A stretch of DNA of 64,000 nt from Jiangella endophytica (lineage in GTDB: Bacteria > Actinomycetota > Actinomycetes > Jiangellales > Jiangellaceae). This document shows positions 1 to 64,000 of this stretch, in pieces (position 1 is the first letter of the stretch; each line of letters starts with the position of its first letter). Where the stretch lies: the NCBI RefSeq assembly GCF_003427025.1, contig NZ_QVAI01000021.1, forward strand, positions 62,001 to 126,000, read 5' to 3'. Position numbers and translations under genes: made by a program. A model generated the notes under the pieces. It worked only from the letters and a program-made list of their open reading frames with translations, did no database searches and was not told where the DNA came from.

Positions 1-105
1 GACAGCTGGGACCCGCCGTCGCTGTTCAAGGCCGTCCGCGCCGACGTGCTGGACCTGGCGGCCGGTTTCATGCGCACGTTCGGCAGCGCCGGGAAGGCGT
101 GGTGA
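1..105 (+). CDS. C-terminal end of an unidentified protein (5' truncated)
   Basis: Frame 1 is open from the window edge to a TGA at 103-105, giving 34 residues that end in FGSAGKAW. Only the tail is present, so no family can be named. The HAD phosphatase start follows 4 bp after the stop, and dhaL and dhaK follow that, so this gene is very probably the upstream member of the same operon. It could be a sugar or polyol enzyme on context alone, but nothing in the visible residues proves it. Confidence 0.6.
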   Translation, partial: DSWDPPSLFKAVRADVLDLAAGFMRTFGSAGKAW

Positions 106-109
106 CGGC

Positions 110-883
110 GTGCCGGCGCTGGTCTTCGACTGCGACGGCGTGCTCGCCGACACCGAGCGTTACGGCCACCTGCCCGCGTTCAACCAGACGTTCGCCGAGT
201 TCGGCCTGCCGGTGCGGTGGAGCGAGGACGAGTACGCGCGGAAGCTGCTGATCGGCGGGGGCAAGGAGCGCATGGCCAGCCTGCTGACGCCGGAGTTCGT
301 CGCGGCGAACGGGCTGCCGGCCGACCCGGACGGGCAGCGCGAGGTGCTCGCGCGCTGGCATCGGCGCAAGACGGAGATCTACACGGCGATGGTCGCGGAC
401 GGCCGGCTGCCCGGCCGCCCCGGTGTCAGACGGCTGGTGGACGACGCCCACCACGCGGGCTGGGCGCTCGCCGTCGCGTCGACGTCCGCCGAGCCGTCCG
501 TGCGCGCCGTCCTGGAACACGTCGTCGGCACCGGGCGGGCCGCGGACTTCACCGTCCTGGCCGGCGACGTCGTGCCGCGCAAGAAGCCCGCGCCGGACAT
601 CTACCAGCTCGCGCTGGACCGGCTGGGCGCCGAGCCGGACGCCGTCGTCGTCGTCGAGGACAGCCGCAACGGGCTGCTCGCGGCCGCGGGCGCCGGGCTG
701 CCCTGCCTGGTCACGGTCAACGGCTACACCGAGCACGAGGAGTTCTCCGAGGCCGCGCTGGTGGTCAGCAGCCTGGGCGACCCGGACGGCGAGCACACGA
801 CCGTGCTGGCCAATCGTTCCGCGGCCCGGCCCGGCGGCTGGATCACGATCGACGACGTGGCCGCGCTGCTGAAGGAGGCATAG
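110..883 (+). CDS. HAD superfamily phosphatase (CbbY/Gph-like)
   Basis: A 257-residue cytosolic haloacid-dehalogenase-type hydrolase expected to dephosphorylate a small sugar phosphate. Motif I is FDCDGVLADTE near residue 6 (nucleophile Asp7, acid/base Asp9), motif II is the VASTS serine, motif III the lysine in PRKKPAPDIY, and motif IV VVEDSRNG. A helical cap lies between motifs I and II, as in the CbbY/beta-phosphoglucomutase subgroup. It starts with GTG 4 bp after the upstream stop and its own stop abuts the dhaL ATG, so it is cotranscribed with the DhaKL kinase. The substrate is unknown; a phosphorylated product of the neighbouring kinase is a reasonable guess. Confidence 0.85.
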   Translation: MPALVFDCDGVLADTERYGHLPAFNQTFAEFGLPVRWSEDEYARKLLIGGGKERMASLLTPEFVAANGLPADPDGQREVLARWHRRKTEIYTAMVADGRLPGRPGVRRLVDDAHHAGWALAVASTSAEPSVRAVLEHVVGTGRAADFTVLAGDVVPRKKPAPDIYQLALDRLGAEPDAVVVVEDSRNGLLAAAGAGLPCLVTVNGYTEHEEFSEAALVVSSLGDPDGEHTTVLANRSAARPGGWITIDDVAALLKEA

Positions 884-1567
884 ATGGACCCGAGCTTCAC
901 GGCCGTCGAGTACGTCGTCCACACGATCGCCCAGACCGCCGTCGACAACGAGACGTACTTCGGCGATCTCGACGCCGTCGTCGGCGACGGCGACTTCGGC
1001 TACTCGATGGCCCGCGGCTTCGAGATCGTGCTGGCCGACTGGGACACCATCGACCGCACCGACGTCGGCACCTTCCTCAAGAAGGTGGCGATCACCATCA
1101 CCGGCCGCATCGGCGGCACCTCCGGCCCGATCTGGGGGACGGCGTTCCTCCGCGCCGGGTCGACGGCCGGAGACAGGACCGCCGTCACCGCGGCCGACGC
1201 GCTCGCGATGCTGCGCGCGGCGATCGAGGGGATCAAGACCCGCGGTCAGTCCGACATCGGTGACAAGACGCTGCTGGACGCGCTGGTCCCGGCCGTCGAC
1301 CGGCTGGACGCCGAACTGGCGGCCGGCGCGGACGCGCAGACCGCTCTCGACGCGGCGGCGGCGACGGCGCGCGAGCGGGCCGAGGCGACCCGCGAGCTGA
1401 TCGCGAAACGAGGCCGAGCTGCGTACACGGGGGAACGCAGCATCGGCACGCTCGACGCGGGCGCCGTCGCCGTCGCCGTGATGGCCGAACGAGTCGCCGG
1501 GGGATGGGCGGACCACGCCACGTCTCCCGCCACAACCCCGCCCACCACGCCGGAGGAGGCGCCGTGA
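884..1567 (+). CDS. dhaL: Dihydroxyacetone kinase subunit DhaL (nucleotide-binding)
   Basis: This 227-residue protein is the nucleotide-binding half of a two-subunit Dha-type kinase. The metal/nucleotide site GDGDFG lies near residue 33, followed by the glycine-rich GGTSGP, the GDKTLLDAL helix and the C-terminal GERSIGTLDAGA, all family hallmarks. The length fits DhaL (about 210) plus a short Pro/Thr-rich tail. It lies upstream of dhaK, the reverse of the E. coli order, and its stop overlaps the dhaK GTG. No DhaM phosphotransfer subunit follows, so whether it uses ATP directly or an unlinked PTS donor cannot be seen here. Confidence 0.9.
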   Translation: MDPSFTAVEYVVHTIAQTAVDNETYFGDLDAVVGDGDFGYSMARGFEIVLADWDTIDRTDVGTFLKKVAITITGRIGGTSGPIWGTAFLRAGSTAGDRTAVTAADALAMLRAAIEGIKTRGQSDIGDKTLLDALVPAVDRLDAELAAGADAQTALDAAAATARERAEATRELIAKRGRAAYTGERSIGTLDAGAVAVAVMAERVAGGWADHATSPATTPPTTPEEAP

Positions 1568-2559
1568 AGAAGTTCGTCAACGACCCGAAGCGGTTCGTGC
1601 CGGAGATGCTCCAGGGCATCGCGCTGGCCAACCCGGACACGCTGCGCTACGTGCCCGACTACAACCTGATCATGCGCGCCGACGCGCCCAGCGACGACAA
1701 GGTCTCGATCATCCAGGGCTCCGGGTCCGGGCACGAGCCGGCGCACGTCATGGTGGTCGGGAAGGGCATGCTCGACGCCGCCTGTCCCGGCGACGTGTTC
1801 TCCGCGCCGCCGATGGACTACGTCCTCGAGACCAGCAAGCTGCTGAACACGCCGAAGGGCGTGCTGCACCTGATCAACAACTACACCGGCGACCGCATGG
1901 CGTTCGACATGGGCCGCGAGCTGGCCGAGGCTGAGGGCGTCACGATCAAGACCGTCGTGGTCGACGACGACGTCGCGGTGAAGGACTCGACGTACACCGT
2001 CGGGCGGCGCGGCGTGGCCGGCAACTTCTTCGTCATCAAGGCGGTCGGTGCGGCGTCGGAGCAGGGCGCGGAGCTGGACGAGCTGGTACGCATCGGCGAC
2101 AAGGTCAACTCCGTCACCCGGACCATGGGTATGGCGCTGACGTCGTGCACGCCGCCGGCCAAGGGCTCGCCGCTGTTCGACCTCGGCGACGACGAGATGG
2201 AGATGGGCGTCGGCATCCACGGTGAGCCGGGCCGCCGCCGGGAGAAGCTGGCCGACGCGAACGCGATCGTCGACGAGCTGCTCGAGGCGGTCGTCACCGA
2301 CCTGCCGTACGAGCGCGGCGACAACGTGGCGCTGATGATCAACGGGCTGGGCGGCACGCCGGTCAGCGAGCTGTACCTGCTCTACGGGCGGGCGCACCAG
2401 CAGCTGGCGGACCGCGGCATCAACGTCGGGCGCAACTACGTCGGCGAGTACTGCACGTCGCTGGACATGGCCGGCGTCTCGATCACGCTGGTGAAGCTGG
2501 ACGACGAGCTGGTGTCGCTGTTCTCGGCGCCGGCGGAGATCGCGATCCGGACGTTCTGA
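1564..2559 (+). CDS. dhaK: Dihydroxyacetone kinase subunit DhaK (substrate-binding)
   Basis: This subunit binds dihydroxyacetone or a related ketose covalently through a histidine while DhaL supplies the phosphate. The frame is open further upstream, but the GTG at 1564 gives [15 protein letters not shown], the usual DhaK N-terminus, a GTGA overlap with dhaL, and 331 residues, the normal length. Visible motifs are [10 protein letters not shown] (residues 53-61), [11 protein letters not shown] and the covalent-His region [11 protein letters not shown]. Erythrulose and other C4 kinases share this fold, so the natural ketose is open. The companion HAD phosphatase and the unknown upstream gene suggest a small polyol or ketose pathway. 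Confidence 0.92.
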
Positions 2560-2606
2560 GCGGGGGTCGGCGCTGCGGCCGCCGCCGAGGCGATAGCTTG
2601 GGCGGC

Positions 2607-3329
2607 ATGACCCGTATCGACGGCCGCAGCGCCGATCAGCTCCGCACCGTCCGGCTCACCCGGGGCTGGCTCGACCACGCCGAGGGCTCGGTGCTCGTCG
2701 AGTTCGGCAAGACCCGCGTGCTCTGCGCCGCGTCGGTCACCGAGGGCGTGCCGCGCTGGCGCAAGGGCTCGGGCCTGGGCTGGGTGACGGCCGAGTACGC
2801 CATGCTGCCGCGGTCGACGAACACCCGCTCCGACCGCGAGTCGGTGAAGGGCCGCATCGGCGGGCGCACGCACGAGATCTCCCGGCTCATCGGCCGGTCG
2901 CTGCGCGGCATCATCGACACCAAGGCCCTCGGCGAGAACACTCTGGTCATCGACTGCGACGTGCTCCAGGCCGACGGCGGCACCCGCACCGCGGCCATCA
3001 CCGGCGCCTACCTCGCGCTGCACGACGCCGTCGAGTGGATGCGCAAGGAGAAGCTGCTGGCCACCGAGAAGGTGCTGACCGACTCCGTGTCGGCCATCTC
3101 CGTGGGCGTCGTCGACGGCGAGCCGCTGCTCGACCTCTGCTACGAAGAGGACGTCCGCGCCGAGACCGACATGAACGTCGTCATGACCGGCGACGGCCGG
3201 TTCATCGAGGTGCAGGGCACGGCCGAGGGCGCGCCGTTCGACCGCCAGGAGCTCGACTCCCTGCTCGCGCTGGCCGGCGCCGGCTGCAAGGAGCTGACCG
3301 ACCTGCAGCACGCGGCCCTGGTCGGGTGA
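2607..3329 (+). CDS. rph: Ribonuclease PH
   Basis: A 240-residue phosphorolytic 3'-5' exoribonuclease that trims the 3' ends of tRNA precursors. The ATG at 2607 gives [13 protein letters not shown], the family N-terminus; a TTG at 2598 is a less likely start. Family motifs are visible along the chain: [56 protein letters not shown] and the C-terminal [11 protein letters not shown]. Length is typical. The rdgB start follows 2 bp after its stop, the conserved actinobacterial rph-rdgB pair. A 47-bp gap separates it from dhaK, so it probably has its own promoter. Confidence 0.97.
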
Positions 3330-3331
3330 GC

Positions 3332-3928
3332 ATGCCCAAGGTCGTCCTCGCCACTCGCAACACGCACAAGGTCCCGGAGATCTCCCGCATCCTGGCGTCG
3401 GCCGGGGTGCCGGTCTCGCTGGTGGCGGTCTCGGAGTTCCCCGGCGTCGACGACGTCGAGGAGACCGGCCTGACGTTCGCCGAGAACGCGCTGCTCAAGG
3501 CCCACGCCGTCGCCGGCGCGACCGGGCTGCCCGCGCTGGCGGACGACTCCGGGCTCTCGGTGGTGGCGCTGGGCGGCATGCCCGGTGTGTTCTCCGCGCG
3601 CTGGGCCGGCGTCCACGGCGACGACGGCGCGAACCTGCGGCTGGTGCTGGCGCAGCTCTCGACCGTGCCCGACTCGCATCGGCACGCGGCCTTCATCTGC
3701 GTCGCGGCGCTGGCGCTGCCCGACGGCAGCGCATGGACCTCGGAAGGGCGCGTCGACGGCGTCGTCGTGCGGGAGCCGCGAGGGAGCAACGGGTTCGGGT
3801 ACGACCCGATCTTCGTGGCCGACGGGTCCACGCGGACGACGGCGGAGCTGGAGCCGGCGGAGAAGGACGCCATCTCGCACCGGGGCAAGGCCTTCCGCGG
3901 CATCGCAACGCGCCTCGCCACGCTGTGA
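3332..3928 (+). CDS. rdgB: XTP/dITP diphosphatase (RdgB/HAM1 family)
   Basis: A house-cleaning pyrophosphatase of 198 residues that hydrolyses non-canonical purine triphosphates (ITP, dITP, XTP) and keeps them out of nucleic acids. The N-terminal VLATRNTHKVPEI, the central LADDSGLSV with catalytic Asp residues, GSNGFGYDPIF and the terminal KDAISHRGKA are all diagnostic. The ATG at 3332 is preferred to an in-frame GTG at 3326 because it gives the canonical MPKVVLATRN start. It is the second gene of an rph-rdgB unit. Downstream lies more than 700 bp of repeat-rich DNA without a plus-strand gene. Confidence 0.96.
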   Translation: MPKVVLATRNTHKVPEISRILASAGVPVSLVAVSEFPGVDDVEETGLTFAENALLKAHAVAGATGLPALADDSGLSVVALGGMPGVFSARWAGVHGDDGANLRLVLAQLSTVPDSHRHAAFICVAALALPDGSAWTSEGRVDGVVVREPRGSNGFGYDPIFVADGSTRTTAELEPAEKDAISHRGKAFRGIATRLATL

Positions 3929-4016
3929 CCCGGCGGCTGCGGCCGGCCGTGGCGTTTCGCTGATGCGGGACGGTGAGCGGGTCGATCTGCGGCGGGCGGC
4001 TTGGTATCCGGAGTGA

Positions 4017-4128
4017 GCCTGCCGGGGTTCGCCGGTTGGCCGGGGTTGGCCGGGGTTCGCCGGTTGGCCGGGGTTCGCGGGTTCGCCGGTTGGCCGGGGT
4101 TCGCGGGTTCGCCGGGTTCGGTTCCGTT
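4017..4128. repeat. Degenerate tandem repeat (GGCCGGGGTTCGCCGGTT-type units)
   Basis: About six imperfect units of GCCGGGGTTCGCCGGTTG, with and without an extra GTTGG or GGGTTCG, run in tandem after rdgB. The open frames across it on both strands are low-complexity and without family resemblance, so I treat it as non-coding. Nothing else is visible between rdgB and the next repeat. Confidence 0.8.
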
Positions 4129-4138
4129 GGCGGGGTGA

Positions 4139-4304
4139 CCCCGTCCCCCTGCTGTTCCTTGTTTGGGCCGCGTCATCGTTTGAGCCGTGGGTGCGCGCCT
4201 CAAGTCCGCGGCCTCTGCTGGGTGCTGTGTGTGGTGGTCGGGGGCCTTGGACGTGACCCGCGTACCCGCGGCCCAAGTGCTGGCAGCTATCCGGGGGGAC
4301 GGGG
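4139..4304. repeat. Inverted-repeat element, copy 1 (CCCCGTCCCCCTG termini)
   Basis: A 166-bp unit that starts with CCCCGTCCCCCTG and ends with a near-complement GGGGGGACGGGG. Internal imperfect arms are visible (CTTG..GCCGCG near the left, CGCGGCCCAAG near the right). A second unit with the same termini lies at 5138-5270. The architecture resembles a small non-autonomous palindromic element; no transposase is nearby and no target duplication is clear. Confidence 0.55.
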
Positions 4305-4483
4305 GGAGTCTGGCGACGGGTGGGGCGTCGGGGTGGACGCTTTGGGTGCGTTGGTCGGGGCGTCGGGCGTGCCGGTGGGGCGTCGGCGGTGCGTTCGTGA
4401 GTCGTTGATGGGGCGTCTGCCGGGTTGGTGGGATCGGTGGGGTTGCCGGCCGGGCGGGGTTGGTGGTGCCTGTGAGGCTGGTG

Positions 4484-4653
4484 GGGTCTGTAAGGTTAGT
4501 GGGTTCGGTGGGGTGGTGTGGGTGTCCAGGGGGTGAGATTTTCCGGCGATCTGGGGGCCATGCCCAGGCGTGTGTTCGCTCTGCGAGGCGTGCATGCCTC
4601 GCAGAGCGGGATGACGCCTGGTGAGGTCGCGGATCGTTGATGATCATCGCCGC
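4484..4653. repeat. Dispersed hairpin repeat, copy A
   Basis: This copy matches the segment at 4892-5054 over about 165 bp. Its core (4564-4621) folds into a long hairpin: CCAGGCGT pairs with ACGCCTGG outside, and CGCTCTGCGAGGC with GCCTCGCAGAGCG inside, around a GTGCAT loop. A tail GGATCGTTGATGATCATCGC follows. The same core and tail recur at 48621-48710, and variants at 18354-18486 and 45097-45150. The convergent position suggests a bidirectional terminator or a REP-like element. Confidence 0.75.
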
Positions 4654-4656
4654 ACG

Positions 4657-4703
4657 CGATCCGGCGAGGCGGGGCGTCTGGGGGCCCCGTCTCGCCGGAT
4701 CGG
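4657..4703. terminator. Strong GC hairpin after the minus-strand gene remnant
   Basis: GATCCGGCGAGGCGGGG pairs with CCCCGTCTCGCCGGATC across a short loop, with one mismatch, just beyond the stop of the remnant at 4716-4892. It is a plausible terminator left in place with the 3' end of that gene. Confidence 0.65.
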
Positions 4704-4715
4704 TGGCTGGTCGGC

Positions 4716-4892
4716 TCAGTAGTTCGTGATCTCCAGCGCGATGCGGTTGATCTGGGTGTGGCCGTAGGCGACGGACGTGCGGAAGTAGAGGTAGCCGCGG
4801 CCGCCGTCGGTGAACAGGTCGAAGTTCGACCCGGGGCCGGTGCCGCCGTCCCAGTCGAAGACGGACGGGTAGCCGCTGATCCGGTCGGGCGG
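4716..4892 (-). pseudogene. 3' remnant of an unidentified protein gene
   Basis: The last 59 codons of a minus-strand frame end in a normal-looking C-terminus (GGRGYLYFRTSVAYG, then INRIALEITNY) and a TGA. This composition differs from the Pro/His-rich nonsense translated from the adjoining repeat DNA. Upstream, the reading frame runs straight into repeat copy B (4892-5054), so the 5' part of the gene is gone. Its terminator hairpin survives at 4657-4703. The aromatic, beta-strand-like sequence would suit the end of a secreted or sugar-active protein, but I do not recognise the family. Confidence 0.5.
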
Positions 4893-5054
4893 GGGTCTGT
4901 GAGGGCTGGTGGGGTGGTGTGGGGTGTCCACGGGGTGAGATATCCCGGCGATCCGGGAGCCATGCCCAGGCGTGTGTTCGCTCTGCGAGGCGTGCATGCC
5001 TGGTGGTGCGGGATGACGCCTGGTGAGGTAGCGGATCGTTGATGATCATCGCCG
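4892..5054. repeat. Dispersed hairpin repeat, copy B
   Basis: Direct repeat of copy A, with the same CCAGGCGTGTGTTCGCTC start and the same GATCGTTGATGATCATCGC tail. The inner hairpin arm differs: GCCTGGTGGTGCGGG replaces GCCTCGCAGAGCG, matching the form seen at 48642-48674. Copies A and B bracket the gene remnant and its terminator, so recombination or insertion between copies may have removed the rest of that gene. Confidence 0.75.
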
Positions 5055-5137
5055 CCCACACTCCGATATACGGGGCGAAGCGGGAGCGAGGTGGGTGTGT
5101 GGCGGGTGAGGCGGGGAGTGAGGCGTGCCCAGATCCT

Positions 5138-5270
5138 CCCCGTCCCCCTGATAGCTGCCCGTTCTTGGCCGCGGGCGTGCGGGTCAAGCGGTCGTCGTCG
5201 GCGCGAAGCGCCCGTCAGTCCGCTTGAGGCGCACGGTCGCGGCAAGAGAATGGGCGGCAGGGGGACGGGG
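5138..5270. repeat. Inverted-repeat element, copy 2 (CCCCGTCCCCCTG termini)
   Basis: A 133-bp unit whose CCCCGTCCCCCTG start is complemented by CAGGGGGACGGGG at its end. Long imperfect internal arms (CTTGGCCGCGGGCGTGCG against GCGCACGGTCGCGGCAAG) would fold it almost end to end. It shares termini and the GATAGCTGCC motif (inverted) with copy 1 at 4139-4304. A short CCCACTGACG-type tandem repeat (about 5290-5345) separates it from the next gene. Confidence 0.55.
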
Positions 5271-5403
5271 AGCCCCAGCCACCTGACGATCCAGCCCACT
5301 GACGACCCCGGCCCACTGAAGCCCCCGGCCCACTGACGCCCCGGCCAACCGGCGAAACGGGCCGACGTGGGCGAAGAGCACCGTCCGGGAGGATGATCGG
5401 AGG

Positions 5404-7023
5404 GTGACCGACCCCGCGTCCGACCCCGCGCCCGACCGAGCGCCCGACCGAGCGCCCGACCGAGCGCCCGACCCGGCGACCGATGCCGAGACGGCGCGGC
5501 CGTGGTGGCCGCCGGCGCTGGCCGGTGTGGTGGCGCTGGGTCTCGGGCTGGCGGTCGCGGAGGTCGTGGCCGGTGCTCTGGGGAGGGCCGAGACGCCGGT
5601 GGTGGCGGTCGGCGAGGTGTTCATCGACCACACGCCCGGCTGGCTGAAGGATTTCGCCATCCAGACGTTCGGCACCCACGACAAGACCGCCCTGCTCGTG
5701 GGCATGGGCGTGGTGCTGGTGGTGCTGGGCGCGCTGATCGGCCTGCTCACCGCTCGGAGTAAAGGCCTCGGGCTGCTGGCGGCGACCGTGGTGCTGGTGG
5801 TCGCCGGGCTGGCGGTCAACGCGCGGCCGGACACCACGATGGCCGACCTCATCCCGACCCTCGCCGGGGGCCTGGTGGCGCTGCCGACGCTGAGCTGGCT
5901 GGTCGGGAAGGCGGCACCGCCCGCACCCGCGGGGCCGGTGCTGCCGGCGAGGCCCGCGCCGACCCGGCGCTCGTTCCTGACCGTCGCCGGCATCACGGCC
6001 GGCCTCGCGGTCGTCGGCGCGGGGCTCGGCCAGGTGCTCGGCGCGCGCCGGGCCGGCGTCGAGACGTCCCGCGACGATCTCGCGGCCAGCCTCGACCTGC
6101 CCCAGGCGACCCCGCCGCGCGGCGTCGACCTCTCCGTCTCCGGGGAGGATCCGTGGCGCACCCCCAACCAGCACTTCTACCGCATCGACACCGCGCTGTC
6201 CGAGCCACTGGTCCGGGCCGAGGACTGGACGCTGCGGGTGCACGGCATGGTCGAGACCGAGGTCGAGCTCGACTACGGCGAGCTCGTCGCGATGGGCCTG
6301 GAGAACCGGTGGCTGACGTTGAACTGCGTCTCGAACGAGGTCGGCGGCCACCTCATCGGCAACGCGCTGTGGACCGGCGTGCCGATCGCCGACGTCCTCG
6401 CGCTCGCGAAGCCCAGGGCCGACGCCGACGCCGTCCGGTCCCGCTCACAGGACGGCTGGACCGCCGGCACCCCGCTCGACGTCCTCACCGACGGGCGCGA
6501 CGCACTGCTGGCGGTCGGCATGAACGGCGACCCGCTGCCGCTGGCGCACGGCTTCCCGGTGCGGATGATCGTGCCCGGCCTGTACGGCTACGTCAGCGCG
6601 ACCAAATGGGTCGTCGAGCTGGAGGTGACCCGGTTCGACGACTTCGAGGCCTACTGGACGACGCGCGGCTGGGCCGAGAAGGGCCCGGTCAAGGTGGCCT
6701 CGCGCATCGACGTGCCGAAGGGCCACGCGCACGTCGACGCCGGCACCGTCGCCGTGGCCGGGGTCGCCTGGGCGCAGCACCGCGGCATCCAGGGTGTCGA
6801 GGTGCGGGTCGACGACGGCGACTGGAACGCCGCGCGGCTGGCCGCCGTCCCCAGCGCCGACACCTGGCGGCAGTGGGTGTGGGAGTGGGACGCGCAGCCG
6901 GGCGACCACCGGCTGCAGGTCCGCGCCACCACCGCTGACGGCGAGGTGCAGACGTCCGAGCAGGCGCCGCCGGTCCCCGACGGCGCCTCCGGCTGGCACA
7001 CCATCGACGTCACCGTCGGCTGA
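5404..7023 (+). CDS. Membrane-anchored molybdopterin-dependent oxidoreductase (sulfite oxidase fold)
   Basis: A 539-residue protein with a four-to-five-helix membrane module (about 37-58, 95-116, 122-139, 145-166, 192-210) followed by an extracytoplasmic sulfite-oxidase-type catalytic domain and a C-terminal Mo-dimerisation-like beta domain. RRSFLTVAG near 188 precedes the last hydrophobic segment. The molybdenum ligand is Cys308 in LTLNCVSNEVGG, followed by the family GVPIADVL and PGLYGYVSATKW motifs. The start is GTG at 5404; its first 30 residues hold an APDR tandem encoded by a 12-bp repeat. The electron partner and substrate are unknown. The stop codon forms the left end of the palindrome at 7021-7072. 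Confidence 0.9.
   Translation: MTDPASDPAPDRAPDRAPDRAPDPATDAETARPWWPPALAGVVALGLGLAVAEVVAGALGRAETPVVAVGEVFIDHTPGWLKDFAIQTFGTHDKTALLVGMGVVLVVLGALIGLLTARSKGLGLLAATVVLVVAGLAVNARPDTTMADLIPTLAGGLVALPTLSWLVGKAAPPAPAGPVLPARPAPTRRSFLTVAGITAGLAVVGAGLGQVLGARRAGVETSRDDLAASLDLPQATPPRGVDLSVSGEDPWRTPNQHFYRIDTALSEPLVRAEDWTLRVHGMVETEVELDYGELVAMGLENRWLTLNCVSNEVGGHLIGNALWTGVPIADVLALAKPRADADAVRSRSQDGWTAGTPLDVLTDGRDALLAVGMNGDPLPLAHGFPVRMIVPGLYGYVSATKWVVELEVTRFDDFEAYWTTRGWAEKGPVKVASRIDVPKGHAHVDAGTVAVAGVAWAQHRGIQGVEVRVDDGDWNAARLAAVPSADTWRQWVWEWDAQPGDHRLQVRATTADGEVQTSEQAPPVPDGASGWHTIDVTVG
5431..5478 (+). repeat. In-frame 12-bp tandem repeat (GCCCGACCGAGC)
   Basis: About four copies encode alternating APDR units at the extreme N-terminus of the molybdopterin oxidoreductase, before the first membrane helix. 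A copy-number change would stay in frame. Confidence 0.8.
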
Positions 7024-7072
7024 TCATGGCGCTCTTTCTGCTGCTCTGGCCGCACGAAGAGCGCCATGATCA
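7021..7072. terminator. TGATCA-capped palindrome carrying both convergent stop codons
   Basis: Perfect 16-bp arms, TGATCATGGCGCTCTT (7021-7036) and its complement (7057-7072), enclose a 20-nt loop. The first TGA (7021-7023) is the stop of the plus-strand oxidoreductase. The last bases (7070-7072, TGA on the minus strand) are the stop of the GH43 lipoprotein. It is a plausible bidirectional terminator. Confidence 0.85.
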
Positions 7073-8086
7073 TGGGACTTCGCCGCGCGGACCATCGAGC
7101 ACGGGCACCCCGTCGCGCCACAGGACCTCGGTGAGCCACATCGTCCGGCCGGGCAGCGCGGAGCCGACGGAGTCCGGCGGCCAGGCGTGGTGCACCATCC
7201 ACGTGCGGCCGTCCTTCTCGATCAGCACGCAGTGCCCCGGCCCGGCAGCGTCGTCCGACGACACCAGGATCGGCTCCGACGACGGCTTCGCGCACGGCCC
7301 GAGGGGGCCCTCGCAGATCGCGTAGCCGACGGCGTACTCGGCGCGGTCGAACGCGTTGGCCGAGTAGAACAGGTAGTACGTGCCGTCGCGCAGCCAGAGG
7401 AACGGCGCCTCGACCAGGTGGCCCTCCCACGGCTGGTCCTGCTTCATCAGCTGGACGGGCGCACCCACCAGCGAGAGCCCGTCCTCGGACAACGGCTGGG
7501 CGTAGATCCAGGTGTCGGCACCGACGGCGTTGCCGTCGTTCTTCCACAGCAGGTACCGGGTGCCGTCGGCGTCGGTGAACGGGCTGGCGTCGATCGAGCC
7601 GCCCTCGTCGGCCTGGCAGATCAGCGGCTCCGCGGAGTCGTCGACGAACGGTCCGGCCGGCGACGACGCGACCGCCCGCCCGACGCACTGCCGGCCGGAC
7701 TCCGTGCCCAGCGCGGTGTAGTAGAGGACGTAGCGGTCCGGGGCGTGGACGGCGATCTCCGGCGCCCAGGTGCGACCTCCGGTGACCCACGGCGCCAGCA
7801 CCGGCATCGCGTCGCCGGCCGGCTCCCACGACACCAGGTCCGGCGACGTCAGCGCGGGCACGTTGCCCAGCCGCGAGTTCGTCGCGTAGGCGTAGTAGCC
7901 GTCGTCGGCCTCGATGACAGCCGGGTCGGGGAAGTCGCGGTCGTACACCGGGTTCGTGAAGCCCACGGGCTGCTCCTCCTGAGCTGGCTCGGTGACGGGG
8001 TCGGGGCCGGGGCCGGAGTCGGGTTCGGCGGTGCCGCAGGCGGCCAGGACGACGAGTGCCGTCCCGGCCGCCACGAGCAGTCTCAT
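7070..8086 (-). CDS. GH43-family lipoprotein, likely arabinan/arabinoside hydrolase
   Basis: A 338-residue exported lipoprotein: the signal peptide ends in the lipobox LAAC (Cys17), followed by an acidic Pro-rich linker and a single five-bladed beta-propeller domain. The expected GH43 acids are visible: general base Asp in FPDPAVIE, pKa-modulating Asp in SIDASPFTD and general acid Glu in GHLVEAPFLW. It is the last gene of the arabinan operon; its ATG overlaps the TGA of the larger GH43 gene (ATGA). Subfamily activity (endo-arabinanase, arabinofuranosidase or xylosidase) cannot be settled by eye, but the GH51 partner favours arabinose-containing polymers. Confidence 0.85.
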   Translation of the reverse strand: MRLLVAAGTALVVLAACGTAEPDSGPGPDPVTEPAQEEQPVGFTNPVYDRDFPDPAVIEADDGYYAYATNSRLGNVPALTSPDLVSWEPAGDAMPVLAPWVTGGRTWAPEIAVHAPDRYVLYYTALGTESGRQCVGRAVASSPAGPFVDDSAEPLICQADEGGSIDASPFTDADGTRYLLWKNDGNAVGADTWIYAQPLSEDGLSLVGAPVQLMKQDQPWEGHLVEAPFLWLRDGTYYLFYSANAFDRAEYAVGYAICEGPLGPCAKPSSEPILVSSDDAAGPGHCVLIEKDGRTWMVHHAWPPDSVGSALPGRTMWLTEVLWRDGVPVLDGPRGEVP

Positions 8087-10368
8087 CGAACCTCGGACAG
8101 GCGGAACCAGTCGAACGTCGCGACGGTCGCGGGCGTGGCGCCGCCGCCGGCGTAGAGGCCGATCTGCGGCGACGTGTCCGCCGGCAACGTCCACGTCGCG
8201 CCCCACCGCCAGGTCTCGCCGTCGCGCGACGAGGCGGAGCGGTACCGGTGCTCGCCGGTCTCCGGGTCGGTGGTGTGGGCGATCCGCAGCCACATCGTCT
8301 CGGCCACCGGCCCGCCGAGGTGGGCGCCCCACCGCAGCGTGCCGTTCTCGTTCAGCTCCTTGCCGAACTCGACCTGCCGGGTGCCCCAGATCGCGACGTC
8401 GCCGAGCCGCAGCAGGTTGTCGTCGTCGACCCGGACGATCAGGCCGGCCTGCTGGTAGTTGCGGATCGTGCCGGAGCCGAGATCGAGGTGCAGCTTGGTC
8501 TCGGCGATCCAGTCGCCCTCCGGCGGCGTGCGCAGCAGCAGCGGACCGGTGTTGCCCGTGCCGACGACGTCGACGGAGGCCAGCGGCCAGGTCAGCGCGC
8601 CGTCGCCCGCGGTCACGGTCGACGACGGCCGCACCCAGCTCCAGCCGTCGCCGAGAGCCGGGTCGTCGAAGTCCTCGGTGAAGACGGCGTCCCCGGCCCG
8701 CGGCTCGTCGACCCGCTCGGTGACCGGCCGGTGCGCCGCGACGACGGTGAGGTTGTCGACCTGCGCGGGCCCGCCGGACGCGGCCAGCGTGACGGGACGC
8801 GGCTTGGCCACGCCGCGGGGCAGATCGACGGCGACCTCGGCGTCGGCGTCGCCGAGCCGGCTCTCCGCCAGCCGCGCGACGACGCGCCCGTCGCGCAGCT
8901 CGACCGACAGCGCCGTCCACTCGTCGCCGTCGTAGCGCGACGGCAGCGGCGCGGTGCCGGTCTCCGCCCGGCGGCCCAGCGTCGACGTGACGGTGAGCGT
9001 CCGCTCCTCGGCGTCGACGGTCACCGTGACGCCGTTGCGCCCCGACTGCGCGACCCCGACCGAGACCTGGCCGGAGACCCGTACGTCGGCCTCGACCCGC
9101 AGGTCCCGGGGCGCGTTCCGCGCGGTTCGCGCCTCGGCGCCGTCGGACAGGTCCGCGAGGTCGCCGCCGTCGCCGGACGGGTCCGTGCCGGCCGTCCAGC
9201 TGCCGCGCACCGCCGTCAGCGCGTTGTTCGCGGCCGGCGCCGACGCGTCGATGCCCAGCTCGCTCGCCGTCACCGGCGCCGGCTGCGGCGTGTCCGACGG
9301 TCCCGCCCCCGCCCGCGCGACCGGCCAGCCGTCGATCCAGTCCAGCCGGTCGACCAGCGTCGGCCGCTCGTTGATCCCGCCGGGCGCGTCCAGCCAGGCG
9401 TCGTCGCGATCGATCGCGTGGTAGACGATGTGGTCCTGCCCGGACACGTCGGTGACGATCGTGTGGTGGCCGACGCCGATCCAGCGGTTGCCGTTCTGCG
9501 CCAGCACCTGGGTGCCGCCGACCCGCGAGTCCAGCATCGAGACGCCCTCGTGGTCGACGAACGGGCCGAGCGGGCTTTGCGACCGGCCCGCGTAGACGCT
9601 GTAGCCGGTGACCGGCCCGGCGCAGCAGTTCGCCGACGACGCCGTCAGGTAGTACCAGCCGTCCCGCTCGACCACGAACGAGCCCTCGTACCGGTCGCCG
9701 ACCGTGACCTGTGTCGGCGACCCGACGGCGCGCAGCCCGGACTCGTCCAGCTCGGTCACCCACAGGCCGCCGTGGTAGCCGCCGAAGTACAGGTAGCGCT
9801 TGCCGTCCGACGCCGACAGCAGCGCCGGGTCGATGGTGTTGAAGTAGTTGCCGCCGCCGGCCGGACGCGGCGCGACCACCGCCCCGCCGGAGTCGGTCCA
9901 CGGACCGGCCGGGGTCGGCGCCGTCGCGGCGCCGATCGCGTAGTTCCACTGGCCGGGCTCGGCGATCGTGTCGGTGACGGTGTAGTACATGACGTACTGC
10001 CCGTCGACGTAGCGGATGTCCGGCGCCCAGTAGAACGAGGTGCTCGTCGTCCAGGCCGGCCGGTCGGCGTCGTCGAACACCGTCCCGAGGTACTCCCAGT
10101 CGACGAAGTCGCGGGACCGGGCGATGTGCATGAGCCCGAACTCGCTCGGCGCCTCGGTCAGCGGATCGCTGGTCGCGTACAGGTACCACCAGCCGTCCTT
10201 GCCGCGCAGCACGGCCGGGTCGGCGTAGGTGTCGGAGAACTCACTCGAGATCGGGTTCTGCGTGACGGGCTCGGCGGCCGGTTCGGCGGTGGCGAGCGGG
10301 GCCGCGGCGGGCAACGCCAGCACGACGGCGGCGATGCCGGCGAGGAACCTACGACGCACGGGGATCAT
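8083..10368 (-). CDS. Secreted multidomain GH43 glycoside hydrolase
   Basis: A 761-residue exported enzyme. The frame extends upstream, but the ATG at 10368 gives MIPVRRRFLAG, a Tat-like signal, and an ATGA overlap with the permease. The N-terminal propeller (about 40-340) carries the GH43 acids in DTYADPAVL, NTIDPALL and RYEGSFVVERDG. A middle beta-rich region and a C-terminal laminin-like/concanavalin module (ending in TFDWFRL) follow, as in GH43 proteins with appended PF17851-type domains. It should cleave arabinan or arabinoxylan side chains outside the cell, feeding the importer encoded just upstream. Exact linkage is unknown. Confidence 0.85.
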   Translation of the reverse strand: MIPVRRRFLAGIAAVVLALPAAAPLATAEPAAEPVTQNPISSEFSDTYADPAVLRGKDGWWYLYATSDPLTEAPSEFGLMHIARSRDFVDWEYLGTVFDDADRPAWTTSTSFYWAPDIRYVDGQYVMYYTVTDTIAEPGQWNYAIGAATAPTPAGPWTDSGGAVVAPRPAGGGNYFNTIDPALLSASDGKRYLYFGGYHGGLWVTELDESGLRAVGSPTQVTVGDRYEGSFVVERDGWYYLTASSANCCAGPVTGYSVYAGRSQSPLGPFVDHEGVSMLDSRVGGTQVLAQNGNRWIGVGHHTIVTDVSGQDHIVYHAIDRDDAWLDAPGGINERPTLVDRLDWIDGWPVARAGAGPSDTPQPAPVTASELGIDASAPAANNALTAVRGSWTAGTDPSGDGGDLADLSDGAEARTARNAPRDLRVEADVRVSGQVSVGVAQSGRNGVTVTVDAEERTLTVTSTLGRRAETGTAPLPSRYDGDEWTALSVELRDGRVVARLAESRLGDADAEVAVDLPRGVAKPRPVTLAASGGPAQVDNLTVVAAHRPVTERVDEPRAGDAVFTEDFDDPALGDGWSWVRPSSTVTAGDGALTWPLASVDVVGTGNTGPLLLRTPPEGDWIAETKLHLDLGSGTIRNYQQAGLIVRVDDDNLLRLGDVAIWGTRQVEFGKELNENGTLRWGAHLGGPVAETMWLRIAHTTDPETGEHRYRSASSRDGETWRWGATWTLPADTSPQIGLYAGGGATPATVATFDWFRLSEVR

Positions 10369-11261
10369 CCCTTCAGTCCGCTGCGCGACACGCCTTCGAT
10401 GACGTATCGCTGCGTGAACAGGAACAGGATCAGGACGGGAACGCTGGCGACGAACGCGCCGGCCATGATGACCGGGTAGTCCGTGGTGTACGCGCCCTGC
10501 AGCAGCCGCAGCCCGGCCGGCAGCGTGAGCCGCTCCGGGCTGAACAGGACGTAGATCGGCCAGACGAAGTCGTTCCAGTTCGACAGGAACGACAGCACCG
10601 CCAGCGTGGCCAGCGCCGGCTTGGAGTTCGGCAGGACGATGCGGGTGAAGATCTGCCACTGGTTGGCGCCGTCGATCAGCGCCGCCTCCTCCAGCTCACC
10701 GGGCAGCATCGCGAAGAACTGCCGGAGGAAGAACACCCCGAACGCGCCGGCGGCACCGGGCACGGCCAGCGCCCAGACGGTGTCCAGCCAGCCCAGCTGG
10801 TCGATGATCAGGTAGTTCGGGATCAGGAACACGAACCCCGGTACGAACAGTGTCGACACGATCACCACGAACAGCACGCCCCGGCCGCGGAAGTGCAGCC
10901 GGGCCAGCGCGTACGCCGCCGTCGACGCGACCGCGAGCACCAGCACCATGTGCAGGGTCGCCGCCAGCAGGCTGTTGAGGAACCAGCGCAGCACCGGGTA
11001 GGCGCCGTCCAGCCGCAGCAGCCCTTCGTAGGCGGAGAACGTCGGCGACGACGGCAGCAGCGTCGGCGGGACGGACGTCGCCTCCGGGTTGGTCTTGATC
11101 GACGTCAGGAACATCCAGACGATCGGCCCGACGAAGATGACCGTCAGCACCAGCAGGAACAGCCAGAACATGCCCTGCCTGAGGAGCGCGCCGGGCGCTC
11201 CGGCGCCGTGGCGTGGACCGGCCGAACGCGAGCCGGCCTCGGGACGTGTCAGGACCGTCAT
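10365..11261 (-). CDS. Carbohydrate ABC transporter permease (CUT1, MalG-like)
   Basis: A 298-residue inner-membrane permease with six predicted helices. The coupling (EAA) loop ELEEAALIDGANQWQIFTRIVLP, which docks the ATPase, is clear in the second half, and the C-terminus VIEGVSRSGLKG is typical of MalG-type subunits. The ATG at 11261 overlaps the stop of the partner permease, and its own stop overlaps the GH43 start. It should form a heterodimer with the 11258-12208 product and import arabino-oligosaccharides delivered by the solute-binding lipoprotein. No ATPase gene is present in the cluster. Confidence 0.93.
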   Translation of the reverse strand: MTVLTRPEAGSRSAGPRHGAGAPGALLRQGMFWLFLLVLTVIFVGPIVWMFLTSIKTNPEATSVPPTLLPSSPTFSAYEGLLRLDGAYPVLRWFLNSLLAATLHMVLVLAVASTAAYALARLHFRGRGVLFVVIVSTLFVPGFVFLIPNYLIIDQLGWLDTVWALAVPGAAGAFGVFFLRQFFAMLPGELEEAALIDGANQWQIFTRIVLPNSKPALATLAVLSFLSNWNDFVWPIYVLFSPERLTLPAGLRLLQGAYTTDYPVIMAGAFVASVPVLILFLFTQRYVIEGVSRSGLKG

Positions 11262-12208
11262 CGCGGCCTCCTCTCCCGCATGGCCAGCACCTGGACGATC
11301 GAGACGATGCCCAGGATCACCGCGAGCAGGTACGACATCGCCGCGGCGCTGCCCATCCGGAACCGCTCCAGGCCCTCGGCGAGCATGACGATGAGCGCGG
11401 TCCGGGTACTGTCGCCCGGCCCGCCGTTGGTCACCAGCAGCGCCTGGCCGAACATGTTCGCCGACGCCAGGATCGTGATCGTCACGACGAACAGGTGCAC
11501 TGTGCGCAGGCCGGGCAGCGTCACGTTCCGGAACTGCTGCCAGACCGACGCGCCGTCGACCCGCGCCGCGTCGTACAGCTCGCCGGGGATGTCCTGCATG
11601 CCGGCCAGATAGATGATCGTGTTGAAGCCCAGCGTCCACCACACGGTCATCGCGACCAGGCTGATCCAGGCCCACGGCTGGGCGGTGATCCACGGCGTCG
11701 AGGTGCCGAACAGCCCGTTCACGATGCCGATGTTCGGGTCCAGCATGAAGCGGAACAGCAGGCCGATGACGGCGACGCCCAGCACGTACGGCATGAAGAA
11801 GATCGCCCGGAACACCGTGCGGCCGGGGAACTTCCGGTTCAGCAGGACCGCCAGCCCGAGCGGGATGGCCACGAGGAACGGCACGCTGGCGACGGTGAAG
11901 ATCGCCGTGGCGCGCATGCCGTTCCAGAACATCTCGAACACGGCCGACGTCGAGTCGAACAGCGCGGCGTAGTTGTCCAGCCCGATGAACGGCCGGTTCG
12001 GGAGCATGAAGTCCCAGTCGTGCAGGCTCATCCAGATCCCCAGCGCCGCCGGGGCGAGGATGAACGTCGCGAAGATGACCAGGAACGGCGCCATGAACGC
12101 GTACGGCGTCCACGGCGCGTGCCGGCGGATGCGCGTGGGGGAGGACCGGGCACCGGGCCCGCGCGCGGCGTCGCCGCGCGCGGGTGCCGTGGTCGTGGGG
12201 GAGGCCAC
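11258..12208 (-). CDS. Carbohydrate ABC transporter permease (CUT1, MalF-like)
   Basis: A 316-residue sugar permease with a basic cytoplasmic N-terminus, six predicted helices, and the EAA loop ELYDAARVDGASVWQQFRNVTLP. LVTNGGPGDST near residue 265 is characteristic of MalF/UgpA-type subunits. The start is a GTG at 12208, only 4 bp after the solute-binding protein stop, so the two are translated together. It pairs with the downstream permease. The substrate is inferred as arabinose-containing oligosaccharide from the flanking GH51 and GH43 genes. Confidence 0.93.
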   Translation of the reverse strand: MASPTTTAPARGDAARGPGARSSPTRIRRHAPWTPYAFMAPFLVIFATFILAPAALGIWMSLHDWDFMLPNRPFIGLDNYAALFDSTSAVFEMFWNGMRATAIFTVASVPFLVAIPLGLAVLLNRKFPGRTVFRAIFFMPYVLGVAVIGLLFRFMLDPNIGIVNGLFGTSTPWITAQPWAWISLVAMTVWWTLGFNTIIYLAGMQDIPGELYDAARVDGASVWQQFRNVTLPGLRTVHLFVVTITILASANMFGQALLVTNGGPGDSTRTALIVMLAEGLERFRMGSAAAMSYLLAVILGIVSIVQVLAMRERRPR

Positions 12209-12212
12209 GGGA

Positions 12213-13550
12213 CTACCCCTCGTACCGGTCGCGGTTCTCTTCCAGCTTCTTGGTGGCCCGCTCGGCCGCCTCCGAGAGCGCCACGGCCGGTTCCTTGGTC
12301 AGCAGCACGGCCTCGTTCAGCGCCTGGTCGAAGTCCTTGAACGCGTCGCTGATGCCCGGCACCGCGGGCGGGAAGTGCAGGTAGTCGACCTGCTGCGCGA
12401 GGGCGGCCTGCTCCGGCAGCGCCTCGAACTCGGCCGACTCGCGGACGGAGTTGCGGGCCGGCACCTGGCCGCCTTCAGCCCACGCGATGGACTGCTGGCT
12501 GACCCAGTTGATGAACACCCGCGACGCCGCCAGCTTGTCCTCGTTGGGCGTGCGCTGGCGCATGACGACGAAGTTGTGCGAGCCGGCCCAGGCCGCCTCG
12601 GTGCCGCCGATGTTCGGCAGCGGCGCGACGCCCCACTGCAGGTCCGGCACCTCCTTGAGGGAGTTGATGTGCCAGATGCCGTTCCAGTTGAACGCGGCCT
12701 GGCCGTTCTGCAGCGCGATCGCGTCGGCGTCCTGGCCGACGTCCGAAGGGCTCCAGCCGTTGTTGATGGCGTCGACCATCCAGGTCAGCGCCTGCACGCC
12801 GGGGTCCTCCGCCCAGGTGACCTCGGTGCCGTCGGCGTTGAACAGGTCGCCGCCGAACTGCCAGATCAGCGACTGCAGCGTCATGCTGCCGGTGAACGGG
12901 TGCGGCGACATCCAGTGGCCCTGGATCCCGGCCGCGGCCAGCGTCTCCAGCGCCGCCTCGTACGACGTCCGGTCGGTCGGCGGGTTCTCCGGGTCCAGCC
13001 CGGCCGACTCCAGGACCGTCTTGTTGTAGAAGTAGCCGAGCGGGTGCACGTCCAGCGGGATGCCGAAGCGCTGCCCGTCGTACTCGCCGGCGGTCCAGAC
13101 GGCGTCGGCGAAGTCGCCGGCCTTCAGGTCCAGCGCCGAAGCGACGTCGTCGAGCGGAACGATGACGTTGCGGGCGGCGTTCGTCGGCAGCGAGTCGATG
13201 TGCATGATGCCGACGTCGGGGCCGTTGCCGGACTGCACCGCCGTCGGGACCTTCTGGTAGTAGTCGGCCCACTCCATCACCGTCATCTTCACGGCGATGT
13301 TCGGGTGCTCGGAGTTGAACGTGTCGACGAGCTCCTGCATGAACGGGCCGTCGCCGCCGGTGAAGCCGTTCCAGAACGCCAGCTCGACGTCCGGGCCCTC
13401 GTAGCCGCTGGCGCCGCCGTCCCCTTCGGCCGGTTCGGCGCCGGGGGACTGCGAGCCGCCGCCGCAGCCGCTGAGGATGACGCCGGCGCCGATCATGCCG
13501 GTCGCGGTGAGGAAACGCCGTCGGGTGAACGGGTTGGTTCGTGTGGTCAC
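12213..13550 (-). CDS. Extracellular solute-binding lipoprotein of a sugar ABC importer
   Basis: A 445-residue family-1 solute-binding protein. It has a combined Tat/lipoprotein signal: TRRRFLTATG followed by ILSGCGGG, so the mature Cys is near 29. Bound-sugar folds are indicated by VELAFWNGFTGGDG, NGPDVGIMHIDS and the Trp-rich AFNWNGIWHINSL. The GTG at 13550 is chosen over longer frames because an AGGAGC ribosome-binding site lies 8 bp upstream and the signal starts there. It sits between the GH51 gene (26-bp gap) and the permeases and should bind extracellular arabino-oligosaccharides. Confidence 0.93.
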   Translation of the reverse strand: MTTRTNPFTRRRFLTATGMIGAGVILSGCGGGSQSPGAEPAEGDGGASGYEGPDVELAFWNGFTGGDGPFMQELVDTFNSEHPNIAVKMTVMEWADYYQKVPTAVQSGNGPDVGIMHIDSLPTNAARNVIVPLDDVASALDLKAGDFADAVWTAGEYDGQRFGIPLDVHPLGYFYNKTVLESAGLDPENPPTDRTSYEAALETLAAAGIQGHWMSPHPFTGSMTLQSLIWQFGGDLFNADGTEVTWAEDPGVQALTWMVDAINNGWSPSDVGQDADAIALQNGQAAFNWNGIWHINSLKEVPDLQWGVAPLPNIGGTEAAWAGSHNFVVMRQRTPNEDKLAASRVFINWVSQQSIAWAEGGQVPARNSVRESAEFEALPEQAALAQQVDYLHFPPAVPGISDAFKDFDQALNEAVLLTKEPAVALSEAAERATKKLEENRDRYEG

Positions 13551-13576
13551 AGCTGCTCCTTCGCAGACGTGCCGGG

Positions 13577-15088
13577 TCAGTTCCCGAGCCGGATGAGGTG
13601 CCAGGACGACGGCGGCAGGGTCGCGGTGAGCGTCTGGTCGCCGTCGAGGACGGTGCCGTTGGCCGGACGCGGGACGACCCGGTCCGGGTGCTCGGCGGTG
13701 TTCGTGGCGGACGGGTCGGTCTCGGCGATGGCGAGGTGCTCCACCAGCCGCAGCCGCTCGCCGAAGGCGCGAAGCGGGACGGTGAGCCGGGCCGGCTCCG
13801 TGCGGTTCCGGTTCGCGGCCAGCAGCGTGAGCGCGCCGGTCTCCGGGTCCTGGACGGCGCTCACCCGGGTGGCGGGGACGTCGCCGTAGCGCTGCGTCGG
13901 CAGCTGCGCCGTCCGCACGGCCGTGCGCAGCACCGTCCCGCGGGCGTGCCGGGCGGTCAGCGCGAACGGATGGAAGATGGTCTGCCGCCAGGCCGGACCG
14001 CCCGCCTGCGTCATGATCGGCGCGATCACGTTGACCAGCTGGGCCTGGCAGGCGATCGAGACCCGGTCGCAGTGGTCCAGCAGCGCCATCAGCAGGTCGC
14101 CGACCACGACAGCGTCGGTGACGTCGTACACGTCCTCGATCAGCGGCGCGTTCTCGTTCCGCTCGAGCGTGTCCTGCCCGGAGAAACGGTGCTGGTACCA
14201 GACGTTCCACTCGTCGAAGGAGATCGTCAGCCGCTTGCCGCTGCGCCGGACGGCGCCGACGTGGTCCGCGGTGGCGGCGATCGCGGTGATCATCCGCCGC
14301 ATCTCCTCCGACGAGGCGAGGAAGCTGTCGACGTCGCCGCCGACCGGTTCGAAGTACGCGTGCAGCGAGATGTGGTCGACCAGGTCGTAGGTGTGCTCCA
14401 GGACGGTCCGCTCCCAGCTGCCGAACGTCGGCATGCCGCTGTTGGAGCTGCCGCAGGCGACCAGCTCGAGGTCCGGGTCGGCGCGGCGCATCGCGCGAGC
14501 CGTCTCAGCGGCCAGCCGCCCGTACTCGTCGGCGGTCTTGTGCCCGATCTGCCACAGGCCGTCCATCTCGTTGCCCAGGCACCAGGTGGTGACGCCGTGC
14601 GCGTCCTTGTGCCCGTTGGCGACCCGCCGGTCGGCGGTGCTGGTGCTGCCGGGCGCGAAGTTGGTGTATTCGAGCAGGTCGACGGCGGCGTCCACACCCC
14701 GGGTGCCCAGGTTCACCGCCATGATCGGGTCGACTCCGACACCGCGGGCCCACCGGCAGAACTCGTCGGTGCCGACGGTGTTGGGCTCCAGCGAGCGCCA
14801 GGCGAGGTCGAGTCGACGCGGCCGGTCGGCGACCGGGCCGACCCCGTCCTCCCAGCGGTAGCCGGAGACGAAGTTACCGCCCGGGTAGCGGATCACGGTG
14901 ACGCCCAGCTCGCGGACGAGGTCGGCGACGTCGCCGCGGAACCCGTGCTCGTCGGCGGTCGGGTGGTCGGGCTCGAAGATGCCGCCGTAGACGCACCGGC
15001 CCATGTGCTCGACGAACGACCCGTACAAGCGCGGGTCGACGGTGCCCACGGTGAATGCCGGATCCAGTCCGACCTCGACGTCGTACAA
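13577..15088 (-). CDS. Alpha-L-arabinofuranosidase, GH51
   Basis: A 503-residue intracellular enzyme that removes terminal arabinofuranose from imported oligosaccharides. It has no signal peptide. The (beta/alpha)8 barrel contains the acid/base Glu174 in LGNEMDGLW and the nucleophile Glu293 in ISFDEWNVWY; the N-terminal LYGSFVEHMGRCVYGGIFEP is a GH51 hallmark, and a C-terminal beta domain follows. No ATG or GTG fits the family start. A TTG at 15088, preceded by ACGGAGG, gives the usual length and first residues (YDVEVGLDPAFTVG). It leads the arabinan operon, divergent from the LacI regulator. Confidence 0.95.
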   Translation of the reverse strand: MYDVEVGLDPAFTVGTVDPRLYGSFVEHMGRCVYGGIFEPDHPTADEHGFRGDVADLVRELGVTVIRYPGGNFVSGYRWEDGVGPVADRPRRLDLAWRSLEPNTVGTDEFCRWARGVGVDPIMAVNLGTRGVDAAVDLLEYTNFAPGSTSTADRRVANGHKDAHGVTTWCLGNEMDGLWQIGHKTADEYGRLAAETARAMRRADPDLELVACGSSNSGMPTFGSWERTVLEHTYDLVDHISLHAYFEPVGGDVDSFLASSEEMRRMITAIAATADHVGAVRRSGKRLTISFDEWNVWYQHRFSGQDTLERNENAPLIEDVYDVTDAVVVGDLLMALLDHCDRVSIACQAQLVNVIAPIMTQAGGPAWRQTIFHPFALTARHARGTVLRTAVRTAQLPTQRYGDVPATRVSAVQDPETGALTLLAANRNRTEPARLTVPLRAFGERLRLVEHLAIAETDPSATNTAEHPDRVVPRPANGTVLDGDQTLTATLPPSSWHLIRLGN

Positions 15089-15193
15089 GAGTGCCTCCGT
15101 GACCTTCCTCGGTGACGCGGCGGTGCGAGAAATCCTGGCATCGGTCCTGCCTGCGTGACGTCCGGTGTCCCCGTTGCGACGTCCGGTCGCCTC

Positions 15194-15280
15194 GGTGACG
15201 CCCGCCGTCACGACGGTGGCCGCCGGTGACGCCCGCCGTCACGACGGTGGCCGCCGGTGACGCCCGCCGTCACGACCGGT
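15194..15280. repeat. 31-bp tandem repeat upstream of the arabinan operon
   Basis: Three units of GGTGACGCCCGCCGTCACGA plus CGGTGGCCGCC start at 15194, 15225 and 15256; the third is incomplete. Each unit holds the palindromic GTGACGCCCGCCGTCAC. It lies in the leader or promoter region of the GH51 gene, so it could form RNA hairpins or bind a protein. Confidence 0.85.
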
Positions 15281-15330
15281 CAGTCGCTCCGGCCCAGCCC
15301 TTCCGCACTGCCTCGCCGGCCTCCGCCGTC

Positions 15331-15373
15331 TTTTACAACGGATAACCGTGCGGACATTTTTACAACGGATAAC
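15331..15373. promoter_or_regulatory. Two direct copies of a LacI-type operator candidate
   Basis: TTTTACAACGGATAACC occurs at 15331-15347 and again, identical, at 15357-15373. The 26-bp spacing would not put the copies on exactly the same face of the helix. The central CG and flanking TTA/TAA resemble LacI-family half-sites. They stand alone as AT-rich sequence between the divergent GH51 operon and the LacI gene, so they are the best candidates for its binding sites and probably overlap the operon promoter. Confidence 0.7.
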
Positions 15374-15500
15374 CTGGAATGTGAAGAGTGTGGGGCGAGT
15401 TGGTCCGGTCCGCTCCGTCGGGCCGGAAAACCGTTCGGCCGGACGCCGGGCGGTGCCTACACTCGGTCAGGTCGTCCTGGGCAGCGAGAGGGGCAGGCAG

Positions 15501-16526
15501 GTGGGTACGCGGCTGAAGGACGTGGCGGACCTCGCCGGGGTGTCGTTCAAGACCGTCTCCAACGTGATCAACAATCACCCGAACGTCACCGAGAAGACCC
15601 GCGAGAAGGTGCTCAAGGCCATCGCGGAGCTGCGCTATCGGCCCAACGTGTCCGCGCGCAGCCTGCGGCACGGGCGGTCCGGGTTCCTCGCCATCGCGCT
15701 GCCGGAGCTGACCTCGCCGTATTTCGCCGCCCTGGCCTCCGAGCTGGGCGCGGTCGCCAAGCGGCAGAGCCTCACGGTGCTGATCGAGGAGACGTTCGGC
15801 GAGGCCGAGCGCGAGCGCATCGCGCTGGACTCCCTCGACACCCAGCTCATCGACGGCGTGGTGTTCAGCCCGATGGCCATGACCTCCGCCGACGTCGCCG
15901 CCCACCCGGGCTCGACGCCCATGGTGCTGCTCGGCGAACGCGGCCACCCGGCCGGCTTCGACCACATCGCCATCGACAACGTCCGTGCCGCGCACGAGGT
16001 CACCTCGCACCTCGTCGGCCTGGGGCGGCGGCACATCGCGGCCATCGGCGCGCAGCGGGCCGGCACCGGCGGTCTGCGCGCCCGTGGCTACCGCGCCGCC
16101 CTGCGCGACGCCGGGCTGCCGGTCGACCGGCAGCTGATCGTGTCCGACCTCGACTTCGGCCGCGCCAGCGGCGCCCAGGCCATGGCCGACCTGCTCGACA
16201 GCGGCCGCCCCGTCGACGCCGTCTTCTGCTTCAACGACCTCATGGCGCTGGGCGCGCTGCGGGTGCTGCACGAGCGCGGCCTGCGCGTCCCCGACGACGT
16301 CGCCGTGGCCGGCTTCGACGACGTCGAGGACGGCCGCTACTCCACGCCGTCGCTCACCACGGTCTCGCCCGACGTGCCGTTCCTCGCCGCCGAGGCGATC
16401 CGCCTGATCGTCCGCCGGCTGGCCGACCCCGAGGCCAAGGCCGAGCGCATCGACGTCCCGTTCACGCTGGAGATCCGCGAGAGCACGGCCGGCCCGGCCG
16501 CGTCAGGAGGGAGTTCTCCTCGCTAG
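15501..16526 (+). CDS. LacI-family transcriptional regulator of the arabinan operon
   Basis: A 341-residue regulator. The N-terminal helix-turn-helix LKDVADLAGVSFKTVSNVINN and hinge helix RPNVSARSLRHGRSG precede a periplasmic-binding-type effector domain (FLAIALPELTSPYF to the C-terminus) with the family signatures DAVFCFNDLMALGAL and DDVAVAGFDDVEDG. The frame continues upstream, but the GTG at 15501 with GAGAGGGG before it gives the standard start. It is divergent from the GH51-ABC-GH43 operon, so a local repressor induced by an arabinose-derived sugar is the simplest reading. Its stop lies in the loop of the palindrome at 16502-16550. Confidence 0.92.
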   Translation: MGTRLKDVADLAGVSFKTVSNVINNHPNVTEKTREKVLKAIAELRYRPNVSARSLRHGRSGFLAIALPELTSPYFAALASELGAVAKRQSLTVLIEETFGEAERERIALDSLDTQLIDGVVFSPMAMTSADVAAHPGSTPMVLLGERGHPAGFDHIAIDNVRAAHEVTSHLVGLGRRHIAAIGAQRAGTGGLRARGYRAALRDAGLPVDRQLIVSDLDFGRASGAQAMADLLDSGRPVDAVFCFNDLMALGALRVLHERGLRVPDDVAVAGFDDVEDGRYSTPSLTTVSPDVPFLAAEAIRLIVRRLADPEAKAERIDVPFTLEIRESTAGPAASGGSSPR

Positions 16527-16550
16527 AGCGGGCGAAAACTCCCTCCCGGC
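16502..16550. repeat. Palindrome, left member of a matched pair
   Basis: AGGAGGGAGTT (16505-16515) pairs with AACTCCCTCC (16537-16546) across a 21-nt loop that contains the stop codon of the LacI gene. The GTCAGGAGGGAGT arm is repeated in the palindrome at 16744-16793, on the other side of a nuclease remnant. Confidence 0.75.
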
Positions 16551-16743
16551 AGCCCGGTCAGCGGCCTCGATCTGCTCGTGGTGTCGCCGGCGACACCGGG
16601 AGGACCACCCAGCCGAGCGCGGCCGGCCGGGCCCGGCGGCGCTCGGTCTGTTCCGGCGCGTCGCCGAACCCGTGGAACGAGCGCGAATCGACCTCGAGGA
16701 TCAACCGCCGCTCCGGCCGGCAGCCGTCCGGGACGATCCAGGC
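16503..16743 (-). pseudogene. C-terminal remnant of a DUF559/Vsr-like nuclease gene
   Basis: Read on the minus strand, this interval encodes WIVPDGCRPERRLILEVDSR followed by SFHGFGDAPEQTERRRARPAALGW. The pattern is the one seen at the end of actinobacterial DUF559/Vsr-fold endonucleases: a catalytic-type acidic residue, an aromatic/His step, an Arg-rich helix and a terminal LGW strand. There is no room for the N-terminal domain and no start or ribosome-binding site, so it is a fragment. It lies exactly between two palindromes with the same arm sequence. Compare the intact gene at 42167-43063. Confidence 0.5.
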
Positions 16744-16793
16744 CGTCAGGAGGGAGTGTCACCTGCGTGAGCAAGGGAAACTCCCTCCTGACG
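16744..16793. repeat. Palindrome, right member of a matched pair
   Basis: Perfect 14-bp arms, CGTCAGGAGGGAGT (16744-16757) and its complement (16780-16793), around a 22-nt loop. The arm matches that of the palindrome at 16502-16550; the loop does not. It could serve as a terminator for the DoxX gene at 16852-17289. Confidence 0.8.
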
Positions 16794-16851
16794 CGAGCCG
16801 TTGGCTGACGGCCGTTCCGGGACGGTTGCCGGCGATTGGCGATTCGATCTT

Positions 16852-17289
16852 CTATCCACGCACCGCCGCGGTGGGGCGGAGCGAGCGGCGCAGCACGTGG
16901 TCGACGCTGAAGCGACCGGGCCCGGCGGCGGCCAGCAGCAGGCTGGCGGCGCCCAGCGTGAGCACCAGCTCCGCGCCGCCCTCGGCGACGAACATGCCGT
17001 TGCCGGCGTGCGCGAAGAGGTACGCGCCGAGCATGTCGACGGCCAGCAGCAGGCCGACGACGGGGGTGGCGGCGCCGAGGATCAGCGCCGCGCCGCCGAC
17101 CAGCTCGACCAGTGCCGCGAACCACGCCGACGCCGTGGCCAGCGGGACGTCCATCTGCTCGAAGCCGGCCGCGACGCCGTCGATGCCGGTGTCGGCCAGC
17201 TTCTGCCAGCCGTGCGCGACGAAGACGACGCCGATGCCGACGCGGGCGAGGAGGACGACGAGGTCACGGACGGGCGGCGGCACGGTCAT
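16852..17289 (-). CDS. DoxX-family membrane protein
   Basis: A 145-residue integral membrane protein with four predicted helices. The family features are the N-terminal [16 protein letters not shown], the second helix [18 protein letters not shown] and the loop [11 protein letters not shown]. DoxX-type proteins associate with redox or respiratory membrane complexes, but the role here is unknown. The frame extends to 17313, but the ATG at 17289 has AGGAG 6 bp upstream and is preferred. It is a single-gene unit divergent from the aldo/keto reductase, with an AT-rich 112-bp gap between them. Confidence 0.9.
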
Positions 17290-17401
17290 AGGACTCCTTG
17301 GTTGAGCGTTCACGTTTCAGTCGGCGTTGACCAAATCTTTCTGACGCGTCAACTATTAGCAAGGTGGACGGGGTTCCCTGCGGCCTCGATAGGGTCGGGT
17401 C

Positions 17402-18334
17402 ATGCGCTACCGCCAGCTGGGCGAGTCCGGGCTCACCGTCTCCGTCGTCGGCATCGGGTGCAACGCGTTCGGCCGGCGCATCGACGACACCGTCGCCACC
17501 GCCGTCGTGCACGCGGGGCTCGACCACGGCGTCACGCTGTTCGACACGTCCGACACCTACGGGCTGGGCGAGAGCGAGCGGATGCTCGGCGCCGCGCTGA
17601 CCGGCCGTCGCGACGACGTCGTCATCGCGACGAAGTTCGGCGGCGACATGCAGGGCGCCAACGGCGCCGACTGGGGCGTGCGCGGGTCGCGGCGCTACGT
17701 CCGGCGTGCGGTCGAGGCCAGCCTGCGCCGCCTCGGCACCGACTGGATCGACCTCTACCAGTTGCACTTCCCCGACCCCGTGACGCCGCTCGAGGAGACG
17801 CTGGCCGCCCTCGACGAGCTGGTCGCCGAGGGCAAGGTCCGCTACGTCGGCTCGTCCAACCTCGACGGCTGGCAGGTCACCGAGGCGTCCTGGATCGCCC
17901 GCACCGAGGGCCTGACGCCGTTCGTCAGCGCGCAGAACGAGTACTCGCTCTACGACCGGTCCGCCGAGGCCGAGCTGATCCCGGCCGCCGAGAACGCCGG
18001 CGTCGGCATCCTGCCGTACGGACCGCTCGCGTACGGCCTGCTCACCGGCAAGTACCGGCGCGGCGAGCCGGCGCCCGAGGGGTCGCGCCTGGACACCCCG
18101 GCCGGTGCCGAGCGGCTCGCGACGGCCGACTTCGGCCGCATCGAGGCGCTGCGGCGCTTCGCCGCCGAGCGCGGCCGGGGCCTCCTCGACGTCGCCATCG
18201 GCGGGCTGGCCGCCCAGCCCGCCGTCGGCTCCGTCATCGCCGGCGCGGTGTCCGCGGAGCAGGTCGCGGCCAACGTCGCCGCCGGTGCCTGGGAACCCGC
18301 CCTCGACGACCTCGCCGCCCTCGACACCCTCTGA
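17402..18334 (+). CDS. Aldo/keto reductase
   Basis: A 310-residue NADPH-dependent oxidoreductase of the (beta/alpha)8 AKR superfamily. The catalytic tetrad is present: Asp and Tyr in [13 protein letters not shown], Lys in VIATKFGG and His in [10 protein letters not shown]. The cofactor-binding end shows [10 protein letters not shown] and, late, [10 protein letters not shown]. There is no export signal. The ATG at 17402 follows a GGTC-rich leader. The substrate is unknown; it is not in an obvious operon. Its TGA lies inside the left arm of the inverted repeat at 18328-18516, shared with metE. Confidence 0.93.
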
Positions 18335-18516
18335 ATGATCACGTTAAGCAGGGGTCTTCCCGCTTGCCCAGGCATGCATTCCTGGGGAAGCGGGAAGACG
18401 CCTGCCGACGGACGGGCGAGCGCTTTCCGCACGTCGACCCAGGCGATCTCACGCTTCAGTAGGAATGCATGCCTGGTGGAGCGTGAACACACCCACTTAA
18501 CGTGATCATTCAGAGG
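18328..18516. repeat. 189-bp element with perfect 21-bp terminal inverted repeats spanning both stop codons
   Basis: The left end (18328-18348, containing TGAATGATCACGTTAAG) and the right end (18496-18516) are perfect complements over 21 bp. The aldo/keto reductase TGA (18332-18334) and the metE TGA (minus strand, 18506-18508) both lie in these arms, in different frames. Two internal hairpins at 18354-18399 and 18449-18486 carry the GCATGC core of the dispersed repeat family. It looks like a bidirectional terminator or an inserted small inverted-repeat element. Confidence 0.8.
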
Positions 18517-20782
18517 CGGGGCGGACTCGCGCGGCCGCCGCGACCAAGGCGGTCAGTGCGGGCTCGACCTGCTCGTACGTCCGCGTCTTCAGCCCGCAGT
18601 CGGGGTTGACCCAGAGCCGATCGCCGGGGATGGCGTCCAGCGCCCGCCGCAGCAGCGCCTCGGCCTCGTCGGCGTCCGGCACCCGCGGTGAGTGGATGTC
18701 GTAGACGCCGGGACCGATGCCGCGGCCGAACCCGGACGCGGCGACGTCGGGCACGATCGACATCCGCGACCGCGCCGCCTCGATGCTGGTGACGTCGGCA
18801 TCGAGCCCGTCGATCGCGGCCACGACGTCGCCGAACTCGGAGTAGCACAGGTGCGTGTGCACCTGCGTCGCGTCGGCCACGCCGGACGTCGCCAGCCGGA
18901 AGGCCGTCACCGACCAGTCCAGATACGCCGGCCTGTCGGCGCCGCGCAACGGCAGCAGCTCGCGCAGCGCCGGCTCGTCCACCTGCACGATGCCGATGCC
19001 GGCCGACTCCAGGTCGGCGGTCTCGTCGCGGATGGCCAGCGCCACCTGCCGGGCAGTGTCGCCGAGCGGCTGGTCGTCGCGGACGAACGACCAGGCGAGG
19101 ATCGTGACGGGCCCGGTCAGCATGCCCTTCACCGGCCGGTCGGTGAGCGACTGCGCGTATGTGACCCACTCGACGGTGATCGGCGCGGGCCGCGACACGT
19201 CGCCGTAGAGGATCGGCGGACGGACGCAGCGCGAGCCGTACGACTGCACCCAGCCCAGTTCGGTCGTGACGAACCCGGCGAGGTGCTCGGCGAAGTACTG
19301 CACCATGTCGTTGCGCTCCGGCTCGCCGTGCACGAGGACGTCGAGGCCGAGCCGCTCCTGCAGCCCGATCACCCGCTCGATCTCGGCGCGCATGCGGGCG
19401 GTGTACGCCGCGCGATCCAGACGGCCGGCCCGGAACGCCGCGCGCGCCCGCCGGAGGTCGCCGGTCTGCGGGAACGAGCCGATCGTCGTGGTCGGCAGCG
19501 GCGGCAGGCCGAGCCGGTCGCGTTGTGCCGCGGACCGTTCGCTGTACGGCCCGCGCCGGGCGTCGTCCGGGGTGAGCCGGGCGAGCCGTGAGCGGACGCC
19601 GTCGTCGACGACGCGCGGGGCGGCGGCGCGGTTGGCCAGGGCGGCCCGGGCCTGCTCGAACGCCGCGGACCGGTCCTCGCCGCGCAGGGCGGCGGCCAGC
19701 GTCACCACCTCGGCGACCTTCTGGTCGGCGAAGGCCAGCCAGGACCGCAGCTGCGGGTCCAGCGCGGTCTCGGCGTCGAGGTCGTACGGGACGTGCAGCA
19801 GCGAGCAGGAGGTCCCGACGGTGACGGCGCCGGCCCGCGCCCGGACGGCGCGCAGCGTCGCCAGCGCCGCGTCGAGGTCGGTGCGCCAGACGTTGCGGCC
19901 GTCGACGACCCCGGCGACGACGGTCTTGCCCGCCAGTCCGGGCACGTCGCCGTCGGGCAGCGAGCCGGCCACCAGGTCCAGCCCGATCGCCTCCACCGGC
20001 GACGCGGCCAGCACCGGCAGCGCGTCGCCGAGCGAGCCGAAGTACGACTGCACCAGGATCGCCGGCCGCTCCGGCAGCGCGCCGAGCCGCTCGTACACCC
20101 GGCGCAGCGCGTCCATTTCGCCGGCGGTCCGGTCGGCGGCGTAGGCCGGCTCGTCCAGCTGCACCCACGCGACCCCCTCGGCGGCGAGCGTCGTCAGCAG
20201 CAGCGCGTAGACGGCGACGAGGTCGTCCAGCCGGTCGAGCGGCGCGAACCCGGACGGCGCGCCGTCCGCCGCCTTCGACAGCAGCAGCAGGCTGGCCGGC
20301 CCGAGCAGCACCGGCCGGGTCTCGATGCCCAATGCCAGCGCCTCGCGGAACTCGCTCACCGGTTTGGCCGGGTCGAGGTGGAGGCGCGTCGCCGGCCCGA
20401 TCTCCGGGACCAGGTAGTGGTAGTTGGTGTCGAACCACTTGGTCAGCTCGAGCGGCGCCACACGGCCGGTGCCGCGGGCCATCGCGAAGTACGCGTCGAG
20501 GCCGTCCAGGCCGAGCGACGCGAACCGCGGCGGCACGGCGCCGGCCAGCACGACGGCGTCGAGCACCTGGTCGTACAGCGAGAACGTGTTCGACGGGACG
20601 GCGTCCAGGCCGAGCTCGGCGAGCCGGCGCCAGGTCCGCTCGCGCTCGGTGCGCGCGGCGGCGTCCAGTTCGCCGCGGCCGGACTCTCCGGCCCAGTACG
20701 TCTCCAGGGCGCGCTTGAGTTCCCGGTCCCGGCCGATGCGCGGGTAGCCGGGCACGGTGGCGAGAGGCGTGGTGCGGGGCAT
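18506..20782 (-). CDS. metE: Cobalamin-independent methionine synthase
   Basis: A 758-residue zinc enzyme that transfers a methyl group from 5-methyltetrahydropteroyl-triglutamate to homocysteine. Both halves are present: the N-terminal [16 protein letters not shown] to [15 protein letters not shown], and the catalytic C-terminal barrel [11 protein letters not shown]. Zinc ligands are visible as His and Cys in [10 protein letters not shown] (around 645) and Cys729 in NPDCGLKTR. The ATG at 20782 has GAGGAG upstream. It is transcribed away from a cobalt/nickel importer. A promoter-like pair lies at 20921-20948. I looked for a cobalamin riboswitch in its leader and did not find the conserved core. 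Confidence 0.97.
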
Positions 20783-20920
20783 GATCAGGTGTCTCCTCGG
20801 GAGCGCGGACAGCGTTCGCCGGGGGCCGGCCGCCGGTCGACGTCAACCGCGCCGGGGGCCTCTTGCGTCGGCCGGATCGCACCCATCAGGTGCGCGCCGG
20901 TCGAACCACCAGTGCTGGCG

Positions 20921-20964
20921 ATCCTAGGAGCTCGCTGCGCGACCGCAAGATGACGTCCCGTCAT
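20921..20964 (-). promoter_or_regulatory. Predicted metE promoter with adjacent palindrome
   Basis: On the minus strand, TTGCGG (20943-20948) and TAGGAT (20921-20926) are separated by 16 bp, close to a vegetative promoter. Directly upstream, ATGACG-TCC-CGTCAT (20950-20964) is a perfect palindrome and a possible operator. The predicted leader to the ATG is about 130 nt and includes the hairpin CGCACC-TGATG-GGTGCG. Confidence 0.55.
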
Positions 20965-21014
20965 ACGGACCATTGCGTCTCATTATTCGGGAAGTGAACG
21001 GCGTTGCCGTGCCC

Positions 21015-21043
21015 TTGCGATACGTGCGACTTTGTCGCATCAT
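21015..21043 (+). promoter_or_regulatory. Predicted cbiM promoter with operator-like palindrome in the spacer
   Basis: TTGCGA (21015-21020) and CATCAT (21038-21043) are 17 bp apart. The spacer contains the perfect inverted repeat TGCGAC-TTT-GTCGCA (21025-21039), which also covers the first two bases of the -10 box. That is the classic position for a metal- or effector-dependent repressor. Confidence 0.5.
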
Positions 21044-21140
21044 TCAGAGGGCAAGGGAATCCGCGCTTGTCGTGGCTGTTCAGATACAGAATCTCGATCT
21101 GTCATCGGACATTTCGCTCCCGTTCACGAGGAGGACATCC

Positions 21141-22175
21141 ATGCACGTCCCCGACGGGTTCCTGAACGCCCCCACCTCGGTCGCGACGGGCGCCGTCGCG
21201 GCCGCCGGGGTCGCCGTGGCGCTGCGCAAGGCGCAGAACGAGCTGGACGAGCGGACCGCTCCGCTGGCCGGCCTCACGGCGGCGTTCGTGTTCGCGGTGC
21301 AGATGCTGAACTTCCCGGTCGGCATCGGCACCAGCGGCCACCTGATGGGCGGGGCGCTCGCGGCCGTGCTGGTCGGCCCGTGGACGGCGGTGCTGTGTCT
21401 CTCGGTGGTGCTGCTCGTGCAGGGGCTGTTGTTCGCCGACGGCGGGCTGACCGCGCTCGGCACCAACATCTCGCTCATCGGCATCACGACGGTGGTCGCC
21501 GGCTGGGTCGTGACGCGCACGGTGCTCGCGGTGCTGCCGAAGCGGCCGGCGTCGGTGGTGCCGGCGTCGGCCATCGGCGCGCTGGTGTCGGTCCCGGTCG
21601 CGGCGCTGGTCTTCGTGCTGCTGTTCTCCGTCGGCGGCGAGGCGTCGCTGTCGATCGGCGCGCTGACGGCGAGCATGCTCGGCTGGCACACGCTGATCGG
21701 CATCGGCGAGGCGGTCATCACCGGGCTGACGGTGAGCGCCGTCGTCGCCGTCCGGCCCGACCTCGTCTACGCCGCTCGCGGGCTGCGGGCACCGCTGCAG
21801 CTGCGCCGGCCCGACGGCACGCTGGTGCCGGCTGACGCCCCGGCGCCCGCACTCGCGGCGCGGGGGAGCGCGAAGCCACTGCTCATCGGCGGCGGTCTGG
21901 TCGCGCTGGCACTGGCCGGCATCGTGAGCTTCTTCGCCAGCAGCGACCCCGACGGCCTCGAGTACGTCGCCGAGGGCGAGGGCTTCCTCGCGACCGCCCG
22001 CGACCACGCCTTCGGCGGCTTCGCGCTGGCCGACTACGGCGAGGTCGGCGGCATCCCGGTCGGTGTGGCCGGCGTCCTCGGCGTCGCGGTGGTCGTAGCC
22101 GTCGGAGTGGTGCTGTTCCGGGTGCTCGGCGGGCGGTCCGCGGCGCCTGCGCGGCAGGAGGAGGCCGTCCGGTGA
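21141..22175 (+). CDS. cbiM: Cobalt/nickel ECF transporter substrate-binding component, CbiM-CbiN fusion
   Basis: A 344-residue membrane protein. The frame is open from 20973, but the ATG at 21141, preceded by GAGGAGG, starts with MHVPDGFLN; the free Met-His terminus is the metal ligand of CbiM, so this start is decisive. The first part is a seven-helix CbiM domain (NFPVGIGTSGHLMGG, GLTALGTNISLIG). After a linker near 240 comes a two-helix CbiN-like/PDGLE module with SSDPDGLEYVAE. It forms the S-component with CbiQ and CbiO for Co2+ or Ni2+ uptake. The metal cannot be told from sequence; the metE neighbour favours cobalt. Confidence 0.93.
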   Translation: MHVPDGFLNAPTSVATGAVAAAGVAVALRKAQNELDERTAPLAGLTAAFVFAVQMLNFPVGIGTSGHLMGGALAAVLVGPWTAVLCLSVVLLVQGLLFADGGLTALGTNISLIGITTVVAGWVVTRTVLAVLPKRPASVVPASAIGALVSVPVAALVFVLLFSVGGEASLSIGALTASMLGWHTLIGIGEAVITGLTVSAVVAVRPDLVYAARGLRAPLQLRRPDGTLVPADAPAPALAARGSAKPLLIGGGLVALALAGIVSFFASSDPDGLEYVAEGEGFLATARDHAFGGFALADYGEVGGIPVGVAGVLGVAVVVAVGVVLFRVLGGRSAAPARQEEAVR

Positions 22176-22933
22176 GCGGCGGCCACGGGCACTCGCTGTA
22201 CCGGCCGGGCGACTCGCCTGCACATCGGCTGCCGGCACACGTCAAGCTGCTCGCTCTGCTGACGTTCGTGCTGGTCGTGGTGGCGACGCCGCGCGAGCAG
22301 TACTGGGCGTTCGGGGCCTACGCCGTGCTGCTGGGCGTCGTCGCCGCGGTGGCGCGGGTGCCGGCCGGGGTGATCGTCCGGCGCATGGTGGTCGAGCTGC
22401 CGTTCGTGGTGTTCGCGCTGCTGCTGCCGATCGTGTCGCAGGGCCCTCGGGTCGACGTACTGGGGCTGTCGCTGAGCGAGCACGGGCTGCTGACCGGCTG
22501 GAACATCCTGGCCAAGGGCTCGCTGGGCGTCGTCGCCTCGATCCTGCTGGCGGCGACGACGGACGTCCGCGCGCTGCTGGCAGGCCTGCAGCGGCTGCGG
22601 GTGCCGGACCGGCTCGTCGAGATCGCGTCGTTCATGATCCGCTACGCCGACGTCGTCACCGGCGACATGCGGCGCATGCGCATCGCCCGCGAGTCGCGCG
22701 GCTTCGAGGCCCGGCACCTCGGGCACGCCCGGGTGGTCGCGCAGGGCGCCGGCGCGCTCTTCGTCCGGTCCTATGAGCGGGGTGAGCGAGTGCATCTGGC
22801 CATGCTGTCGCGCGGGTACGCCGGCGCGATGCCGCTGACCTCCACCGCTGACGTCAGTCGCGCCGACTGGCTGCGCGGGGCCGCGCTGCCGCTGGCCGCG
22901 GCCGTCGTCGCGTTGACGGCGGTGCTGACATGA
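22172..22933 (+). CDS. cbiQ: Cobalt/nickel ECF transporter transmembrane component CbiQ
   Basis: A 253-residue T-component with five to six predicted helices. The coupling motif pair is visible: MRRMRIARESRGF and RGERVHLAMLSRGYAG, each with the family Ala-Arg-Gly signature that contacts the ATPase. The N-terminal GGHGHSLYRPGDSPAHRLPAHVK is His-rich. Its GTG at 22172 overlaps the cbiM stop and its stop overlaps the cbiO ATG, so the three proteins are translationally coupled. It links metal capture by CbiM to ATP hydrolysis by CbiO. Confidence 0.94.
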   Translation: MSGGHGHSLYRPGDSPAHRLPAHVKLLALLTFVLVVVATPREQYWAFGAYAVLLGVVAAVARVPAGVIVRRMVVELPFVVFALLLPIVSQGPRVDVLGLSLSEHGLLTGWNILAKGSLGVVASILLAATTDVRALLAGLQRLRVPDRLVEIASFMIRYADVVTGDMRRMRIARESRGFEARHLGHARVVAQGAGALFVRSYERGERVHLAMLSRGYAGAMPLTSTADVSRADWLRGAALPLAAAVVALTAVLT

Positions 22934-23700
22934 CCGCGGCGGGCGACGCGTCGCTCGAGGTCGGCGGGCTGGCCTTCGCCTACGCCGACGGCCACCAGGC
23001 GCTGTTCGGCGTCGACCTCACCGTGGCCCGGGGCGAGCGGGTCGCGCTGCTCGGGCCCAACGGCGCCGGCAAGACCACCCTGGTGCTGCACCTCAACGGC
23101 ATCCTGTCCGGCGGCGTCGGGACGGTCCGCGTCGGCGGGCTGGAGGTGCGGCCGGGCGACCGCGAGACGCTGCGCGAGATCCGCCGCCGGGTCGGCATCG
23201 TCTTCCAGGACCCCGACGACCAGCTGTTCATGCCGACGGTGCGCGACGACGTCGCCTTCGGCCCGGCGAACCTCGGCCTGCGCGGCGCCGAACTCGACCA
23301 GCGGGTCGACGAGGCGCTCGCGCTGGTCGGTATGGGCGACGTCGCCGATCGGCCACCGCACCACCTGTCCTTCGGCCAGCGCCGCCGGGTCGCCGTCGCG
23401 ACGGTGCTGGCGATGCGGCCGGAGATCCTGGTGCTGGACGAGCCCACGAGCAACCTCGACCCCGCCAGCCGGCGCGAGCTGTACGAGATCCTCGACGCGC
23501 TCGACGTCACCCAGCTCGTCGTCACGCACGACCTGCCGTTCGCGCTGCAGCTGTGCCCGCGCTCGGTCGTGCTGTCCGGCGGCACGGTGGTGGCCGACGG
23601 CCCGACTGCGGACGTGCTGGCCGACGAGGCCCTGCTGGCCGCGCACCGGCTGGAGTTGCCGTACGGCTTCGACCCACGGTCGGTCGCCCCGCGCCGCTGA
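22930..23700 (+). CDS. cbiO: Cobalt/nickel ECF transporter ATPase CbiO
   Basis: A 256-residue ABC ATPase. Walker A is GPNGAGKTT (residues 42-50), the Q-loop FQDPDDQLF is the form typical of ECF ATPases, the signature is LSFGQRRRVA, Walker B LVLDEPTSNLD, and the switch His follows in VVTHDLPF. Only one ATPase is encoded, so it should act as a homodimer, unlike the EcfA1/A2 heterodimers of vitamin transporters. It is the last gene of the cbiMQO operon. A palindrome 41 bp downstream probably ends transcription. Confidence 0.95.
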   Translation: MTAAGDASLEVGGLAFAYADGHQALFGVDLTVARGERVALLGPNGAGKTTLVLHLNGILSGGVGTVRVGGLEVRPGDRETLREIRRRVGIVFQDPDDQLFMPTVRDDVAFGPANLGLRGAELDQRVDEALALVGMGDVADRPPHHLSFGQRRRVAVATVLAMRPEILVLDEPTSNLDPASRRELYEILDALDVTQLVVTHDLPFALQLCPRSVVLSGGTVVADGPTADVLADEALLAAHRLELPYGFDPRSVAPRR

Positions 23701-23740
23701 CCGCCTGCCCCGGCCGTCCGCCGCCCCCGCTCCAGCCTGA

Positions 23741-23812
23741 GTTGATCTTGGAGTTGTTCGGCGACCGTGGGGTGATATGTCCGATAGATGGCCGAAGAAC
23801 TCCAAGATCAAC
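23741..23812. terminator. TTGATC-capped palindrome at the cbiO/hrpA junction
   Basis: Arms of 22 bp (23741-23762 and 23791-23812; one mismatch) begin GTTGATCTTGGAG and enclose a 28-nt loop. The hrpA stop (TGA on the minus strand, 23808-23810) lies in the right arm; cbiO ends 40 bp before the left arm. A bidirectional terminator is likely. Confidence 0.85.
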
Positions 23813-26800
23813 GTGGCGGGGCGAGGGCGTCGATGGCTTTGAGCAGCCGCTTCTCCGACACTGGCTGCGCCGTGCCGAGCTCTTGGGCGAACAGGCTGAC
23901 GCGCAGCTCCTCGATCAGCCAGCGGACGGCCTCGTGCTCGGCGGTCGGCCCGTGGCCGGGCGGGAGGACGGCCAGGGCGGCGTCGTACTCGTCGGTGATC
24001 CGGCGGACGGTGTCCATGTGCTGGTGGTCGCGCTGCGGGCTGGTCGGCAGCTTCTCGAGCCGCCGTTCGATCGCCCGCAGGTAGCGCAGCAGGTCCGGCA
24101 GCCGCTTGCGGCCGGTCGACGTGACGAAGCCGCGCGGCATCAGGCGGGCGAGGTGGTCGCGAGCGTCGACCAGCGACGCCGTCAGGGCCAGGCTGGTGGT
24201 GCTCTTCAGCGCGGCCGCGACCCGGTGCGCCACCTCGAGCACCTTCTCGACCTCGGCGACGACCTCGAACACGGTCTCGATGAGGTCGGTGCGGACCCGC
24301 TCGCGTAGCGCCGCGAACGCCGCCTCGTCCCACGCCGGGCCGCCGGCCTCGCCGATCAGCCAGTCGACGGACGCAGCGGCGACGTCGTCCAGCAGGCCGG
24401 CGACCGAGCCGTCGGGGTTCTGGCTGAGCACCAGCTTCGACCGGTTGCCGAGGTGGCGCTGCACGAACGCCGTCGGGGACGGGACGCTGAGCAGCAGCAG
24501 CCGCCGGTTGCCGGTCCACATGGCGCGGGCCTGGTCGGCCTGGGTCGGCAGCACACGCAGGGCCACGTCGGCGCCGTCGTCGACCAAGGCCGGATAGCCG
24601 GTGACGACGTGGCCGGAACGGCGCTGCTCGAACGTGCGCGGCACCTCGCCACCCGGCCACTGCGTCAGACCGGTGCGCTCGATGCTGCTGGCCGCCGCCG
24701 CCATGGTCGTGCGCAGCTCCTGCTTCAGCCGCACCTTCAGGGCGTCGAGGTCCTTGCCCTCGGCGGCGAGCTTCCCCTTCTCGTCCAGGACACGGAAGGT
24801 CATGCGCAGGTGGTCGGGCACCTTGCTCAGGTCGAAGTCCGACGGCGCCACCGGCACCGCCCGCAGCCGGTGCAGCACCCGGGCGAGCGCGTCGGCGAAC
24901 GGCTGGTCCGACGGCACCGGCGGCAACTGCGCGAGCGCCTCGCGCGCGGTGTCCGGCGCCGGCACGAAGGAGCGGCGCAGCGCCTTCGGCAGCGCTTTGA
25001 TCAGCGCCGTCACGAGCTCCGGCCGCAGACCGGGGACCTGCCAGTCGAAGCCGCCGGGCTCGACCTGGTTGAGCACCTCGATAGGGATGTGCACCGTGAC
25101 GCCGTCGGCGCTGGACCCGGGCTCGAACTGGTAGGTCAGCCGCAGGTCGAGACCGTCGGCCGGCCAGCTGTCGGGGTAGTCGGCCTGCGTGACGGCGCCG
25201 GCGGCGTCGGTGGTCAGCAGGTCGGTGTCGAAGGTCAGCAGGCCGGGGCGCTCGTGCTGCGCCTTCTTCCACCAGCTGTCGAAGTGCCGGCCGGAGACGA
25301 TGTCGGCCGGCAGCCGCTGGTCGTAGAACTCGAACAGCGTCTCGTCGTCGACGACGATGTCGCGGCGGCGGGCGCGGTGCTCCAGCTCCTCGACGTCCTC
25401 GAGCAGCTCGCGGTTCTCGTGGAAGAACCGGTGGTGCGTCGTCCAGTCGCCCTCGACCAGCGCGTGCCGGATGAACAGCTCGCGGCTGAGCTCGGGGTCG
25501 ACGCGGGAGTACTGCACCTTGCGCCGCGGCACGATGACGACGCCGTAGAGCATGACCTTCTCGTAGCCGACGACGGCGCCGGCCTTGCGCTCCCAGTGCG
25601 GTTCGCTGTACGTCCGCTTCACCAGGTGCTCGGCCAGCGGCTCGGCCCACGCGGGGTCGATGCGGGCGTTGACCCTGGCCCACAGCCGCGACGTCTCGAC
25701 CAGCTCGGCCGACATCACCCAGCGGGGCGGCTTCTTGAACAGCGCCGACCCGGGGAACACGGCGAACTTCGCGCCGCGGGCGCCCTGGTACTCGTTGCCC
25801 GCCTCGTCCTTGACGCCGATGTGCGAGAGCAGGCCGGACAGCAGCGACTGGTGGATGTGATCGGCAGTGCCGTCGGCAGTGTTGAGCGTGACGCCGAGCG
25901 GCTTCACCAGCTGGCGCAGCTGCGACTCGAGGTCCTGCCACTCGCGGATGCGCAGGAAGTTGAGGTGCTCGGTGCGGCAGAGGCGCCGGAATGCGCTGGA
26001 GGAGAGCTCCTGCTGCTTCTCCTTCACGTAGCGCCACAGGTTGAGGAACGCCAGGAAGTCCGACGTCGGATCGGCGAAGCGTGCGTGGAATGCGTCGGCG
26101 ACCTCGCGCTGCTCGGTCGGGCGTTCGCGCGGGTCCTGGATGGTCAGCCCGGCGGCGATGACCAGCACCTCGCGGACGCAGCCGTTGCGGTCGGCCTCGA
26201 GGATCATCCGGCCCAGCCGGGGGTCGATCGGCAGCTGCGACAGTGATCGGCCGACGGCGGTGAGCCGGCTCTTGTCGTCGCGCGCGGCGGGGTCGAGCGC
26301 GCCCAGCTCGACCAGCAGGGTGACGCCGTCGGCGATGCTGCGGCGGTCGGGCGGGTCGATGAACGGGAACGCCGCGACGTCGCCCAGGCCGAGCGCCGTC
26401 ATCTGCAGGATCACCGACGCGAGGTTCGTGCGCAGGATCTCCGGCTCGGTGAACGCCGGCCGCGCCTCGAAGTCGTCCTCCGAGTACAGCCGGATGCAGA
26501 TGCCGTCGGACAATCGGCCGCAGCGACCGGCCCGCTGCCGCGCGGACGCCTGCGACACCGGCTCGATCGGCAGCCGCTGCACCTTGGTGCGGTTGCTATA
26601 GCGGGAGATGCGCGCGGTGCCGGGGTCGACGACGTAGCGGATGCCCGGCACCGTCAGCGATGTCTCGGCGACGTTCGTGGCCAGCACGATGCGACGGCCG
26701 GTGTGCGGCTGGAACACCCGGTGCTGCTCGGCGGCGGACAGCCGGGCGTACAGCGGCAGCACCTCGAGCGTGCCCTGCGGCGCCGACGCGTACCGCTTGC

Positions 26801-27746
26801 GCAGGGCGTCGGCGGTGTCGCGGATCTCGCGCTCGCCGGACAGGAACACCAGCACGTCGCCGGCCGCCTCGACCGCGAGCTCGTCGCACGCGTCGACGAT
26901 GGCCTGGATCTGGTCGCGCGGCTCGGCGCCGTCGTCCTCGTCGGTCTCCGGCTCGAGCGGGCGGTAGCGGACCTCGACCGGATAGGTGCGGCCGGACACC
27001 TCGACGATGGGGGCGTCGGCGAAGTGCCGCGCGAACCGCTCCGGGTCGATGGTCGCCGAGGTGATGATGACCTTGAGGTCGGGCCGCCGCGGCAGCAACT
27101 GCTTGAGGTAGCCGAGGATGAAGTCGATGTTCAGGCTGCGCTCGTGCGCCTCGTCGATGATCAGGGTGTCGTAGCGGCGCAGCATGCGGTCCTGCCCGAT
27201 CTCGGCCAGCAGGATGCCGTCGGTCATCAGCTTGACCAGGGTGTCGTCGCCGGCCTTCGCGGTGAACCGGACCTGGTAGCCGACCGCGCGGCCGAGCTCG
27301 GTGTTCAGTTCCTCGGCGACGCGTTCGGCGACGGTGCGTGCGGCCAGCCGGCGCGGCTGTGTGTGCCCGATGGTGCCGCGGACGCCGCGGCCCAGCTCCA
27401 GGCAGATCTTCGGCAGCTGGGTCGTCTTCCCGGACCCGGTCTCGCCGGCGACGATGACGACCTGGTGGTCGCGGATGGCCGCGGCGATGTCGTCGCGCCG
27501 CTGGCTGACCGGCAGCTCCTGCGGGTAGCGGACGGCCGGCACGGTGGCCTGGCGCCGCTGCAGCCGGCGTTCGGCCGCGTCGAACTCCTGCGCGATCTCG
27601 GCCAGCGCGGACGTCTTCGCCTCGGCGTCGCGGAGCTTGCGCACGCCGTCGAGCCGGCGGGCGAGCCGCCGTTCGTCCCGCAGCATGAGCTCGGGCAGCC
27701 GGGCACGCAGGTCGGCCAAGGTGTCGGTGCGGGGGGAGGTGGGCAT
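23808..27746 (-). CDS. hrpA: ATP-dependent RNA helicase HrpA
   Basis: A 1312-residue DEAH-box helicase. Walker A GETGSGKTT is at 101-109, DEAH at 198-201 and SAT at 230-232; the second RecA domain carries FLSGEREI, TNVAETSLTVPG and QRAGRCGR. It continues into winged-helix/ratchet and OB-type regions and a long C-terminal DUF3418-like domain, matching full-length bacterial HrpA (about 1300). E. coli HrpA acts in mRNA processing and ribosome rescue. The ATG at 27746 follows CCGTAGG-type sequence on the minus strand. It appears monocistronic. Confidence 0.96.
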   Translation of the reverse strand: MPTSPRTDTLADLRARLPELMLRDERRLARRLDGVRKLRDAEAKTSALAEIAQEFDAAERRLQRRQATVPAVRYPQELPVSQRRDDIAAAIRDHQVVIVAGETGSGKTTQLPKICLELGRGVRGTIGHTQPRRLAARTVAERVAEELNTELGRAVGYQVRFTAKAGDDTLVKLMTDGILLAEIGQDRMLRRYDTLIIDEAHERSLNIDFILGYLKQLLPRRPDLKVIITSATIDPERFARHFADAPIVEVSGRTYPVEVRYRPLEPETDEDDGAEPRDQIQAIVDACDELAVEAAGDVLVFLSGEREIRDTADALRKRYASAPQGTLEVLPLYARLSAAEQHRVFQPHTGRRIVLATNVAETSLTVPGIRYVVDPGTARISRYSNRTKVQRLPIEPVSQASARQRAGRCGRLSDGICIRLYSEDDFEARPAFTEPEILRTNLASVILQMTALGLGDVAAFPFIDPPDRRSIADGVTLLVELGALDPAARDDKSRLTAVGRSLSQLPIDPRLGRMILEADRNGCVREVLVIAAGLTIQDPRERPTEQREVADAFHARFADPTSDFLAFLNLWRYVKEKQQELSSSAFRRLCRTEHLNFLRIREWQDLESQLRQLVKPLGVTLNTADGTADHIHQSLLSGLLSHIGVKDEAGNEYQGARGAKFAVFPGSALFKKPPRWVMSAELVETSRLWARVNARIDPAWAEPLAEHLVKRTYSEPHWERKAGAVVGYEKVMLYGVVIVPRRKVQYSRVDPELSRELFIRHALVEGDWTTHHRFFHENRELLEDVEELEHRARRRDIVVDDETLFEFYDQRLPADIVSGRHFDSWWKKAQHERPGLLTFDTDLLTTDAAGAVTQADYPDSWPADGLDLRLTYQFEPGSSADGVTVHIPIEVLNQVEPGGFDWQVPGLRPELVTALIKALPKALRRSFVPAPDTAREALAQLPPVPSDQPFADALARVLHRLRAVPVAPSDFDLSKVPDHLRMTFRVLDEKGKLAAEGKDLDALKVRLKQELRTTMAAAASSIERTGLTQWPGGEVPRTFEQRRSGHVVTGYPALVDDGADVALRVLPTQADQARAMWTGNRRLLLLSVPSPTAFVQRHLGNRSKLVLSQNPDGSVAGLLDDVAAASVDWLIGEAGGPAWDEAAFAALRERVRTDLIETVFEVVAEVEKVLEVAHRVAAALKSTTSLALTASLVDARDHLARLMPRGFVTSTGRKRLPDLLRYLRAIERRLEKLPTSPQRDHQHMDTVRRITDEYDAALAVLPPGHGPTAEHEAVRWLIEELRVSLFAQELGTAQPVSEKRLLKAIDALAPPR

Positions 27747-27820
27747 ACGGCATCAAGCCTACGGTGCGCGGCAAGCCGGCTCATCTGGTTATTCCGGGGT
27801 GGGCTGGGGCGCCGAGGTTC

Positions 27821-28041
27821 GGGCGCGGGGACGGGCGCGGGGACGGGCGCGGGGACGCCGGCCCCGCACGCCTCGCTCGTTGCCGGCTCGGCCGCCCGTG
27901 CCTACCCCTGCCGGCGTCCCCGAAGCACTGCTCGGGTCCGCTGCGGGTGTTGCCGGCTCGGCCGCTCGCGCCCACCCCTACCGGCGTCCCCCGAACGCGG
28001 CGACCCTGTCGGTGCCCGCCCGTAGGGTGGGTCACCCACCC
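27821..28041. repeat. Repeat-rich intergenic region upstream of hrpA
   Basis: The 384-bp gap 27747-28130 has no gene I can support. It holds three copies of the 12-mer GGGCGCGGGGAC (27821-27856), two related 43-bp direct repeats (27879-27921 and 27949-27991; shared CCGGCGTCCCC ends) and the perfect palindrome GGGTGGGTCACCCACCC (28025-28041). The hrpA promoter should lie here but no clear -10/-35 pair stands out. Confidence 0.7.
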
Positions 28042-28130
28042 AACCGGGCGGGTCATGCCTACCACGACGCGCGACCTGCCGACGTCGTCGCGGCAGCGGT
28101 GCGGGGGAAGCCGTCCCCCCGCACCCTCGC

Positions 28131-30521
28131 TCAGCCCGCCGCAGCCGCCGCCGGGTGGGTGCCACGGCGGACCGGAGCGCGTCCGGCCGGCTGCTGTGGC
28201 TCGGGCTCGTGCGGCGGAGCCGGCGGGATCGAGACGGTGACCGGCGCGCTGATGCGCACGGTGACCGGCTCGCCGTGGTGCAGCAGCTCGAGCCGGGAGC
28301 CGTCCTCGTGGTCGCCCTCGCGCAGGTAGTACGTGACCTCGTTCGGCCGCACGCTCACTCGCAGCCGCAGCCCGCGCCACAGCAGCGAGAAGTCCAGCCG
28401 GTCGATGCGGCTCGGCAGGCGTGGCGCGAACGACAGCACGCCACCGTGGTCACGCATCCCGCCGAAGCCCGCGACCAGGCCCAGCCACGCCCCGGCCAGC
28501 GACGCCAGGTGCACGCCGTCGCTGGTGTTGGAGTGGCTGTCGTGCAGGTCGGTCAGCGCCGCCTCGCCGAGGTAGTCGTGCGCGAGCTCCAGATGCCCGG
28601 TCTCGGCGGCCATGACGGCCTGGGTGCACGACGACAGCGAGGAGTCGCGGACGGTGCGGGCCTCGTAGTAGCTGAAGTTGCGGACCTTCTCCGCCGGCGT
28701 GAACGCGTCGCCGCGCCAGTGCATGGCCAGCACGAGGTCGGCCTGCTTGATGACCTGACGGCGGTACAGGTCGAAGTACGGGTGGGTCAGCAGCAGCGGG
28801 TAGTCGTCGGGGGCGGTCGCCTCGAAGTCCCACTCCTGGAACCGGGTGAAGCCCTCGGACTGCTGGTGCACGCCGAGCTCGTCGTCGTACGGGACGGTCA
28901 TGGCGGCCGCGGCGTCGCGCCAGGACGCCGTCTCCTCGTCGTCGACCTCCAGCGCGGCGGCGACCTCGGGGTGACGGAGGACGGCGTCGGCGGCGCCGAT
29001 CAGGTTCCGCTGCGCCATGAGGTTCGTGTAGACGTTGTCGTTGGCCACCGCGGAGTACTCGTCGGGGCCGGTCACGCCGTCGATGTGGAACGCGCCGTGG
29101 CGGTCGTGGTGGCCGAGCGAACGCCACAGGCGTGCGGTCTCGACCAGCAGCTCGACCCCGACCTCGCGCTCGAACGCTTCGTCGCCGGTGGCCTCGATGT
29201 AGCGCATCGTGGCGTCGGCGATGCCCGCGCCGATGTGGAAGCCCGCGGTGCCGGCCGGCCAGTAGCCCGACGTCTCGTGGCCCCGGATGGTGCGCCATGG
29301 GAACGCGGCGCCCTTCAGTCCGAGGGTCCGCGCCCGCTCCCGGGCGAGCTCGAGAGTCGCGTGCCGCCAGCGCAGGACCTGCGCCGCCGCGTCGGGCTGG
29401 GTGTAGATCAGCACCGGGAGCACGAACATCTCGGTGTCCCAGAACACGTGGCCGTCGTAGCCCGGCCCGGTCAGCCCCTTCGCCGGAATCGGCCGCATCT
29501 CGTTGCGTGCACCGGCCTGCAGGACGTGGAACAGCCCGAACCGGACCGCCTGCTGGACCTCGGGGTCGCCGTCGACGCGGACGTCGGCGGCGTCCCAGAA
29601 CGCGTCGAGGTACTCGCGCTGCCCCTTGCACAGCCCGTCCCAGCCGCTGAGCCGCGCCGACGCCAGCGCGGCGCCGACCTGGTCGCGCAGCGCCGGCAGC
29701 GACCGCTGGCTGGAGAAGCCGTATGCGAGCAGCTTGATGACGCGCAGCTTCTCGCCGGGCTTGAGCACGCAGGCGATGGTGGTGCGCGCCCAGTCGGGGA
29801 ACGCCTCGGTGCTGACCACCGTGCGGTCCGGGCCCTCGACGACGTGGGTCATCGCCGCCGCCATGCGCAGCCCGCTGGCCTTCGTCCGGTGGATCAGCAG
29901 GCCGCCCGCGCCGTTGGCGAGGTGCTGCTCGGACTCCAGCGGCTCCTCCAGCAACGCCGCGACGCGCGGGTCCTTCTTCGTGACCGGGAGCTCCTCGTTG
30001 GCGACCAGCCCGGACTGGATGACGACCCGGGCCTCGTTCTCGACCGGCTCGACCTCGTAGCAGATCGCGGCGACGGCGCGCTGGGTGAACGACACCAGCC
30101 GGGTCGACCGCACGCGCACCGCCTGGCCGGCGGGCGACACCCACTCGACCGTGCGGTCGAGCGTGCCGGCCCGCAGGTCCAGCACGCGCTCGTGCTCGCG
30201 CACGTCGCCGTAGCGGACGTCGAACGGCTCGTCGTCGACCAGCAGCCGGATCAGCTTGCCGTTGGTGACGTTGACGATGGTCTGGCCCTGCTCCGGATAG
30301 CCGTAACCGGCCTCGGCGTACGGCAGCGGGCGCAGCTCGTAGAAGGAGTTGAGGTAGCTGCCCGGCAGCCCGTGCGGTTCGCCCTCGTCGAGGTTGGCGC
30401 GCAGGCCGATGTGGCCGTTGGACAGCGCGAACACCGACTCGGACTGCGCCAGGAGGTCGAGGTCCAGCGTGGCCTCGCGGATGCGCCAGGGCTCACACGG
30501 GTAGGCACTCTCGCGGATCAC
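28131..30521 (-). CDS. GH65-family disaccharide phosphorylase
   Basis: A 796-residue cytosolic enzyme that should cleave an alpha-linked disaccharide (maltose, trehalose or kojibiose type) with phosphate to give beta-glucose 1-phosphate plus a sugar. The N-terminal beta-sandwich ([20 protein letters not shown]) is followed by an (alpha/alpha)6 barrel with [12 protein letters not shown] (about 358-369) and the general acid Glu488 in GVTGPDEYS. The GTG at 30521 overlaps the stop of the phosphoglucomutase gene. The last 30 residues are an unusual Pro/Glu/Ala-rich tail. Which disaccharide it uses cannot be told by eye. Confidence 0.92.
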
Positions 30522-31267
30522 CGGGCGGCCTCCACCAGCAGGTCGCCGAGGTCGGCGACGACGATGTCGGCGCCGTGCTCGCGCAGCGCGCCGGCCTGGC
30601 CGACGCGGTCCACTCCGACGACGAACCCGAAGTCGCCGGCGCGGCCCGCCTCGACACCGGCGAGCGCGTCCTCGAACACCGCGGCCTCGCCGGGCGCGAC
30701 GCCCAGCCGCTCGGCCGCGGCGAGGAAGGCGTCGGGCTGCGGCTTGCTCCGCAACCCCTCCTCGCGCGCGGTGAGGCCGTCGACGCGGACCTCCAGCAGG
30801 TCGGCGATGCCGGCGGCCGCGACGACCTCGCGGCAGTTCGCGCTGGCGGACACCACCGCCCGGCGCAACCCGGCGTCGGCGGTGGCCCGCAGGTACGTGA
30901 GCGAGCCCGGGTACGGGCTCACGCCGACCTCGCGCAGCCGCTCCAGCAGCACGACGTTCTTGCGGTTGCCGAGGCCGTTCACGGTGTCGGCGGTGCCGGG
31001 ATCGTCGTGTGTGCCCTCGGGCAGCGTGATGCCGCGGGAGGCGAGGAACGACCGCACGCCGTCGGCTCGCTGCTTGCCGTCGACGTAGACGTTGTAGTCG
31101 CCCTCGATGTCGAAGGGTGCGAAGGGTTCGTCCGAGCGTTCGGCGCGGTCGCGGAGAAACGCGTCGAACGTCGCTTTCCAGGCGGCTTTGTGCACTTCCG
31201 CGGTGGGTGTGAGCACTCCGTCCAGATCGAACAGACACGCCTTGATGTGGTCCGGCAGGCCAAGCAT
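30518..31267 (-). CDS. pgmB: Beta-phosphoglucomutase (HAD family)
   Basis: A 249-residue enzyme that converts beta-glucose 1-phosphate to glucose 6-phosphate. The HAD motifs are [20 protein letters not shown] (nucleophile and acid/base Asp), [15 protein letters not shown] and [13 protein letters not shown]. The cap region with [18 protein letters not shown] and NGLGNRKN fits the beta-PGM subgroup. It is directly upstream of, and overlaps, the GH65 phosphorylase gene (GTGA), the standard functional pair: phosphorolysis feeds this mutase and glycolysis. The ATG is at 31267. Confidence 0.93.
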
Positions 31268-31341
31268 TGGACGACCTTAAGTCATCACCCGCGGCCGCGG
31301 GTGGCGTCGGTGCGAACCCGCGTGCCGCGCGCCATGGGCGG

Positions 31342-31764
31342 TCAGGCGTCCTGGCCTTCGGAGGCCGCTTCGATGTCCAGCCGCAGCGGCGTGACCTGCA
31401 CGTCGTCGTCGTCCGGCCGGGTGCGCCAGCGGACCACGAGATCCGTCACCCGTCCGTGCATCGGCTGGATCAGCAGGTAGTGCTCGGCGTGTCGCGGGCC
31501 GAACTCGCGCAGGTGCGTCTCGCCCTCGGTGACGGTGAGGTCGCGGGTGTCGAGCCGGACGTCGTAGGCGGGCGTGCCGCCGTCGTTGCGCAGGACGTAG
31601 CGGTGCTGGCTGCGCCGTTCCAGCCGGAACCGCGGCGCCGCGCGGACACGGCGCCGGTACCGGCGGACACGCCCGGTACCGGACGCCGGCTGCCGCGCAA
31701 AGACGAGCGTCGCCGTGAGGATGAACACCACGACGAGCGCGATGAGCAGGACGACGACCGTCAC
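31342..31764 (-). CDS. Membrane-anchored protein of unknown function
   Basis: A 140-residue protein. A longer frame exists, but the GTG at 31764 starts directly with one hydrophobic helix (VTVVVLLIALVVVFILTATL, residues 1-20), followed by a basic segment (RVRRYRRRVR) and a beta-rich domain with RYVLRNDGGTPAYDVRLDTRD, reminiscent of an immunoglobulin-like or CARDB-type fold. I do not recognise a named family. It is 25 bp downstream of the NmrA-like gene on the same strand, so cotranscription is possible. Confidence 0.7.
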   Translation of the reverse strand: MTVVVLLIALVVVFILTATLVFARQPASGTGRVRRYRRRVRAAPRFRLERRSQHRYVLRNDGGTPAYDVRLDTRDLTVTEGETHLREFGPRHAEHYLLIQPMHGRVTDLVVRWRTRPDDDDVQVTPLRLDIEAASEGQDA

Positions 31765-31789
31765 ATTTCGACTGTAATGCGGCGCTGGC

Positions 31790-32593
31790 CTAACGGAACA
31801 GGGTCGCGTTACGCACAGCCCAATCGGAGAACGTCGTGGCCGGCCGGCCGAGCACGTCGGCGACCGTGGTGGTGGACTGCTGCGGGTTGTCGACCTGCTC
31901 GCCCTCGCCGTCGACGTACCACTCGGCATACTCGCCCATGGACGCGCTGAGCTCGGCGATCGCGTCGTCGCGGTTCAGCTCGACGTAGGGGACGTCGCGG
32001 CCGAGCGCGCGGCCGATGAGCGCGACCTTCTCCGCGCGGGTCAGCGTCTCGGGGCCGGTGAGGGTGTACGCCCGGCCGACGTGGCCGGCCTGGACCAGCG
32101 CGACGGCGGCGACCGCGGCGACGTCGTCCATCGCGATGGCGGCGTTCGCGGACCGCGCGTAGCCGTCGCGGACCTGGCCGGTCGTGCGGATCTGGTCGGC
32201 CCAGATCGTGCTGTTCTCCATGAACTCGCCCGGCCACAGGTGCGTCCACGGCACCCCGGACGCCTCGACGTCGTCGACGATCGAGCCCCACCAGCTCTCC
32301 CGCTCGCCGGACAGGCTGACGACGTGGTGGACGCCGGCCTTCTCCGCGCGGGCCAGCACCTCCGCGGCGGTGTCGGAGTAGGAGGTGAGGTACATGCGCT
32401 CGACGCCGTCGAAGACGCCGTCCAGCGAGTCGGGCTCGGCGACGTAGCCGGTCACGACCTCGACGCCGTCGGGGAGGGTGGCCTTGGCGGGGTTGCGGAC
32501 GAGGGCGCGCACGTCGGTGGCGCCGAGGGCGAGCAGCTGGTCGACGACGAGGCGGCCGACGCTTCCGGTCGCACCGGTGACGAGGATGGTCAT
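31790..32593 (-). CDS. NAD(P)H-binding NmrA/SDR-like protein
   Basis: A 267-residue atypical short-chain dehydrogenase. The N-terminal Rossmann motif is ILVTGATGSVGRLVVDQL, then RALVRNP for NADP selectivity, HVVSLSGERES and the substrate-side WTHLWPGEFMENS. Members sense redox state or reduce quinones and similar ligands; the activity here is unknown. The ATG at 32593 is preferred over a longer frame because it starts the dinucleotide fold. It is divergent from an IclR regulator, and a CGTACG-rich palindrome in the 62-bp gap suggests regulation by that protein. Confidence 0.88.
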   Translation of the reverse strand: MTILVTGATGSVGRLVVDQLLALGATDVRALVRNPAKATLPDGVEVVTGYVAEPDSLDGVFDGVERMYLTSYSDTAAEVLARAEKAGVHHVVSLSGERESWWGSIVDDVEASGVPWTHLWPGEFMENSTIWADQIRTTGQVRDGYARSANAAIAMDDVAAVAAVALVQAGHVGRAYTLTGPETLTRAEKVALIGRALGRDVPYVELNRDDAIAELSASMGEYAEWYVDGEGEQVDNPQQSTTTVADVLGRPATTFSDWAVRNATLFR

Positions 32594-32608
32594 GAGGACA
32601 GCGTACAC

Positions 32609-32620
32609 CGTACGCGTACG
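32609..32620. promoter_or_regulatory. CGTACG-repeat palindrome, candidate IclR operator
   Basis: CGTACGCGTACG is a perfect 12-bp palindrome in the gap between the divergent NmrA-like and IclR genes, with further GTACG/GTAC steps on both sides (32602-32628). It lies 16 bp from the NmrA-like start and 36 bp from the IclR start. Confidence 0.6.
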
Positions 32621-32655
32621 ACGTACGCACATGCTCGTTCGTAGGATGGACGGCC

Positions 32656-33420
32656 GTGGCGGGAATGTCGGAGCGGCCGGGGCCGTCGGTGAAGTCGGCC
32701 GAGCGGGCGCTGCGGCTGGTCGAGCTGCTGGCCGAGCGCGAGCCGCGGTCGTTCACCGAGCTGTATCGCGCCCTCGACATGCCGAAGAGCAGCCTGCACG
32801 CGCTGCTGGCGTCGCTGGCCCATCAGGGCTGGGTCGCCGACGACGGCCGCGACGGCGTGTCGCTGGGCTACCGCGCCCGGGCGATGGGGCTGTCCGGCCT
32901 GGACGAGTCCGATGTGCTCGACCTCGTCGGCGACGTCATGACGCAGCTGCGGGTGCACCTCGACGAGACCGTCCACCTCGCCCGCCTCGACGACGGCGAC
33001 GTCCTCTACCTGGCCTCGAGGTACTCGCGGCAGGCGCTGGGGGTGCGCTTCCGCCCGGGGCGGCGGATGCCGGCCTACGCGACGGCGCTCGGCAAGGCAC
33101 TGCTCGCGGCGCTGCCGGCGCCCGAGCTTGCGGCGGCCCTGCCGGGCGAGTACGCCGCGCTGACCCCGTCGACGCTCACGTCGGCGGCGGCGCTGACGGC
33201 CGAGCTGGACCGGGTGCGGGCGGCCGGCTACGCCGAGGATCACGAGGAGGGCACGGTCGGCCTGCAGTGCGCCGCGGTCGCGCTCCAGCACGCCGACCTG
33301 CCGCTGGTCGCGCTGAGCTGCTCGGTTCCGGTGCCCCGGATGACCGACGCGAAGCGCGCGGCGATCGTCGAGGCGTTGCTGGCGGCGCGGGCGACCGTGC
33401 TCGGCCGGCTACGTCCCTGA
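32656..33420 (+). CDS. IclR-family transcriptional regulator
   Basis: A 254-residue regulator. The N-terminal winged helix-turn-helix runs from SAERALRLVELLAERE through MPKSSLHALLASLAHQGWV, and the effector domain shows the IclR signatures RPGRRMPAYATALGKALLA and ALSCSVPVPRMT. It starts at GTG 32656, with AGGATGG upstream; an ATG at 32665 is an alternative. It is divergent from the NmrA-like reductase gene, which it probably controls. Its 3' end overlaps the opposing synthetase gene by 12 bp. Confidence 0.92.
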   Translation: MAGMSERPGPSVKSAERALRLVELLAEREPRSFTELYRALDMPKSSLHALLASLAHQGWVADDGRDGVSLGYRARAMGLSGLDESDVLDLVGDVMTQLRVHLDETVHLARLDDGDVLYLASRYSRQALGVRFRPGRRMPAYATALGKALLAALPAPELAAALPGEYAALTPSTLTSAAALTAELDRVRAAGYAEDHEEGTVGLQCAAVALQHADLPLVALSCSVPVPRMTDAKRAAIVEALLAARATVLGRLRP

Positions 33421-34479
33421 CTCGTCGCGCATGCGACGCAGCGCCGCCGACCACTCCTTGGTGTAAGGCGGGACGCCCGGTCGCTTGCCGTGGTCCAGCG
33501 CCGCGATGAGGAGCATCGTCAACACGTCGTCCAGGGAGGCCTCCGGCGGCTCGTCGACGACCTTCAACGTGGCCAGCATCAGCCGCAGCGTCGGCCGCAG
33601 CCGCGCGGTGTCGGAGACGAACTCGTCGAGGTCGGCCAGTGTGGTGAGCCCGAGCCGGGTGAGTGCCGCCGCGAGGTCCGAGCGGTCGCGCTTGAGCCGG
33701 TCGTCGGAGACCGGCGCGTCGGTGTCGAACCCGTTGTCCTGGAAGAACGTCGCCAGTTGCTGCCCGCGGCCGGTGATGCTCAGGTAGGCGCCGATGGACG
33801 ACGCGTCGACCGGGACGTCCAGGCTGCCGCGGCTCACCTGGGCGCGGTACTCGGTGTCGGTCGCGTTGCTCTCGTCGCGCAGCGTGGAGAACTGCTCGTC
33901 CGCCATCTCGAACAGGGCGCTGAGGCGGTAGAGCCGGCGCCGGACCGGCTCGGGGAGCGCGGCCGACTTGTACTCGACCTTGTGGCTCACCGCCGCCCAG
34001 GCGTGCTGCAGCGCGGTGCGCACCTGGATCTCCGCCTTCAGCGACTTGAACGGGGCCCACTCCAGCAGGTCGCGCCGCGACGGGCCGAGCCGCACCACGT
34101 AGTGGGTCGAGCGGTAGCCGAACTGGTCCGACGCGAGACCGTCGACCTTGTCGGCGGAGTTCTGGTGGTCGACCTGGAACTCGCGCGCGATGAGGTCGCC
34201 GACCCGCTGGACGTCCTCGGCGTAGTAGGTGATGACGCGCAGGCCCGTGAGGTCGGTCATGGCGGCGATCGGGTCGGTGTCGTCGCGGCGTTTCCGGGTG
34301 AGCTTCTCGACGAAGCTCTCGACCGTCTTGGCGCGCGACTCGACCTGGACCACCTCGATGTCGCAGGACTTGAGTGCGTCGACGAGCAGGGCCTTCAGGC
34401 GGGTCGCGCATTCCTCGTAGGTGGGGCGTACGGCGGCGTACCTGGCGCCCCACTCGTCCGCGGTCAGCTCGCTCATCAC
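33409..34479 (-). CDS. RelA/SpoT-domain protein (small-alarmone-synthetase type) with extra C-terminal domain
   Basis: A 356-residue protein without an HD hydrolase or TGS/ACT domains. The synthetase core shows TDLTGLRVITYYAEDV (about 75-90), GYRSTHYVVRLG (121-132) and EIQVRTALQHAWAAVSHKVEYK (150-171), the residues that bind pppGpp-forming substrates. About 180 residues follow, helical and charged, with no family I can name. It could make (p)ppGpp, or be a toxic synthetase that pyrophosphorylates other targets. GTG 34479 and ATG 34476 are both possible starts. No clear antitoxin gene is adjacent, and it appears monocistronic. Confidence 0.85.
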   Translation of the reverse strand: MMSELTADEWGARYAAVRPTYEECATRLKALLVDALKSCDIEVVQVESRAKTVESFVEKLTRKRRDDTDPIAAMTDLTGLRVITYYAEDVQRVGDLIAREFQVDHQNSADKVDGLASDQFGYRSTHYVVRLGPSRRDLLEWAPFKSLKAEIQVRTALQHAWAAVSHKVEYKSAALPEPVRRRLYRLSALFEMADEQFSTLRDESNATDTEYRAQVSRGSLDVPVDASSIGAYLSITGRGQQLATFFQDNGFDTDAPVSDDRLKRDRSDLAAALTRLGLTTLADLDEFVSDTARLRPTLRLMLATLKVVDEPPEASLDDVLTMLLIAALDHGKRPGVPPYTKEWSAALRRMRDESGT

Positions 34480-34593
34480 GCCCTCACGTCGGTTCGATCA
34501 TGGGCGAGGGTACGGCACCGCGGGTGCATTGTCCCGGTCTGCGTTGACGCTGCCAGGCGCTGCCGCCTACGGTTAGTTCACATTCATCAACTT

Positions 34594-34609
34594 GTTCAGA
34601 TACGTGAAC
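34594..34609. promoter_or_regulatory. Inverted repeat GTTCA-N6-TGAAC, candidate operator
   Basis: GTTCAGATACGTGAAC lies 14 bp before the start of the dehydratase gene, in locally AT-rich sequence. A second, weaker GTTCACATTCATCAAC precedes it (34576-34591). The spacing suits a GntR- or IclR-type dimer. No such regulator is adjacent. Confidence 0.55.
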
Positions 34610-34622
34610 TTCGGAGGGTGAC

Positions 34623-35525
34623 GTGCTGCAGGAACTCGGCGACAGCGGGGTGCTGTTCTTCCCGGTCACACCGTTCGGCGACGACGGCGAGCTGGATCTC
34701 GCCGCGTTCCGGACCCACCTGGAAGAGCGGCTGCCGTACGAGCCCGGGGCGGTGTTCGCCGGCTGCGGCACCGGGGAGTTCTTCGCGCTCGGGCCGGAGG
34801 AGTACGAGCGGCTGGTCGCGACCGCCGTCGAGGTCGTCGGCGGCCGGGTCCCGGTGATCGCCGGGGCCGGCTACGGCGCGGCGCTCGCGGCGGAGTACTT
34901 GCGCCGGGCCGAGGCCGCCGGCGCCGACGCGGCGCTGCTGTTCCCTCCGCCGTCGGTCATCGGCGGGCCGGCCGGGTTCGTGGCACACGTCGAGGCCGTC
35001 GCCGCGAGCACGTCGCTGCCGATCGTCCTCTACCAGCGCGACCAGCTCGCGCTGTCGCCGTCGACGGTCACGGAGCTGCTGCGCGTCGGCACCGTCGCCG
35101 GGCTGAAGGACGGCCGCGGCGACCTCGAGGCGATGCAGAAGATCGTGCTGGCCGCCGAGGGCCGGTGGGCGTTCTTCAACGGGCTGCCGACGGCGGAGCT
35201 GTCGGCGCGGGCGTTCGGCGGCATCGGCGTCACCGGGTACTCGTCGGCGGTCTTCGCGTTCCTGCCCGAGGTCGCCGTGGCGTTCCGGCGGGCGTTCGCG
35301 GCCGGCGACGACGCGACGTGCGACCTGCTGCTGCGCGAGCTCTACCTGCCGTTCGCCGAGCTGCGCGACCGCGGGCCGGGCTACGCGGTCTCGCTGATCA
35401 AGGCCGGGTTGCGGCTGCGAGGCAGCGCCGTCGGCTCCGTCCGGCCGCCGCTGTCGGACCCCACGCCCGAGCACGAGCGGGCGCTGGCCGGGCTGATCGA
35501 GCGCGGGCTCGCGGCGCTCAGCTGA
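34623..35525 (+). CDS. 5-dehydro-4-deoxyglucarate dehydratase-like (DHDPS superfamily)
   Basis: A 300-residue class I aldolase-fold enzyme expected to convert 5-keto-4-deoxyglucarate to 2,5-dioxopentanoate in glucarate/galactarate breakdown. The Schiff-base Lys162 is in GLKDGRGDL and the active-site Tyr137 in IVLYQRD. GVLFFPVTPF and the GCGTGEFFAL phosphate-loop-like motif match the KdgD subgroup better than dihydrodipicolinate synthase. GTG 34623 follows GGAGGG. No glucarate dehydratase or transporter is next to it. Its stop and that of the convergent GNAT gene form the 8-bp palindrome TCAGCTGA. Confidence 0.85.
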   Translation: MLQELGDSGVLFFPVTPFGDDGELDLAAFRTHLEERLPYEPGAVFAGCGTGEFFALGPEEYERLVATAVEVVGGRVPVIAGAGYGAALAAEYLRRAEAAGADAALLFPPPSVIGGPAGFVAHVEAVAASTSLPIVLYQRDQLALSPSTVTELLRVGTVAGLKDGRGDLEAMQKIVLAAEGRWAFFNGLPTAELSARAFGGIGVTGYSSAVFAFLPEVAVAFRRAFAAGDDATCDLLLRELYLPFAELRDRGPGYAVSLIKAGLRLRGSAVGSVRPPLSDPTPEHERALAGLIERGLAALS

Positions 35526-36075
35526 GGTCGAGGCGCATCGTCACGCGGGTGGGGGAGCGGCGCACCACCTCGGTGAAGCCGGCCCGCTCGAACAGCGACC
35601 GGGAGCCGACGAACAGGGAGTCGGGGTGGCTGCGCTCGGGTTTGTCGACGGGGTACGCCTCGAGCATGCCGGCGCCGTGCTGGCGGGCGTGCTCGACGGC
35701 GGCCGCGACCAGCCGGTGCTGCACGCCCCGGCGGCGGAACGTCCTGGCGACGAACGTGCAGATGACCGACCACACCGGTGTGTCGTCGACCTGCTTCATG
35801 ACGCGCGACCGCTCGAGGCGCCGGTAGTCGGGCCGCGGGCCGAGGCTGATCCAGCCGGCCGGCTCGTCGTCGACGTACCCGATCAGGCCGGGCGTGACGC
35901 CGTCGCCGTCGACCAGGGCGCGCAGGCCGGCCTTGGCGCCGGGCTCCGGACTCGCCGCGCGGAAGTGCATGCAGTAGCAGCCGCGCACGACCGCGTTGCC
36001 GCGGACCTCGAACAGCTCCTCGAGCTGCGGCCAGGTCTCTGCGGTGAGCGGCCGGGTCCGGAACGCGTACGACAT
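35518..36075 (-). CDS. GNAT-family N-acetyltransferase
   Basis: A 185-residue acetyltransferase. The acetyl-CoA site is the beta4-alpha3 segment WSVICTFVARTFRRRGVQHRLVAAAVEHA (catalytic-fold R-R-x-G-V motif), followed by LEAYPVDKP and the SLFERAGFTEV closing strand. The N-terminal half contains RGCYCMHFR. The acceptor is unknown. The ATG at 36075 is preceded by the Lrp gene stop 32 bp away, so SAV_915-Lrp-GNAT may be one transcript. It overlaps the convergent dehydratase gene by 8 bp. Confidence 0.88.
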   Translation of the reverse strand: MSYAFRTRPLTAETWPQLEELFEVRGNAVVRGCYCMHFRAASPEPGAKAGLRALVDGDGVTPGLIGYVDDEPAGWISLGPRPDYRRLERSRVMKQVDDTPVWSVICTFVARTFRRRGVQHRLVAAAVEHARQHGAGMLEAYPVDKPERSHPDSLFVGSRSLFERAGFTEVVRRSPTRVTMRLDLS

Positions 36076-36107
36076 GGCCCACAGGCTAGGGGGTGTCGCC
36101 GACAGCG

Positions 36108-36554
36108 TCAGTCGGTCAGGTGGCCGCCGAGGTCCGGAACCGTGTGCAGCACCATGCTCGTCGACGTGCGTTCGGCGCCGCCGTGCGCGGTCAGCTCGCG
36201 CACCTCGTCGTCCAGGTCGCCAAGGTCGCGGCAGGCCAGGTGGACCGCGTAGTCGGCGTCGCCGGCCAGCCGCCAGGCCGCGGTCACCGCCGGCCGGCCG
36301 CCGAGCCATTTCTCGAAGATCGGCCGCTCCGTCGCCGGCGCCAGCCCGACCCGCACCACCGCCTGCACCGGCCGGCCGACGGCGTCGAGGTCGACCTGGG
36401 CCCGGAAGCCGGCGATGACGCCGGCCTCCTCCAGCCGCCGGACCCGTACCGACATCGCCGACACGCTCAGCCCGGACCGCCGCGCGAGCACCTGCAGCGG
36501 GGAGCGGCCGATCCGCAGCAGCTGGCCCAGGATCACCCGGTCGACGGCGTCCAT
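36108..36554 (-). CDS. Lrp/AsnC-family transcriptional regulator
   Basis: A 148-residue feast/famine regulator. The N-terminal helix-turn-helix is MDAVDRVILGQLLRIGRSPLQ-type followed by LARRSGLSVSAMSVRVRRLEEAGVI; the C-terminal RAM domain (VVRVGLAPATE to VLHTVPDLGG) would bind an amino acid or small ligand. The ATG at 36554 is 7 bp after the stop of the SAV_915-type gene, so they form an operon. The target genes are not obvious; the adjacent GNAT enzyme is one possibility. Confidence 0.9.
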   Translation of the reverse strand: MDAVDRVILGQLLRIGRSPLQVLARRSGLSVSAMSVRVRRLEEAGVIAGFRAQVDLDAVGRPVQAVVRVGLAPATERPIFEKWLGGRPAVTAAWRLAGDADYAVHLACRDLGDLDDEVRELTAHGGAERTSTSMVLHTVPDLGGHLTD

Positions 36555-36561
36555 CTCACGC

Positions 36562-36846
36562 TCAGGCCGCACGACGGGCGCCCACCGGCACCGGAGGTGC
36601 GACGAGGACCGGGTCGACCTGGATGCGCCCGACACCGAGCGGGGCGAGCAGCGCGCGCTCGGCGGCGAGGCCGAGCCGGATCCACTGCTGGCTCGGGCCC
36701 ATGGCGGCGGCGAGGGCTTCGGCGCTGGTGAAGGCCAGACCGACGCGGCCACCCTCCGGGAGCCGCGCGGTGACGACGGCCCGACATGACGTCGGCGGCT
36801 GACCGGCCGGGCGGACGGGGACGAACAACGGCTGTGAGTGCTCCAT
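36562..36846 (-). CDS. SAV_915-type small protein
   Basis: A 94-residue cytosolic protein. It resembles actinobacterial SAV_915 / SseB-like proteins in the order LFVPVRP, VGLAFTSAEALAAAMGPSQQWIRL and RALLAPLGVGRIQVDPVLV. The family function is unknown; the SseB-like fold occurs in small accessory proteins. It is the first gene of an apparent three-gene minus-strand unit with Lrp and GNAT genes. The ATG is at 36846. Confidence 0.75.
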   Translation of the reverse strand: MEHSQPLFVPVRPAGQPPTSCRAVVTARLPEGGRVGLAFTSAEALAAAMGPSQQWIRLGLAAERALLAPLGVGRIQVDPVLVAPPVPVGARRAA

Positions 36847-36947
36847 GCCGACGACGCTAGGGTCGCGCCGGCCGGCGGGGACAGGATCTTCACGCGTTCT
36901 ACACGGCGGCGACCGGAATCTTTGCGTCCACTTGACGATCAGAGGGG

Positions 36948-37646
36948 TTGGATGTGTCCGGGGACCCTGTCACGATGATCGTCGTGACCCCGACACGCGC
37001 CCGTCGGCCGTCCTCCGCTCAGCTCGACCGCGCCCGGTCGGCCGCGCTGGGAGCCCTCGAGGATTCCGCCGCCGTCGAGAACCTCCGGCTCTTCTACGAC
37101 CGCGACTCCAACTACGCCGGCCGCAGCTTCCTCGCCGTCGGCCCCGTCGAGTACGACTCCATCACCGCTGCCGACCTCTACGCCACGTCGCTGCTCGGCA
37201 TCAGCGTCGGGCCGCGGGCGGGGCGGCAGCTGCTGCAGGGCGGCACGCACCGCAACGACGCCCTCAAGGCGTTACGCATGGTGCCGGCCGAGACCGACCT
37301 CGCCGACGCCGACGACACCGTCCTCGACGCCGCCGAGAACCTGCACCTGCACCTGAAGAACGCCCTCGGCGGCAACAAGTGGGTGGCGGCGTCCAAGCTG
37401 TGCGCCCGCAAACGACCCCGTCTGTTCCCCGTCCGCGACTCCCTCGTCACCCGCGCCCTCCTCGGCGTCGGCCAGGACCGCCGCGTCGACTGGCTCGTCT
37501 ACCAGCACCTCATCACCGACGCCGACGTGCGGCGGCAGCTCGAGAAGGTGACGCAGGAATCGGCGATCCGCGAGTCCGACCTGCACGACCCGCCCCTGCG
37601 CATCCTCGACGTCGTGCTCTGGATGCACGTCAAGACGACGGGCTGA
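36948..37646 (+). CDS. DUF6308-family protein
   Basis: A 232-residue protein of a widespread actinobacterial family of unknown role. The recognisable core is YDSITAADLYATSLLG, LLQGGTHRNDALKALRMVP, the basic stretch WVAASKLCARKRPRLFPVRDSLV and the C-terminal LRILDVVLWMHVK. There is no export signal or membrane helix. The start at 36948 follows AGAGGGG; an ATG at 36975 is an alternative. The tRNA-Leu lies 28 bp downstream on the other strand. Orphan DUF6308 genes are often found singly, so no pathway can be inferred. Confidence 0.75.
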   Translation: MDVSGDPVTMIVVTPTRARRPSSAQLDRARSAALGALEDSAAVENLRLFYDRDSNYAGRSFLAVGPVEYDSITAADLYATSLLGISVGPRAGRQLLQGGTHRNDALKALRMVPAETDLADADDTVLDAAENLHLHLKNALGGNKWVAASKLCARKRPRLFPVRDSLVTRALLGVGQDRRVDWLVYQHLITDADVRRQLEKVTQESAIRESDLHDPPLRILDVVLWMHVKTTG

Positions 37647-37674
37647 CACCCCGGTCCTGGTACGGAGTGCCCGG

Positions 37675-37756
37675 TGCGGGAGAGGGGACTTGAACCCCTA
37701 CGTCCGAAGACACCAGAACCTAAATCTGGCGCGTCTGCCGATTCCGCCACTCCCGC
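37675..37756 (-). tRNA. tRNA-Leu (anticodon UAG)
   Basis: The minus strand folds into a class II tRNA of 82 nt: acceptor GCGGGAG/CTCCCGC, D-arm with GGCGGAATCGGCAGACGC, anticodon stem CCAGA/TCTGG around loop TTTAGGT (anticodon UAG, reading CUA/CUN), a variable arm with TGTCTTCGGACG, and T-loop GTTCAAGTCCC. The discriminator is A and no CCA is encoded. Confidence 0.97.
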
Positions 37757-37807
37757 GCACCGGCCATCGTAGGGCAGCTTGCCCGGCGCCGCCGTGCGGC
37801 CGGACGC

Positions 37808-39610
37808 TCAGGGGAGCGACCAGGTCATGCCGATGGGCTGCATGCGCTGCCCGACCACCGTGGCCGAGCCGTCGGTGTCGACGGAGAGGATGAAGGTGGC
37901 GTTCTGGGAGATCTCCGCCTGCGAGATCTGCGACCCGCCGGGGATGGTGCCGAGCCCGGCCGCCTCGATCACCACCGAGAAGCCGGGGTTCACCGTCACC
38001 GACTGCGTGCAGCTGATCGACGCCAGCGCGACGGCGCCGTACTCGGTCTGCAACCAGTGGACGTCGTCGGCATCCTCGACGGCGCAGCTGCGGGTCGCGG
38101 TGCCGAACTCCGGCGGGGCGGTGTCCAGCTGCAGGCCGTGGCCCGGCAGGTTGGAGAGGCCGTCGGCGAGGGTGAGGTCGATGCCCTCGGGCTCCTCACC
38201 GGTCTCGCCGTAGGCGCGCAGCGCCTCGAGCACCTCGTCACCCCGGCGGGCGGCGGCGTCGTCGGCGACGACGGCGGCACCGCCGGCGGTCAGCGGGGCG
38301 GTGACGGACGTGCCCTCGGCGGGGTGGACGGCGAGGCTGGCCAGCCACGGCGACGCGGCGTTCTCGCGGGTGAGCAGGAACCACGACGGCGCGCCGCCGG
38401 CGGAGGACTCACCGGTGACGATGGCCCACATCGGGTACTCGCCGACCTGCGGCGACAGCACCACCGAGGGGGTGACGGACGTCGGCAGGCCCTCCGGCAC
38501 GACGCCGGTGACCTGCTGCTCCTCGGCCGCGAACTGCGACGTCGCCAGCAGGGCGCCGCCCTCGACCTCGGCCAGCGGTGCGGCGTCGGAGCCGCCGGCG
38601 GCCGCGCCGACGACCTCGTTGTACTGCTCGAAGAAGCCCTCGGCCCGGTCGGACGTGATCGCCGGGATCAGCGCGTCACGAGCGCCCTGGTCGACCTCGC
38701 CGGGCACCTGGGCGCACGCGGTGACCAGACCCGACAGCCCGAGCACGACGGCGATCCGCGCGGACGGCTTCGGCGGCGGCGCGGGCGCCGGAGGCGGCGG
38801 CGTGCGCTCGGGCAGCGGCCGCTTCGGCAGCGGGGTGACGGTCGCGATCGTCTCCTTCGCCGGCTCCGCGGCCGGTTCCTCGGCCGGCTTCGGCGCCGGC
38901 TCGCCCGGCTCCTCGGGCGGCTTCGGCGGCTCGTCCTTCTTCTCCTCGGGGGCCTTCTCGTCGTCGGGGACGGCGCGCAGCGCACGCCTGCGCCGTCGCC
39001 GCCGCAGCCAGATCAGCAGAACGCCGCCGGCGATCAGCAGCAGCCCGCCCGCACCCACCAGCACACCGGTCAGGAAGATGCCGTCGACCTCGGCGCCGAA
39101 GCTCAGCTCGACGTCCAGCGCCTCACCCGACGCCGACGGTGACATGACGACGACCCGGACCGGCTCGTCGGTCAGCTCGTACGAGACGCCACGCCAGCCG
39201 GGCCCGGACGAGCTCGACTCCCACCAGTCCAGGTCGCCGGGCGGCGCGGCCGGCGCGGGACTGCCCGGCTCCGACGACGACGTCACCTCGCCGCGCAGGT
39301 CCGCCGCCGTCACCGTCTGCTGGCCCACGCCGTCGAGGTAGGAGTCGACGTGGATGCGGTGCGCGACGCCCACGAACACGTCGCTGTCGTCGGCCGTCCG
39401 CGCGCTGACGTGCAGGACGGGGCCGGTCACCGTCGCGATGCCCACCGCGGTGGCCGCGACCGAGCCCTCACCGGAGACGTCGGCGCGTGCGTACTCGACG
39501 GTGTCGTCGGGACCGACGTAGATCGCGGTCGCCGCGCCGGCCAGGAGCAGCGGCGTGCCGAGGACGATCAGCGCGACGGCGAGGACGGTGCGCAGGCGGG
39601 CACGTGTCAC
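37808..39610 (-). CDS. Large membrane protein with DUF8094-like domain
   Basis: A 600-residue protein in four parts. Residues 10-30 form a first helix, about 35-175 an extracytoplasmic domain (WRGVSYELTDEPVRVVVM), 180-202 a second helix followed by eight arginines, and 205-285 a Glu/Lys/Pro-rich linker. Then a third hydrophobic stretch ending in the lipobox-like LVTAC (Cys299) leads into a 300-residue domain (QVPGEVDQGARDALIP to IGMTWSLP) like that of actinobacterial DUF8094 lipoproteins. It may be a fusion of a membrane protein and a former lipoprotein. Its start overlaps the stop of the peroxiredoxin gene. Function is unknown. Confidence 0.75.
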   Translation of the reverse strand: MTRARLRTVLAVALIVLGTPLLLAGAATAIYVGPDDTVEYARADVSGEGSVAATAVGIATVTGPVLHVSARTADDSDVFVGVAHRIHVDSYLDGVGQQTVTAADLRGEVTSSSEPGSPAPAAPPGDLDWWESSSSGPGWRGVSYELTDEPVRVVVMSPSASGEALDVELSFGAEVDGIFLTGVLVGAGGLLLIAGGVLLIWLRRRRRRRALRAVPDDEKAPEEKKDEPPKPPEEPGEPAPKPAEEPAAEPAKETIATVTPLPKRPLPERTPPPPAPAPPPKPSARIAVVLGLSGLVTACAQVPGEVDQGARDALIPAITSDRAEGFFEQYNEVVGAAAGGSDAAPLAEVEGGALLATSQFAAEEQQVTGVVPEGLPTSVTPSVVLSPQVGEYPMWAIVTGESSAGGAPSWFLLTRENAASPWLASLAVHPAEGTSVTAPLTAGGAAVVADDAAARRGDEVLEALRAYGETGEEPEGIDLTLADGLSNLPGHGLQLDTAPPEFGTATRSCAVEDADDVHWLQTEYGAVALASISCTQSVTVNPGFSVVIEAAGLGTIPGGSQISQAEISQNATFILSVDTDGSATVVGQRMQPIGMTWSLP

Positions 39611-40092
39611 GCCGCGTCGAGCCCCAGATCGCGTCGGAGCTTGGCGACGTGCCCGGTCGCCTTGACGTTGTACATGGCCTTCTCGACCTTGCCGTCGGCG
39701 TCGATGACGAACGTCGACCGGATGACGCCCTGCACGACCTTGCCGTACAGCTTCTTCTCACCGAACGCGCCGTAGGCCTCGAGCGTCGTGCGGTCGACGT
39801 CGGACAGCAGCGGGAACGTGAGGTGATCGTGCTCGCGGAACTGCGCCAGCTTGGCCGGCGCGTCGGGGGAGATGCCGAGGACGGCGTAGCCGGCGCCCTG
39901 CAGCGACGCGAGGTTGTCGCGGAAGTCGCAGGCCTGTGTGGTGCAGCCCGGAGTCATCGCGGCGGGGTAGAAGTAGACGACGACCCGCTGCCCCCGGTAG
40001 TCGGTGAGCGAGACGGGCTTGCCGTCGGCGTCGGGAAGCGTGAAATCGGGCGCGGCGTCGCCCGTGGAGAGTCGCGAGTCAGTCACGTTCAC
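39607..40092 (-). CDS. bcp: Thioredoxin-dependent peroxiredoxin (Bcp/PrxQ type)
   Basis: A 161-residue cytosolic peroxidase that reduces hydrogen peroxide and organic peroxides. The peroxidatic Cys50 and resolving Cys55 lie in AMTPGCTTQACDFRD, the PrxQ arrangement with both on one helix. VVVYFYPAAMTPG, VLGISPDAP and FPLLSDVDR are further landmarks. The start is GTG at 40092, or 40086 two codons later. It is cotranscribed with the DUF8094 protein gene (4-bp overlap) and divergent from the DUF3618 gene. Confidence 0.95.
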   Translation of the reverse strand: MNVTDSRLSTGDAAPDFTLPDADGKPVSLTDYRGQRVVVYFYPAAMTPGCTTQACDFRDNLASLQGAGYAVLGISPDAPAKLAQFREHDHLTFPLLSDVDRTTLEAYGAFGEKKLYGKVVQGVIRSTFVIDADGKVEKAMYNVKATGHVAKLRRDLGLDAA

Positions 40093-40136
40093 ACCGTATC
40101 CATACGGGTGGGCGGTCGCATCGGTACGGTAGATCC

Positions 40137-40472
40137 GTGTCCGCCGCGGATCAGAAACCGACCGAGCCGGTGCTGCCGGCGTCGCGACAGCCGGTGCCGA
40201 TGGCGCCGGAGGTGCAGGCCGAGCTGGCCAAGCGTGGCCGCAGCGTGCGCCAGATCGAGACCGACATCGCCGCCCGCACCGAGCGGCTGGCCGCCAACAT
40301 CGACGACCTGACCTCGCGCCTGGCGCCGTCCCGGCTGGTCAAGGACTCGACGGCGAGCCTGCGGGCGCGGCTGACCACGCCCGAGGGCAACCCCCGGCTC
40401 GAGGTGCTCGGCGCCGCCGCCGGTGCGGCGCTGGTGGTCGGGCTGCTGCTGTGGCGGGCACGGCGGCGCTGA
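40137..40472 (+). CDS. DUF3618-domain protein
   Basis: A 111-residue protein with a Pro-rich N-terminus, the DUF3618 helix RQIETDIAARTERLAANIDDLTSRL (about 38-62), and one C-terminal membrane helix (VLGAAAGAALVVGLLLW) ending in RARRR. Such proteins are small tail-anchored membrane proteins of unknown role, common in actinobacteria. The GTG at 40137 lies 44 bp from the divergent peroxiredoxin start. The GroES-like gene starts 31 bp downstream on the same strand. Confidence 0.85.
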   Translation: MSAADQKPTEPVLPASRQPVPMAPEVQAELAKRGRSVRQIETDIAARTERLAANIDDLTSRLAPSRLVKDSTASLRARLTTPEGNPRLEVLGAAAGAALVVGLLLWRARRR

Positions 40473-40503
40473 CCACCCTCATCCGGACGTACTCTCTACT
40501 GTT

Positions 40504-40836
40504 GTGACCTCCCAGGACCCCGACAAGCTGCCCATCCGCATGCTGCACGACCGCGTGCTGGTCTCGCAGGACGGCGAGGACGGCGAGCGCCGCTCGTCCG
40601 CCGGCATCGTCATCCCGGCCACGGCCGCCATGGGACGGCGGCTGGCCTGGGCGCGGGTCGTCGCGGTCGGCGCCAACGTGCGCACCGTCGAGGTCGGTGA
40701 CCGCGTGCTGTTCGACCCCGAGGACAAGGCCGAGGTCGAGGTGCGCAGCGAGACGTACGTGCTGCTGCGCGAGCGCGACCTGCATGCCGTCGCGTCCGAG
40801 CGGCTCAGCGACGGGCAGACCGGCCTCTACCTGTAG
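40504..40836 (+). CDS. GroES-family co-chaperonin-like protein
   Basis: A 110-residue GroES-fold protein. It shows LPIRMLHDRVLVSQ, the mobile-loop region SSAGIVIPATAAMGRRL, RVVAVGANVRTVEVGDRVLFDPED and a C-terminal extension ERDLHAVASERLSDGQTGLYL longer than canonical GroES. No groEL is adjacent, and actinomycetes usually carry the main groES next to groEL elsewhere, so this is likely a paralogue with a separate role. The frame is open upstream; the GTG at 40504 gives the usual start. Confidence 0.85.
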   Translation: MTSQDPDKLPIRMLHDRVLVSQDGEDGERRSSAGIVIPATAAMGRRLAWARVVAVGANVRTVEVGDRVLFDPEDKAEVEVRSETYVLLRERDLHAVASERLSDGQTGLYL

Positions 40837-40873
40837 TCACCCGGCGGTGCCCCGGCGCTCTACGATCGGGGAT

Positions 40874-42040
40874 GTGCCCGGACCGCCCGACAACCCGTCG
40901 TCGCAGCGACGTGATGAGGCGCTCGAGGCGCTCGCGCAGCGGTCCAAGGAGAGTGCCGGTACGCGGCTGCGACGGGTCCGGCTCACGGCGCTGCCGATCG
41001 TGCAGTCGGCGCTCGGCGCGGCGCTGGCCTGGTGGCTGGCGACGATCCCGCCGATCGACCACGCCCAGCCGTTCTTCGCGCCGATCTCCGCGCTGATCAT
41101 CCTGGGCGGCGGGCTCGGCCAGCGGCTGCCGCGGGTGCTCGAGCTGGTCGGCGGCGTGGCGGTCGGCGTGCTGGTGGGCGACCTGCTGGTGTCGTGGATC
41201 GGTGGCGGCGTCGTGCAGCTGGCGGTCGTGGTCGCGCTGGCGATGATCGCGGCGGTGCTGGTCAACGGCGGCCCGCTGATCGTCACCCAGGCCGCGGCGT
41301 CCGCCGTCCTCGTCGTCGCGCTGGCGCCGGCCGTGCCCGACGGCCTCAACCTCGACCGGTTCGTCGACGCGCTGATCGGCTGCTGCGTCGGGCTGGTCAT
41401 CAGCATCGTGCTGCTGCCGTTGAACCCGGTCGTGGCGGCGCGGCGGCAGATCGACCCGCTGCTCACCACCGTCGCTGAGGTCATGGAGTCCTCGGCGCAT
41501 GCCCTGGCCGAGCGCGACCGGAGCGCGGCCACCGAGGCGCTGGAGCGCGCCCGCGACACTCAGACCGACGTCGACGCCATGCACTCCGCGCTGGAGGGGG
41601 CCAACGAGGTGGCCCGCATCGCGCCGGTCCGCTGGCAGAAGCGCGGCCACCTCGCCGCCTACCTCGACGTCGCCACGCCGCTGGACTACATGACCCGCAA
41701 CACCCGCGTGCTGTGCCGGCACGTCATCAGCCTGCTGCAGCGCGACGAGCCGGTGCCGCGGGTGCTGCCGCAGTCGCTGCGGGCGCTGGCCGGTGCCGTC
41801 CGCCTGCTCCGCATCGACCTCGAACGCGGCGACGAGCCGAGCGAGGCCCGCGTGTCCGCCGTCGAGTCCGCCCGCATGGCGACCGAGGCGCTGGACCACA
41901 CCGGCGGTTTCGCCGGGCAGGTCGTGATCGCCCAGGTCCGGTCCCTCGCGGTCGACGTCCTGCTGGCGACCGGCCTGAGCCGCGACGAGGTCCAGGAGCT
42001 GCTGCCCGGCCTGCCCGAGGGTCCGGTCAGCTACGGCTGA
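40874..42040 (+). CDS. FUSC/aromatic-acid-exporter-type membrane protein
   Basis: A 388-residue membrane protein. The N-terminal half has about six helices (LPIVQSALGAALAWWLA, PFFAPISALIILGGGLGQRLPR, then paired helices to LDRFVDALIGCCVGLVISIVLLPLNP), as in FUSC/ArAE transporters; the C-terminal half is a cytosolic helical domain. It should move small organic acids or be a related channel, but the substrate is unknown. GTG 40874 is chosen because the first helix follows soon after; the upstream frame overlaps the GroES-like gene. A perfect palindrome begins 72 bp downstream. Confidence 0.85.
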   Translation: MPGPPDNPSSQRRDEALEALAQRSKESAGTRLRRVRLTALPIVQSALGAALAWWLATIPPIDHAQPFFAPISALIILGGGLGQRLPRVLELVGGVAVGVLVGDLLVSWIGGGVVQLAVVVALAMIAAVLVNGGPLIVTQAAASAVLVVALAPAVPDGLNLDRFVDALIGCCVGLVISIVLLPLNPVVAARRQIDPLLTTVAEVMESSAHALAERDRSAATEALERARDTQTDVDAMHSALEGANEVARIAPVRWQKRGHLAAYLDVATPLDYMTRNTRVLCRHVISLLQRDEPVPRVLPQSLRALAGAVRLLRIDLERGDEPSEARVSAVESARMATEALDHTGGFAGQVVIAQVRSLAVDVLLATGLSRDEVQELLPGLPEGPVSYG

Positions 42041-42112
42041 CCCGCGGCCCGCGCCTCGTCGCTGTCTCGCCCGCCGCCGTGGCCCTGCCGCCCACAGCCC
42101 GCGTCGACCCGT

Positions 42113-42169
42113 TGATCATGGAGAAGTCGGGGTTCTCCGCCGCTCGGAACCCCGACTTCTCCATGATCA
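42113..42169. terminator. TGATCATGGAG palindrome at the 3' end of the DUF559 nuclease gene
   Basis: Perfect 23-bp arms (42113-42135 and 42147-42169) begin TGATCATGGAGAAGTCGGGG and enclose an 11-nt loop. The last bases form the TGA stop of the minus-strand nuclease (42167-42169). The same arm sequence recurs at 43118-43174, beyond the nuclease start. Confidence 0.9.
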
Positions 42170-43063
42170 GCCGATGGCTGCGGAGCGGAGTTGGACGTGG
42201 CGGCGGATGCGGTCGATGGTCCGCTGACGGTGACGGAGGACGTCGTCGGCGGTGAGCACGATGACGATCCAGCCGGCGTCGCGCAGTTGTTCGTCGCGGA
42301 ACCGGTCGCGACGCCATTGGCGTTGGTCGGTGCGGTGGTGATCGCCGTCGTACTCGATGGCGATGCGCAGCCGCGGGTACGACAGGTCGGGGCGGGCGAG
42401 CCAGGCGCCGGTGTCGTCGATGACGTTCACTCCCACCTCGGGGCAAGGAAGGCCGGCCGCGACGATGAGCAGGCGGACGCGCGTCTCCATGGGCGAGTCG
42501 ACGCCGGGACGGATCATTCGGAGCGCCTCGCGGGCACGGACGATGCCCCGCCGTCGGGTCAGCCCGCAGACCTCGTCGTGCAGACCTTCGGGCGTGGTCC
42601 AGCGGCGCAGCATGGCGTCGCCGAGTGCGACGAGGTCATCCAGCCGCCAGGTGGCGGCCAGGTGGACGAACGTGCGTTCCGGCGCGACGACCGGCAGGCC
42701 GTGGACGTCGATGACGGTGCCCGGGTCCAGTCCGGTGCGGGCGTCGGTTCGATCCAGACGCGGCACTACGGCGCCGGGCGGCACGATGACGTCGACGCGT
42801 CCGTCGAACTCCGCGACAGGCAGGTCGCACAGCAACGCGGCGGTTTCGTGGCTGAACGCGACCTCGCGGGGGAGTGCGAGGCGGGCGGCCCGGCACGTCG
42901 TGACGAGTGTGTCCGGCAGCGATGCGGGGACGCGCACACCGCGGAACGGCCGCCGGAACCGCGGCCCGTCGAGGACGTCGACGGGTACGCCCGCCGACCT
43001 CGCGTGGCGGACGCGGAAGGGTCGCGAGCAGAACGGTTCGGGGATGACGACGCGGCGTGGCAT
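42167..43063 (-). CDS. DUF559/Vsr-fold endonuclease-domain protein
   Basis: A 298-residue protein. The N-terminal part resembles AbiEi/DUF559-associated helix-turn-helix proteins (VFSHETAALLCDLPVAE-type, DVIVPPG, GLPVVAPERTFVHLA). The C-terminal domain is a Vsr-like nuclease: SPMETRVRLLIVAAGLP, the catalytic block LARPDLSYPRLRIAIEYDGDHHR, then RDRFRDEQLRDAGWIVIVLTADDV. Such solitary nucleases are abundant in actinobacteria with unknown roles. The ATG is at 43063. It lies between two palindromes with the same arms, and a DnaA-box-like TTATCCACA precedes it (43104-43112). Confidence 0.85.
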   Translation of the reverse strand: MPRRVVIPEPFCSRPFRVRHARSAGVPVDVLDGPRFRRPFRGVRVPASLPDTLVTTCRAARLALPREVAFSHETAALLCDLPVAEFDGRVDVIVPPGAVVPRLDRTDARTGLDPGTVIDVHGLPVVAPERTFVHLAATWRLDDLVALGDAMLRRWTTPEGLHDEVCGLTRRRGIVRAREALRMIRPGVDSPMETRVRLLIVAAGLPCPEVGVNVIDDTGAWLARPDLSYPRLRIAIEYDGDHHRTDQRQWRRDRFRDEQLRDAGWIVIVLTADDVLRHRQRTIDRIRRHVQLRSAAIG

Positions 43064-43117
43064 CGCCCGATCATGACCGGTCCCGGATGATCTTGATCAG
43101 CGTTATCCACAGGCAAG

Positions 43118-43174
43118 TTGATCATGGAGAAGTCGGGGTTCCGAGTGACGGGGAGTCACGACTTCTCCATGATC
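43118..43174. repeat. TGATCATGGAG palindrome upstream of the DUF559 gene
   Basis: TTGATCATGGAGAAGTCG (43118-43135) pairs over 16 bp with 43159-43174; the 23-nt loop contains a smaller TGAC/GTCA hairpin. The first 22 bases of the unit match the palindrome at 42113-42169. It also lies 54 bp beyond the stop of the LigD-type gene, which it may terminate. Confidence 0.85.
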
Positions 43175-43227
43175 GACAGTGGGCCGGGGGTGGACGTTGG
43201 ACGGGGGTGGAGGTCGGGCCGGGACGG

Positions 43228-44160
43228 TCAGCCGGTGGGGAGGGCGTGCGCCTCGGTGAGCATCGGCTCGAGGAGGTCGCCGTCGTCGGCGAGGCGGCCG
43301 AGGACGTCGTCGATGTCGAACTGCAGCGGCAGCCGCTTGCGCGCCGTCGACCGGGCGCCCTGCTCGACCTCGTCCCAGGTGACCGGTGTCGACACCGTCG
43401 GGTGGGCCCGGGCGCGGACGGAGTACGGGGCGATCGTCGTCTTCGCGCCGTTGTTCTGCGACCAGTCGATGAACACCTTGCCGCCGCGCGCGGCCCGCTC
43501 CATGCGCGAGATCACCAGTTTCGGGTGCTCGCGCTCCAGCCGCTGCGCCAGCCCGCGCGCGTACCCACTGACCTCGTCGTCGGTCGCCGAGCCGTCCAGC
43601 GCGACGTACATCTGCATCCCCTTCGACCCGCTGGTCTTGGGGTAGGACGCCAGGCCGGCGTCGTCGAACAGCTCGCCGAGCAGCAGTGCGACCTGGCAGC
43701 ACTCGATGATGTTCGCCGGTTCGCCCGGGTCGAGGTCGACGACCAGGCGGTCCGGGTGGGTGCCCTTGCCGTCGGCGCCGACGGTCCACTGCGGCACGTG
43801 CAGCTCGAGGACGGCGAGGTTCGCCAGCCACACCAGCGTCGCGAGGTCGTCGGCCATGACGTAGACGACGGTCTCGCGGTCCATCGTCGAGCCGGGCGAC
43901 GGCAGCTCGGCCGTCCGCACCCACGACGGCGTGCCGCGCGGCGCGTTCTTCTCGAAGAAGCTGGCCTCCTCGACGCCGTTGGGCCAGCGTTTGCGGGTGA
44001 CCGGGCGGTCGCGCAGGTGCGGCAGCAGCACCGGCGCGACGTGCGTGTAGTACTGGATGATCTCGCCCTTGGTCGTGCCGGTCTCCGGGTAGAGCACCTT
44101 CTCGAGGTTGCTCAGACCCAGGGTGCGGCCCTCGACGTCGACGTTGACCTTGCTCGGCAT
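43228..44160 (-). CDS. LigD-type polymerase/primase domain protein
   Basis: A 310-residue protein equal to the polymerase (AEP primase) domain of bacterial LigD, used to fill ends in non-homologous end joining. The metal site is Asp142/Asp144 in LVVDLDPGEP; other landmarks are LSNLEKVLYPETGTTKGEII, YPKTSGSKGMQMYV and VFIDWSQNNGAKTTIAPYSVR. No ligase or nuclease domain is fused and no ku gene is adjacent, so it is a stand-alone polymerase. The ATG at 44160 is divergent from a phosphotransferase gene 38 bp away. Confidence 0.93.
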   Translation of the reverse strand: MPSKVNVDVEGRTLGLSNLEKVLYPETGTTKGEIIQYYTHVAPVLLPHLRDRPVTRKRWPNGVEEASFFEKNAPRGTPSWVRTAELPSPGSTMDRETVVYVMADDLATLVWLANLAVLELHVPQWTVGADGKGTHPDRLVVDLDPGEPANIIECCQVALLLGELFDDAGLASYPKTSGSKGMQMYVALDGSATDDEVSGYARGLAQRLEREHPKLVISRMERAARGGKVFIDWSQNNGAKTTIAPYSVRARAHPTVSTPVTWDEVEQGARSTARKRLPLQFDIDDVLGRLADDGDLLEPMLTEAHALPTG

Positions 44161-44198
44161 GTCTTGCAGTCTCTCCGACGCCGGGTACGTTCGCCAGC

Positions 44199-45050
44199 AT
44201 GCTCGACGACATTCGCGCGGCGCTCGGGCGCCAGCTGCCCCGTCTCGCCGGCGCGCCGGTCGTGCCGCTCGGCGCCGGCCTGGACAACGTCGCCTACGAG
44301 GCCGGCGGTGAGCTGGTCCTGCGCCGCTCCCGCGACGACGACCCCGGTGTGCGGCTGGCGGCGGCACGGCACGAGGCGGCGCTGCTGACGGCGGTCGCGG
44401 CGGTGTCCAGCCTGCCGGTGCCGGAGCCGGTGTTCGTGGACGAGCCGACCGGGATCCTCGCGTACCGGCGGCTGACCGGCGCGCCGCTGCTGTTCCGTCC
44501 GGTCGCCGACCCGGCGGCCCTGGCCGAGCCGCTCGCGCGGTTCCTCACCGGCCTCCACGCCGACGCCGACGGCACGCTGTCCGCGCTGGTCGAGACCGAC
44601 GGCGCGCCGGGCGAGCAGTGGCTGGCCGACGCGGCGGAGTCGTACGAGACGGCGGCCGAGGTGATCGCGCCGGCGGACCGCACCAGGGTCGAGACGTTCC
44701 TCGCCGCGCCGCCGCCCGGCCCGGCCCGCCGGTTGACGTTCTGCCACAACGATCTCGGCGCGGAGCACGTGCTGGCCGACGGCGCGGCGATCACCGGCGT
44801 CATCGACTGGACCGACGCGGCGATCGCCGATCCCGCCGTCGACCTCGGCCGGCTCTACCGTGACCTCGGCCCGGACGTCGTCGAGCGCATCGCCGGGTCG
44901 TACGACGGCGACGCGGACGCCGTCGCACCCGAGCGGGTCGTGTTCTACGCGCGGTGCGCACTGCTGGAGGACATCGCCTACGGCGTCGAGAGCGGCGCCG
45001 CGGAGTACGCCCGGCTGGGGCTGGCCCACCTGGACCACACCTTCGGCTGA
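44199..45050 (+). CDS. APH-family phosphotransferase
   Basis: A 283-residue kinase of the aminoglycoside-phosphotransferase/choline-kinase fold. The catalytic loop is FCHNDLGAEHVL (Asp185) and the metal-binding Asp203 is in GVIDWTDAAIADPAVDLGRL. The N-terminal lobe shows GLDNVAYEAGGELVLRR in place of a glycine-rich loop. Substrate could be an aminoglycoside, a macrolide or a cell metabolite; nothing in context selects one. The ATG is at 44199. Repeat copy D lies in the 105-bp gap to the convergent acidic protein gene. Confidence 0.88.
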   Translation: MLDDIRAALGRQLPRLAGAPVVPLGAGLDNVAYEAGGELVLRRSRDDDPGVRLAAARHEAALLTAVAAVSSLPVPEPVFVDEPTGILAYRRLTGAPLLFRPVADPAALAEPLARFLTGLHADADGTLSALVETDGAPGEQWLADAAESYETAAEVIAPADRTRVETFLAAPPPGPARRLTFCHNDLGAEHVLADGAAITGVIDWTDAAIADPAVDLGRLYRDLGPDVVERIAGSYDGDADAVAPERVVFYARCALLEDIAYGVESGAAEYARLGLAHLDHTFG

Positions 45051-45096
45051 CTCTGGACGAGTGGGTCCGAGCCGTCGGGGAGCCGAGCCGGGACGA

Positions 45097-45150
45097 GGCG
45101 TTCTGGCGCATGACCAGGCATGCCTGCCAGGTGGAGCCGGAGGACGCCCG
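45097..45150. repeat. Dispersed hairpin repeat, copy D
   Basis: GGCGTTCT (45097-45104) pairs imperfectly with AGGACGCC (45141-45148) around the core AGGCATGCCT (45117-45126). It is a shorter, diverged member of the family at 4564, 4966, 18354 and 48621. Like those it sits between convergent stop codons. Confidence 0.6.
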
Positions 45151-45155
45151 GTGTC

Positions 45156-45971
45156 CTACCCCTCAGGGGTGGGCGTCTCTTCGGGTGTCGGCGTCGGCGT
45201 CGGGGTGGGCGTGGCCGAGGGCATCGGCAGGTGCGGGAGCGGCGACGGGCTGGCCTGGCCGCCGCCGAGCAGGCAGAGCGCCAGTTCGAGCGGCGACAGG
45301 TCGATCTCGAGGCAGATGCCGCCGTCCTCGTCGTCCTCGTCGTCCGACGCCTCGTCGTCGTCCGCCGTCGGCTTCTCGGTCGGCTTGCTGATGGTCGGCC
45401 TGTCGGTGGGCGTGGGGTCGTCGTCATCGGGCAGCGAGCTGGTCGGCCGGTTGGTCGGCAGCTCGATGCCGGGCACCTCGGTGGCGTCGCCGCTGGGCTC
45501 GTCGGACGGGTCGCCCTCGTCGGACGGAGTGTCGTCGGGACGGCCGGTCTCGGTCTCGCCGGGGTTCTCGGACGGGTCGCCGGTGTCGCCGTCGCCGGAC
45601 CCGGTGCCGTCGCCGCCTCCCGGCTCCGCGTCGGGCTCGTCGGAGGAGTCACCGCCGCCGCCGGACTGGCCGCCGCCGTTGCCGTCGTCGCCCTGATCGT
45701 CGGGGTCGGCGGAGGCGGAGCCGTCGTCGTCGCCCTCGGCCGGGGTGCCGCCGGGACCCTCGCCACCGGAGGACTCGTCGGGCTCGTCGCCGGGCGAGGC
45801 GATGATCTGGTCGGCCGACGGCAGCCGGTTGATGCCGAGCGCGTGGTCGATGCTGGGCACCAGCATGTTGCCCAGCGTGATGCCGAGCGTGGCCGCGAAC
45901 GCGCAGACGATGACCACCGGGTAGCGGCGGACCTTGTCGAAGAGCCAGGCGGCCGGGGACGGCCGGGACAC
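45156..45971 (-). CDS. Single-pass membrane protein with long acidic low-complexity domain
   Basis: A 271-residue protein: a basic N-terminus, one helix (YPVVIVCAFAATLGITLGNML, about 17-37), then some 170 residues rich in Asp, Glu, Gly, Ser, Thr and Pro (calculated charge strongly negative), a short hydrophobic patch ICLEIDLSPLELALCLLGGG with two Cys, and a terminal Thr-Pro repeat. Such tails act as cell-wall spacers or are intrinsically disordered. I do not recognise a family. The GTG is at 45971 with a promoter-like pair upstream at 46132-46159. It appears monocistronic. Confidence 0.75.
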   Translation of the reverse strand: MSRPSPAAWLFDKVRRYPVVIVCAFAATLGITLGNMLVPSIDHALGINRLPSADQIIASPGDEPDESSGGEGPGGTPAEGDDDGSASADPDDQGDDGNGGGQSGGGGDSSDEPDAEPGGGDGTGSGDGDTGDPSENPGETETGRPDDTPSDEGDPSDEPSGDATEVPGIELPTNRPTSSLPDDDDPTPTDRPTISKPTEKPTADDDEASDDEDDEDGGICLEIDLSPLELALCLLGGGQASPSPLPHLPMPSATPTPTPTPTPEETPTPEG

Positions 45972-46131
45972 GCCGAACCGGGGGCCGCTGGACTTGGCCC
46001 CATGGCCACGTCGGCGTCCCGTCGACTTCTCTTGCCGAGCCCTGCTGATCGACCGAGATCCCTTCTGGTGTCCGGAGGGAGATCTGGCGAAATTCGCACG
46101 AAGCCGCTACAGATCGCCCCCCAGTTGCGTA

Positions 46132-46159
46132 ACCCTACTCAGGCGCGTGGAGGCGGCAA
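46132..46159 (-). promoter_or_regulatory. Predicted promoter for the acidic membrane protein
   Basis: On the minus strand TTGCCG (46154-46159) and TAGGGT (46132-46137) are 16 bp apart, in the locally AT-richer part of the 383-bp gap 45972-46354. Nothing else gene-like is visible in that gap. Confidence 0.4.
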
Positions 46160-46354
46160 AAGCCGTTCCGCAGATTTCGTCAGTTCAGTCCACAGGGGTG
46201 GTCCGTTCGTACGGTAGACAGCGCCGAGATGTTGCGGCAAGAGGCCTCTGGCCTGGGCAAACATAGTCTTCGTGACCTTGCCGTGGGTGATGGTCGACGC
46301 CGTCGACGGAGGGCGGAAAGTCCTGGTTCGGGGTGAATTGCGGAAATGCCCCGG

Positions 46355-46720
46355 TCAGTACCATCCGAGCTCCCGCAGCCGGGTCTCGGCGATGCCGAAC
46401 GCGTGCCCGATCTCGTGTCCCAGCACCTTCCGCACTCGCGTCGCGACGTCGTCGGGTGTCTGGCTGACCTTCAGGATCGGGACGCGGTACAGCTCGATGC
46501 GGTCGGGCAGGCTGCCCGGCACGCGGCCGCCGATGCGCGTGCGCGCGACCCCGTGGAACTGGCCGAGCAGCAGCCCGCGACCGTGCCAGTCGGCCGGCGG
46601 CTCGTCGTCGACCATGATCGCGATGCCGGCGACGGCCTCCTGCACCCAGTCGGGCAGTTCTTCCAGCGCCTGCGTGACGATGCCCTCGAACGCGTCGAGG
46701 TCGATGGCGTCGGCGTCCAC
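46355..46720 (-). CDS. Minimal metallopeptidase (zincin) family protein
   Basis: A 121-residue protein with the zinc site HEIGHAFGI (His102, Glu103, His106) near its C-terminus. The fold markers ELPDWVQEAVAGIAIMVDDEP, LLLGQFHGVART and LPDRIELYRVPIL match the small actinobacterial metallopeptidase family. There is no signal peptide, so it acts in the cytoplasm on an unknown target. The GTG at 46720 gives the family length. A 90-bp gap with a 19-bp palindrome separates it from the divergent thiolase gene. Confidence 0.9.
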   Translation of the reverse strand: MDADAIDLDAFEGIVTQALEELPDWVQEAVAGIAIMVDDEPPADWHGRGLLLGQFHGVARTRIGGRVPGSLPDRIELYRVPILKVSQTPDDVATRVRKVLGHEIGHAFGIAETRLRELGWY

Positions 46721-46773
46721 GTCGCGAGTCTATTTCCGGCGGACGGCGGGGCGACGAGGTCAGCGAAAGTAGT

Positions 46774-46792
46774 GGGTTGGATTATCCAACCC
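46774..46792. promoter_or_regulatory. Perfect 19-bp palindrome upstream of the thiolase gene
   Basis: GGGTTGGAT-T-ATCCAACCC lies 18 bp before the thiolase ATG and 53 bp from the divergent metallopeptidase start. It is a good candidate operator for the HxlR regulator encoded downstream in the same operon. The placement suits repression. Confidence 0.7.
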
Positions 46793-46810
46793 AGCAGTTA
46801 GAGTGGTGTC

Positions 46811-47995
46811 ATGCGAGAAGCTGTCATCGTCGACGCGGTTCGTACGCCACTCGGGAAGGGCAAGCCGGGCGGCGCGCTGGCCGGCGTCCACCCCGTCGAC
46901 CTCCATGCCACGGCCCTCCATGCGCTCGTCGAGCGCACCGGCCTCGACCCGGCCGCGGTCGACGACGTCATCAGCGGCGCCGTCGGGCAGATCGGCGAGC
47001 AGAGCATGAACACCGCCCGCTGGGCCGCGCTGGCCGCCGGGTTCCCCGAGTCGGTGCCCGCCGTCACCGTCGACCGGCAGTGCGGCAGCAGCCAGCAGGC
47101 CGTCCACTTCGCGGCGCAGGGCGTCATCAGCGGCGCCTACGACGTCGCCATCGCGTCCGGCGTCGAGTCGATGAGCCGGGTCCCCATCGGCAGCCAGGCG
47201 GCCGGTCGCGACTTCCTCGGCGAGGGCATCGCGCAGCGCTATCCGGACGGGCTCGTGCCGCAGGGGGTCAGCGCCGAGCTGATCGCGGCCCGCTACGCCC
47301 TGCCGCGCGAGCGGCTGGACGAGTTCGCGCTGGCCAGTCACCAGCGTGCGGCCGCCGCCTGGCGCGACGGCCGGTTCGCCGCCGAGGTGGTCCCCGTCCC
47401 CGGCGCCGACCTCACGGTCGACCAGTCGGTCCGGCCGGACACGTCGGCCGAGGCACTGGCCGGGCTGAAGCCGTCCTTCTGGGCCGACGTGTGGGAGCGG
47501 CGCTTCCCGGAGATCGGCTGGCAGGTCACCGCCGGCAACTCGTCGCCGGTCAACGACGGCGCGGCGGCGGTGCTGATCGTCGAGCGCGAGACGGCGCGAC
47601 GGCTCGGGCTGCGGCCGCGTGCCCGGCTGCACTCGTTCGCCGTCGCCGGGGCCGACCCGCTGCTCATGCTGCTGGGCATCATCCCGGCGACGCGCAAGGT
47701 GCTCGACCGCGCCGGGCTGACCCTGGCCGACATCGACGCGTTCGAGGTGAACGAGGCGTTCGCCAGCGTCGTCCTGGCCTGGCTGGACGAGACCGGCGCC
47801 GACCCCGCCACGGTGAACGTCAACGGCGGCGCCACCGCCATCGGGCACCCGCTGGGCGCGAGCGGCGCACGCCTGACGACCACGCTGCTGTCGGTGCTCG
47901 AGCAGACCGGCGGCCGGTACGGGCTGCAGACCATGTGCGAGGCCGGCGGCCTCGCCAACGCGACCATCGTCGAGCGGCTGGACGGCGCGGCGTGA
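46811..47995 (+). CDS. Acetyl-CoA acetyltransferase (thiolase)
   Basis: A 394-residue thiolase that cleaves or condenses acyl-CoA. The acylated Cys91 is in VDRQCGSSQQAVHF, the second active-site region is NEAFASVVLAW, then NGGATAIGHPLGASGARL, and the last Cys lies in MCEAGGLANATIV. That last motif differs slightly from the canonical CxGGGxG: Ala-Gly-Gly replaces Gly-Gly-Gly. The ATG at 46811 follows a short AT-richer leader with an operator-like palindrome. It is cotranscribed with an HxlR regulator (GTGA overlap), which suggests substrate- or redox-responsive control. Confidence 0.93.
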   Translation: MREAVIVDAVRTPLGKGKPGGALAGVHPVDLHATALHALVERTGLDPAAVDDVISGAVGQIGEQSMNTARWAALAAGFPESVPAVTVDRQCGSSQQAVHFAAQGVISGAYDVAIASGVESMSRVPIGSQAAGRDFLGEGIAQRYPDGLVPQGVSAELIAARYALPRERLDEFALASHQRAAAAWRDGRFAAEVVPVPGADLTVDQSVRPDTSAEALAGLKPSFWADVWERRFPEIGWQVTAGNSSPVNDGAAAVLIVERETARRLGLRPRARLHSFAVAGADPLLMLLGIIPATRKVLDRAGLTLADIDAFEVNEAFASVVLAWLDETGADPATVNVNGGATAIGHPLGASGARLTTTLLSVLEQTGGRYGLQTMCEAGGLANATIVERLDGAA

Positions 47996-48456
47996 CCTCG
48001 TCGTCGGCGCGGGAGTGCTCGATCGCCAACGCGCTGGCCGTGGTCGGCGAGCGGTGGAGTCTGCTGGTGCTGCGCGAGGTGCTGCTGGGCAACCTCCGCT
48101 TCGACGCGATCGCCGCCGCCACCGGCGGCAGCCGCGACATCCTGGCCACCCGGCTGCGCACCCTGGTCGAGGCGGGCGTGCTGGAGCGACGGCTCTACTC
48201 GGAGCAGCCACAGCGGTACGAGTACCTGCCGACGCAGGCCGGGCGGGCGCTGCAACCGGTGCTGCTCGCGCTGATGGAGTGGGGCGACCGCTACGTCACG
48301 CAGGGCCCGCCGCCGACCGTGTGGGAGCACTCCTGCGGCGCGGAGCTGCATCTCGCGGCCGTGTGCGCGGCCTGCGGCGCGCCCGTCGGGTCGGGAGAGT
48401 CCCGCCTGGTCCGCCTCGGCGGGGTGGACCGATCCTCGAGGAGTGAGCCCGAATGA
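47992..48456 (+). CDS. HxlR-family transcriptional regulator
   Basis: A 154-residue winged-helix regulator. The family opening is ECSIANALAVVGERWSLLVLREVLLGNLRFDAI, with the conserved N-terminal Cys that senses aldehydes or oxidants, and the recognition region GGSRDILATRLRTLVEAGVLERR. A C-terminal stretch CGAELHLAAVCAACGAPV adds three more Cys and might bind a metal. The start is GTG at 47992, overlapping the thiolase stop. It probably regulates its own operon through the 46774-46792 palindrome. Confidence 0.9.
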   Translation: MTSSSARECSIANALAVVGERWSLLVLREVLLGNLRFDAIAAATGGSRDILATRLRTLVEAGVLERRLYSEQPQRYEYLPTQAGRALQPVLLALMEWGDRYVTQGPPPTVWEHSCGAELHLAAVCAACGAPVGSGESRLVRLGGVDRSSRSEPE

Positions 48457-48620
48457 ACTCCCGTGGTCGTGAGGGATGAAGGAGCGACTGTTCAGCGCGC
48501 TGGTCCTTGTCCTTGGCAAGGTCCATCGTCGCCCGGCCGTCTGACTCGTCCGGGTTGCGGAGCGGTGAGCCTTGCCGAGGTGACCGGTCCGCATGAGGCC
48601 TCCACTGGAGGCAGGGCTAT

Positions 48621-48710
48621 GAGGCGTTCTGGCGCGTCACGAGGCATGCATGCCTGGTGGAGCGGGAGAACGCCTGGTGTTGTCCGCGATCGTTGATGAT
48701 CATCGCGGTC
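48621..48710. repeat. Dispersed hairpin repeat, copy E
   Basis: GGCGTTCT (48623-48630) pairs with AGAACGCC (48667-48674) around the palindromic core AGGCATGCATGCCT (48642-48655). The tail GCGATCGTTGATGATCATCGCGG matches copies A and B. It is the clearest member of the family. The remainder of the 299-bp gap 48457-48755 holds no gene I can support. Confidence 0.8.
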
Positions 48711-48755
48711 GACAAGCACGCTGCGGCCCCACCACCGACAATCGGGCCCACTCGT

Positions 48756-49124
48756 CTAGACCGGCGTCACCCGCAGCGTGGACGTGCGGACGTCGCCGGT
48801 GATCATCATGCGCAGGGCCGAGCCGGAGCCGGCGTACTTGCGGCTGTAGGCGTCGTCGATCAGGACGTTCGTCGCCTCGTCGGTGACCGGCTCGGCGGCG
48901 ACGTCGTAGCGGGTGGTCCCGTCGACGAACGCGGCCCGGCCGGTGCGCCGGATGCGGGCGTACCACCTGGAGGAGTCGCCGTAGCCGTTGCGGATGTAGG
49001 CCTCGCCGTCGACGACGACGGCCCAGATCTTCGTGACGATCTCGCGGCCGTCCTCGGTCCGCGTCGCCAGCCGGACGGTGCCGGTGCGGTTCAGGTGGTC
49101 GAGAGCTGCACTGCTGTCGGTCAT
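48756..49124 (-). CDS. DUF2255-family protein (split-barrel flavin-type fold)
   Basis: A 122-residue protein. The order VRLATRTEDGREIVTKIWAVVVDGEAYIRNGYGDSSRWYARI, then RYDVAAEPV and DDAYSRKYAGSGSALRMM, matches DUF2255 proteins, relatives of pyridoxamine-phosphate-oxidase-like split barrels that bind flavin or F420. Its reaction is unknown. The ATG at 49124 starts a compact frame. It may once have been cotranscribed with the broken kinase gene 28 bp upstream. Confidence 0.75.
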   Translation of the reverse strand: MTDSSAALDHLNRTGTVRLATRTEDGREIVTKIWAVVVDGEAYIRNGYGDSSRWYARIRRTGRAAFVDGTTRYDVAAEPVTDEATNVLIDDAYSRKYAGSGSALRMMITGDVRTSTLRVTPV

Positions 49125-49152
49125 GATCGTGACAACCACCTGCGGGCCGCGC

Positions 49153-49394
49153 CTATGCCGCGCCGGCGTGGGCGAGGACGCGGGCGAGCGCGGCGTCGGC
49201 GTCCATCGCGGCGGTGTCGAGGGACAAGTGCTCGACGACCGCCAGCCGCGCTCCGTGCTCGTCGGCGAGGCCGCGCCAGTGCCGCAGCACCGCGTCGTCC
49301 ACCAGGCAGTCGGCGACCGCGGACTGGCCGAGCAGCAGTTGCCGGGCAGCCCGGTGAGCACGACGACGGTCGGTGGCGCGGGCACGGCGACCAT
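49153..49394 (-). pseudogene. Broken P-loop kinase gene (AAA_33 type), Walker A truncated
   Basis: The minus strand starts MVAVPAPPTVVVLTGLPG, the beginning of a P-loop, and then the frame breaks exactly where GSGKST should follow. The shifted frame continues as QLLLGQSAVADCLVDDAVLRHWRGLADEHG and ends in a TAG at 49153-49155; that piece matches the middle of small nucleotide-kinase-like proteins. The central part with the Lys/Ser and switch residues is missing, so an internal deletion with loss of frame has destroyed the gene. The intact version would be about 160-180 residues. Confidence 0.65.
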
Positions 49395-49460
49395 TCTGCC
49401 GGCCGGTGGACTGTCGGAGGCGGCCCCTACGATCGACGGCAGCCGAAGGAGAGGACGCCC

Positions 49461-49673
49461 ATGCCACCCCAGGACTCCCCCGTCCCGACGGAGTATCCGC
49501 AGGCCATCGGCCGCACCGCCCGCCGGGAACTCGCGCTGAACGGCTACACCCGCTACGACCAGCTCACCGCGGTGACGCCGAAGCAGTTGCTCGCCATCCA
49601 CGGGGTCGGGCCGAGGTCGGTCCGCATTCTCACCGACGAGCTCGAGGCGCGCGGCCTGTCCTTCGGCAGCTGA
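49461..49673 (+). CDS. Small helix-hairpin-helix protein
   Basis: A 70-residue protein, almost all a single HhH-type fold: YPQAIGRTARRELALNGYTR, then DQLTAVTPKQLLAIHGVGPRSVRILTDELEARGL. The GVGP hairpin is the DNA-backbone-binding element shared with RNA polymerase alpha C-terminal-domain-like proteins. AAGGAGAGG precedes the ATG at 49461. It is a single gene, divergent from the kinase remnant. Its role is unknown; non-specific DNA binding is a fair guess. Confidence 0.82.
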   Translation: MPPQDSPVPTEYPQAIGRTARRELALNGYTRYDQLTAVTPKQLLAIHGVGPRSVRILTDELEARGLSFGS

Positions 49674-49812
49674 CACGGTGACGGCCCCGGCCCGCCACGA
49701 GGGCGCATGGGCCGTCCGCCGGCTGCGGATCCACGGCCCGCCGCGGCCTGCGGATGAGCGAGCATCCGCTGCCGCCGCCCCGGCGAGTGAGCCTGCCGCC
49801 GTGGCCGACTGA

Positions 49813-50277
49813 TCAGAGTCGATCCGGGACCGCCGTCTCCTCGAGGCCGAGGAGACGGCGGACGGCGGCGCGCGACGCGAGCAGGACCAGGACCAGCAGC
49901 GTCACCGAGAAGAACCCGCCCAGGCTCACCGCGTCGCCGAAGACCAGGTCGACCAGCTCGAGGACGACGAACTTGCTTCCCGCCGCCACCGCCCACAACG
50001 ACAGGCCGGCCGCGGCCTTCCCGCCCCGCGTCGCCGCCGCGTGGAACCGGGCGACGATCCTGCCTTTGACGGCGATGACGACCTCGAGGGCCAGCTTGAG
50101 CAGCACCGCTGTGAGCAGCGAGAGCGTGAAGCCCTCGCTGATCACGGAGGGGACGTACTCGATCGCCAGGTTGAGCACGACGACGTACACGAACAGGTCG
50201 ACGACGTGGCCCGGGTGCTCACGGACCCACCGGCCCGCCGCCCGCCCTGCAGTGATCACAGCGCCATCATGACGCAC
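49813..50277 (-). CDS. Multi-pass membrane protein of unknown function
   Basis: A 154-residue protein with three or four predicted helices: VDLFVYVVVLNLAIEYV, LSLLTAVLLKLALEVVIAV, a segment around WAVAAGSKFVVLELVDLVFG, and FFSVTLLVLVLLASRAAV, with basic residues between. I do not recognise a named family. The start may be GTG 50277 or GTG 50259; the latter gives VITAGRAAGRWV. It lies 33 bp downstream of the helicase gene on the same strand, so it could be cotranscribed with it. Confidence 0.75.
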   Translation of the reverse strand: MRHDGAVITAGRAAGRWVREHPGHVVDLFVYVVVLNLAIEYVPSVISEGFTLSLLTAVLLKLALEVVIAVKGRIVARFHAAATRGGKAAAGLSLWAVAAGSKFVVLELVDLVFGDAVSLGGFFSVTLLVLVLLASRAAVRRLLGLEETAVPDRL

Positions 50278-50310
50278 ATCGACGGTGGGCCTTCTCTCGC
50301 GCCCAACGCG

Positions 50311-53157
50311 TCAGCGCCACGCGACGCGCAGCGCGGTCGTCGCGGCGAACGGGTCGAGGCCGCGATGCGTGACGAGGATGCCCTCGCCCTCGGGCGTGGC
50401 GGTGCGCACGGGTTCGCCGCCGCTCACCCAGCGGTGCCAGGCCGCGACGAAGGCACGCACCCTGCGCACGTTGGCGCCCAGGACCGACGGCACCGCGTGG
50501 TAGACGACCGCGTTCGGCGGCGCGTGACCCGAGAGCCAGGCCCGGCCGGCCCGGCGCAGCGCGTCGGGTGTCGCCGGCAGCGGCTCGACGAGGTGGCGCG
50601 GCACCACGTAGCGGGGTGAGACCAGCGGCGCGAGCAGCTCGTCCAGCGCGGTGACGAACAGCGAGGACGTCTCCGCGCTCGCCCCGGCGAGGACGACGCG
50701 ATACGTGCCGTCCCGCTCGACTGCGGCTGTCACCGCGTCGGCGCCGACGTCCGAGAGGCCTGCCTCGTGGAGGGCGTCGGCGACGGCGGAGGCGAAGGCG
50801 AGCGGGTCCGGCCCGGCGGCCAGCTCGGCCAGGTCCCGGCCGGCGGCGAGCTGGGCCGCGCGAGTGTGGCGGACGAGCAGGCCGCCGGCCACGGCGGCGA
50901 GGAGCAGCGTCAGGACGGCCGGCCACCACAGTGCAGCTGAGGCGAGGACGGCCGTCAGCACGGCGGTCAGCACCGCCCCGCCACCCGCGGCTGCGCGCCC
51001 TCGCACAGGAGAGGTGTCCGGCCCCGAGCCGGCCCGGACGGCGCCGTGCGACGCGGGCACCAGGACGGGTGGTCTCCGGGCGGGGACGGACTCGGCCGGC
51101 GCGGCCCAGCCGGGCGGCCGGCCGCGGCGCGGGGTCACCCGGATGGTGTGCACCAGCTCGTCGCGGTACAGCGTGCCGACCTCCCACAGCGCCCGCACCC
51201 GGTCCCGGTCCTGCGCCCGGGCCAGCATCATGGCGTTCTCGGCGGCGAACTCGGCCACCGGCGGCGGCGCGAACGGCGAGAGCCGGGGGTCGACGTGGCC
51301 GACCCCGGAGGCGATCTCGCCGGAGTCGGTGACGGCGAAGTAGCCGTCGTGTTTGCGGACGAACCTGTCCCAGCTGCTCGTGCCCCCGGGATGTTCCTCG
51401 GAGACGCACACGACGGTCCATGTGTGCGCGACCTTCTCGGCCCAGTCCGGGTCGATGCGCAGCGCCCGGCCGCGGGTCTGCACCACTGCCGTCGGCGTGG
51501 TGGCGGTCGTGAGGTCGACGAGCGTGTTGACGCCCCTGGCGTCCCAGCCCTCGCCGAGCAGCGCCCGTGTGCCGACGAGCGCCCGTGTCGCGCCGGTCTC
51601 GTAGAAGCGGGTGACCAGCGGCACCCAGTGCCGCGATCGCCAGCCGCCCGTGACGTCGACCGCACCCGTGGCCCGCGCCGGGACGTCGTCCAGGCGCAGG
51701 CCGGGCGCGTGCTCGCGCACGAAGGACACCAACTCGCGTGCCGTGGCCGCGTCGGTGGCCACGGCACGCCCGGTGACCAGCACCGGGTGCAGCACCGCCG
51801 TGCGTGGATCGGACAGCAGGCGGGTGAGCACGAGTCGCGCCGACCCCGCCTCGGCGTCGAGGACCCCACGCAGCCGGGCCGGCAGGGTGGCCGCGGCCCG
51901 CTCGTGGTCGCACAGCACCAGGGCGCGCAGCCGGCCGCCGAGGTTCGCGGTCTCGGCGGCCAGGATCTCCACCGTGGCGTCGGTGGTCGCCTCGCTCCGG
52001 GCCAGCACCCGGTCGACGGGGGAGCGGCCGCGGCGGATGCCGCGCTTCGTGAGCTGGTACCCGACACCGGGCAGGGCGGCCCGGATCGCGTCGACGGCGT
52101 CGCGGTCGCGCGGGTGGTCCGAGGTCAGCAGGCCGGCCGAGACGTAGTCGTGCAGCAGCGTCACCCAGTCCTGCGCGGTCGGGTCGTGCCGGTGCTCCTC
52201 GCGCACGACGGCGCCGTCGGGAAGGGCGAGCAGCCCGGCGTGGTGGAGGCGGAGCGCGGCCGCCGCCAGTTCAGGCGCGTCGCCCTCGAGCCTGGACCAC
52301 GCCAGCGCCGGCGCCGCGCCGTCGCTCGCCCGTCGCGTCACGAACCGCTCGTCGAGCCAGCTCAGGAAGCCGATGCCGGCGAAGTCCGGCGCGAGCAGGT
52401 CGTTCTGGAGCTCCGCGAACCGTTCGGCCTGCCCGGCCAGCCACTGCGACTCCGTCGGCGACGGCGACGTGAACCAGGCCAGTTCGGCGAACGGCGCGAG
52501 GTGTCCCTCCCGCACGACGGCGGGGATCGACGTGCTGTAGAGCGGCGACCCGAACAGCCGCTCGACCAGGTCGGCCTGATCGGCCGTCAGGGTGTTCGGC
52601 GGTGTCCCGGTCAGCCCGATGACGTGCGCCTGCGGCAGGTCGTCCAGGAGCTCGGCCAGCAGCCGGCCCCACACCTCGAGCAGATGATGACACTCGTCCA
52701 GGACGACGGTGACAGGCCCGGCGGCCTCCAGCGCCCCGACCAGCGCACGGCCGTTCTCGTGCAGCCGGTCCCGCAGGCCGCCCGCCCGCCGGTGCCCCTC
52801 CTCGTCGACCTCCGCGTCCGGGTCGAAGGTGGCCAGCGCCTGATACGTCAGGGCCGACACGGGAAGCTCCAGACTCCGGTCCGTTCCGGCCGGGATGCGC
52901 GCCGGGGTGAACTCCCGCCAGGCCGCGATCCACTGTCCTTGGATCGCGGTGTTCGGCCCGAACACGACGATCGGCTGTTCCAGGCGGCGGGCCGCCTCGA
53001 GCCCGACGAGGGTCTTGCCGGTGCCGGGCGGCAACACGACCCACGCGCGGCGCCGGCCCGCCGCGAAGGCCGCGCCGAGGGCGTCGAGGGCGTGACGCTG
53101 GTGTCGGCGGAACGGCCGCGGATAGCCGACGCCCGCCCACGGCACCTCGACGCGCAT
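50311..53157 (-). CDS. DEAD/DEAH-type SF2 helicase with C-terminal transmembrane hairpin
   Basis: A 948-residue protein. The helicase half has Q-region FRRHQRHALDALG, Walker A PPGTGKT (43-49), Walker B DECH (154-157), TGTPP (183-187) and the second-domain TRALVGTRALLGEGWDARGVNTLVDL and QTRGRALRIDP (arginine finger). A low-complexity linker is followed by two closely spaced hydrophobic helices (about 727-762, around LWWPAVL) and a 185-residue C-terminal domain I cannot name. Helicase attachment to the membrane is unusual. ATG 53157 or GTG 53163 may start it. The membrane protein 33 bp downstream may be its partner. Confidence 0.85.
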   Translation of the reverse strand: MRVEVPWAGVGYPRPFRRHQRHALDALGAAFAAGRRRAWVVLPPGTGKTLVGLEAARRLEQPIVVFGPNTAIQGQWIAAWREFTPARIPAGTDRSLELPVSALTYQALATFDPDAEVDEEGHRRAGGLRDRLHENGRALVGALEAAGPVTVVLDECHHLLEVWGRLLAELLDDLPQAHVIGLTGTPPNTLTADQADLVERLFGSPLYSTSIPAVVREGHLAPFAELAWFTSPSPTESQWLAGQAERFAELQNDLLAPDFAGIGFLSWLDERFVTRRASDGAAPALAWSRLEGDAPELAAAALRLHHAGLLALPDGAVVREEHRHDPTAQDWVTLLHDYVSAGLLTSDHPRDRDAVDAIRAALPGVGYQLTKRGIRRGRSPVDRVLARSEATTDATVEILAAETANLGGRLRALVLCDHERAAATLPARLRGVLDAEAGSARLVLTRLLSDPRTAVLHPVLVTGRAVATDAATARELVSFVREHAPGLRLDDVPARATGAVDVTGGWRSRHWVPLVTRFYETGATRALVGTRALLGEGWDARGVNTLVDLTTATTPTAVVQTRGRALRIDPDWAEKVAHTWTVVCVSEEHPGGTSSWDRFVRKHDGYFAVTDSGEIASGVGHVDPRLSPFAPPPVAEFAAENAMMLARAQDRDRVRALWEVGTLYRDELVHTIRVTPRRGRPPGWAAPAESVPARRPPVLVPASHGAVRAGSGPDTSPVRGRAAAGGGAVLTAVLTAVLASAALWWPAVLTLLLAAVAGGLLVRHTRAAQLAAGRDLAELAAGPDPLAFASAVADALHEAGLSDVGADAVTAAVERDGTYRVVLAGASAETSSLFVTALDELLAPLVSPRYVVPRHLVEPLPATPDALRRAGRAWLSGHAPPNAVVYHAVPSVLGANVRRVRAFVAAWHRWVSGGEPVRTATPEGEGILVTHRGLDPFAATTALRVAWR

Positions 53158-53264
53158 CGGCACATCATGCCCGACGTCAGACGCCCGGGGCGCGCATGGA
53201 GACGTCGTCCCAGTGTCGAGGACCTTCAGGCCCGTCGGTGCCGCGGGCAGTGGCCCACGGCCTG

Positions 53265-54908
53265 TCACCAGTGCCGGTGGCCGCCGGTCCAGTGGAGCTG
53301 GACGCCGCGGGCGTCGAGGTGGGCCTGGAAGTCGCCGACGGCGGCCTCGCTCGCGGCGACGGCGTGCGGCTCCGTCGCCGCGTCCAGGCAGTAGGCCGCC
53401 AGCGTTCCCGCGGCCTCGCCCACGCTCCACTCGACGGGGTGCAGGCGGTAGCAGCCGTTGGTGATCTGGGTGGTGCCGATGTTCTTGGCCGCCGGCAGCA
53501 GGTTGCGGACCCGCCGCGGGATCAGCGCGCGCAGCGGGATCTGGAACGGCTGCGGGACGCCGCCCGCGCCCCGTCCGTCGCCGGTGGTGTGGTGGCGGTC
53601 GATCCAGAAGTAGTGCCCGACTCCCACGGTGTCCGGGAACGGCTGCGCGCCCGCGTCGCCGCGGTACGTCGTGGACACCTCCTGCTCGACGATCGTCTTC
53701 AGCGCCAGGACGCGCCGGGATTCGCGGATGTACGGGTGCATCGCGAACCCGTCGTCGGTGCCGGCGACGTCGGCCCGCAGCCGCAGGCCCGGCCAGCCGG
53801 TGCCGCCGTCGGGCCGGGGCGCGTCGGTCTGCAGCCAGTACAGCAGTGACCGGCTCAGCGCCTTCGCGCCGGCCCAGTGCTCGGCCGCGTCCGGCACGCC
53901 GAACAGCGGCCCGCCGACGTAGTCGTTCATCGGCCAGTTCACGACCACGACGTCGCTGCGGTAGAAGCCGTCGCGGAACTGCCGGCGCGCGGCGATCCGC
54001 CGGTAGTTCCACAGCTCGGGCGCGAGACCCATGTTCCGGTGGTCGAGGTCGATCTCGTCGCCGTCGACGTTCGGTGTCAGGGTGTAGACCCGCCCGGGCT
54101 TCCCCGCGGGCGTCACCGGCTCGCCGAAGCTGAGGATGCGCCGGCCGTCGAGCTGGGGCGGGCGCAGGTCGCGCCAGTACGCGTAGTCGTCCGGCCGGTC
54201 GATGGTGTGGTCCTCGCCCTCGAGGTGGTCGATCGCGAAGCACCAGCTCACGCCCTGCATGTCGGTAGGGTCGGCCGTCGGCCAGGCGCCGGGCTCACCG
54301 GTCGTCTCCCGCGACTCCCGGCCCGAGACGTGCTCGACGCCGCCGAGCGGCAGCAGGTCGCCGAGCTCCGTCGCGTCGAGGTAGTAGGAGGCGGTGATGT
54401 CGGTGAGCACGCCCGAGGCCGACCGCACCCGCACACCGGTGACGTGGTCGCCGTCGGTGCCGACCTCGATCGGCTCGGTGCGCATCAGCACGACGAGGCG
54501 GTCCGAGCTGCGATAGGGCTGGAGCAGATCGTCGATGACGGCGACGGCGACCCGCGGGTCGACGCTCACCGGGCTCACCCAGGCGTGGCCCGGGTTGAGC
54601 CGTGGGTCGGCTCGGGCCGCCTCGGTGAGCGGGTAGTGCGCGCGGTAGTAGGCGCGCAGCGCGTCGCGGAACTCCCGGTACGAGCGGTTGGCGCCGTCGG
54701 TCTCGATGTACAGGTGCTCGTCGGTCGGGACCAGCTGACTCGTCAGCTGTCCGCCGAGCCAGCCGGTCGGTTCGGTGATGACCACCCGCCGTCCCGCCCG
54801 CAGGGCGGCCAGGGCGGCGGAGACCCCGCCCAGCCCGCCACCGATCACCGCGACGTCTGCCTGGAGTTCCACGCTGAGCTCGCTTCCGGCCGGGAGTGGG
54901 TGTGTCAT
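53265..54908 (-). CDS. FAD-dependent oxidoreductase (PF12831-like)
   Basis: A 547-residue flavoprotein. The N-terminal Rossmann motif is DVAVIGGGLGGVSAALAALRAGRRVVITE, followed by GWLGGQLTSQLVP, the substrate-region YYLDATELGDLLPLGGVEHVSGRES, and C-terminal LLPAAKNIGTTQITNGCYRLHPVEWSVGEAAGTLA typical of this family. It has no signal peptide. Relatives occur in carbohydrate loci, but the reaction is unknown. It is divergent from a LacI regulator, with a TAGAATTCTA operator candidate between, so it is probably controlled together with the ABC importer. Confidence 0.88.
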   Translation of the reverse strand: MTHPLPAGSELSVELQADVAVIGGGLGGVSAALAALRAGRRVVITEPTGWLGGQLTSQLVPTDEHLYIETDGANRSYREFRDALRAYYRAHYPLTEAARADPRLNPGHAWVSPVSVDPRVAVAVIDDLLQPYRSSDRLVVLMRTEPIEVGTDGDHVTGVRVRSASGVLTDITASYYLDATELGDLLPLGGVEHVSGRESRETTGEPGAWPTADPTDMQGVSWCFAIDHLEGEDHTIDRPDDYAYWRDLRPPQLDGRRILSFGEPVTPAGKPGRVYTLTPNVDGDEIDLDHRNMGLAPELWNYRRIAARRQFRDGFYRSDVVVVNWPMNDYVGGPLFGVPDAAEHWAGAKALSRSLLYWLQTDAPRPDGGTGWPGLRLRADVAGTDDGFAMHPYIRESRRVLALKTIVEQEVSTTYRGDAGAQPFPDTVGVGHYFWIDRHHTTGDGRGAGGVPQPFQIPLRALIPRRVRNLLPAAKNIGTTQITNGCYRLHPVEWSVGEAAGTLAAYCLDAATEPHAVAASEAAVGDFQAHLDARGVQLHWTGGHRHW

Positions 54909-54958
54909 GCTGCCCGCGATGGCCGCCGGGACTGCGGCAACGGTAACCCGAGTTTTCG

Positions 54959-54968
54959 TAGAATTCTA
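54959..54968. promoter_or_regulatory. TAGAATTCTA palindrome, candidate operator of the second LacI regulator
   Basis: A perfect 10-bp palindrome in the 117-bp gap between the FAD oxidoreductase and lacI-type genes, with GAGTTTTCG on its left. Related half-sites (AAAATTCTA, TAGAACTTTT) recur upstream of the solute-binding protein gene at 56133-56168. Confidence 0.6.
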
Positions 54969-55025
54969 GGTTAGAGTTGCGGATCGCAGGCCTTTCCAGG
55001 CGGTCCGAACGAGAGGAGTCATGCC

Positions 55026-56045
55026 GTGTCGAACCGGGGGGCGAATCGTAAGAAGCCCTCGCTGGCCGACGTCGCGCAGATCGCGGGCGTGTCGATCTCG
55101 ACGGTCTCGAAGGTGGCCAACGGGAGCGCCGACGTCTCCGACGTCACGCGCCAGCGCGTCGAGCGGATCCTCAAGGAGCGCAGGTACGTCGCCACGAAGA
55201 AGCGCCGTGGCTCGCTGACCCCGGTGGCGGTGCTCGCCCGCGACATGCACTCGCCGTACACCCTCGACGTCATCAGGGGCGCGGTCGACGCCGCGGCGCC
55301 GGCGCAGGTCGACATCAACGTCTCCCTCCACCCCGACGACGCCCGCGACCTGCGCTGGATCGACGAACTCCACGCCGCCGGCCGGCGGGGCGTCATCGCC
55401 ATCACGTCGGTGCTCGACGAGCAGCAGCGGCAGCGGTTCGCCGGGCACGGCCTGCCGCTCGTGGTGATCGATCCGCTCAACAACCCCGACGAGGACACCT
55501 ACAGCGTCGGGGCCACGAACTGGGCCGGCGGCCTGGCGGCCACGGAACACCTACTCGAGCTCGGCCACCGCCGCATCGTCATGCTCAGTGGATTCGAGGC
55601 GGCCCTGGCCAGCCGGGCCCGGGTGTCGGGCTATCGCGCGGCGCTCAACGGCGCCGGCCGGGAGCACGACGAGCCACTGGTGGTCCCGGGCGACTTCACC
55701 TACGACTCCGGACTCGAGCTCGCCGCCGAGGTGCTCGCGGCCCCGGACCGCCCGACGGCGATCTTCGCGGCCTCGGACTTCCAGGCCCTCGGTGTCATCG
55801 AGGCGGCCCGCCGGGCCGGGCTGCGGGTGCCCGAGGACCTCAGCGTCATCGGTTTCGACGACCTCATCATGGCCCAGATGTCCTCGCCACCGCTGACCTC
55901 GGTGCGCCAGCCCCTCGACCTGATGGGCGCCACCGCGGTGGAGACGATCGTCGCGCTGCTGGCCGGTTCGACCGCCCGTCCGCACCACACCGAGCTCGCC
56001 ACCCGCCTGATGGTCCGCGGCTCGACCGCTGCGCCGCGGGCCTGA
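55026..56045 (+). CDS. LacI-family transcriptional regulator of the second carbohydrate locus
   Basis: A 339-residue regulator. The helix-turn-helix is PSLADVAQIAGVSISTVSKVANGSADV, the hinge follows at VATKKRRGSL, and the effector domain carries PTAIFAASDFQALGVIEAARRAG and EDLSVIGFDDLIMAQMSSPPLTSVRQP. The GTG at 55026 starts the chain. It lies between the FAD oxidoreductase gene and the ABC importer operon, both preceded by TTCTA/TAGAA sites, which makes it the likely local repressor of both. Its inducer is unknown. Confidence 0.92.
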   Translation: MSNRGANRKKPSLADVAQIAGVSISTVSKVANGSADVSDVTRQRVERILKERRYVATKKRRGSLTPVAVLARDMHSPYTLDVIRGAVDAAAPAQVDINVSLHPDDARDLRWIDELHAAGRRGVIAITSVLDEQQRQRFAGHGLPLVVIDPLNNPDEDTYSVGATNWAGGLAATEHLLELGHRRIVMLSGFEAALASRARVSGYRAALNGAGREHDEPLVVPGDFTYDSGLELAAEVLAAPDRPTAIFAASDFQALGVIEAARRAGLRVPEDLSVIGFDDLIMAQMSSPPLTSVRQPLDLMGATAVETIVALLAGSTARPHHTELATRLMVRGSTAAPRA

Positions 56046-56132
56046 CCGGCCTGCTCTCACTCCCTCCGGACGCCGCTCGGCGCGCCGGGGTTCGACCCTG
56101 CCCTGCACTCTGCTCTGAGCCCGAGCGCGGCA

Positions 56133-56168
56133 CCGAAAATTCTATGGAACTTCTCTAGAACTTTTCGG
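56133..56168. promoter_or_regulatory. Inverted repeat CCGAAAA-TTCTA...TAGAAC-TTTTCGG, candidate operator/promoter
   Basis: CCGAAAATTCTA (56133-56144) and TAGAACTTTTCGG (56156-56168) form an inverted repeat with one bulged base. GAACTT is directly repeated inside. A -10-like TACTGT follows at 56179-56184, so a bound LacI protein would cover the -35 region. The rest of the 321-bp gap 56046-56366 looks like an untranslated leader. Confidence 0.6.
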
Positions 56169-56366
56169 AGAGCTGCAGTACTGTTACGCCGCCAGCAGGC
56201 AACGATCTGCTCCTGAACGCCGACGTTTGGGGAGGGATTCGACGATGCCGTCGCCACTCGCGCCGGATGTGCTCGTCAGCGGACCACCCCACTGCCAGGG
56301 AAGCAGCGTCGGGCCCGGTCACGCCGGGAATCGCCCGACCCGCCAGCACATCCGACAGGAGACGCC

Positions 56367-57680
56367 ATGAAGCAACCCACGTTCCGCCGGCCCGTGTCCA
56401 CGACCATCGCGGTCCTGGGCTCCACCTGCCTGCTCCTGGCCGCGTGCAGCGGCGGCGACGGCGACACCGCCGGCGACGCCGGGGACGGCCCGGTCGACCT
56501 GCGGATGGTCATGTGGAGCGCCAACGAGGGGCACCACGAGATCTTCGAGCAGATCGCCGACGCCTACATCGACCAGCACCCGGACCTGGTCAGCAGCGTG
56601 ACCTTCGAGCCGATCACCGGCTCCAGCTACGTCAGCGCGCTCACCACCCAGATCGCCGGCGGGCAGGCCCCGGACCTCGCCTGGGTCTCCGAGGGCTACG
56701 CCGCCCAGTTCGTCCAGAGCGGCGTGTTCGCCGACCTGACGCCCACGTTCAGCGAGGCCGAGGGGTACGACCTCGACGACCTGCTGCCCGACGCCGTCGA
56801 GCTCTGGTCGGTCGACGGCGACCTGTACGGGTACCCGTTCTCCAACAGCCCGTTCGGCATCTTCGTCAACCTCGACCTACTCGCCGCCGCCGGTCAGCCC
56901 GTGCCGCGCGACCTGGTCGCCGGCGGCGAGTGGACCTGGGACCGGGTCATGGAGATCGCGGCGGCGACGGCCCAGAGCCAGGGCGTCGCCGGGTTCCAGC
57001 CGGCCGCCGACCCGTACACGATGTGGAACGACGCGCTCGGCGCGATGTGGATGTCCTGGGGCGCCCAGCCGTGGAGCGAGGACGGCGCCGAGTGCACGTT
57101 CGACTCCCCGGAGATGGTCGAGTTCTTCGACTGGTTCCACACGCAGATCTTCACCAACGGCGCGGTGCCCGGACCGGGCGAGGAGCACGACTTCGCCTCC
57201 GGCCAGGTGGCGGTCCGGATGGGGCAGCTCAGTGCCTCGACCGGCCTCGGCGACGCGTTCCAGTGGGACTTCCTCCCGCTGCCGGCCGGGCCCGAGGGGA
57301 CGGTCCCGGTGGTCGGGCAGGGTGGGGTCGGCGTCGTCGCCCGCGGCGACAACCCCGATGTCGCCGCGGACTTCCTGGCCTACTTCACCAACCCCGAGAA
57401 CTCGGCGCTGCTGGCGCAGTTCTTCCCGCCGCCGCGGGAGTCGCTGCTGACCGTCGAGGCGCTGACCGCCGCCGCGCCGGCGTTGTCCCCGGAGCAGCTC
57501 CAGGGCACGGTGATCGACCAGGCGCTCGAGGCGCGGACGAAGGCCGGCAACCCGGCGATGAGCGAGCTCACCGACGCGGTGCGCATGGACCTCGACGGGC
57601 TGTGGGTGGCCGACGGCGACGCGGAGACGGTGCTCGGCCAGGTGTGCGAGGACATCGCCCCGATCCTCTCGGGCAGCTGA
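56367..57680 (+). CDS. Extracellular sugar-binding lipoprotein of the second ABC importer
   Basis: A 437-residue solute-binding protein. The signal peptide ends in the lipobox LLAAC (Cys27), followed by an Asp/Gly-rich linker and the family-1 SBP fold: DLRMVMWSANEGHHEIFEQIADAY, GGQAPDLAWVSEGYAAQFV, and NSPFGIFVNLDLLAAAGQPVP. Trp-rich segments (WTWDR, MWMSWGAQPW) fit an oligosaccharide-binding cleft. The ATG at 56367 follows ACAGGAG. It is first in an SBP-permease-permease-exported-protein operon. The bound sugar is presumably a product of the two exported proteins at the end of the operon. Confidence 0.93.
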   Translation: MKQPTFRRPVSTTIAVLGSTCLLLAACSGGDGDTAGDAGDGPVDLRMVMWSANEGHHEIFEQIADAYIDQHPDLVSSVTFEPITGSSYVSALTTQIAGGQAPDLAWVSEGYAAQFVQSGVFADLTPTFSEAEGYDLDDLLPDAVELWSVDGDLYGYPFSNSPFGIFVNLDLLAAAGQPVPRDLVAGGEWTWDRVMEIAAATAQSQGVAGFQPAADPYTMWNDALGAMWMSWGAQPWSEDGAECTFDSPEMVEFFDWFHTQIFTNGAVPGPGEEHDFASGQVAVRMGQLSASTGLGDAFQWDFLPLPAGPEGTVPVVGQGGVGVVARGDNPDVAADFLAYFTNPENSALLAQFFPPPRESLLTVEALTAAAPALSPEQLQGTVIDQALEARTKAGNPAMSELTDAVRMDLDGLWVADGDAETVLGQVCEDIAPILSGS

Positions 57681-57685
57681 GCGGC

Positions 57686-58636
57686 GTGGTCGCCGACGTC
57701 GCCCAGGTCGCCGGCCGCGTGTCCGGAGGCGCCCCGCCGCGGCGCGCCTCCGGTGCCCGGCGCGCGGCCAGGCTGGACGCCCTGGTCGGGCTCGCGTTCG
57801 TGTCTCCGGTGGTCATCGGCGTGATCGTGCTCGGCCTGGTGCCGTTCGGGTTCGTCATCTGGTACGCGATGCACGAATGGACGCCGCTGATCGGGCAGTT
57901 CGACTGGGTCGGGCTGGACAACTTCAGCCGGCTGGCCGCCGACGACGCGGTCCGGTCGTCCTTCGTCACGACGTTCCAGTTCGCCGCCCTGCTCATGGTG
58001 CTGAACATCAGCCTCGCCATGGCGCTCGCGCTGCTGCTGAACCAGCGCCTGCGCGGCATCACGACCTTCCGCACGTTCTTCTTCTCGCCGATGGTCGTGT
58101 CGGCGGTGGCGTGGGTCGTCGTGTGGAACTACCTCGTGGCGAGCAACGGCGGGATCAACGGGTTCCTGTCCGTGCTCGGGATCGACGGGCCCAACTGGCT
58201 GCGCGACCCGTCGTGGGCGCTGGTGACGCTGGTGGTGATCCAGGTCTTCAAGGGCGTGGGGATGAACATGATCCTGTTCCTCGCGGCGCTGCAGGGCGTG
58301 CCCGCGGAGCTCAAGGAGTCCGCCCGCATCGACGGCGCGTCGCCGCGGCGGATCTTCCGCTCGATCACCCTGCCGCTCATCGCACCGACGATCCTGCTGG
58401 TCACGATGATCACCATGATCGGCGCGATGGACGTCTTCGTGCCGATCCAGATCATGACCCAGGGCGGTCCGGGCGACTCGACGATGGTGATCTCGTACCT
58501 GCTGTACCGCACGGCGTTCGAGCAGCAGGACTTCGGCTACGCGTCGGCGATCGGCGTGCTGCTGTTCGTCGTCGTGCTCGGGCTCGCCGCGCTGCAGTGG
58601 AGCACCCGCAACAGGTGGGTGCACGATGAGGTCTGA
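57686..58636 (+). CDS. Carbohydrate ABC transporter permease (CUT1, MalF-like)
   Basis: A 316-residue sugar permease with a basic N-terminus, six predicted helices (first LVGLAFVSPVVIGVIVLGLVP-like segment) and the EAA loop ELKESARIDGASPRRIFRSITLP. MTQGGPGDSTMV near residue 265 is diagnostic of the MalF side. The GTG at 57686, 5 bp after the SBP stop, gives the usual length; a GTG at 57719 is possible. Its 3' end overlaps the next permease by 11 bp, and the pair forms the channel of the importer. Confidence 0.92.
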   Translation: MVADVAQVAGRVSGGAPPRRASGARRAARLDALVGLAFVSPVVIGVIVLGLVPFGFVIWYAMHEWTPLIGQFDWVGLDNFSRLAADDAVRSSFVTTFQFAALLMVLNISLAMALALLLNQRLRGITTFRTFFFSPMVVSAVAWVVVWNYLVASNGGINGFLSVLGIDGPNWLRDPSWALVTLVVIQVFKGVGMNMILFLAALQGVPAELKESARIDGASPRRIFRSITLPLIAPTILLVTMITMIGAMDVFVPIQIMTQGGPGDSTMVISYLLYRTAFEQQDFGYASAIGVLLFVVVLGLAALQWSTRNRWVHDEV

Positions 58637-59537
58637 GACCCTGCCCGCCGCACCGGAGACCCGCCCGCGGCCGGCCCCGAGCCCCAGCGCCGCCCGGGCC
58701 CGGCGGCGCGGCCTGCTGACCAAGGTCGTGCTGTACGGCCTGCTGGTCGTGATGTCGGTGCCGTTCCTGTACCCGACGCTGTGGATGCTCTTCTCCGCGT
58801 TCAAGCCGGTCGACGAGATCTTCGCCGTCCCGCCGTCCCTGCTGCCGAGGGACTGGACCCTCGACGGCGTCTCGAAGATCTTCACCGTCACGCCGTTCGC
58901 GCGGCAGTACCTGAACTCGCTCTACATCGCCGTGGTGGTGACGATCGGCTCGATCATCGTGTGCTCGATCGCCGGGTACGCCTTCGCGCGCATCAGGTTC
59001 CCGTTCGCCGGGAAGCTCTTCCTCGTCCTGATGTCCGGGATGATGATCCCGGGCGAGGTCACGATCATCCCGATCTTCCGCTGGGTCGCCGACCTGGGCT
59101 GGATGGACACCCACCTGCCGCTGATCATCATCCCGATCTTCGGCCCGGCCAGCATCGTCGGGGTCTTCATCTTCCGGCAGTTCTTCCTCTCGCTGCCGCA
59201 GGAGCTGGAGGAGGCCGGGCGCCTGGACGGGCTCGGCCGGCTGGGGATCTTCCTGCGGATCGCCTTCCCGCTGTCCGGACCGGCGATCGCCGCCGTCGCG
59301 ATCATGAAGTTCCTGGCCTCGTTCAACATGTACTTCGAGCCACTGATCTTCCTGCGCAGTGAGGAGCTGTTCACGGTGGGCCTCGCGCTCACCCGCTACC
59401 AGGACAGCTACGGCGAACCGCTCCACAACACCCAGATCGGCGCCACCGCGCTCACCGTCGTCCCCATCCTCCTCGTCTTCCTGTTCGCCCAGCGCCAGTT
59501 CGTCGAGGGCCTGTCGCGAACCGGCCTCAAGGGCTGA
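58626..59537 (+). CDS. Carbohydrate ABC transporter permease (CUT1, MalG-like)
   Basis: A 303-residue permease with six predicted helices and the C-terminal FVEGLSRTGLKG typical of MalG-type subunits. Its EAA loop is ELEEAGRLDGLGRLGIFLRIAFP, in which the usual Asp-Gly-Ala is Asp-Gly-Leu. The ATG at 58626 lies inside the end of the upstream permease gene (11-bp overlap), so their translation is coupled. No ATPase gene follows; the first exported protein gene starts 51 bp downstream. Confidence 0.92.
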   Translation: MRSETLPAAPETRPRPAPSPSAARARRRGLLTKVVLYGLLVVMSVPFLYPTLWMLFSAFKPVDEIFAVPPSLLPRDWTLDGVSKIFTVTPFARQYLNSLYIAVVVTIGSIIVCSIAGYAFARIRFPFAGKLFLVLMSGMMIPGEVTIIPIFRWVADLGWMDTHLPLIIIPIFGPASIVGVFIFRQFFLSLPQELEEAGRLDGLGRLGIFLRIAFPLSGPAIAAVAIMKFLASFNMYFEPLIFLRSEELFTVGLALTRYQDSYGEPLHNTQIGATALTVVPILLVFLFAQRQFVEGLSRTGLKG

Positions 59538-59588
59538 CCCGCCCGCATCGTCCACCATCCGCGCGTCCCGCAACGAACGGAGTCAACG

Positions 59589-61829
59589 ATGACCGCCGCA
59601 CCCGACCCGCACCCCTTCCTGCCGCCGCTGACCCGGCGGTCCTTCCTCGGCGGCGTGGGCGCCGCGACGGCGACGCTCGCGGCACTGGCCGCCGGTGCGC
59701 CCCGCGCCTTCGCCACGTCGGCCGGGACGGTGCTGCCACTGGTGACGCCGTTGCCGGCCGGCGCGCCGGACCGCACGGCGTTCGACCCGCACGAGCAGGT
59801 GTTCGCCTCGTACCTGATGATCCTGGCGCCACTGGCGAACAGCGTCGTCGACGACGACCCGGAGCGGTACGGGTGGATGGAGGACGGCTGGTGGCGCAGC
59901 CCCAACGAGCCGTTCAACTCCCGGATCATGGAGCACGTCGCCACGCTGAGCTGGTTCTACGCCCACGCCCGGCCGTGGAACCCGTACCACCTGGACCCCA
60001 ACCTGCTCGGCCGCCTGGACGCGGCGCTCACGTACTACCTGGGGCTGCAGCACGACGACGGCTCGTGGCCGGAGTACCGCTGGGAGGAGCACGGCCTCGC
60101 CTCGACCGGGTTCGGGACGGTCGCGTTGTCCGCCACCCTGCGGGATCTGATCGCGGTGGGTGCGCTGCCGGACCGCCGCACCGAGATCGAGGCGGCGATC
60201 CGGGCCTCCTCGGCCTGGCTGGTCGACCTCGCGCGGCCGCACTGGGCGCTGCCCGTCCAGTACGCCAACCAGGTCGTCGCGGGTCTCGCCGGAGTCGCCC
60301 AGGCGGCCACGGTGCTCGGCGACCCGTCGCTGTCCGCGGCGCTCCCGGACCGCTGCGCACTGCTGCTCGAGCAGGGACAGGCGCCGGCCGGCTACTTCCA
60401 CGAGCCACTGGCGTACGACGCCGGCTACAACTTCGACGTCATGCTGCCCGACCTCGGCGACCTCTACGCGCACACCGAGGATCCGTCGGTGGTGGAGCTG
60501 GCCCGCCGCTGGGCGCGGTGGTTCGGCTACGTGGTCGTCCTCGAACCGGGGGAGACGTACGGCTTCCACGTCGCGGCCGCGAGCGCCCGCAACGCCACGA
60601 CGACCTTCTTCCCACGGCCCGGGGACGCGACCGACCGGGTCGCGCTCGGCCGCGTGTTCCTGCCGCTCGTCCCCGAGCTGGGCGCGTTCTACTCGCCCAC
60701 GGAGGAGAAGACGGCGGCGCGCGCGGCGTGGTCGGTGTCGCCGGACCCGGTCGAGCCGCGGGCCAAGCAGGACACGTCGCCGCGGCTGTACATGCACGTC
60801 CCGCAGGCGCCCGCGGGCGTCGACGCCGACGAGCGTGACGCCCGGGTCGCGCAGCTGCCCTACCTGCGCGACGACACGTTCACCGAGGTCCGCGAGGGCA
60901 CGATCGACCAGCACGTCGTCTTCGTCCGCCGTCCCGCCTACTACCTCGCCGGCCAGTACGGCGTCCGGCCCTACAACCGCCAGCGGATGGGCCCGGCGCT
61001 GCTGTGGCACCCCGAGGCGGGCACCGTCGTCCTGACGCTCAACAACTTCACCGACGACAGCTGGAACACCATCGCGGCGACCGGGGTGGAGTCCGCGCGC
61101 AGCGCCGTCGTGGCGACGCACCACGACGGTCCCGACGCTGCCGGCCCGGAGATCCCGCGGTCCGAGCTGCACGCGTACGAGGGCGTGTTCACGACGCGCT
61201 ACGTCACCGAGGACGGCACCATCACGACGGACGTCGCGCACTGGCACGACGGCATCCGCCGGACGGTGTCCGCCGCCGGCGCGGCGAGGGATCAGCTCCC
61301 GCTCGTGCTGCGCGACGGCGACGAGCTCGCCCTCGCCGACGGCACGCCCGTCGCACCGGGCGGCGACGCGACGGCGACCACGTCGGGCCTGGTGCTGACC
61401 CGCGCGGGCGTCAGATTCGTGTTCTCCTGGGGCACCGACCTGCCGGTGACGCTCACCGCGACGGACCGGGTCTTCTTCCCCGACGCGAGCCGCCGGCAGC
61501 ATGTCCTCACCGTCGCGCACGCGGGAACGCTGACGACCGAGATCACCGCGGTCCGCCTCGCTGAGCTCGAGCCGGGCGAGCTCGCGGTCGCCGCCACCGC
61601 CCACGCCGTCCGCAACGGTGACCGGCACCGCACGGCCGTGCACGTGACCAACCTCGAGGACGGCCCGGTCGCGATCACCATCAGGTCGTCCGCCGGGTCG
61701 CGGACGCACGACGGCGTCGCTCCCGGCGCGGGCGTGTACGAGCTCTTCGACTCGTCCCGGCCGGTGCGGCACGTGGTCGTGAGCGCGACGGCCGGCGGGC
61801 CGGTCACGGTCCGCCGCATCCGGCTCTGA
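59589..61829 (+). CDS. Tat-exported protein, predicted polysaccharide-active (toroid plus beta-sandwich), paralogue 1
   Basis: A 746-residue exported protein. The Tat signal is TRRSFLGGVGAATATL and cleavage follows PRAFA. Residues 60-400 are helix-rich with aromatic and His patches (RIMEHVATLSWFY, GYFHEPLAYDAGYNFDVMLPDLGDLY), like an (alpha/alpha) toroid. From about 400 the chain becomes beta-rich (TFTEVREGTIDQHVVFVRR, PALLWHPEAGTVV, TTRYVTEDGTITTDVAHWHDG), like the C-terminal sandwich of polysaccharide lyases. I do not recognise the exact family. It follows the ABC importer and is repeated by a close paralogue at 61895. AACGGAGTC precedes the ATG. Confidence 0.7.
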   Translation: MTAAPDPHPFLPPLTRRSFLGGVGAATATLAALAAGAPRAFATSAGTVLPLVTPLPAGAPDRTAFDPHEQVFASYLMILAPLANSVVDDDPERYGWMEDGWWRSPNEPFNSRIMEHVATLSWFYAHARPWNPYHLDPNLLGRLDAALTYYLGLQHDDGSWPEYRWEEHGLASTGFGTVALSATLRDLIAVGALPDRRTEIEAAIRASSAWLVDLARPHWALPVQYANQVVAGLAGVAQAATVLGDPSLSAALPDRCALLLEQGQAPAGYFHEPLAYDAGYNFDVMLPDLGDLYAHTEDPSVVELARRWARWFGYVVVLEPGETYGFHVAAASARNATTTFFPRPGDATDRVALGRVFLPLVPELGAFYSPTEEKTAARAAWSVSPDPVEPRAKQDTSPRLYMHVPQAPAGVDADERDARVAQLPYLRDDTFTEVREGTIDQHVVFVRRPAYYLAGQYGVRPYNRQRMGPALLWHPEAGTVVLTLNNFTDDSWNTIAATGVESARSAVVATHHDGPDAAGPEIPRSELHAYEGVFTTRYVTEDGTITTDVAHWHDGIRRTVSAAGAARDQLPLVLRDGDELALADGTPVAPGGDATATTSGLVLTRAGVRFVFSWGTDLPVTLTATDRVFFPDASRRQHVLTVAHAGTLTTEITAVRLAELEPGELAVAATAHAVRNGDRHRTAVHVTNLEDGPVAITIRSSAGSRTHDGVAPGAGVYELFDSSRPVRHVVVSATAGGPVTVRRIRL

Positions 61830-61894
61830 CCCTCCCCAGCGCACCGACCAGCGCCGCTCCGGCGGCGTCCCCGAGACACGGAACGGAGTCGACG

Positions 61895-64000
61895 ATGACC
61901 GCCGCACCCGAGTACCCGCGCCGTTTCCCGCCGCCGCTGAGCCGGCGATCCTTCCTCGGCGGCGTGGGCGCCGCGACGGCGACGCTGGCGGGCGTGGCCG
62001 CCGGCGCGCCCCGGGCCTTCGCCACGTCGGCCGGGACGGTGCTGCCGCTGGTGGCGGTGTTGCCGGCGGGGGAGCCGGACCGGACGGCGTTCGCGCCGCG
62101 CGAGCAGGTCTTCGGGTCGTACCTGATGATCCTGGCGCCGCTGGCCAACAGCGTCGTCGACGACGACCCGGAGCTGTACGGCTGGATGGAGGACGGCTGG
62201 TGGCGCACGCCGAACGATCCGCGCAACTCCCGGATCATGGAGCACGTCGCCACCCTGAGCTGGTTCCTGACGCACGACCGGCCCTGGAACCCGTACCACC
62301 TCGACCCGAACCTGCTGGGACGCCTGGACGCCGCGCTCACCTATTACCTGGGCCTGCAGGGGCCGACCGGCGCCTGGCCGGTCACCTACCAGGAGGAGAG
62401 CCTGGCCACCACCGGGTTCGGGCTGGTGGCGCTCGGGGCGGTCTATCGCGACCTCGACGAGGCCGGCCTGCTGCCGCAGCGCCGCACCGAGCTCGCGGCG
62501 TCGATGCGCGCCGCGGCGACCTGGCTGATGGATACCTCCCGCTGGCACTGGAACCTTCCGCTCGAGCTGGTGAACCAGCTCGTCGGAGGGCTCGCCGGTG
62601 TGGCCCAGGCCGCCGCGGTCCTCGGTGACGCCTCGATCGCGGCCGGCCTCGACGACCGGATCGCCCTGCTCGCCGAGCACGGGCAGGCGCCGGCCGGCTA
62701 CTTCCACGAGCCCCTGGGCTTCGACCTCGGCTACAACTACGAGGTCATGCTGCCGGACCTCGGTGACCTGTACGAGTGGACGGGCCACCCGCTGCTGGTC
62801 GAGATGGCCCGGCGCTGGGCCGACTTCGCGCAGTACGTGCTGCTGCCGGAGCCGGGCGCACCCGGCTGGGTCAGCTACGGCGCGGCCTGCATGCGCAACT
62901 CCGCCTCGACCCGGACCGACGACGCCGCCGACGACCGCGACCGCGCCGCGCTCGGCCGGCTCTTCGTCGCCGACGTCCCCGCGCTGGGCGCGTTCCACAT
63001 GTCCGCCGAGGCCAAGACGGCCGGCCGCACGGCCTGGGCGGCCGACCCCGCTCCCGTGCCGCCACGGGTCAAGGGCGACACGTCGCCGCGTCTGTACATG
63101 CACGTGCCCCGCGCGCCGCGGAACGTCGCGGAGTCCGAGCGCCGGGCGCTGATCGCGGACCTGCGGCCCGGCCGCGACCAGGTGTTCACCGAGTACCGCC
63201 GCGGGACGATCGACCAGCAGCTGCTGTTCGTGCGCCGGCCCGGCTACTACCTCGCCGCCCTGCTCGGCGAGCGTGGATCGGCGCGCGTGCGGTCCGGGCC
63301 GGGGCTGCTGTGGCACCCGGACACCGGCGCGATCGTGGCGTCGTTCAACAACGCCGACGACGACCACTGGACCACCGTGACGGCGGCGGGCGTCGACGCG
63401 GCCCTGACCGACGTCGTCGCCACCTTCCACGACGGCGCCGGCCCCGGCGGCCCGGCGCTCGACCCGTCGCTGCTCGGCGCGGTCGCCGGGGTGTTCACCG
63501 GGCGGTACGTGAGCGGCGGCGGCACCGTCACGACCGACGTCGTGCACCGGCACGACGGGATCGCGCGTACGGTCCAGGCGGCCGGCCCGGCGACCGAGGT
63601 GGTCCCGCTGATGGTCCAGGCCGGCGACGTGCTGGAGTTCGCCGACGGCACGCGGGTGCCGCCGGGGACGACCGCCACGGCCACCGCCACCGGGTTCAGC
63701 CTGACCCGCCGCGGTCTCCGGGTCCAGTTCTCGTGGGGTGCCGAGCGTGCGGCGAGCCTGACCGCGACCGGGCGGCGCTACTTTCCCGATCGCACGCACG
63801 AGCACCACGTGCTGCGGGTCGAGCACGACGGCGGTCTCACGGTCGAGATCACGACCGTCAGCCTCGCCGACGCCGGCGGCGACGAGGTCGCGGCCGCGGC
63901 GACGGCGCACGAGTGGACCGGCCCGGACGGCGCCGCCGGCCTGGCGGTGCACGTCGTGAACCTCGAGCCGGCGCCGGTGGACGTGCGGGTCGTCACGTCG
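61895..64000 (+). CDS. Tat-exported protein, paralogue 2 of the same predicted family (3' truncated by window)
   Basis: The frame is open from the ATG at 61895 to the window end (702 codons). It is a clear duplicate of the upstream gene: the leader AACGGAGTCGACG and first residues MTAAP are nearly the same, the Tat signal RRSFLGGVGAATATLA is identical, and LDPNLLGRLDAALTYYLGLQ, GQAPAGYFHEPL, VMLPDLGDLY and DTSPRLYMHVP are shared. Differences concentrate in loops (QEESLATTGFGLVALGAV, WHWNLPLELVNQLVGG), so the two may act on different parts of one substrate. Some 45 residues are missing if it has the same length. Function as for paralogue 1. Confidence 0.75.
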   Translation, partial: MTAAPEYPRRFPPPLSRRSFLGGVGAATATLAGVAAGAPRAFATSAGTVLPLVAVLPAGEPDRTAFAPREQVFGSYLMILAPLANSVVDDDPELYGWMEDGWWRTPNDPRNSRIMEHVATLSWFLTHDRPWNPYHLDPNLLGRLDAALTYYLGLQGPTGAWPVTYQEESLATTGFGLVALGAVYRDLDEAGLLPQRRTELAASMRAAATWLMDTSRWHWNLPLELVNQLVGGLAGVAQAAAVLGDASIAAGLDDRIALLAEHGQAPAGYFHEPLGFDLGYNYEVMLPDLGDLYEWTGHPLLVEMARRWADFAQYVLLPEPGAPGWVSYGAACMRNSASTRTDDAADDRDRAALGRLFVADVPALGAFHMSAEAKTAGRTAWAADPAPVPPRVKGDTSPRLYMHVPRAPRNVAESERRALIADLRPGRDQVFTEYRRGTIDQQLLFVRRPGYYLAALLGERGSARVRSGPGLLWHPDTGAIVASFNNADDDHWTTVTAAGVDAALTDVVATFHDGAGPGGPALDPSLLGAVAGVFTGRYVSGGGTVTTDVVHRHDGIARTVQAAGPATEVVPLMVQAGDVLEFADGTRVPPGTTATATATGFSLTRRGLRVQFSWGAERAASLTATGRRYFPDRTHEHHVLRVEHDGGLTVEITTVSLADAGGDEVAAAATAHEWTGPDGAAGLAVHVVNLEPAPVDVRVVTS

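Follow-up and report, generated by a model that had tools for sequence, protein, structure and literature searches.

Why is a nuclease gene bracketed by two copies of what looks like the same palindrome, and has the gene anything to do with the palindromes? The question is raised by a locus in a 64,000-nt stretch of the Jiangella endophytica genome (the window), where a protein of 298 residues, nuclease A, is encoded on the minus strand at 42167-43063 between an FUSC_2 gene and a LigD (Prim-Pol) gene. An earlier note on this DNA had described a perfect palindrome at the stop of the gene, a second one with the same first bases upstream of its start, and a DnaA-box-like sequence ahead of it, and all three are there. 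The 3' palindrome (42113-42169) consists of perfect 23-nt arms, 42113-42135 and 42147-42169, around an 11-nt loop, and the stop codon of the gene falls within its outer arm. The 5' palindrome (43117-43177) has imperfect arms of its own (26 nt, 85%) and is inverted relative to the 3' copy, with which it shares a longest common run of 25 nt in direct and 27 nt in inverted orientation. Between it and the start codon, about 40 nt upstream of the start, lies the DnaA-box-like TTATCCACA (43103-43111). The two palindromes, which define class A, are mutually inverted over 72-nt arms (82%) and so look like terminal inverted repeats, each of which is itself a palindrome. With up to 3 mismatches allowed, the 20-nt arm TGATCATGGAGAAGTCGGGG has four matches in the window, all at the nuclease A locus, and none in 100 shuffles; in the genome to which the window belongs (G000; 7.85 Mb, 89 contigs) exactly three full palindromes carry the exact window arm, namely the two at the window locus and one solitary copy.

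The gene product was analyzed by profile searches and by structural modeling. Nuclease A matched Pfam DUF559 (E 2.9e-5; 24.3 bits, over the cut-off of 20.6) and MTES_1575 (E 1.2e-8; 35.4 bits, just below the cut-off of 38.2), PADLOC AbiEi models matched its N-terminal part (best E 1.2e-5, and 2.7e-24 for the clade C enzyme), and an NCBIfam search returned nothing over a cut-off. In the AlphaFold model (mean pLDDT 96.1, pTM 0.90) residues 1-185 are predicted to adopt an AbiEi-like fold and residues 188-295 a Vsr/EDxHD nuclease fold. Residues 3-185 of the model resembled AbiEi (6y8q; Z 12.0, rmsd 5.6, 175 residues) and the N-terminal part also Rv2827c (Z 9.1), which accounted for both of the two matches with E < 0.001 that Foldseek alone returned. 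Residues 190-295 resembled the catalytic domain of I-Bth0305I (3r3p; Z 12.9, rmsd 2.6 Å, 97 residues), and the C-terminal part further resembled the DUF559 structure 3hrl (Z 12.0) and Vsr (1cw0; Z 11.0), a fold comparison that agrees with the previous suspicion of a Vsr-type enzyme. The model of the clade C enzyme (pLDDT 86.2, weakest around residues 250-256) had the same architecture (AbiEi Z 12.3, 3hrl Z 8.9, I-Bth0305I Z 8.5), and S190, E193, R197, D226, G240, D253, and R256 were invariant in an alignment of 47 family proteins. As modeled, nuclease A is an AbiEi-antitoxin-like part joined to a Vsr/I-Bth0305I-like nuclease part, although a common fold proves no function.

We then asked how often matched palindromes accompany genes of this family. 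Among 82 loci with a family gene, 74 with sufficient flank were scored and 8 were dropped. The two flanks shared a common run of at least 16 nt at 23 of the 74 family loci compared to 4 of 414 pseudo-gene placements at the same loci, and palindromes with exact arms of at least 14 nt stood on both sides of the gene at 12 of 74 family loci and at none of the 414 placements, counts in which loci from related species are not independent. Outside Jiangella, flank runs of at least 16 nt were present at 18 of 66 loci versus 4 of 384 placements. Furthermore, seven syntenic segments (424 kb, 57 palindromes) were scanned without regard to genes for matched pairs 0.5-1.7 kb apart. All three pairs enclosed a family gene, which filled the ~1 kb inside each of them. 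When ORFs of these segments were scored in the same way, a matched run of at least 14 nt together with a palindrome was found at none of 236 non-family ORFs vs 4 of 7 family ORFs; 7 of the 9 family ORFs in the segments had at least one palindrome nearby and 2 had none. The expectation that matched palindromes would be commoner around family genes than around controls was therefore confirmed.

Within the set of 12 Jiangella genomes (G000 to G011), nuclease clades A, B, and C each have their own palindrome class, and palindromes of classes D and E lie next to other genes of the family; the palindromes of the Jiangella classes are 46-76 bp long. A looser pattern (TTGATCNTGGAG ... CTCCANGATC) retrieved 65 palindromes in G000, of two kinds (class A, ~57 bp; class B, 67-69 bp), and a reversed control pattern retrieved none. 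From G000 to G011 the class A/B counts were 65, 4, 99, 12, 17, 138, 57, 50, 28, 89, 2, and 50 (range 2-138), and the control gave 0 in each of the 12. Besides nuclease A, G000 has a single A/B-type nuclease (L008, at G000:C23:518385), which is 43% identical; the palindromes on its two sides are a matched pair of class B. Class C was spotted first as a palindrome pair in G006, and the gene inside, not picked up by the class A search, proved to encode an AbiEi-like nuclease. In G002 there was no nuclease A/B match at E 0.001, yet the genome has 99 A/B palindromes, and palindromes thus seem to outlast loss of the enzyme.

Solo palindromes are also present in the window itself: a class B copy at 23741-23812, whose cognate enzyme is the paralogue at L008; a class D copy at 7021-7072, where the relative G008 has a whole palindrome-nuclease-palindrome unit; and a class E-like copy at 16744-16793 with GGAGGGAGT arms, as found next to family genes in G007 and G001. 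The content of these three sites varies among Jiangella genomes. A further palindrome class (GCTTTGCAATGAGCACC, GCTTTGCAATGAGCACCGATACGCACC) has two solos in G001 that are missing from G010, and solos of the further class lie in G001 at 109941, 160279, and 194929 of the joined segment (L265-L274, L180-L182, L245-L254). At two variable G001/G010 solo sites ~100 bp replaces 6-12 unrelated bases, which is not a clean insertion. Canonical intrinsic terminators were considered as an identity for the solos and set aside: none of 15 distinct solo palindromes had a run of at least four T in the 14 flanking bases. Actinobacterial terminators are frequently without T runs, and for this reason the test is not decisive.

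Left and right inner arms of the same unit agreed at 0.93 in class A (10 units), 0.92 in class B (8), and 0.91 in class C (9), and between units at 0.66, 0.57, and 0.50 respectively, as counted after removal of duplicates and only over units with the outer-arm motif on both sides; the within-unit agreement was reached by 0 of 2000 permutations in each of the three classes. Protein similarity and arm similarity correlated with r of 0.48 (A), 0.29 (B), and 0.62 (C), values that were reached by 45, 239, and 73 of 5000 permutations, the correlation in class B being marginal. Covariation within the inner arms is stem-like. Among 43 Promicromonospora palindromes, the 33 that are 59 nt long were examined (60-nt ones were excluded; the search pattern itself dictates the outer 11 bases). 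The bases at position 12/48 pair in 25 of these 33, through 3 pair types, where 12.1 were expected, and those at 22/38 in 18, where 9.4 were expected; at several inner positions pairing was not over expectation. The covariation argument leans on this set, since type A of the window's own genome contributed only 7 sequences of one length out of 9 typed, with two end bases assumed.

The DnaA-box-like motif is likewise a conserved component of the units. TTRTCCACA, which we take to resemble the actinobacterial DnaA-box consensus, was present without mismatch within 200 bp upstream of 28 of 77 distinct family genes and in none of 355 control stretches; when one mismatch was allowed, the counts became 46 of 77 and 4 of 355. 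Its place in class A is ~40-50 nt ahead of the start codon. DnaA may bind this upstream motif.

Comparison of related genomes showed that units and solo palindromes lie at differing sites and that units at one site differ exactly between the palindromes, in either orientation. The FUSC_2/LigD junction could be compared in nine genomes with both flanks. G000 carries the unit, the site is empty in G010, G007, G011, and G004, solo palindromes occupy it in G002 (class A) and G006 (class C), and G001 and G008 have unrelated repeats; in a tenth genome, G003, one flank only was found. Both the empty sites and the one-palindrome sites that had been suggested as a check were thus recovered in relatives. 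Units of J. aurantiaca (L039, whose coordinates coincide with G005:C95:156-1043) and two further loci (L040, L043) occupy the same genomic location as the window unit. For the class A units at L041, L042, L044, and L045, from J. ureilytica and others, similarity to the window is restricted to the unit; in L042 it spans 42088-43192, from palindrome to palindrome. Similarly, clade C is present in seven copies at seven G000 loci, one of them broken, and the mutual likeness of these copies is limited to the palindrome-bounded unit. At the class D site, G001 and G008 differ by a precise 46-bp presence/absence, the direction of which is ambiguous because of a shared TGA. No clean insertion boundary or target-site duplication was legible, either at the window locus or at the two variable G001/G010 solo sites. 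Only weak matches to the A enzyme were found in phage (1 record) and plasmid (4 records) sequences, and carriage by either was set aside.

Exchange at a fixed site was most apparent at the L225 site of G000. Here 5 of 5 genomes with recognizable flanks carry clade C units, which differ from one another, at a flank identity of 84-98% and with two of the units inverted; G006 and G007 gave no flank match. Between G010 and G001 the flanks are 97.6 and 94.8% identical while the unit is 77.0% identical and inverted, with differing inner arms, and between G010 and G008 the flanks are 95.8 and 88.5% identical and the unit 79.5%. The corresponding values for G010 and G000 (93.5, 86.4, and 84.4%) are as inheritance would give. 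In G002 the unit is inverted as well, and there is a transposase-like insertion in a palindrome. The G002 insertion interrupts the left-hand palindrome of a clade C unit (L287-L289; G002:C1:6975000-7024999, reverse complement) at ~22.6-25.4 kb of the joined segment and recalls insertion sequences that target REPs.

Relatives of the enzyme in Promicromonospora, Leifsonia, Microbacterium, and other genera are also flanked by matched, lineage-specific palindromes. Two Promicromonospora genomes contain 43 and 23 dispersed palindromes (control 0), and dispersed arm matches were present in 2 of 3 Leifsonia genomes (22 and 28, both strands) and absent from the third. In the wider A/B set, flank runs of at least 14 nt occurred at 23 of 66 non-Jiangella loci; among 27 loci with a clade C enzyme in other genera, one had a matched pair (L216) and three had a single palindrome. 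The palindrome association is not universal across the family. Some palindromes of the Promicromonospora genomes G212 and G213 contain a further palindrome internally, whose loops resemble TCGAAACGTTTCGA, and are perhaps a separate subclass. In Bifidobacterium (L080, L085, L095) family genes lie between long flank runs of 19-34 nt that are shared by the two sides and have other repeat forms.

We consider it somewhat probable, at roughly 0.55, that the window locus is a self-contained mobile unit, made up of palindrome, gene, and palindrome, which homes to palindromes and works much as a REPtron does with an unrelated enzyme. In this model, the steps of binding, cutting, and homing are postulated from sequence and structure comparison. 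The nuclease itself, we infer, moves or maintains the palindromes. Its AbiEi-like part would bind the palindrome with one monomer per arm, as AbiEi antitoxins do on paired 23-bp inverted repeats, its EDxHD/Vsr-like part would cut or nick the palindrome, and repair would copy the unit from another palindrome-bearing locus via the common outer arms. AbiEi is described as binding two 23-bp inverted repeats 3 bp apart, with two monomers bending the DNA (PMC7319586), and I-Bth0305I as dimerizing on a target just short of 60 bp (PMC3943268). Two 23-nt arms around an 11-nt loop would be the target expected of a dimer that joins both parts. Homing into a palindrome would insert a complete unit and could exchange one unit for another, in either orientation since the arms are mirror images. 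If a unit's two palindromes recombined with each other, a single one would be left behind as a solo. Cutting and copying via outer arms would yield whole units between whole palindromes, exchange at fixed sites, and both orientations. By occupying the 5' palindrome, the protein would also act as a repressor of its own promoter, where the DnaA-box-like motif may couple expression to replication. As solo palindromes are found alongside apparently intact enzymes, cutting would have to be rare or controlled. Counted against a homing unit are the palindromes of G002 in a genome with no A/B match, the few matched pairs in distant genera, the 2 of 9 family ORFs without a palindrome, and the unreadable target-site duplication.

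Homing into existing palindromes does not account for new solo sites, and the main rival is for this reason a REP-like transposition, in which the nuclease would act on palindromes folded into a single-strand hairpin or a cruciform and insert palindromes and units at new sites. The dispersed solos (2-138 per Jiangella genome, 43 and 23 in the two Promicromonospora genomes), the stem-like covariation of the inner arms (25 of 33, 3 pair types, vs 12.1 expected), and the solos of G001 that are missing from G010 would all be explained in this way. However, the enzyme is without a known transposase or strand-transfer domain, the two variable solo sites that were read, with ~100 bp in place of 6-12 unrelated bases, are no clean insertions, and the exchange and inversion of units at a fixed site fit homing better, and we regard transposition of this kind as possible but rather unlikely. 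It is improbable that the palindromes are the ends of an element moved in trans by another transposase or recombinase, with the AbiEi-nuclease as cargo: the PADLOC AbiEi matches of the N-terminal part and the occurrence of such domains in defense proteins would suit a cargo gene for defense, but palindrome sequence tracks the nuclease clade and copy, which is not required of cargo, the ~1 kb inside three matched pairs is the family gene, and Y1 transposases, the family searched for genome-wide, were not found in the 12 Jiangella genomes.

The palindromes could also be regulatory sites of use to the host (operators or terminators), at which a domesticated AbiEi-like protein with a residual nuclease fold would act as regulator. 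AbiEi proteins are described as repressing via inverted repeats (PMC7319586), one palindrome lies upstream of the start codon, and palindromes remain in G002, where the A/B enzyme was not found. Such a role is nevertheless very doubtful given the invariance of the acidic residues E193 and D226 in 47 aligned proteins, the empty sites, multicopy units, and unit exchange, and the lack of T runs of at least four at all 15 solos. High-GC genomes are rich in inverted repeats, and generic repeats unrelated to the gene might be expected to flank it by coincidence; this is hardly credible in view of flank runs of at least 16 nt at 23/74 loci vs 4/414 placements, two-sided palindromes at 12/74 vs 0/414, and a matched run plus palindrome at 0/236 non-family vs 4/7 family ORFs.

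A homing unit of this kind shares features with several known systems. The earlier note had likened the locus to REP/RAYT units, and this likeness stood as regards cognate flanking palindromes, many solos, enzyme-specific classes, and presence/absence among relatives, but not as regards the enzyme. The Y1 HuH transposase domain (PF01797) was found in 0 of 12 Jiangella genomes and in 5 of 14 control genomes; a RAYT/Y1 origin was rejected for Jiangella on this ground, and the fold is AbiEi plus EDxHD/Vsr. The REPtron is described as an enzyme gene bordered by cognate palindromes, with many solos and enzyme-specific classes (PMC8266576, PMC3733652). Jiangella units too have cognate bordering palindromes that are also dispersed; in contrast, their enzyme is an AbiEi and Vsr/EDxHD nuclease instead of HuH Y1, their palindromes measure 46-76 bp compared to the 20-40 bp given for REPs in PMC3733652, and clade C units exist in several copies, unlike tnpA-REP, which has been described as mostly single copy. 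By analogy, the Jiangella unit works like a REPtron and lacks the Y1 enzyme that defines one. With the EDxHD homing endonuclease I-Bth0305I the enzyme shares its catalytic fold (3r3p Z 12.9; clade C Z 8.5) and a long target of palindrome size, and the unit differences at a fixed site are consistent with homing; unlike it, the Jiangella gene is outside an intron or intein, has whole palindromes on both sides and an AbiEi-like DNA-binding part, and its presumed target exists in many dispersed copies. The AbiE type IV toxin-antitoxin system (AbiEi, Rv2827c) is similar in the fold of residues 1-185 (Z 12.0, 9.1) and in its inverted repeats near the promoter, but the Jiangella protein has an extra nuclease domain, and the AbiEii nucleotidyltransferase toxin partner was absent among the two neighbors tested at the window locus, FUSC_2 and LigD Prim-Pol. 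Vsr mismatch endonuclease and DUF559 proteins share the fold and the conserved acidic residues of the C-terminal part, whereas the Jiangella enzyme is fused to an AbiEi-like domain and palindrome-bounded.

No description of an association between AbiEi-nucleases and palindromes was found in the open-access literature as covered, and the palindrome-bounded nuclease genes of soil actinobacteria look like a hitherto undescribed sort of selfish mobile DNA. On the broadest reading, to which we give a little under an even chance, they would represent a new class of bacterial selfish replicator, in which AbiEi-EDxHD nucleases recognize their own long palindromic operator, home from palindrome to palindrome, and seed solos while enzyme and palindrome diversify together, as a REPtron analogue that arose independently from an antitoxin and a homing nuclease. 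In the literature covered, dispersed palindromes linked to an enzyme have so far been tied in bacteria to a single family (RAYT, HuH). If the reading is true, a second, unrelated enzyme has its own palindromes, and palindromic replicators arose more than once; the units would be a likely source of palindromic repeats in high-GC actinobacteria, and their enzymes would have long targets that can be read from the genome beside the gene, making their specificity directly testable.

Follow-up and report, generated by a model that had tools for sequence, protein, structure and literature searches.

The analyzed window, a 64,000-nucleotide stretch covering positions 62001-126000 of contig C14 from the G+C-rich, 7.85-Mb genome of Jiangella endophytica, ends in a locus with the gene order FADox/LacI/SBP/permease/permease/A/B. 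The first gene encodes a cytosolic FAD-dependent oxidoreductase of the PF12831 type (FADox; 53265..54908, minus strand), a conserved partner of the exported enzyme. It is followed on the plus strand by a LacI-type regulator (55026..56045), a sugar-type solute-binding lipoprotein whose nearest solved sequences include oligosaccharide binders (SBP; 56367..57680), ABC permease 1 (57686..58636), ABC permease 2 (58626..59537; PF00528), and two large open reading frames, A (59589..61829; 746 aa) and B (61895..64000, running past the window; 750 aa). Pfam matches (PF12831 at 1e-99, PF13377 at 1e-41, PF13416 at 2e-27, PF00528 at 3e-15) confirmed this order and with it the original prediction that the pair closes an SBP-permease-permease operon beside genes for LacI and an FAD oxidoreductase. 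Homologues were used to place permease 1; this gene overlaps permease 2, and its start is uncertain (GTG at 57686 or 57719). Both A and B are coding, with G+C contents by codon position of 0.73/0.53/0.96 and 0.75/0.55/0.96, respectively.

A candidate LacI operator, CGTAGAATTCTAGG (54957..54970, unstranded), lies between FADox and LacI, and the near-identical CCTAGAATTCTCGG was found in a related cassette on contig C78 of the same genome; with two sites only, this is a weak assignment. An A+T-rich stretch upstream of the SBP gene (56137..56163, unstranded) carries related half-sites, AAATTCTATGGAACTTCTCTAGAACTT, and is likewise a weak candidate. A LacI operator common to several genomes was sought and could not be established.

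Contig C14 extends 7 kb beyond the window, so that the full length of B is available (L009:9896-12148), with the stop codon at L009:12148, which is position 126147 of the contig. Directly after B, and overlapping its stop codon in the tetranucleotide GTGA (L009:12145-12148), comes P0005 (L009:12145-13662), whose product has an ADP-ribosylglycohydrolase fold (PF03747, 2e-30) and is extended at its C terminus. A gene of this type is paired in the same way with a family enzyme in Pseudactinotalea (L040:14890-16419). The region 3' of P0005 contains the DUF2264 gene P0003 and, on the opposite strand, genes for a BadF-type kinase, a GFO/IDH/MocA oxidoreductase, and a SIS protein. A two-piece remnant of a polysaccharide-pyruvyl-transferase-like gene (L009:13689-13976, just past the window; best E 2e-10, to L143:12973-14262) sits between the ADP-ribosylglycohydrolase-like gene and DUF2264.

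Two old subtypes with probably homogenized leaders

Proteins A and B are 60% identical, and by inspection both begin with a twin-arginine (Tat) leader consisting of (T/S)RRSFLGG, a hydrophobic stretch, and an AFA cleavage-like site, as expected for the exported paralogues with a common signal that had been proposed. The motifs GYFHEPL, VMLPDLGDLY, and DTSPRLYMHVP, described earlier as shared, indeed occur in both proteins and at the same residue numbers (268, 284, and 395). The leaders are alike as well, but ordinary paralogy does not account for the likeness. Over the first ~150 codons the two genes share 86-91% of their DNA sequence, including 72-84% of third codon positions, compared with 55-76% DNA identity over the remainder. 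The ribosome-binding site just 5' of A is also similar to that of B. The corresponding gene pair of Pseudactinotalea terrae has no such identity step, and its leaders are only 47% identical at the amino acid level. The step at ~150 codons, together with its absence from the P. terrae pair, suggests that the 5' ends of A and B (59589..60038 and 61895..62344, both on the plus strand) were probably homogenized by recent gene conversion in the Jiangella lineage.

The tree joins A to P. terrae copy 1, Myceligenerans, and Microbacterium, and B to P. terrae copy 2, Occultella, and Ruania. A recent tandem duplication was therefore rejected, since A and B fall into separate supported clades that each contain one Pseudactinotalea copy. 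A and B are two old, separate subtypes that have been kept side by side. Because both have been retained together, they probably either attack different linkages within the same polymer or form an endo/exo pair.

An unannotated family with a predicted lyase-type fold

The A/B family has no model among the 24736 models of Pfam or the 18950 models of NCBIfam. Searches of Pfam, NCBIfam, and PDB sequences with A, B, and their profiles returned only chance-level or weak matches (CnrR, squalene cyclases, TilS_C, GH127), and hmmsearch of profile A2 against all PDB sequences found no lyase up to E 10, the solved PL33 and PL35 members included. Neither the heparinase II/III and alginate-lyase models of Pfam, in scans of 48 members, nor Lyase_8, scanned against A, B, and 48 relatives at every threshold tried, gave a match. 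The earlier view that the two proteins fit no named family was thus borne out, and the term undescribed holds with respect to Pfam, NCBIfam, and PDB sequence searches. A literature search on new polysaccharide lyase families turned up known families only. In one scan of 84,980 genomes, 79 loci were found, most of them in Actinomycetota; deeply branching members come from Bacteroidota, Verrucomicrobiota, Planctomycetota, Acidobacteriota, and other groups. The family is rare (11 of 394 sampled genomes of the host's class, mainly of the genus Jiangella); the host genome itself has seven matches. Members from Nonomuraea, Thermocatellispora, and Phytoactinopolyspora (L098, L101, L102, L106, L109, L111, L114) carry a C-terminal extension of ~350 aa, which ends in a domain weakly resembling 3-keto-disaccharide hydrolase (E 0.007 in L109, below the cut-off).

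The AlphaFold model of A (mean pLDDT 92, pTM 0.88) consists of toroid helices followed by beta-sandwich strands, with an (alpha/alpha) toroid at residues ~60-430, a beta-sandwich at ~431-660, and an extra C-terminal beta domain at ~661-746. Nearly all top Foldseek matches of this model were two-domain lyases, including PL8 (8fyg, E 8e-14; 1rw9, TM 0.50), PL17 (7bjt, E 2.5e-13), PL35 (8khv), and PL33 (8r6z); xanthan lyase, PL21, PL15, PL12, and DS-epimerase were also on the list. Across both domains, VIA-align gave Z scores of 17.3 for PL33 (481 residues), 17.2 for PL17 (487 residues), and 17.2 for PL35 (456 residues). The toroid alone matched sugar epimerases with Z 18 over ~300 residues, scoring as high as the two-domain lyases. 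A distant Opitutia member, 27% identical to A, was modeled separately (pLDDT 90.5) from an alignment that contained other family members too. Its best VIA-align match was PL12 heparinase III (Z 21 over 454 residues), followed by PL39, PL8, PL35, and PL33, and its first 40 structural matches were two-domain lyases plus DS-epimerase. The alignments to the lyase superfamily of toroid plus antiparallel beta-sandwich thus span 450-490 residues at Z 16-21, and the polysaccharide-lyase layout originally predicted reappears in two reliable models and in both structure searches. The PDB structures that match across both domains are polysaccharide lyases (PL8, PL17, PL33, PL35, PL12, PL15) and the related DS-epimerase. 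A and B may therefore be placed in the superfamily of (alpha/alpha)-toroid plus beta-sandwich enzymes that comprises PL8, PL12, PL15, PL17, PL21, PL33, PL35, and PL39.

The candidate active site of A comprises N227, H271, Y280, R334, and H474. Twelve positions are invariant in 83 members, namely W130, Y133, G158, N227, Q228, G268, Y280, R334, G458, G478, W492, and P571. The N227-Y280 spacing is 53 residues in 69 of the 83 and the Y280-R334 spacing is 54 in 70. In the lyase superfamily the toroid holds an Asn and a Tyr ~53-59 residues apart, and N227 and Y280 show this arrangement; the catalytic pair is separated by 53 residues in PL33 and PL39, 54 in PL35, PL12, and PL15, 57 in PL17, and 59 in PL8 (PMC11848413, PMC12088678). 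In four PL8 genes that were measured, a His lies 9 residues before the Tyr and an Arg 54 after it, the same as H271-Y280-R334 of A. By sequence correspondence, H474 of A lies ~43 residues into the beta domain, compared with 42 for H444 of PL33. When the invariant letters were shuffled, such an N-Y-R set appeared in 8 of 100,000 trials, a rough null chosen after the pattern had been seen. A conserved Tyr/His/Asn set had been named as a check on lyase activity; Asn227 and Tyr280 are invariant (83/83), but His474, although present in A and B, occurs in only 65 members and is missing in 18. His271 is found in 21 members, A and B among them, and is replaced by Tyr in 51. These data support a correspondence between the putative active site of A and B and those of the lyases. 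Sequence-level membership in PL8, PL12/15/17/21, PL33, or PL35 was looked for and not found; a mode of action like that of these enzymes is supported by the fold and the residues.

Proposed function and alternative readings

We propose, with a probability of about 0.6, that A and B are lyases which attack a uronic-acid polysaccharide after secretion and represent a family modeled by neither Pfam nor NCBIfam; their elimination products would then be imported. On mechanism and ALTERNATIVES, we prefer beta-elimination outside the cell with subsequent import, and regard a hydrolase of the same fold or an epimerase/dehydratase as possible alternatives. Asn227, aided by Arg334 and, in A and B, by His271, would neutralize the uronic-acid carboxylate at subsite +1. 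Tyr280, together with His474 in most members, would take the C5 proton and give one to the leaving glycosidic oxygen, and the chain would be cut by beta-elimination. The fragments may then be bound by the lipoprotein SBP, imported through the two permeases, and processed further in the cytosol, where in the window copy the DUF2264 glucuronate-dehydratase-family enzyme could convert saturated GlcA ends. FADox would act on some product of the imported sugar, and LacI would regulate the whole set. What the analysis showed directly is the type of export signal, the predicted fold, the conservation of residues, and the association of the genes; the elimination chemistry, the uronic-acid substrate, and the roles of FADox and the regulator are what we infer.

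A substrate hint comes from P0003 (PF10022, 4e-133), which matches the beta-D-glucuronic acid dehydratase (GDH) 9o4u (E 8e-27) and keeps the GDH active-site segments NNW and GRSxTYR in alignment with it. The protein has no signal sequence and belongs to a different sequence family from A and B. The former GH154 family makes terminal GlcA ready for unsaturated-uronyl hydrolases (PMC12269599); such hydrolases (GH88/105) are absent from the cassette, and the genome has two, on other contigs. A glucuronic-acid-containing polymer is thus weakly favored for the window copy. The hint is a weak one because P0003 does not regularly accompany the family: DUF2264 lies 3' of the enzyme gene in the Jiangella window copy only, and one other homologous locus (L095) has a relative nearby.

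The two-domain fold alone would also suit a glycoside hydrolase, GH127-like or unnamed, that hydrolyzes its substrate via carboxylates such as E115, E272, and E319, and toroid enzymes do include many hydrolases. At the positions of E272 and E319 every one of the 83 members has an acidic residue, E115 is present in 81, and weak Pfam GH127 matches were seen in 8 of 48 members (best E 0.0012). However, the two-domain structural matches of both models are mostly lyases, and elimination enzymes carry the Asn/Tyr/Arg set that is invariant in the family, so that we consider hydrolysis unlikely. An identity with the GH127 beta-L-arabinofuranosidases, which share the toroid and beta-sandwich, was rejected, since A and B lack the conserved Cys/Zn site and no Cys is among the invariant positions of the 83 members.

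Somewhat less probable again is a role in which A and B share the enolate chemistry on uronic acids without cutting the chain, as a C5-epimerase of the DS-epi1 type or a terminal dehydratase (GH154/GDH). The full-length structural matches include DS-epi1 (6hzn), and a dehydratase-family gene, P0003, adjoins. In BcGDH, activity is lost on mutation of N176, N177, Y229, or R285 (PMC12269599). The N-Y-R spacings of this enzyme, 53 and 56, are close to the 53 and 54 of A. In contrast, A and B are exported and have an added beta-sandwich, and their sequence family is not that of the unexported GDH relative P0003. Lyases predominate among the two-domain matches, and secretion, the presence of two enzymes per locus, and the adjoining sugar importer fit a depolymerizing enzyme better.

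Least probable of the three is that A and B do not form a family of their own but belong to PL8 as highly diverged members. The best Foldseek E-value and the His-Tyr and Tyr-Arg spacings would agree with this, as would a low-threshold profile alignment in which the RRP motifs coincide and N227 and R334 fall on the Asn and the Arg of PL8. On the other side, Lyase_8 is unmatched, His271 is mostly Tyr in the family, VIA-align ranks PL8 first for neither model, and the aromatic-patch motif NWxxWxIGxP, present as NWx-W-x-IG in all five PL8 genes, is by inspection absent from A. Profile comparison with PL8 was not significant overall, its register alone being suggestive. Alignment by hhalign against five PL8 proteins was not significant for the toroid (P 0.14); at full length it gave E 2e-4, confined to residues 12-164 with the leader included.

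If A and B are lyases, as we prefer, they have close parallels in several known families. The PL8 chondroitin AC, hyaluronate, and xanthan lyases share the two-domain fold, the N/H/Y/R set of A and B, and secretion by actinobacteria, whereas their N-Y spacing is 59 or 66 rather than 53, and the A/B family sits in an ABC/FADox cassette. The PL33 and PL35 glycosaminoglycan lyases have the same two domains, an N-Y spacing of 53-54, and a beta-domain His, but this His is not invariant in the A/B family and sequence similarity is undetectable. The heparinase II/III and alginate lyases of PL12, PL15, PL17, and PL21 agree in fold and in the Asn/Tyr/His pattern, PL12 being best for the Opitutia member, although the A/B family does not match their Pfam models. 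A and B thus represent a family that lacks annotation, although its fold and its probable chemistry are of a known class, and their locus is modular. With no Pfam or NCBIfam model, members would be annotated as hypothetical proteins. A lyase function would widen the known range of soil acidic-polysaccharide degraders and provide a testable case for the role of the flavin oxidoreductase that recurs in glycan uptake loci.

Recurrence of the FADox cassette

Homologues of FADox, SBP, and the permeases surround the family gene in 39 of 77 scored loci. The family gene lies 3' of permease 2 on the same strand in 18 loci and is divergent from LacI in 18. No single substrate emerged from the homologue neighborhoods, in which Sde182-like, GH2, CBM96, and other proteins vary by locus. 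The host genome has three FADox-SBP-permease cassettes with a family member (contigs C14, C20, and C78) and 15 copies of the PF12831 oxidoreductase (47-100% identity), mostly in glycan/ABC uptake loci; in addition to these three contigs, they lie on C17, C6, C22, C1 (two), C11, C89, C9, C34, C7, C19, and C8. Around these copies we found beta-helix pectate-lyase-like enzymes, GH16, GH38, a GH63-like protein, and a BNR protein, as well as GH3-, GH2-, sulfatase-, and sugar-acid-dehydratase-like proteins recognized by inspection of their sequence starts. A literature search on DUF2264 and PF12831 revealed no relevant role.

Elsewhere in the host genome, a sister cassette (L146) has FADox, SBP, and two permeases followed by an exported rhamnogalacturonase/pectate-lyase-like protein, so that the exported slot of the FADox module also serves this type of polysaccharide-cutting enzyme. 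The chances appear even that a broader reading holds in full, in which A and B form a new polysaccharide lyase family and FADox-SBP-permease-permease serves actinobacteria generally as an uptake module whose slot for a secreted polysaccharide-cutting enzyme is exchangeable, its flavin enzyme carrying out a shared step on the imported sugar. In Occultella and Ruania, a protein of ~543 aa without a Pfam match is encoded near the B-type enzyme (L041:5889-7514, L047:13671-15299, L048:1587-3275).
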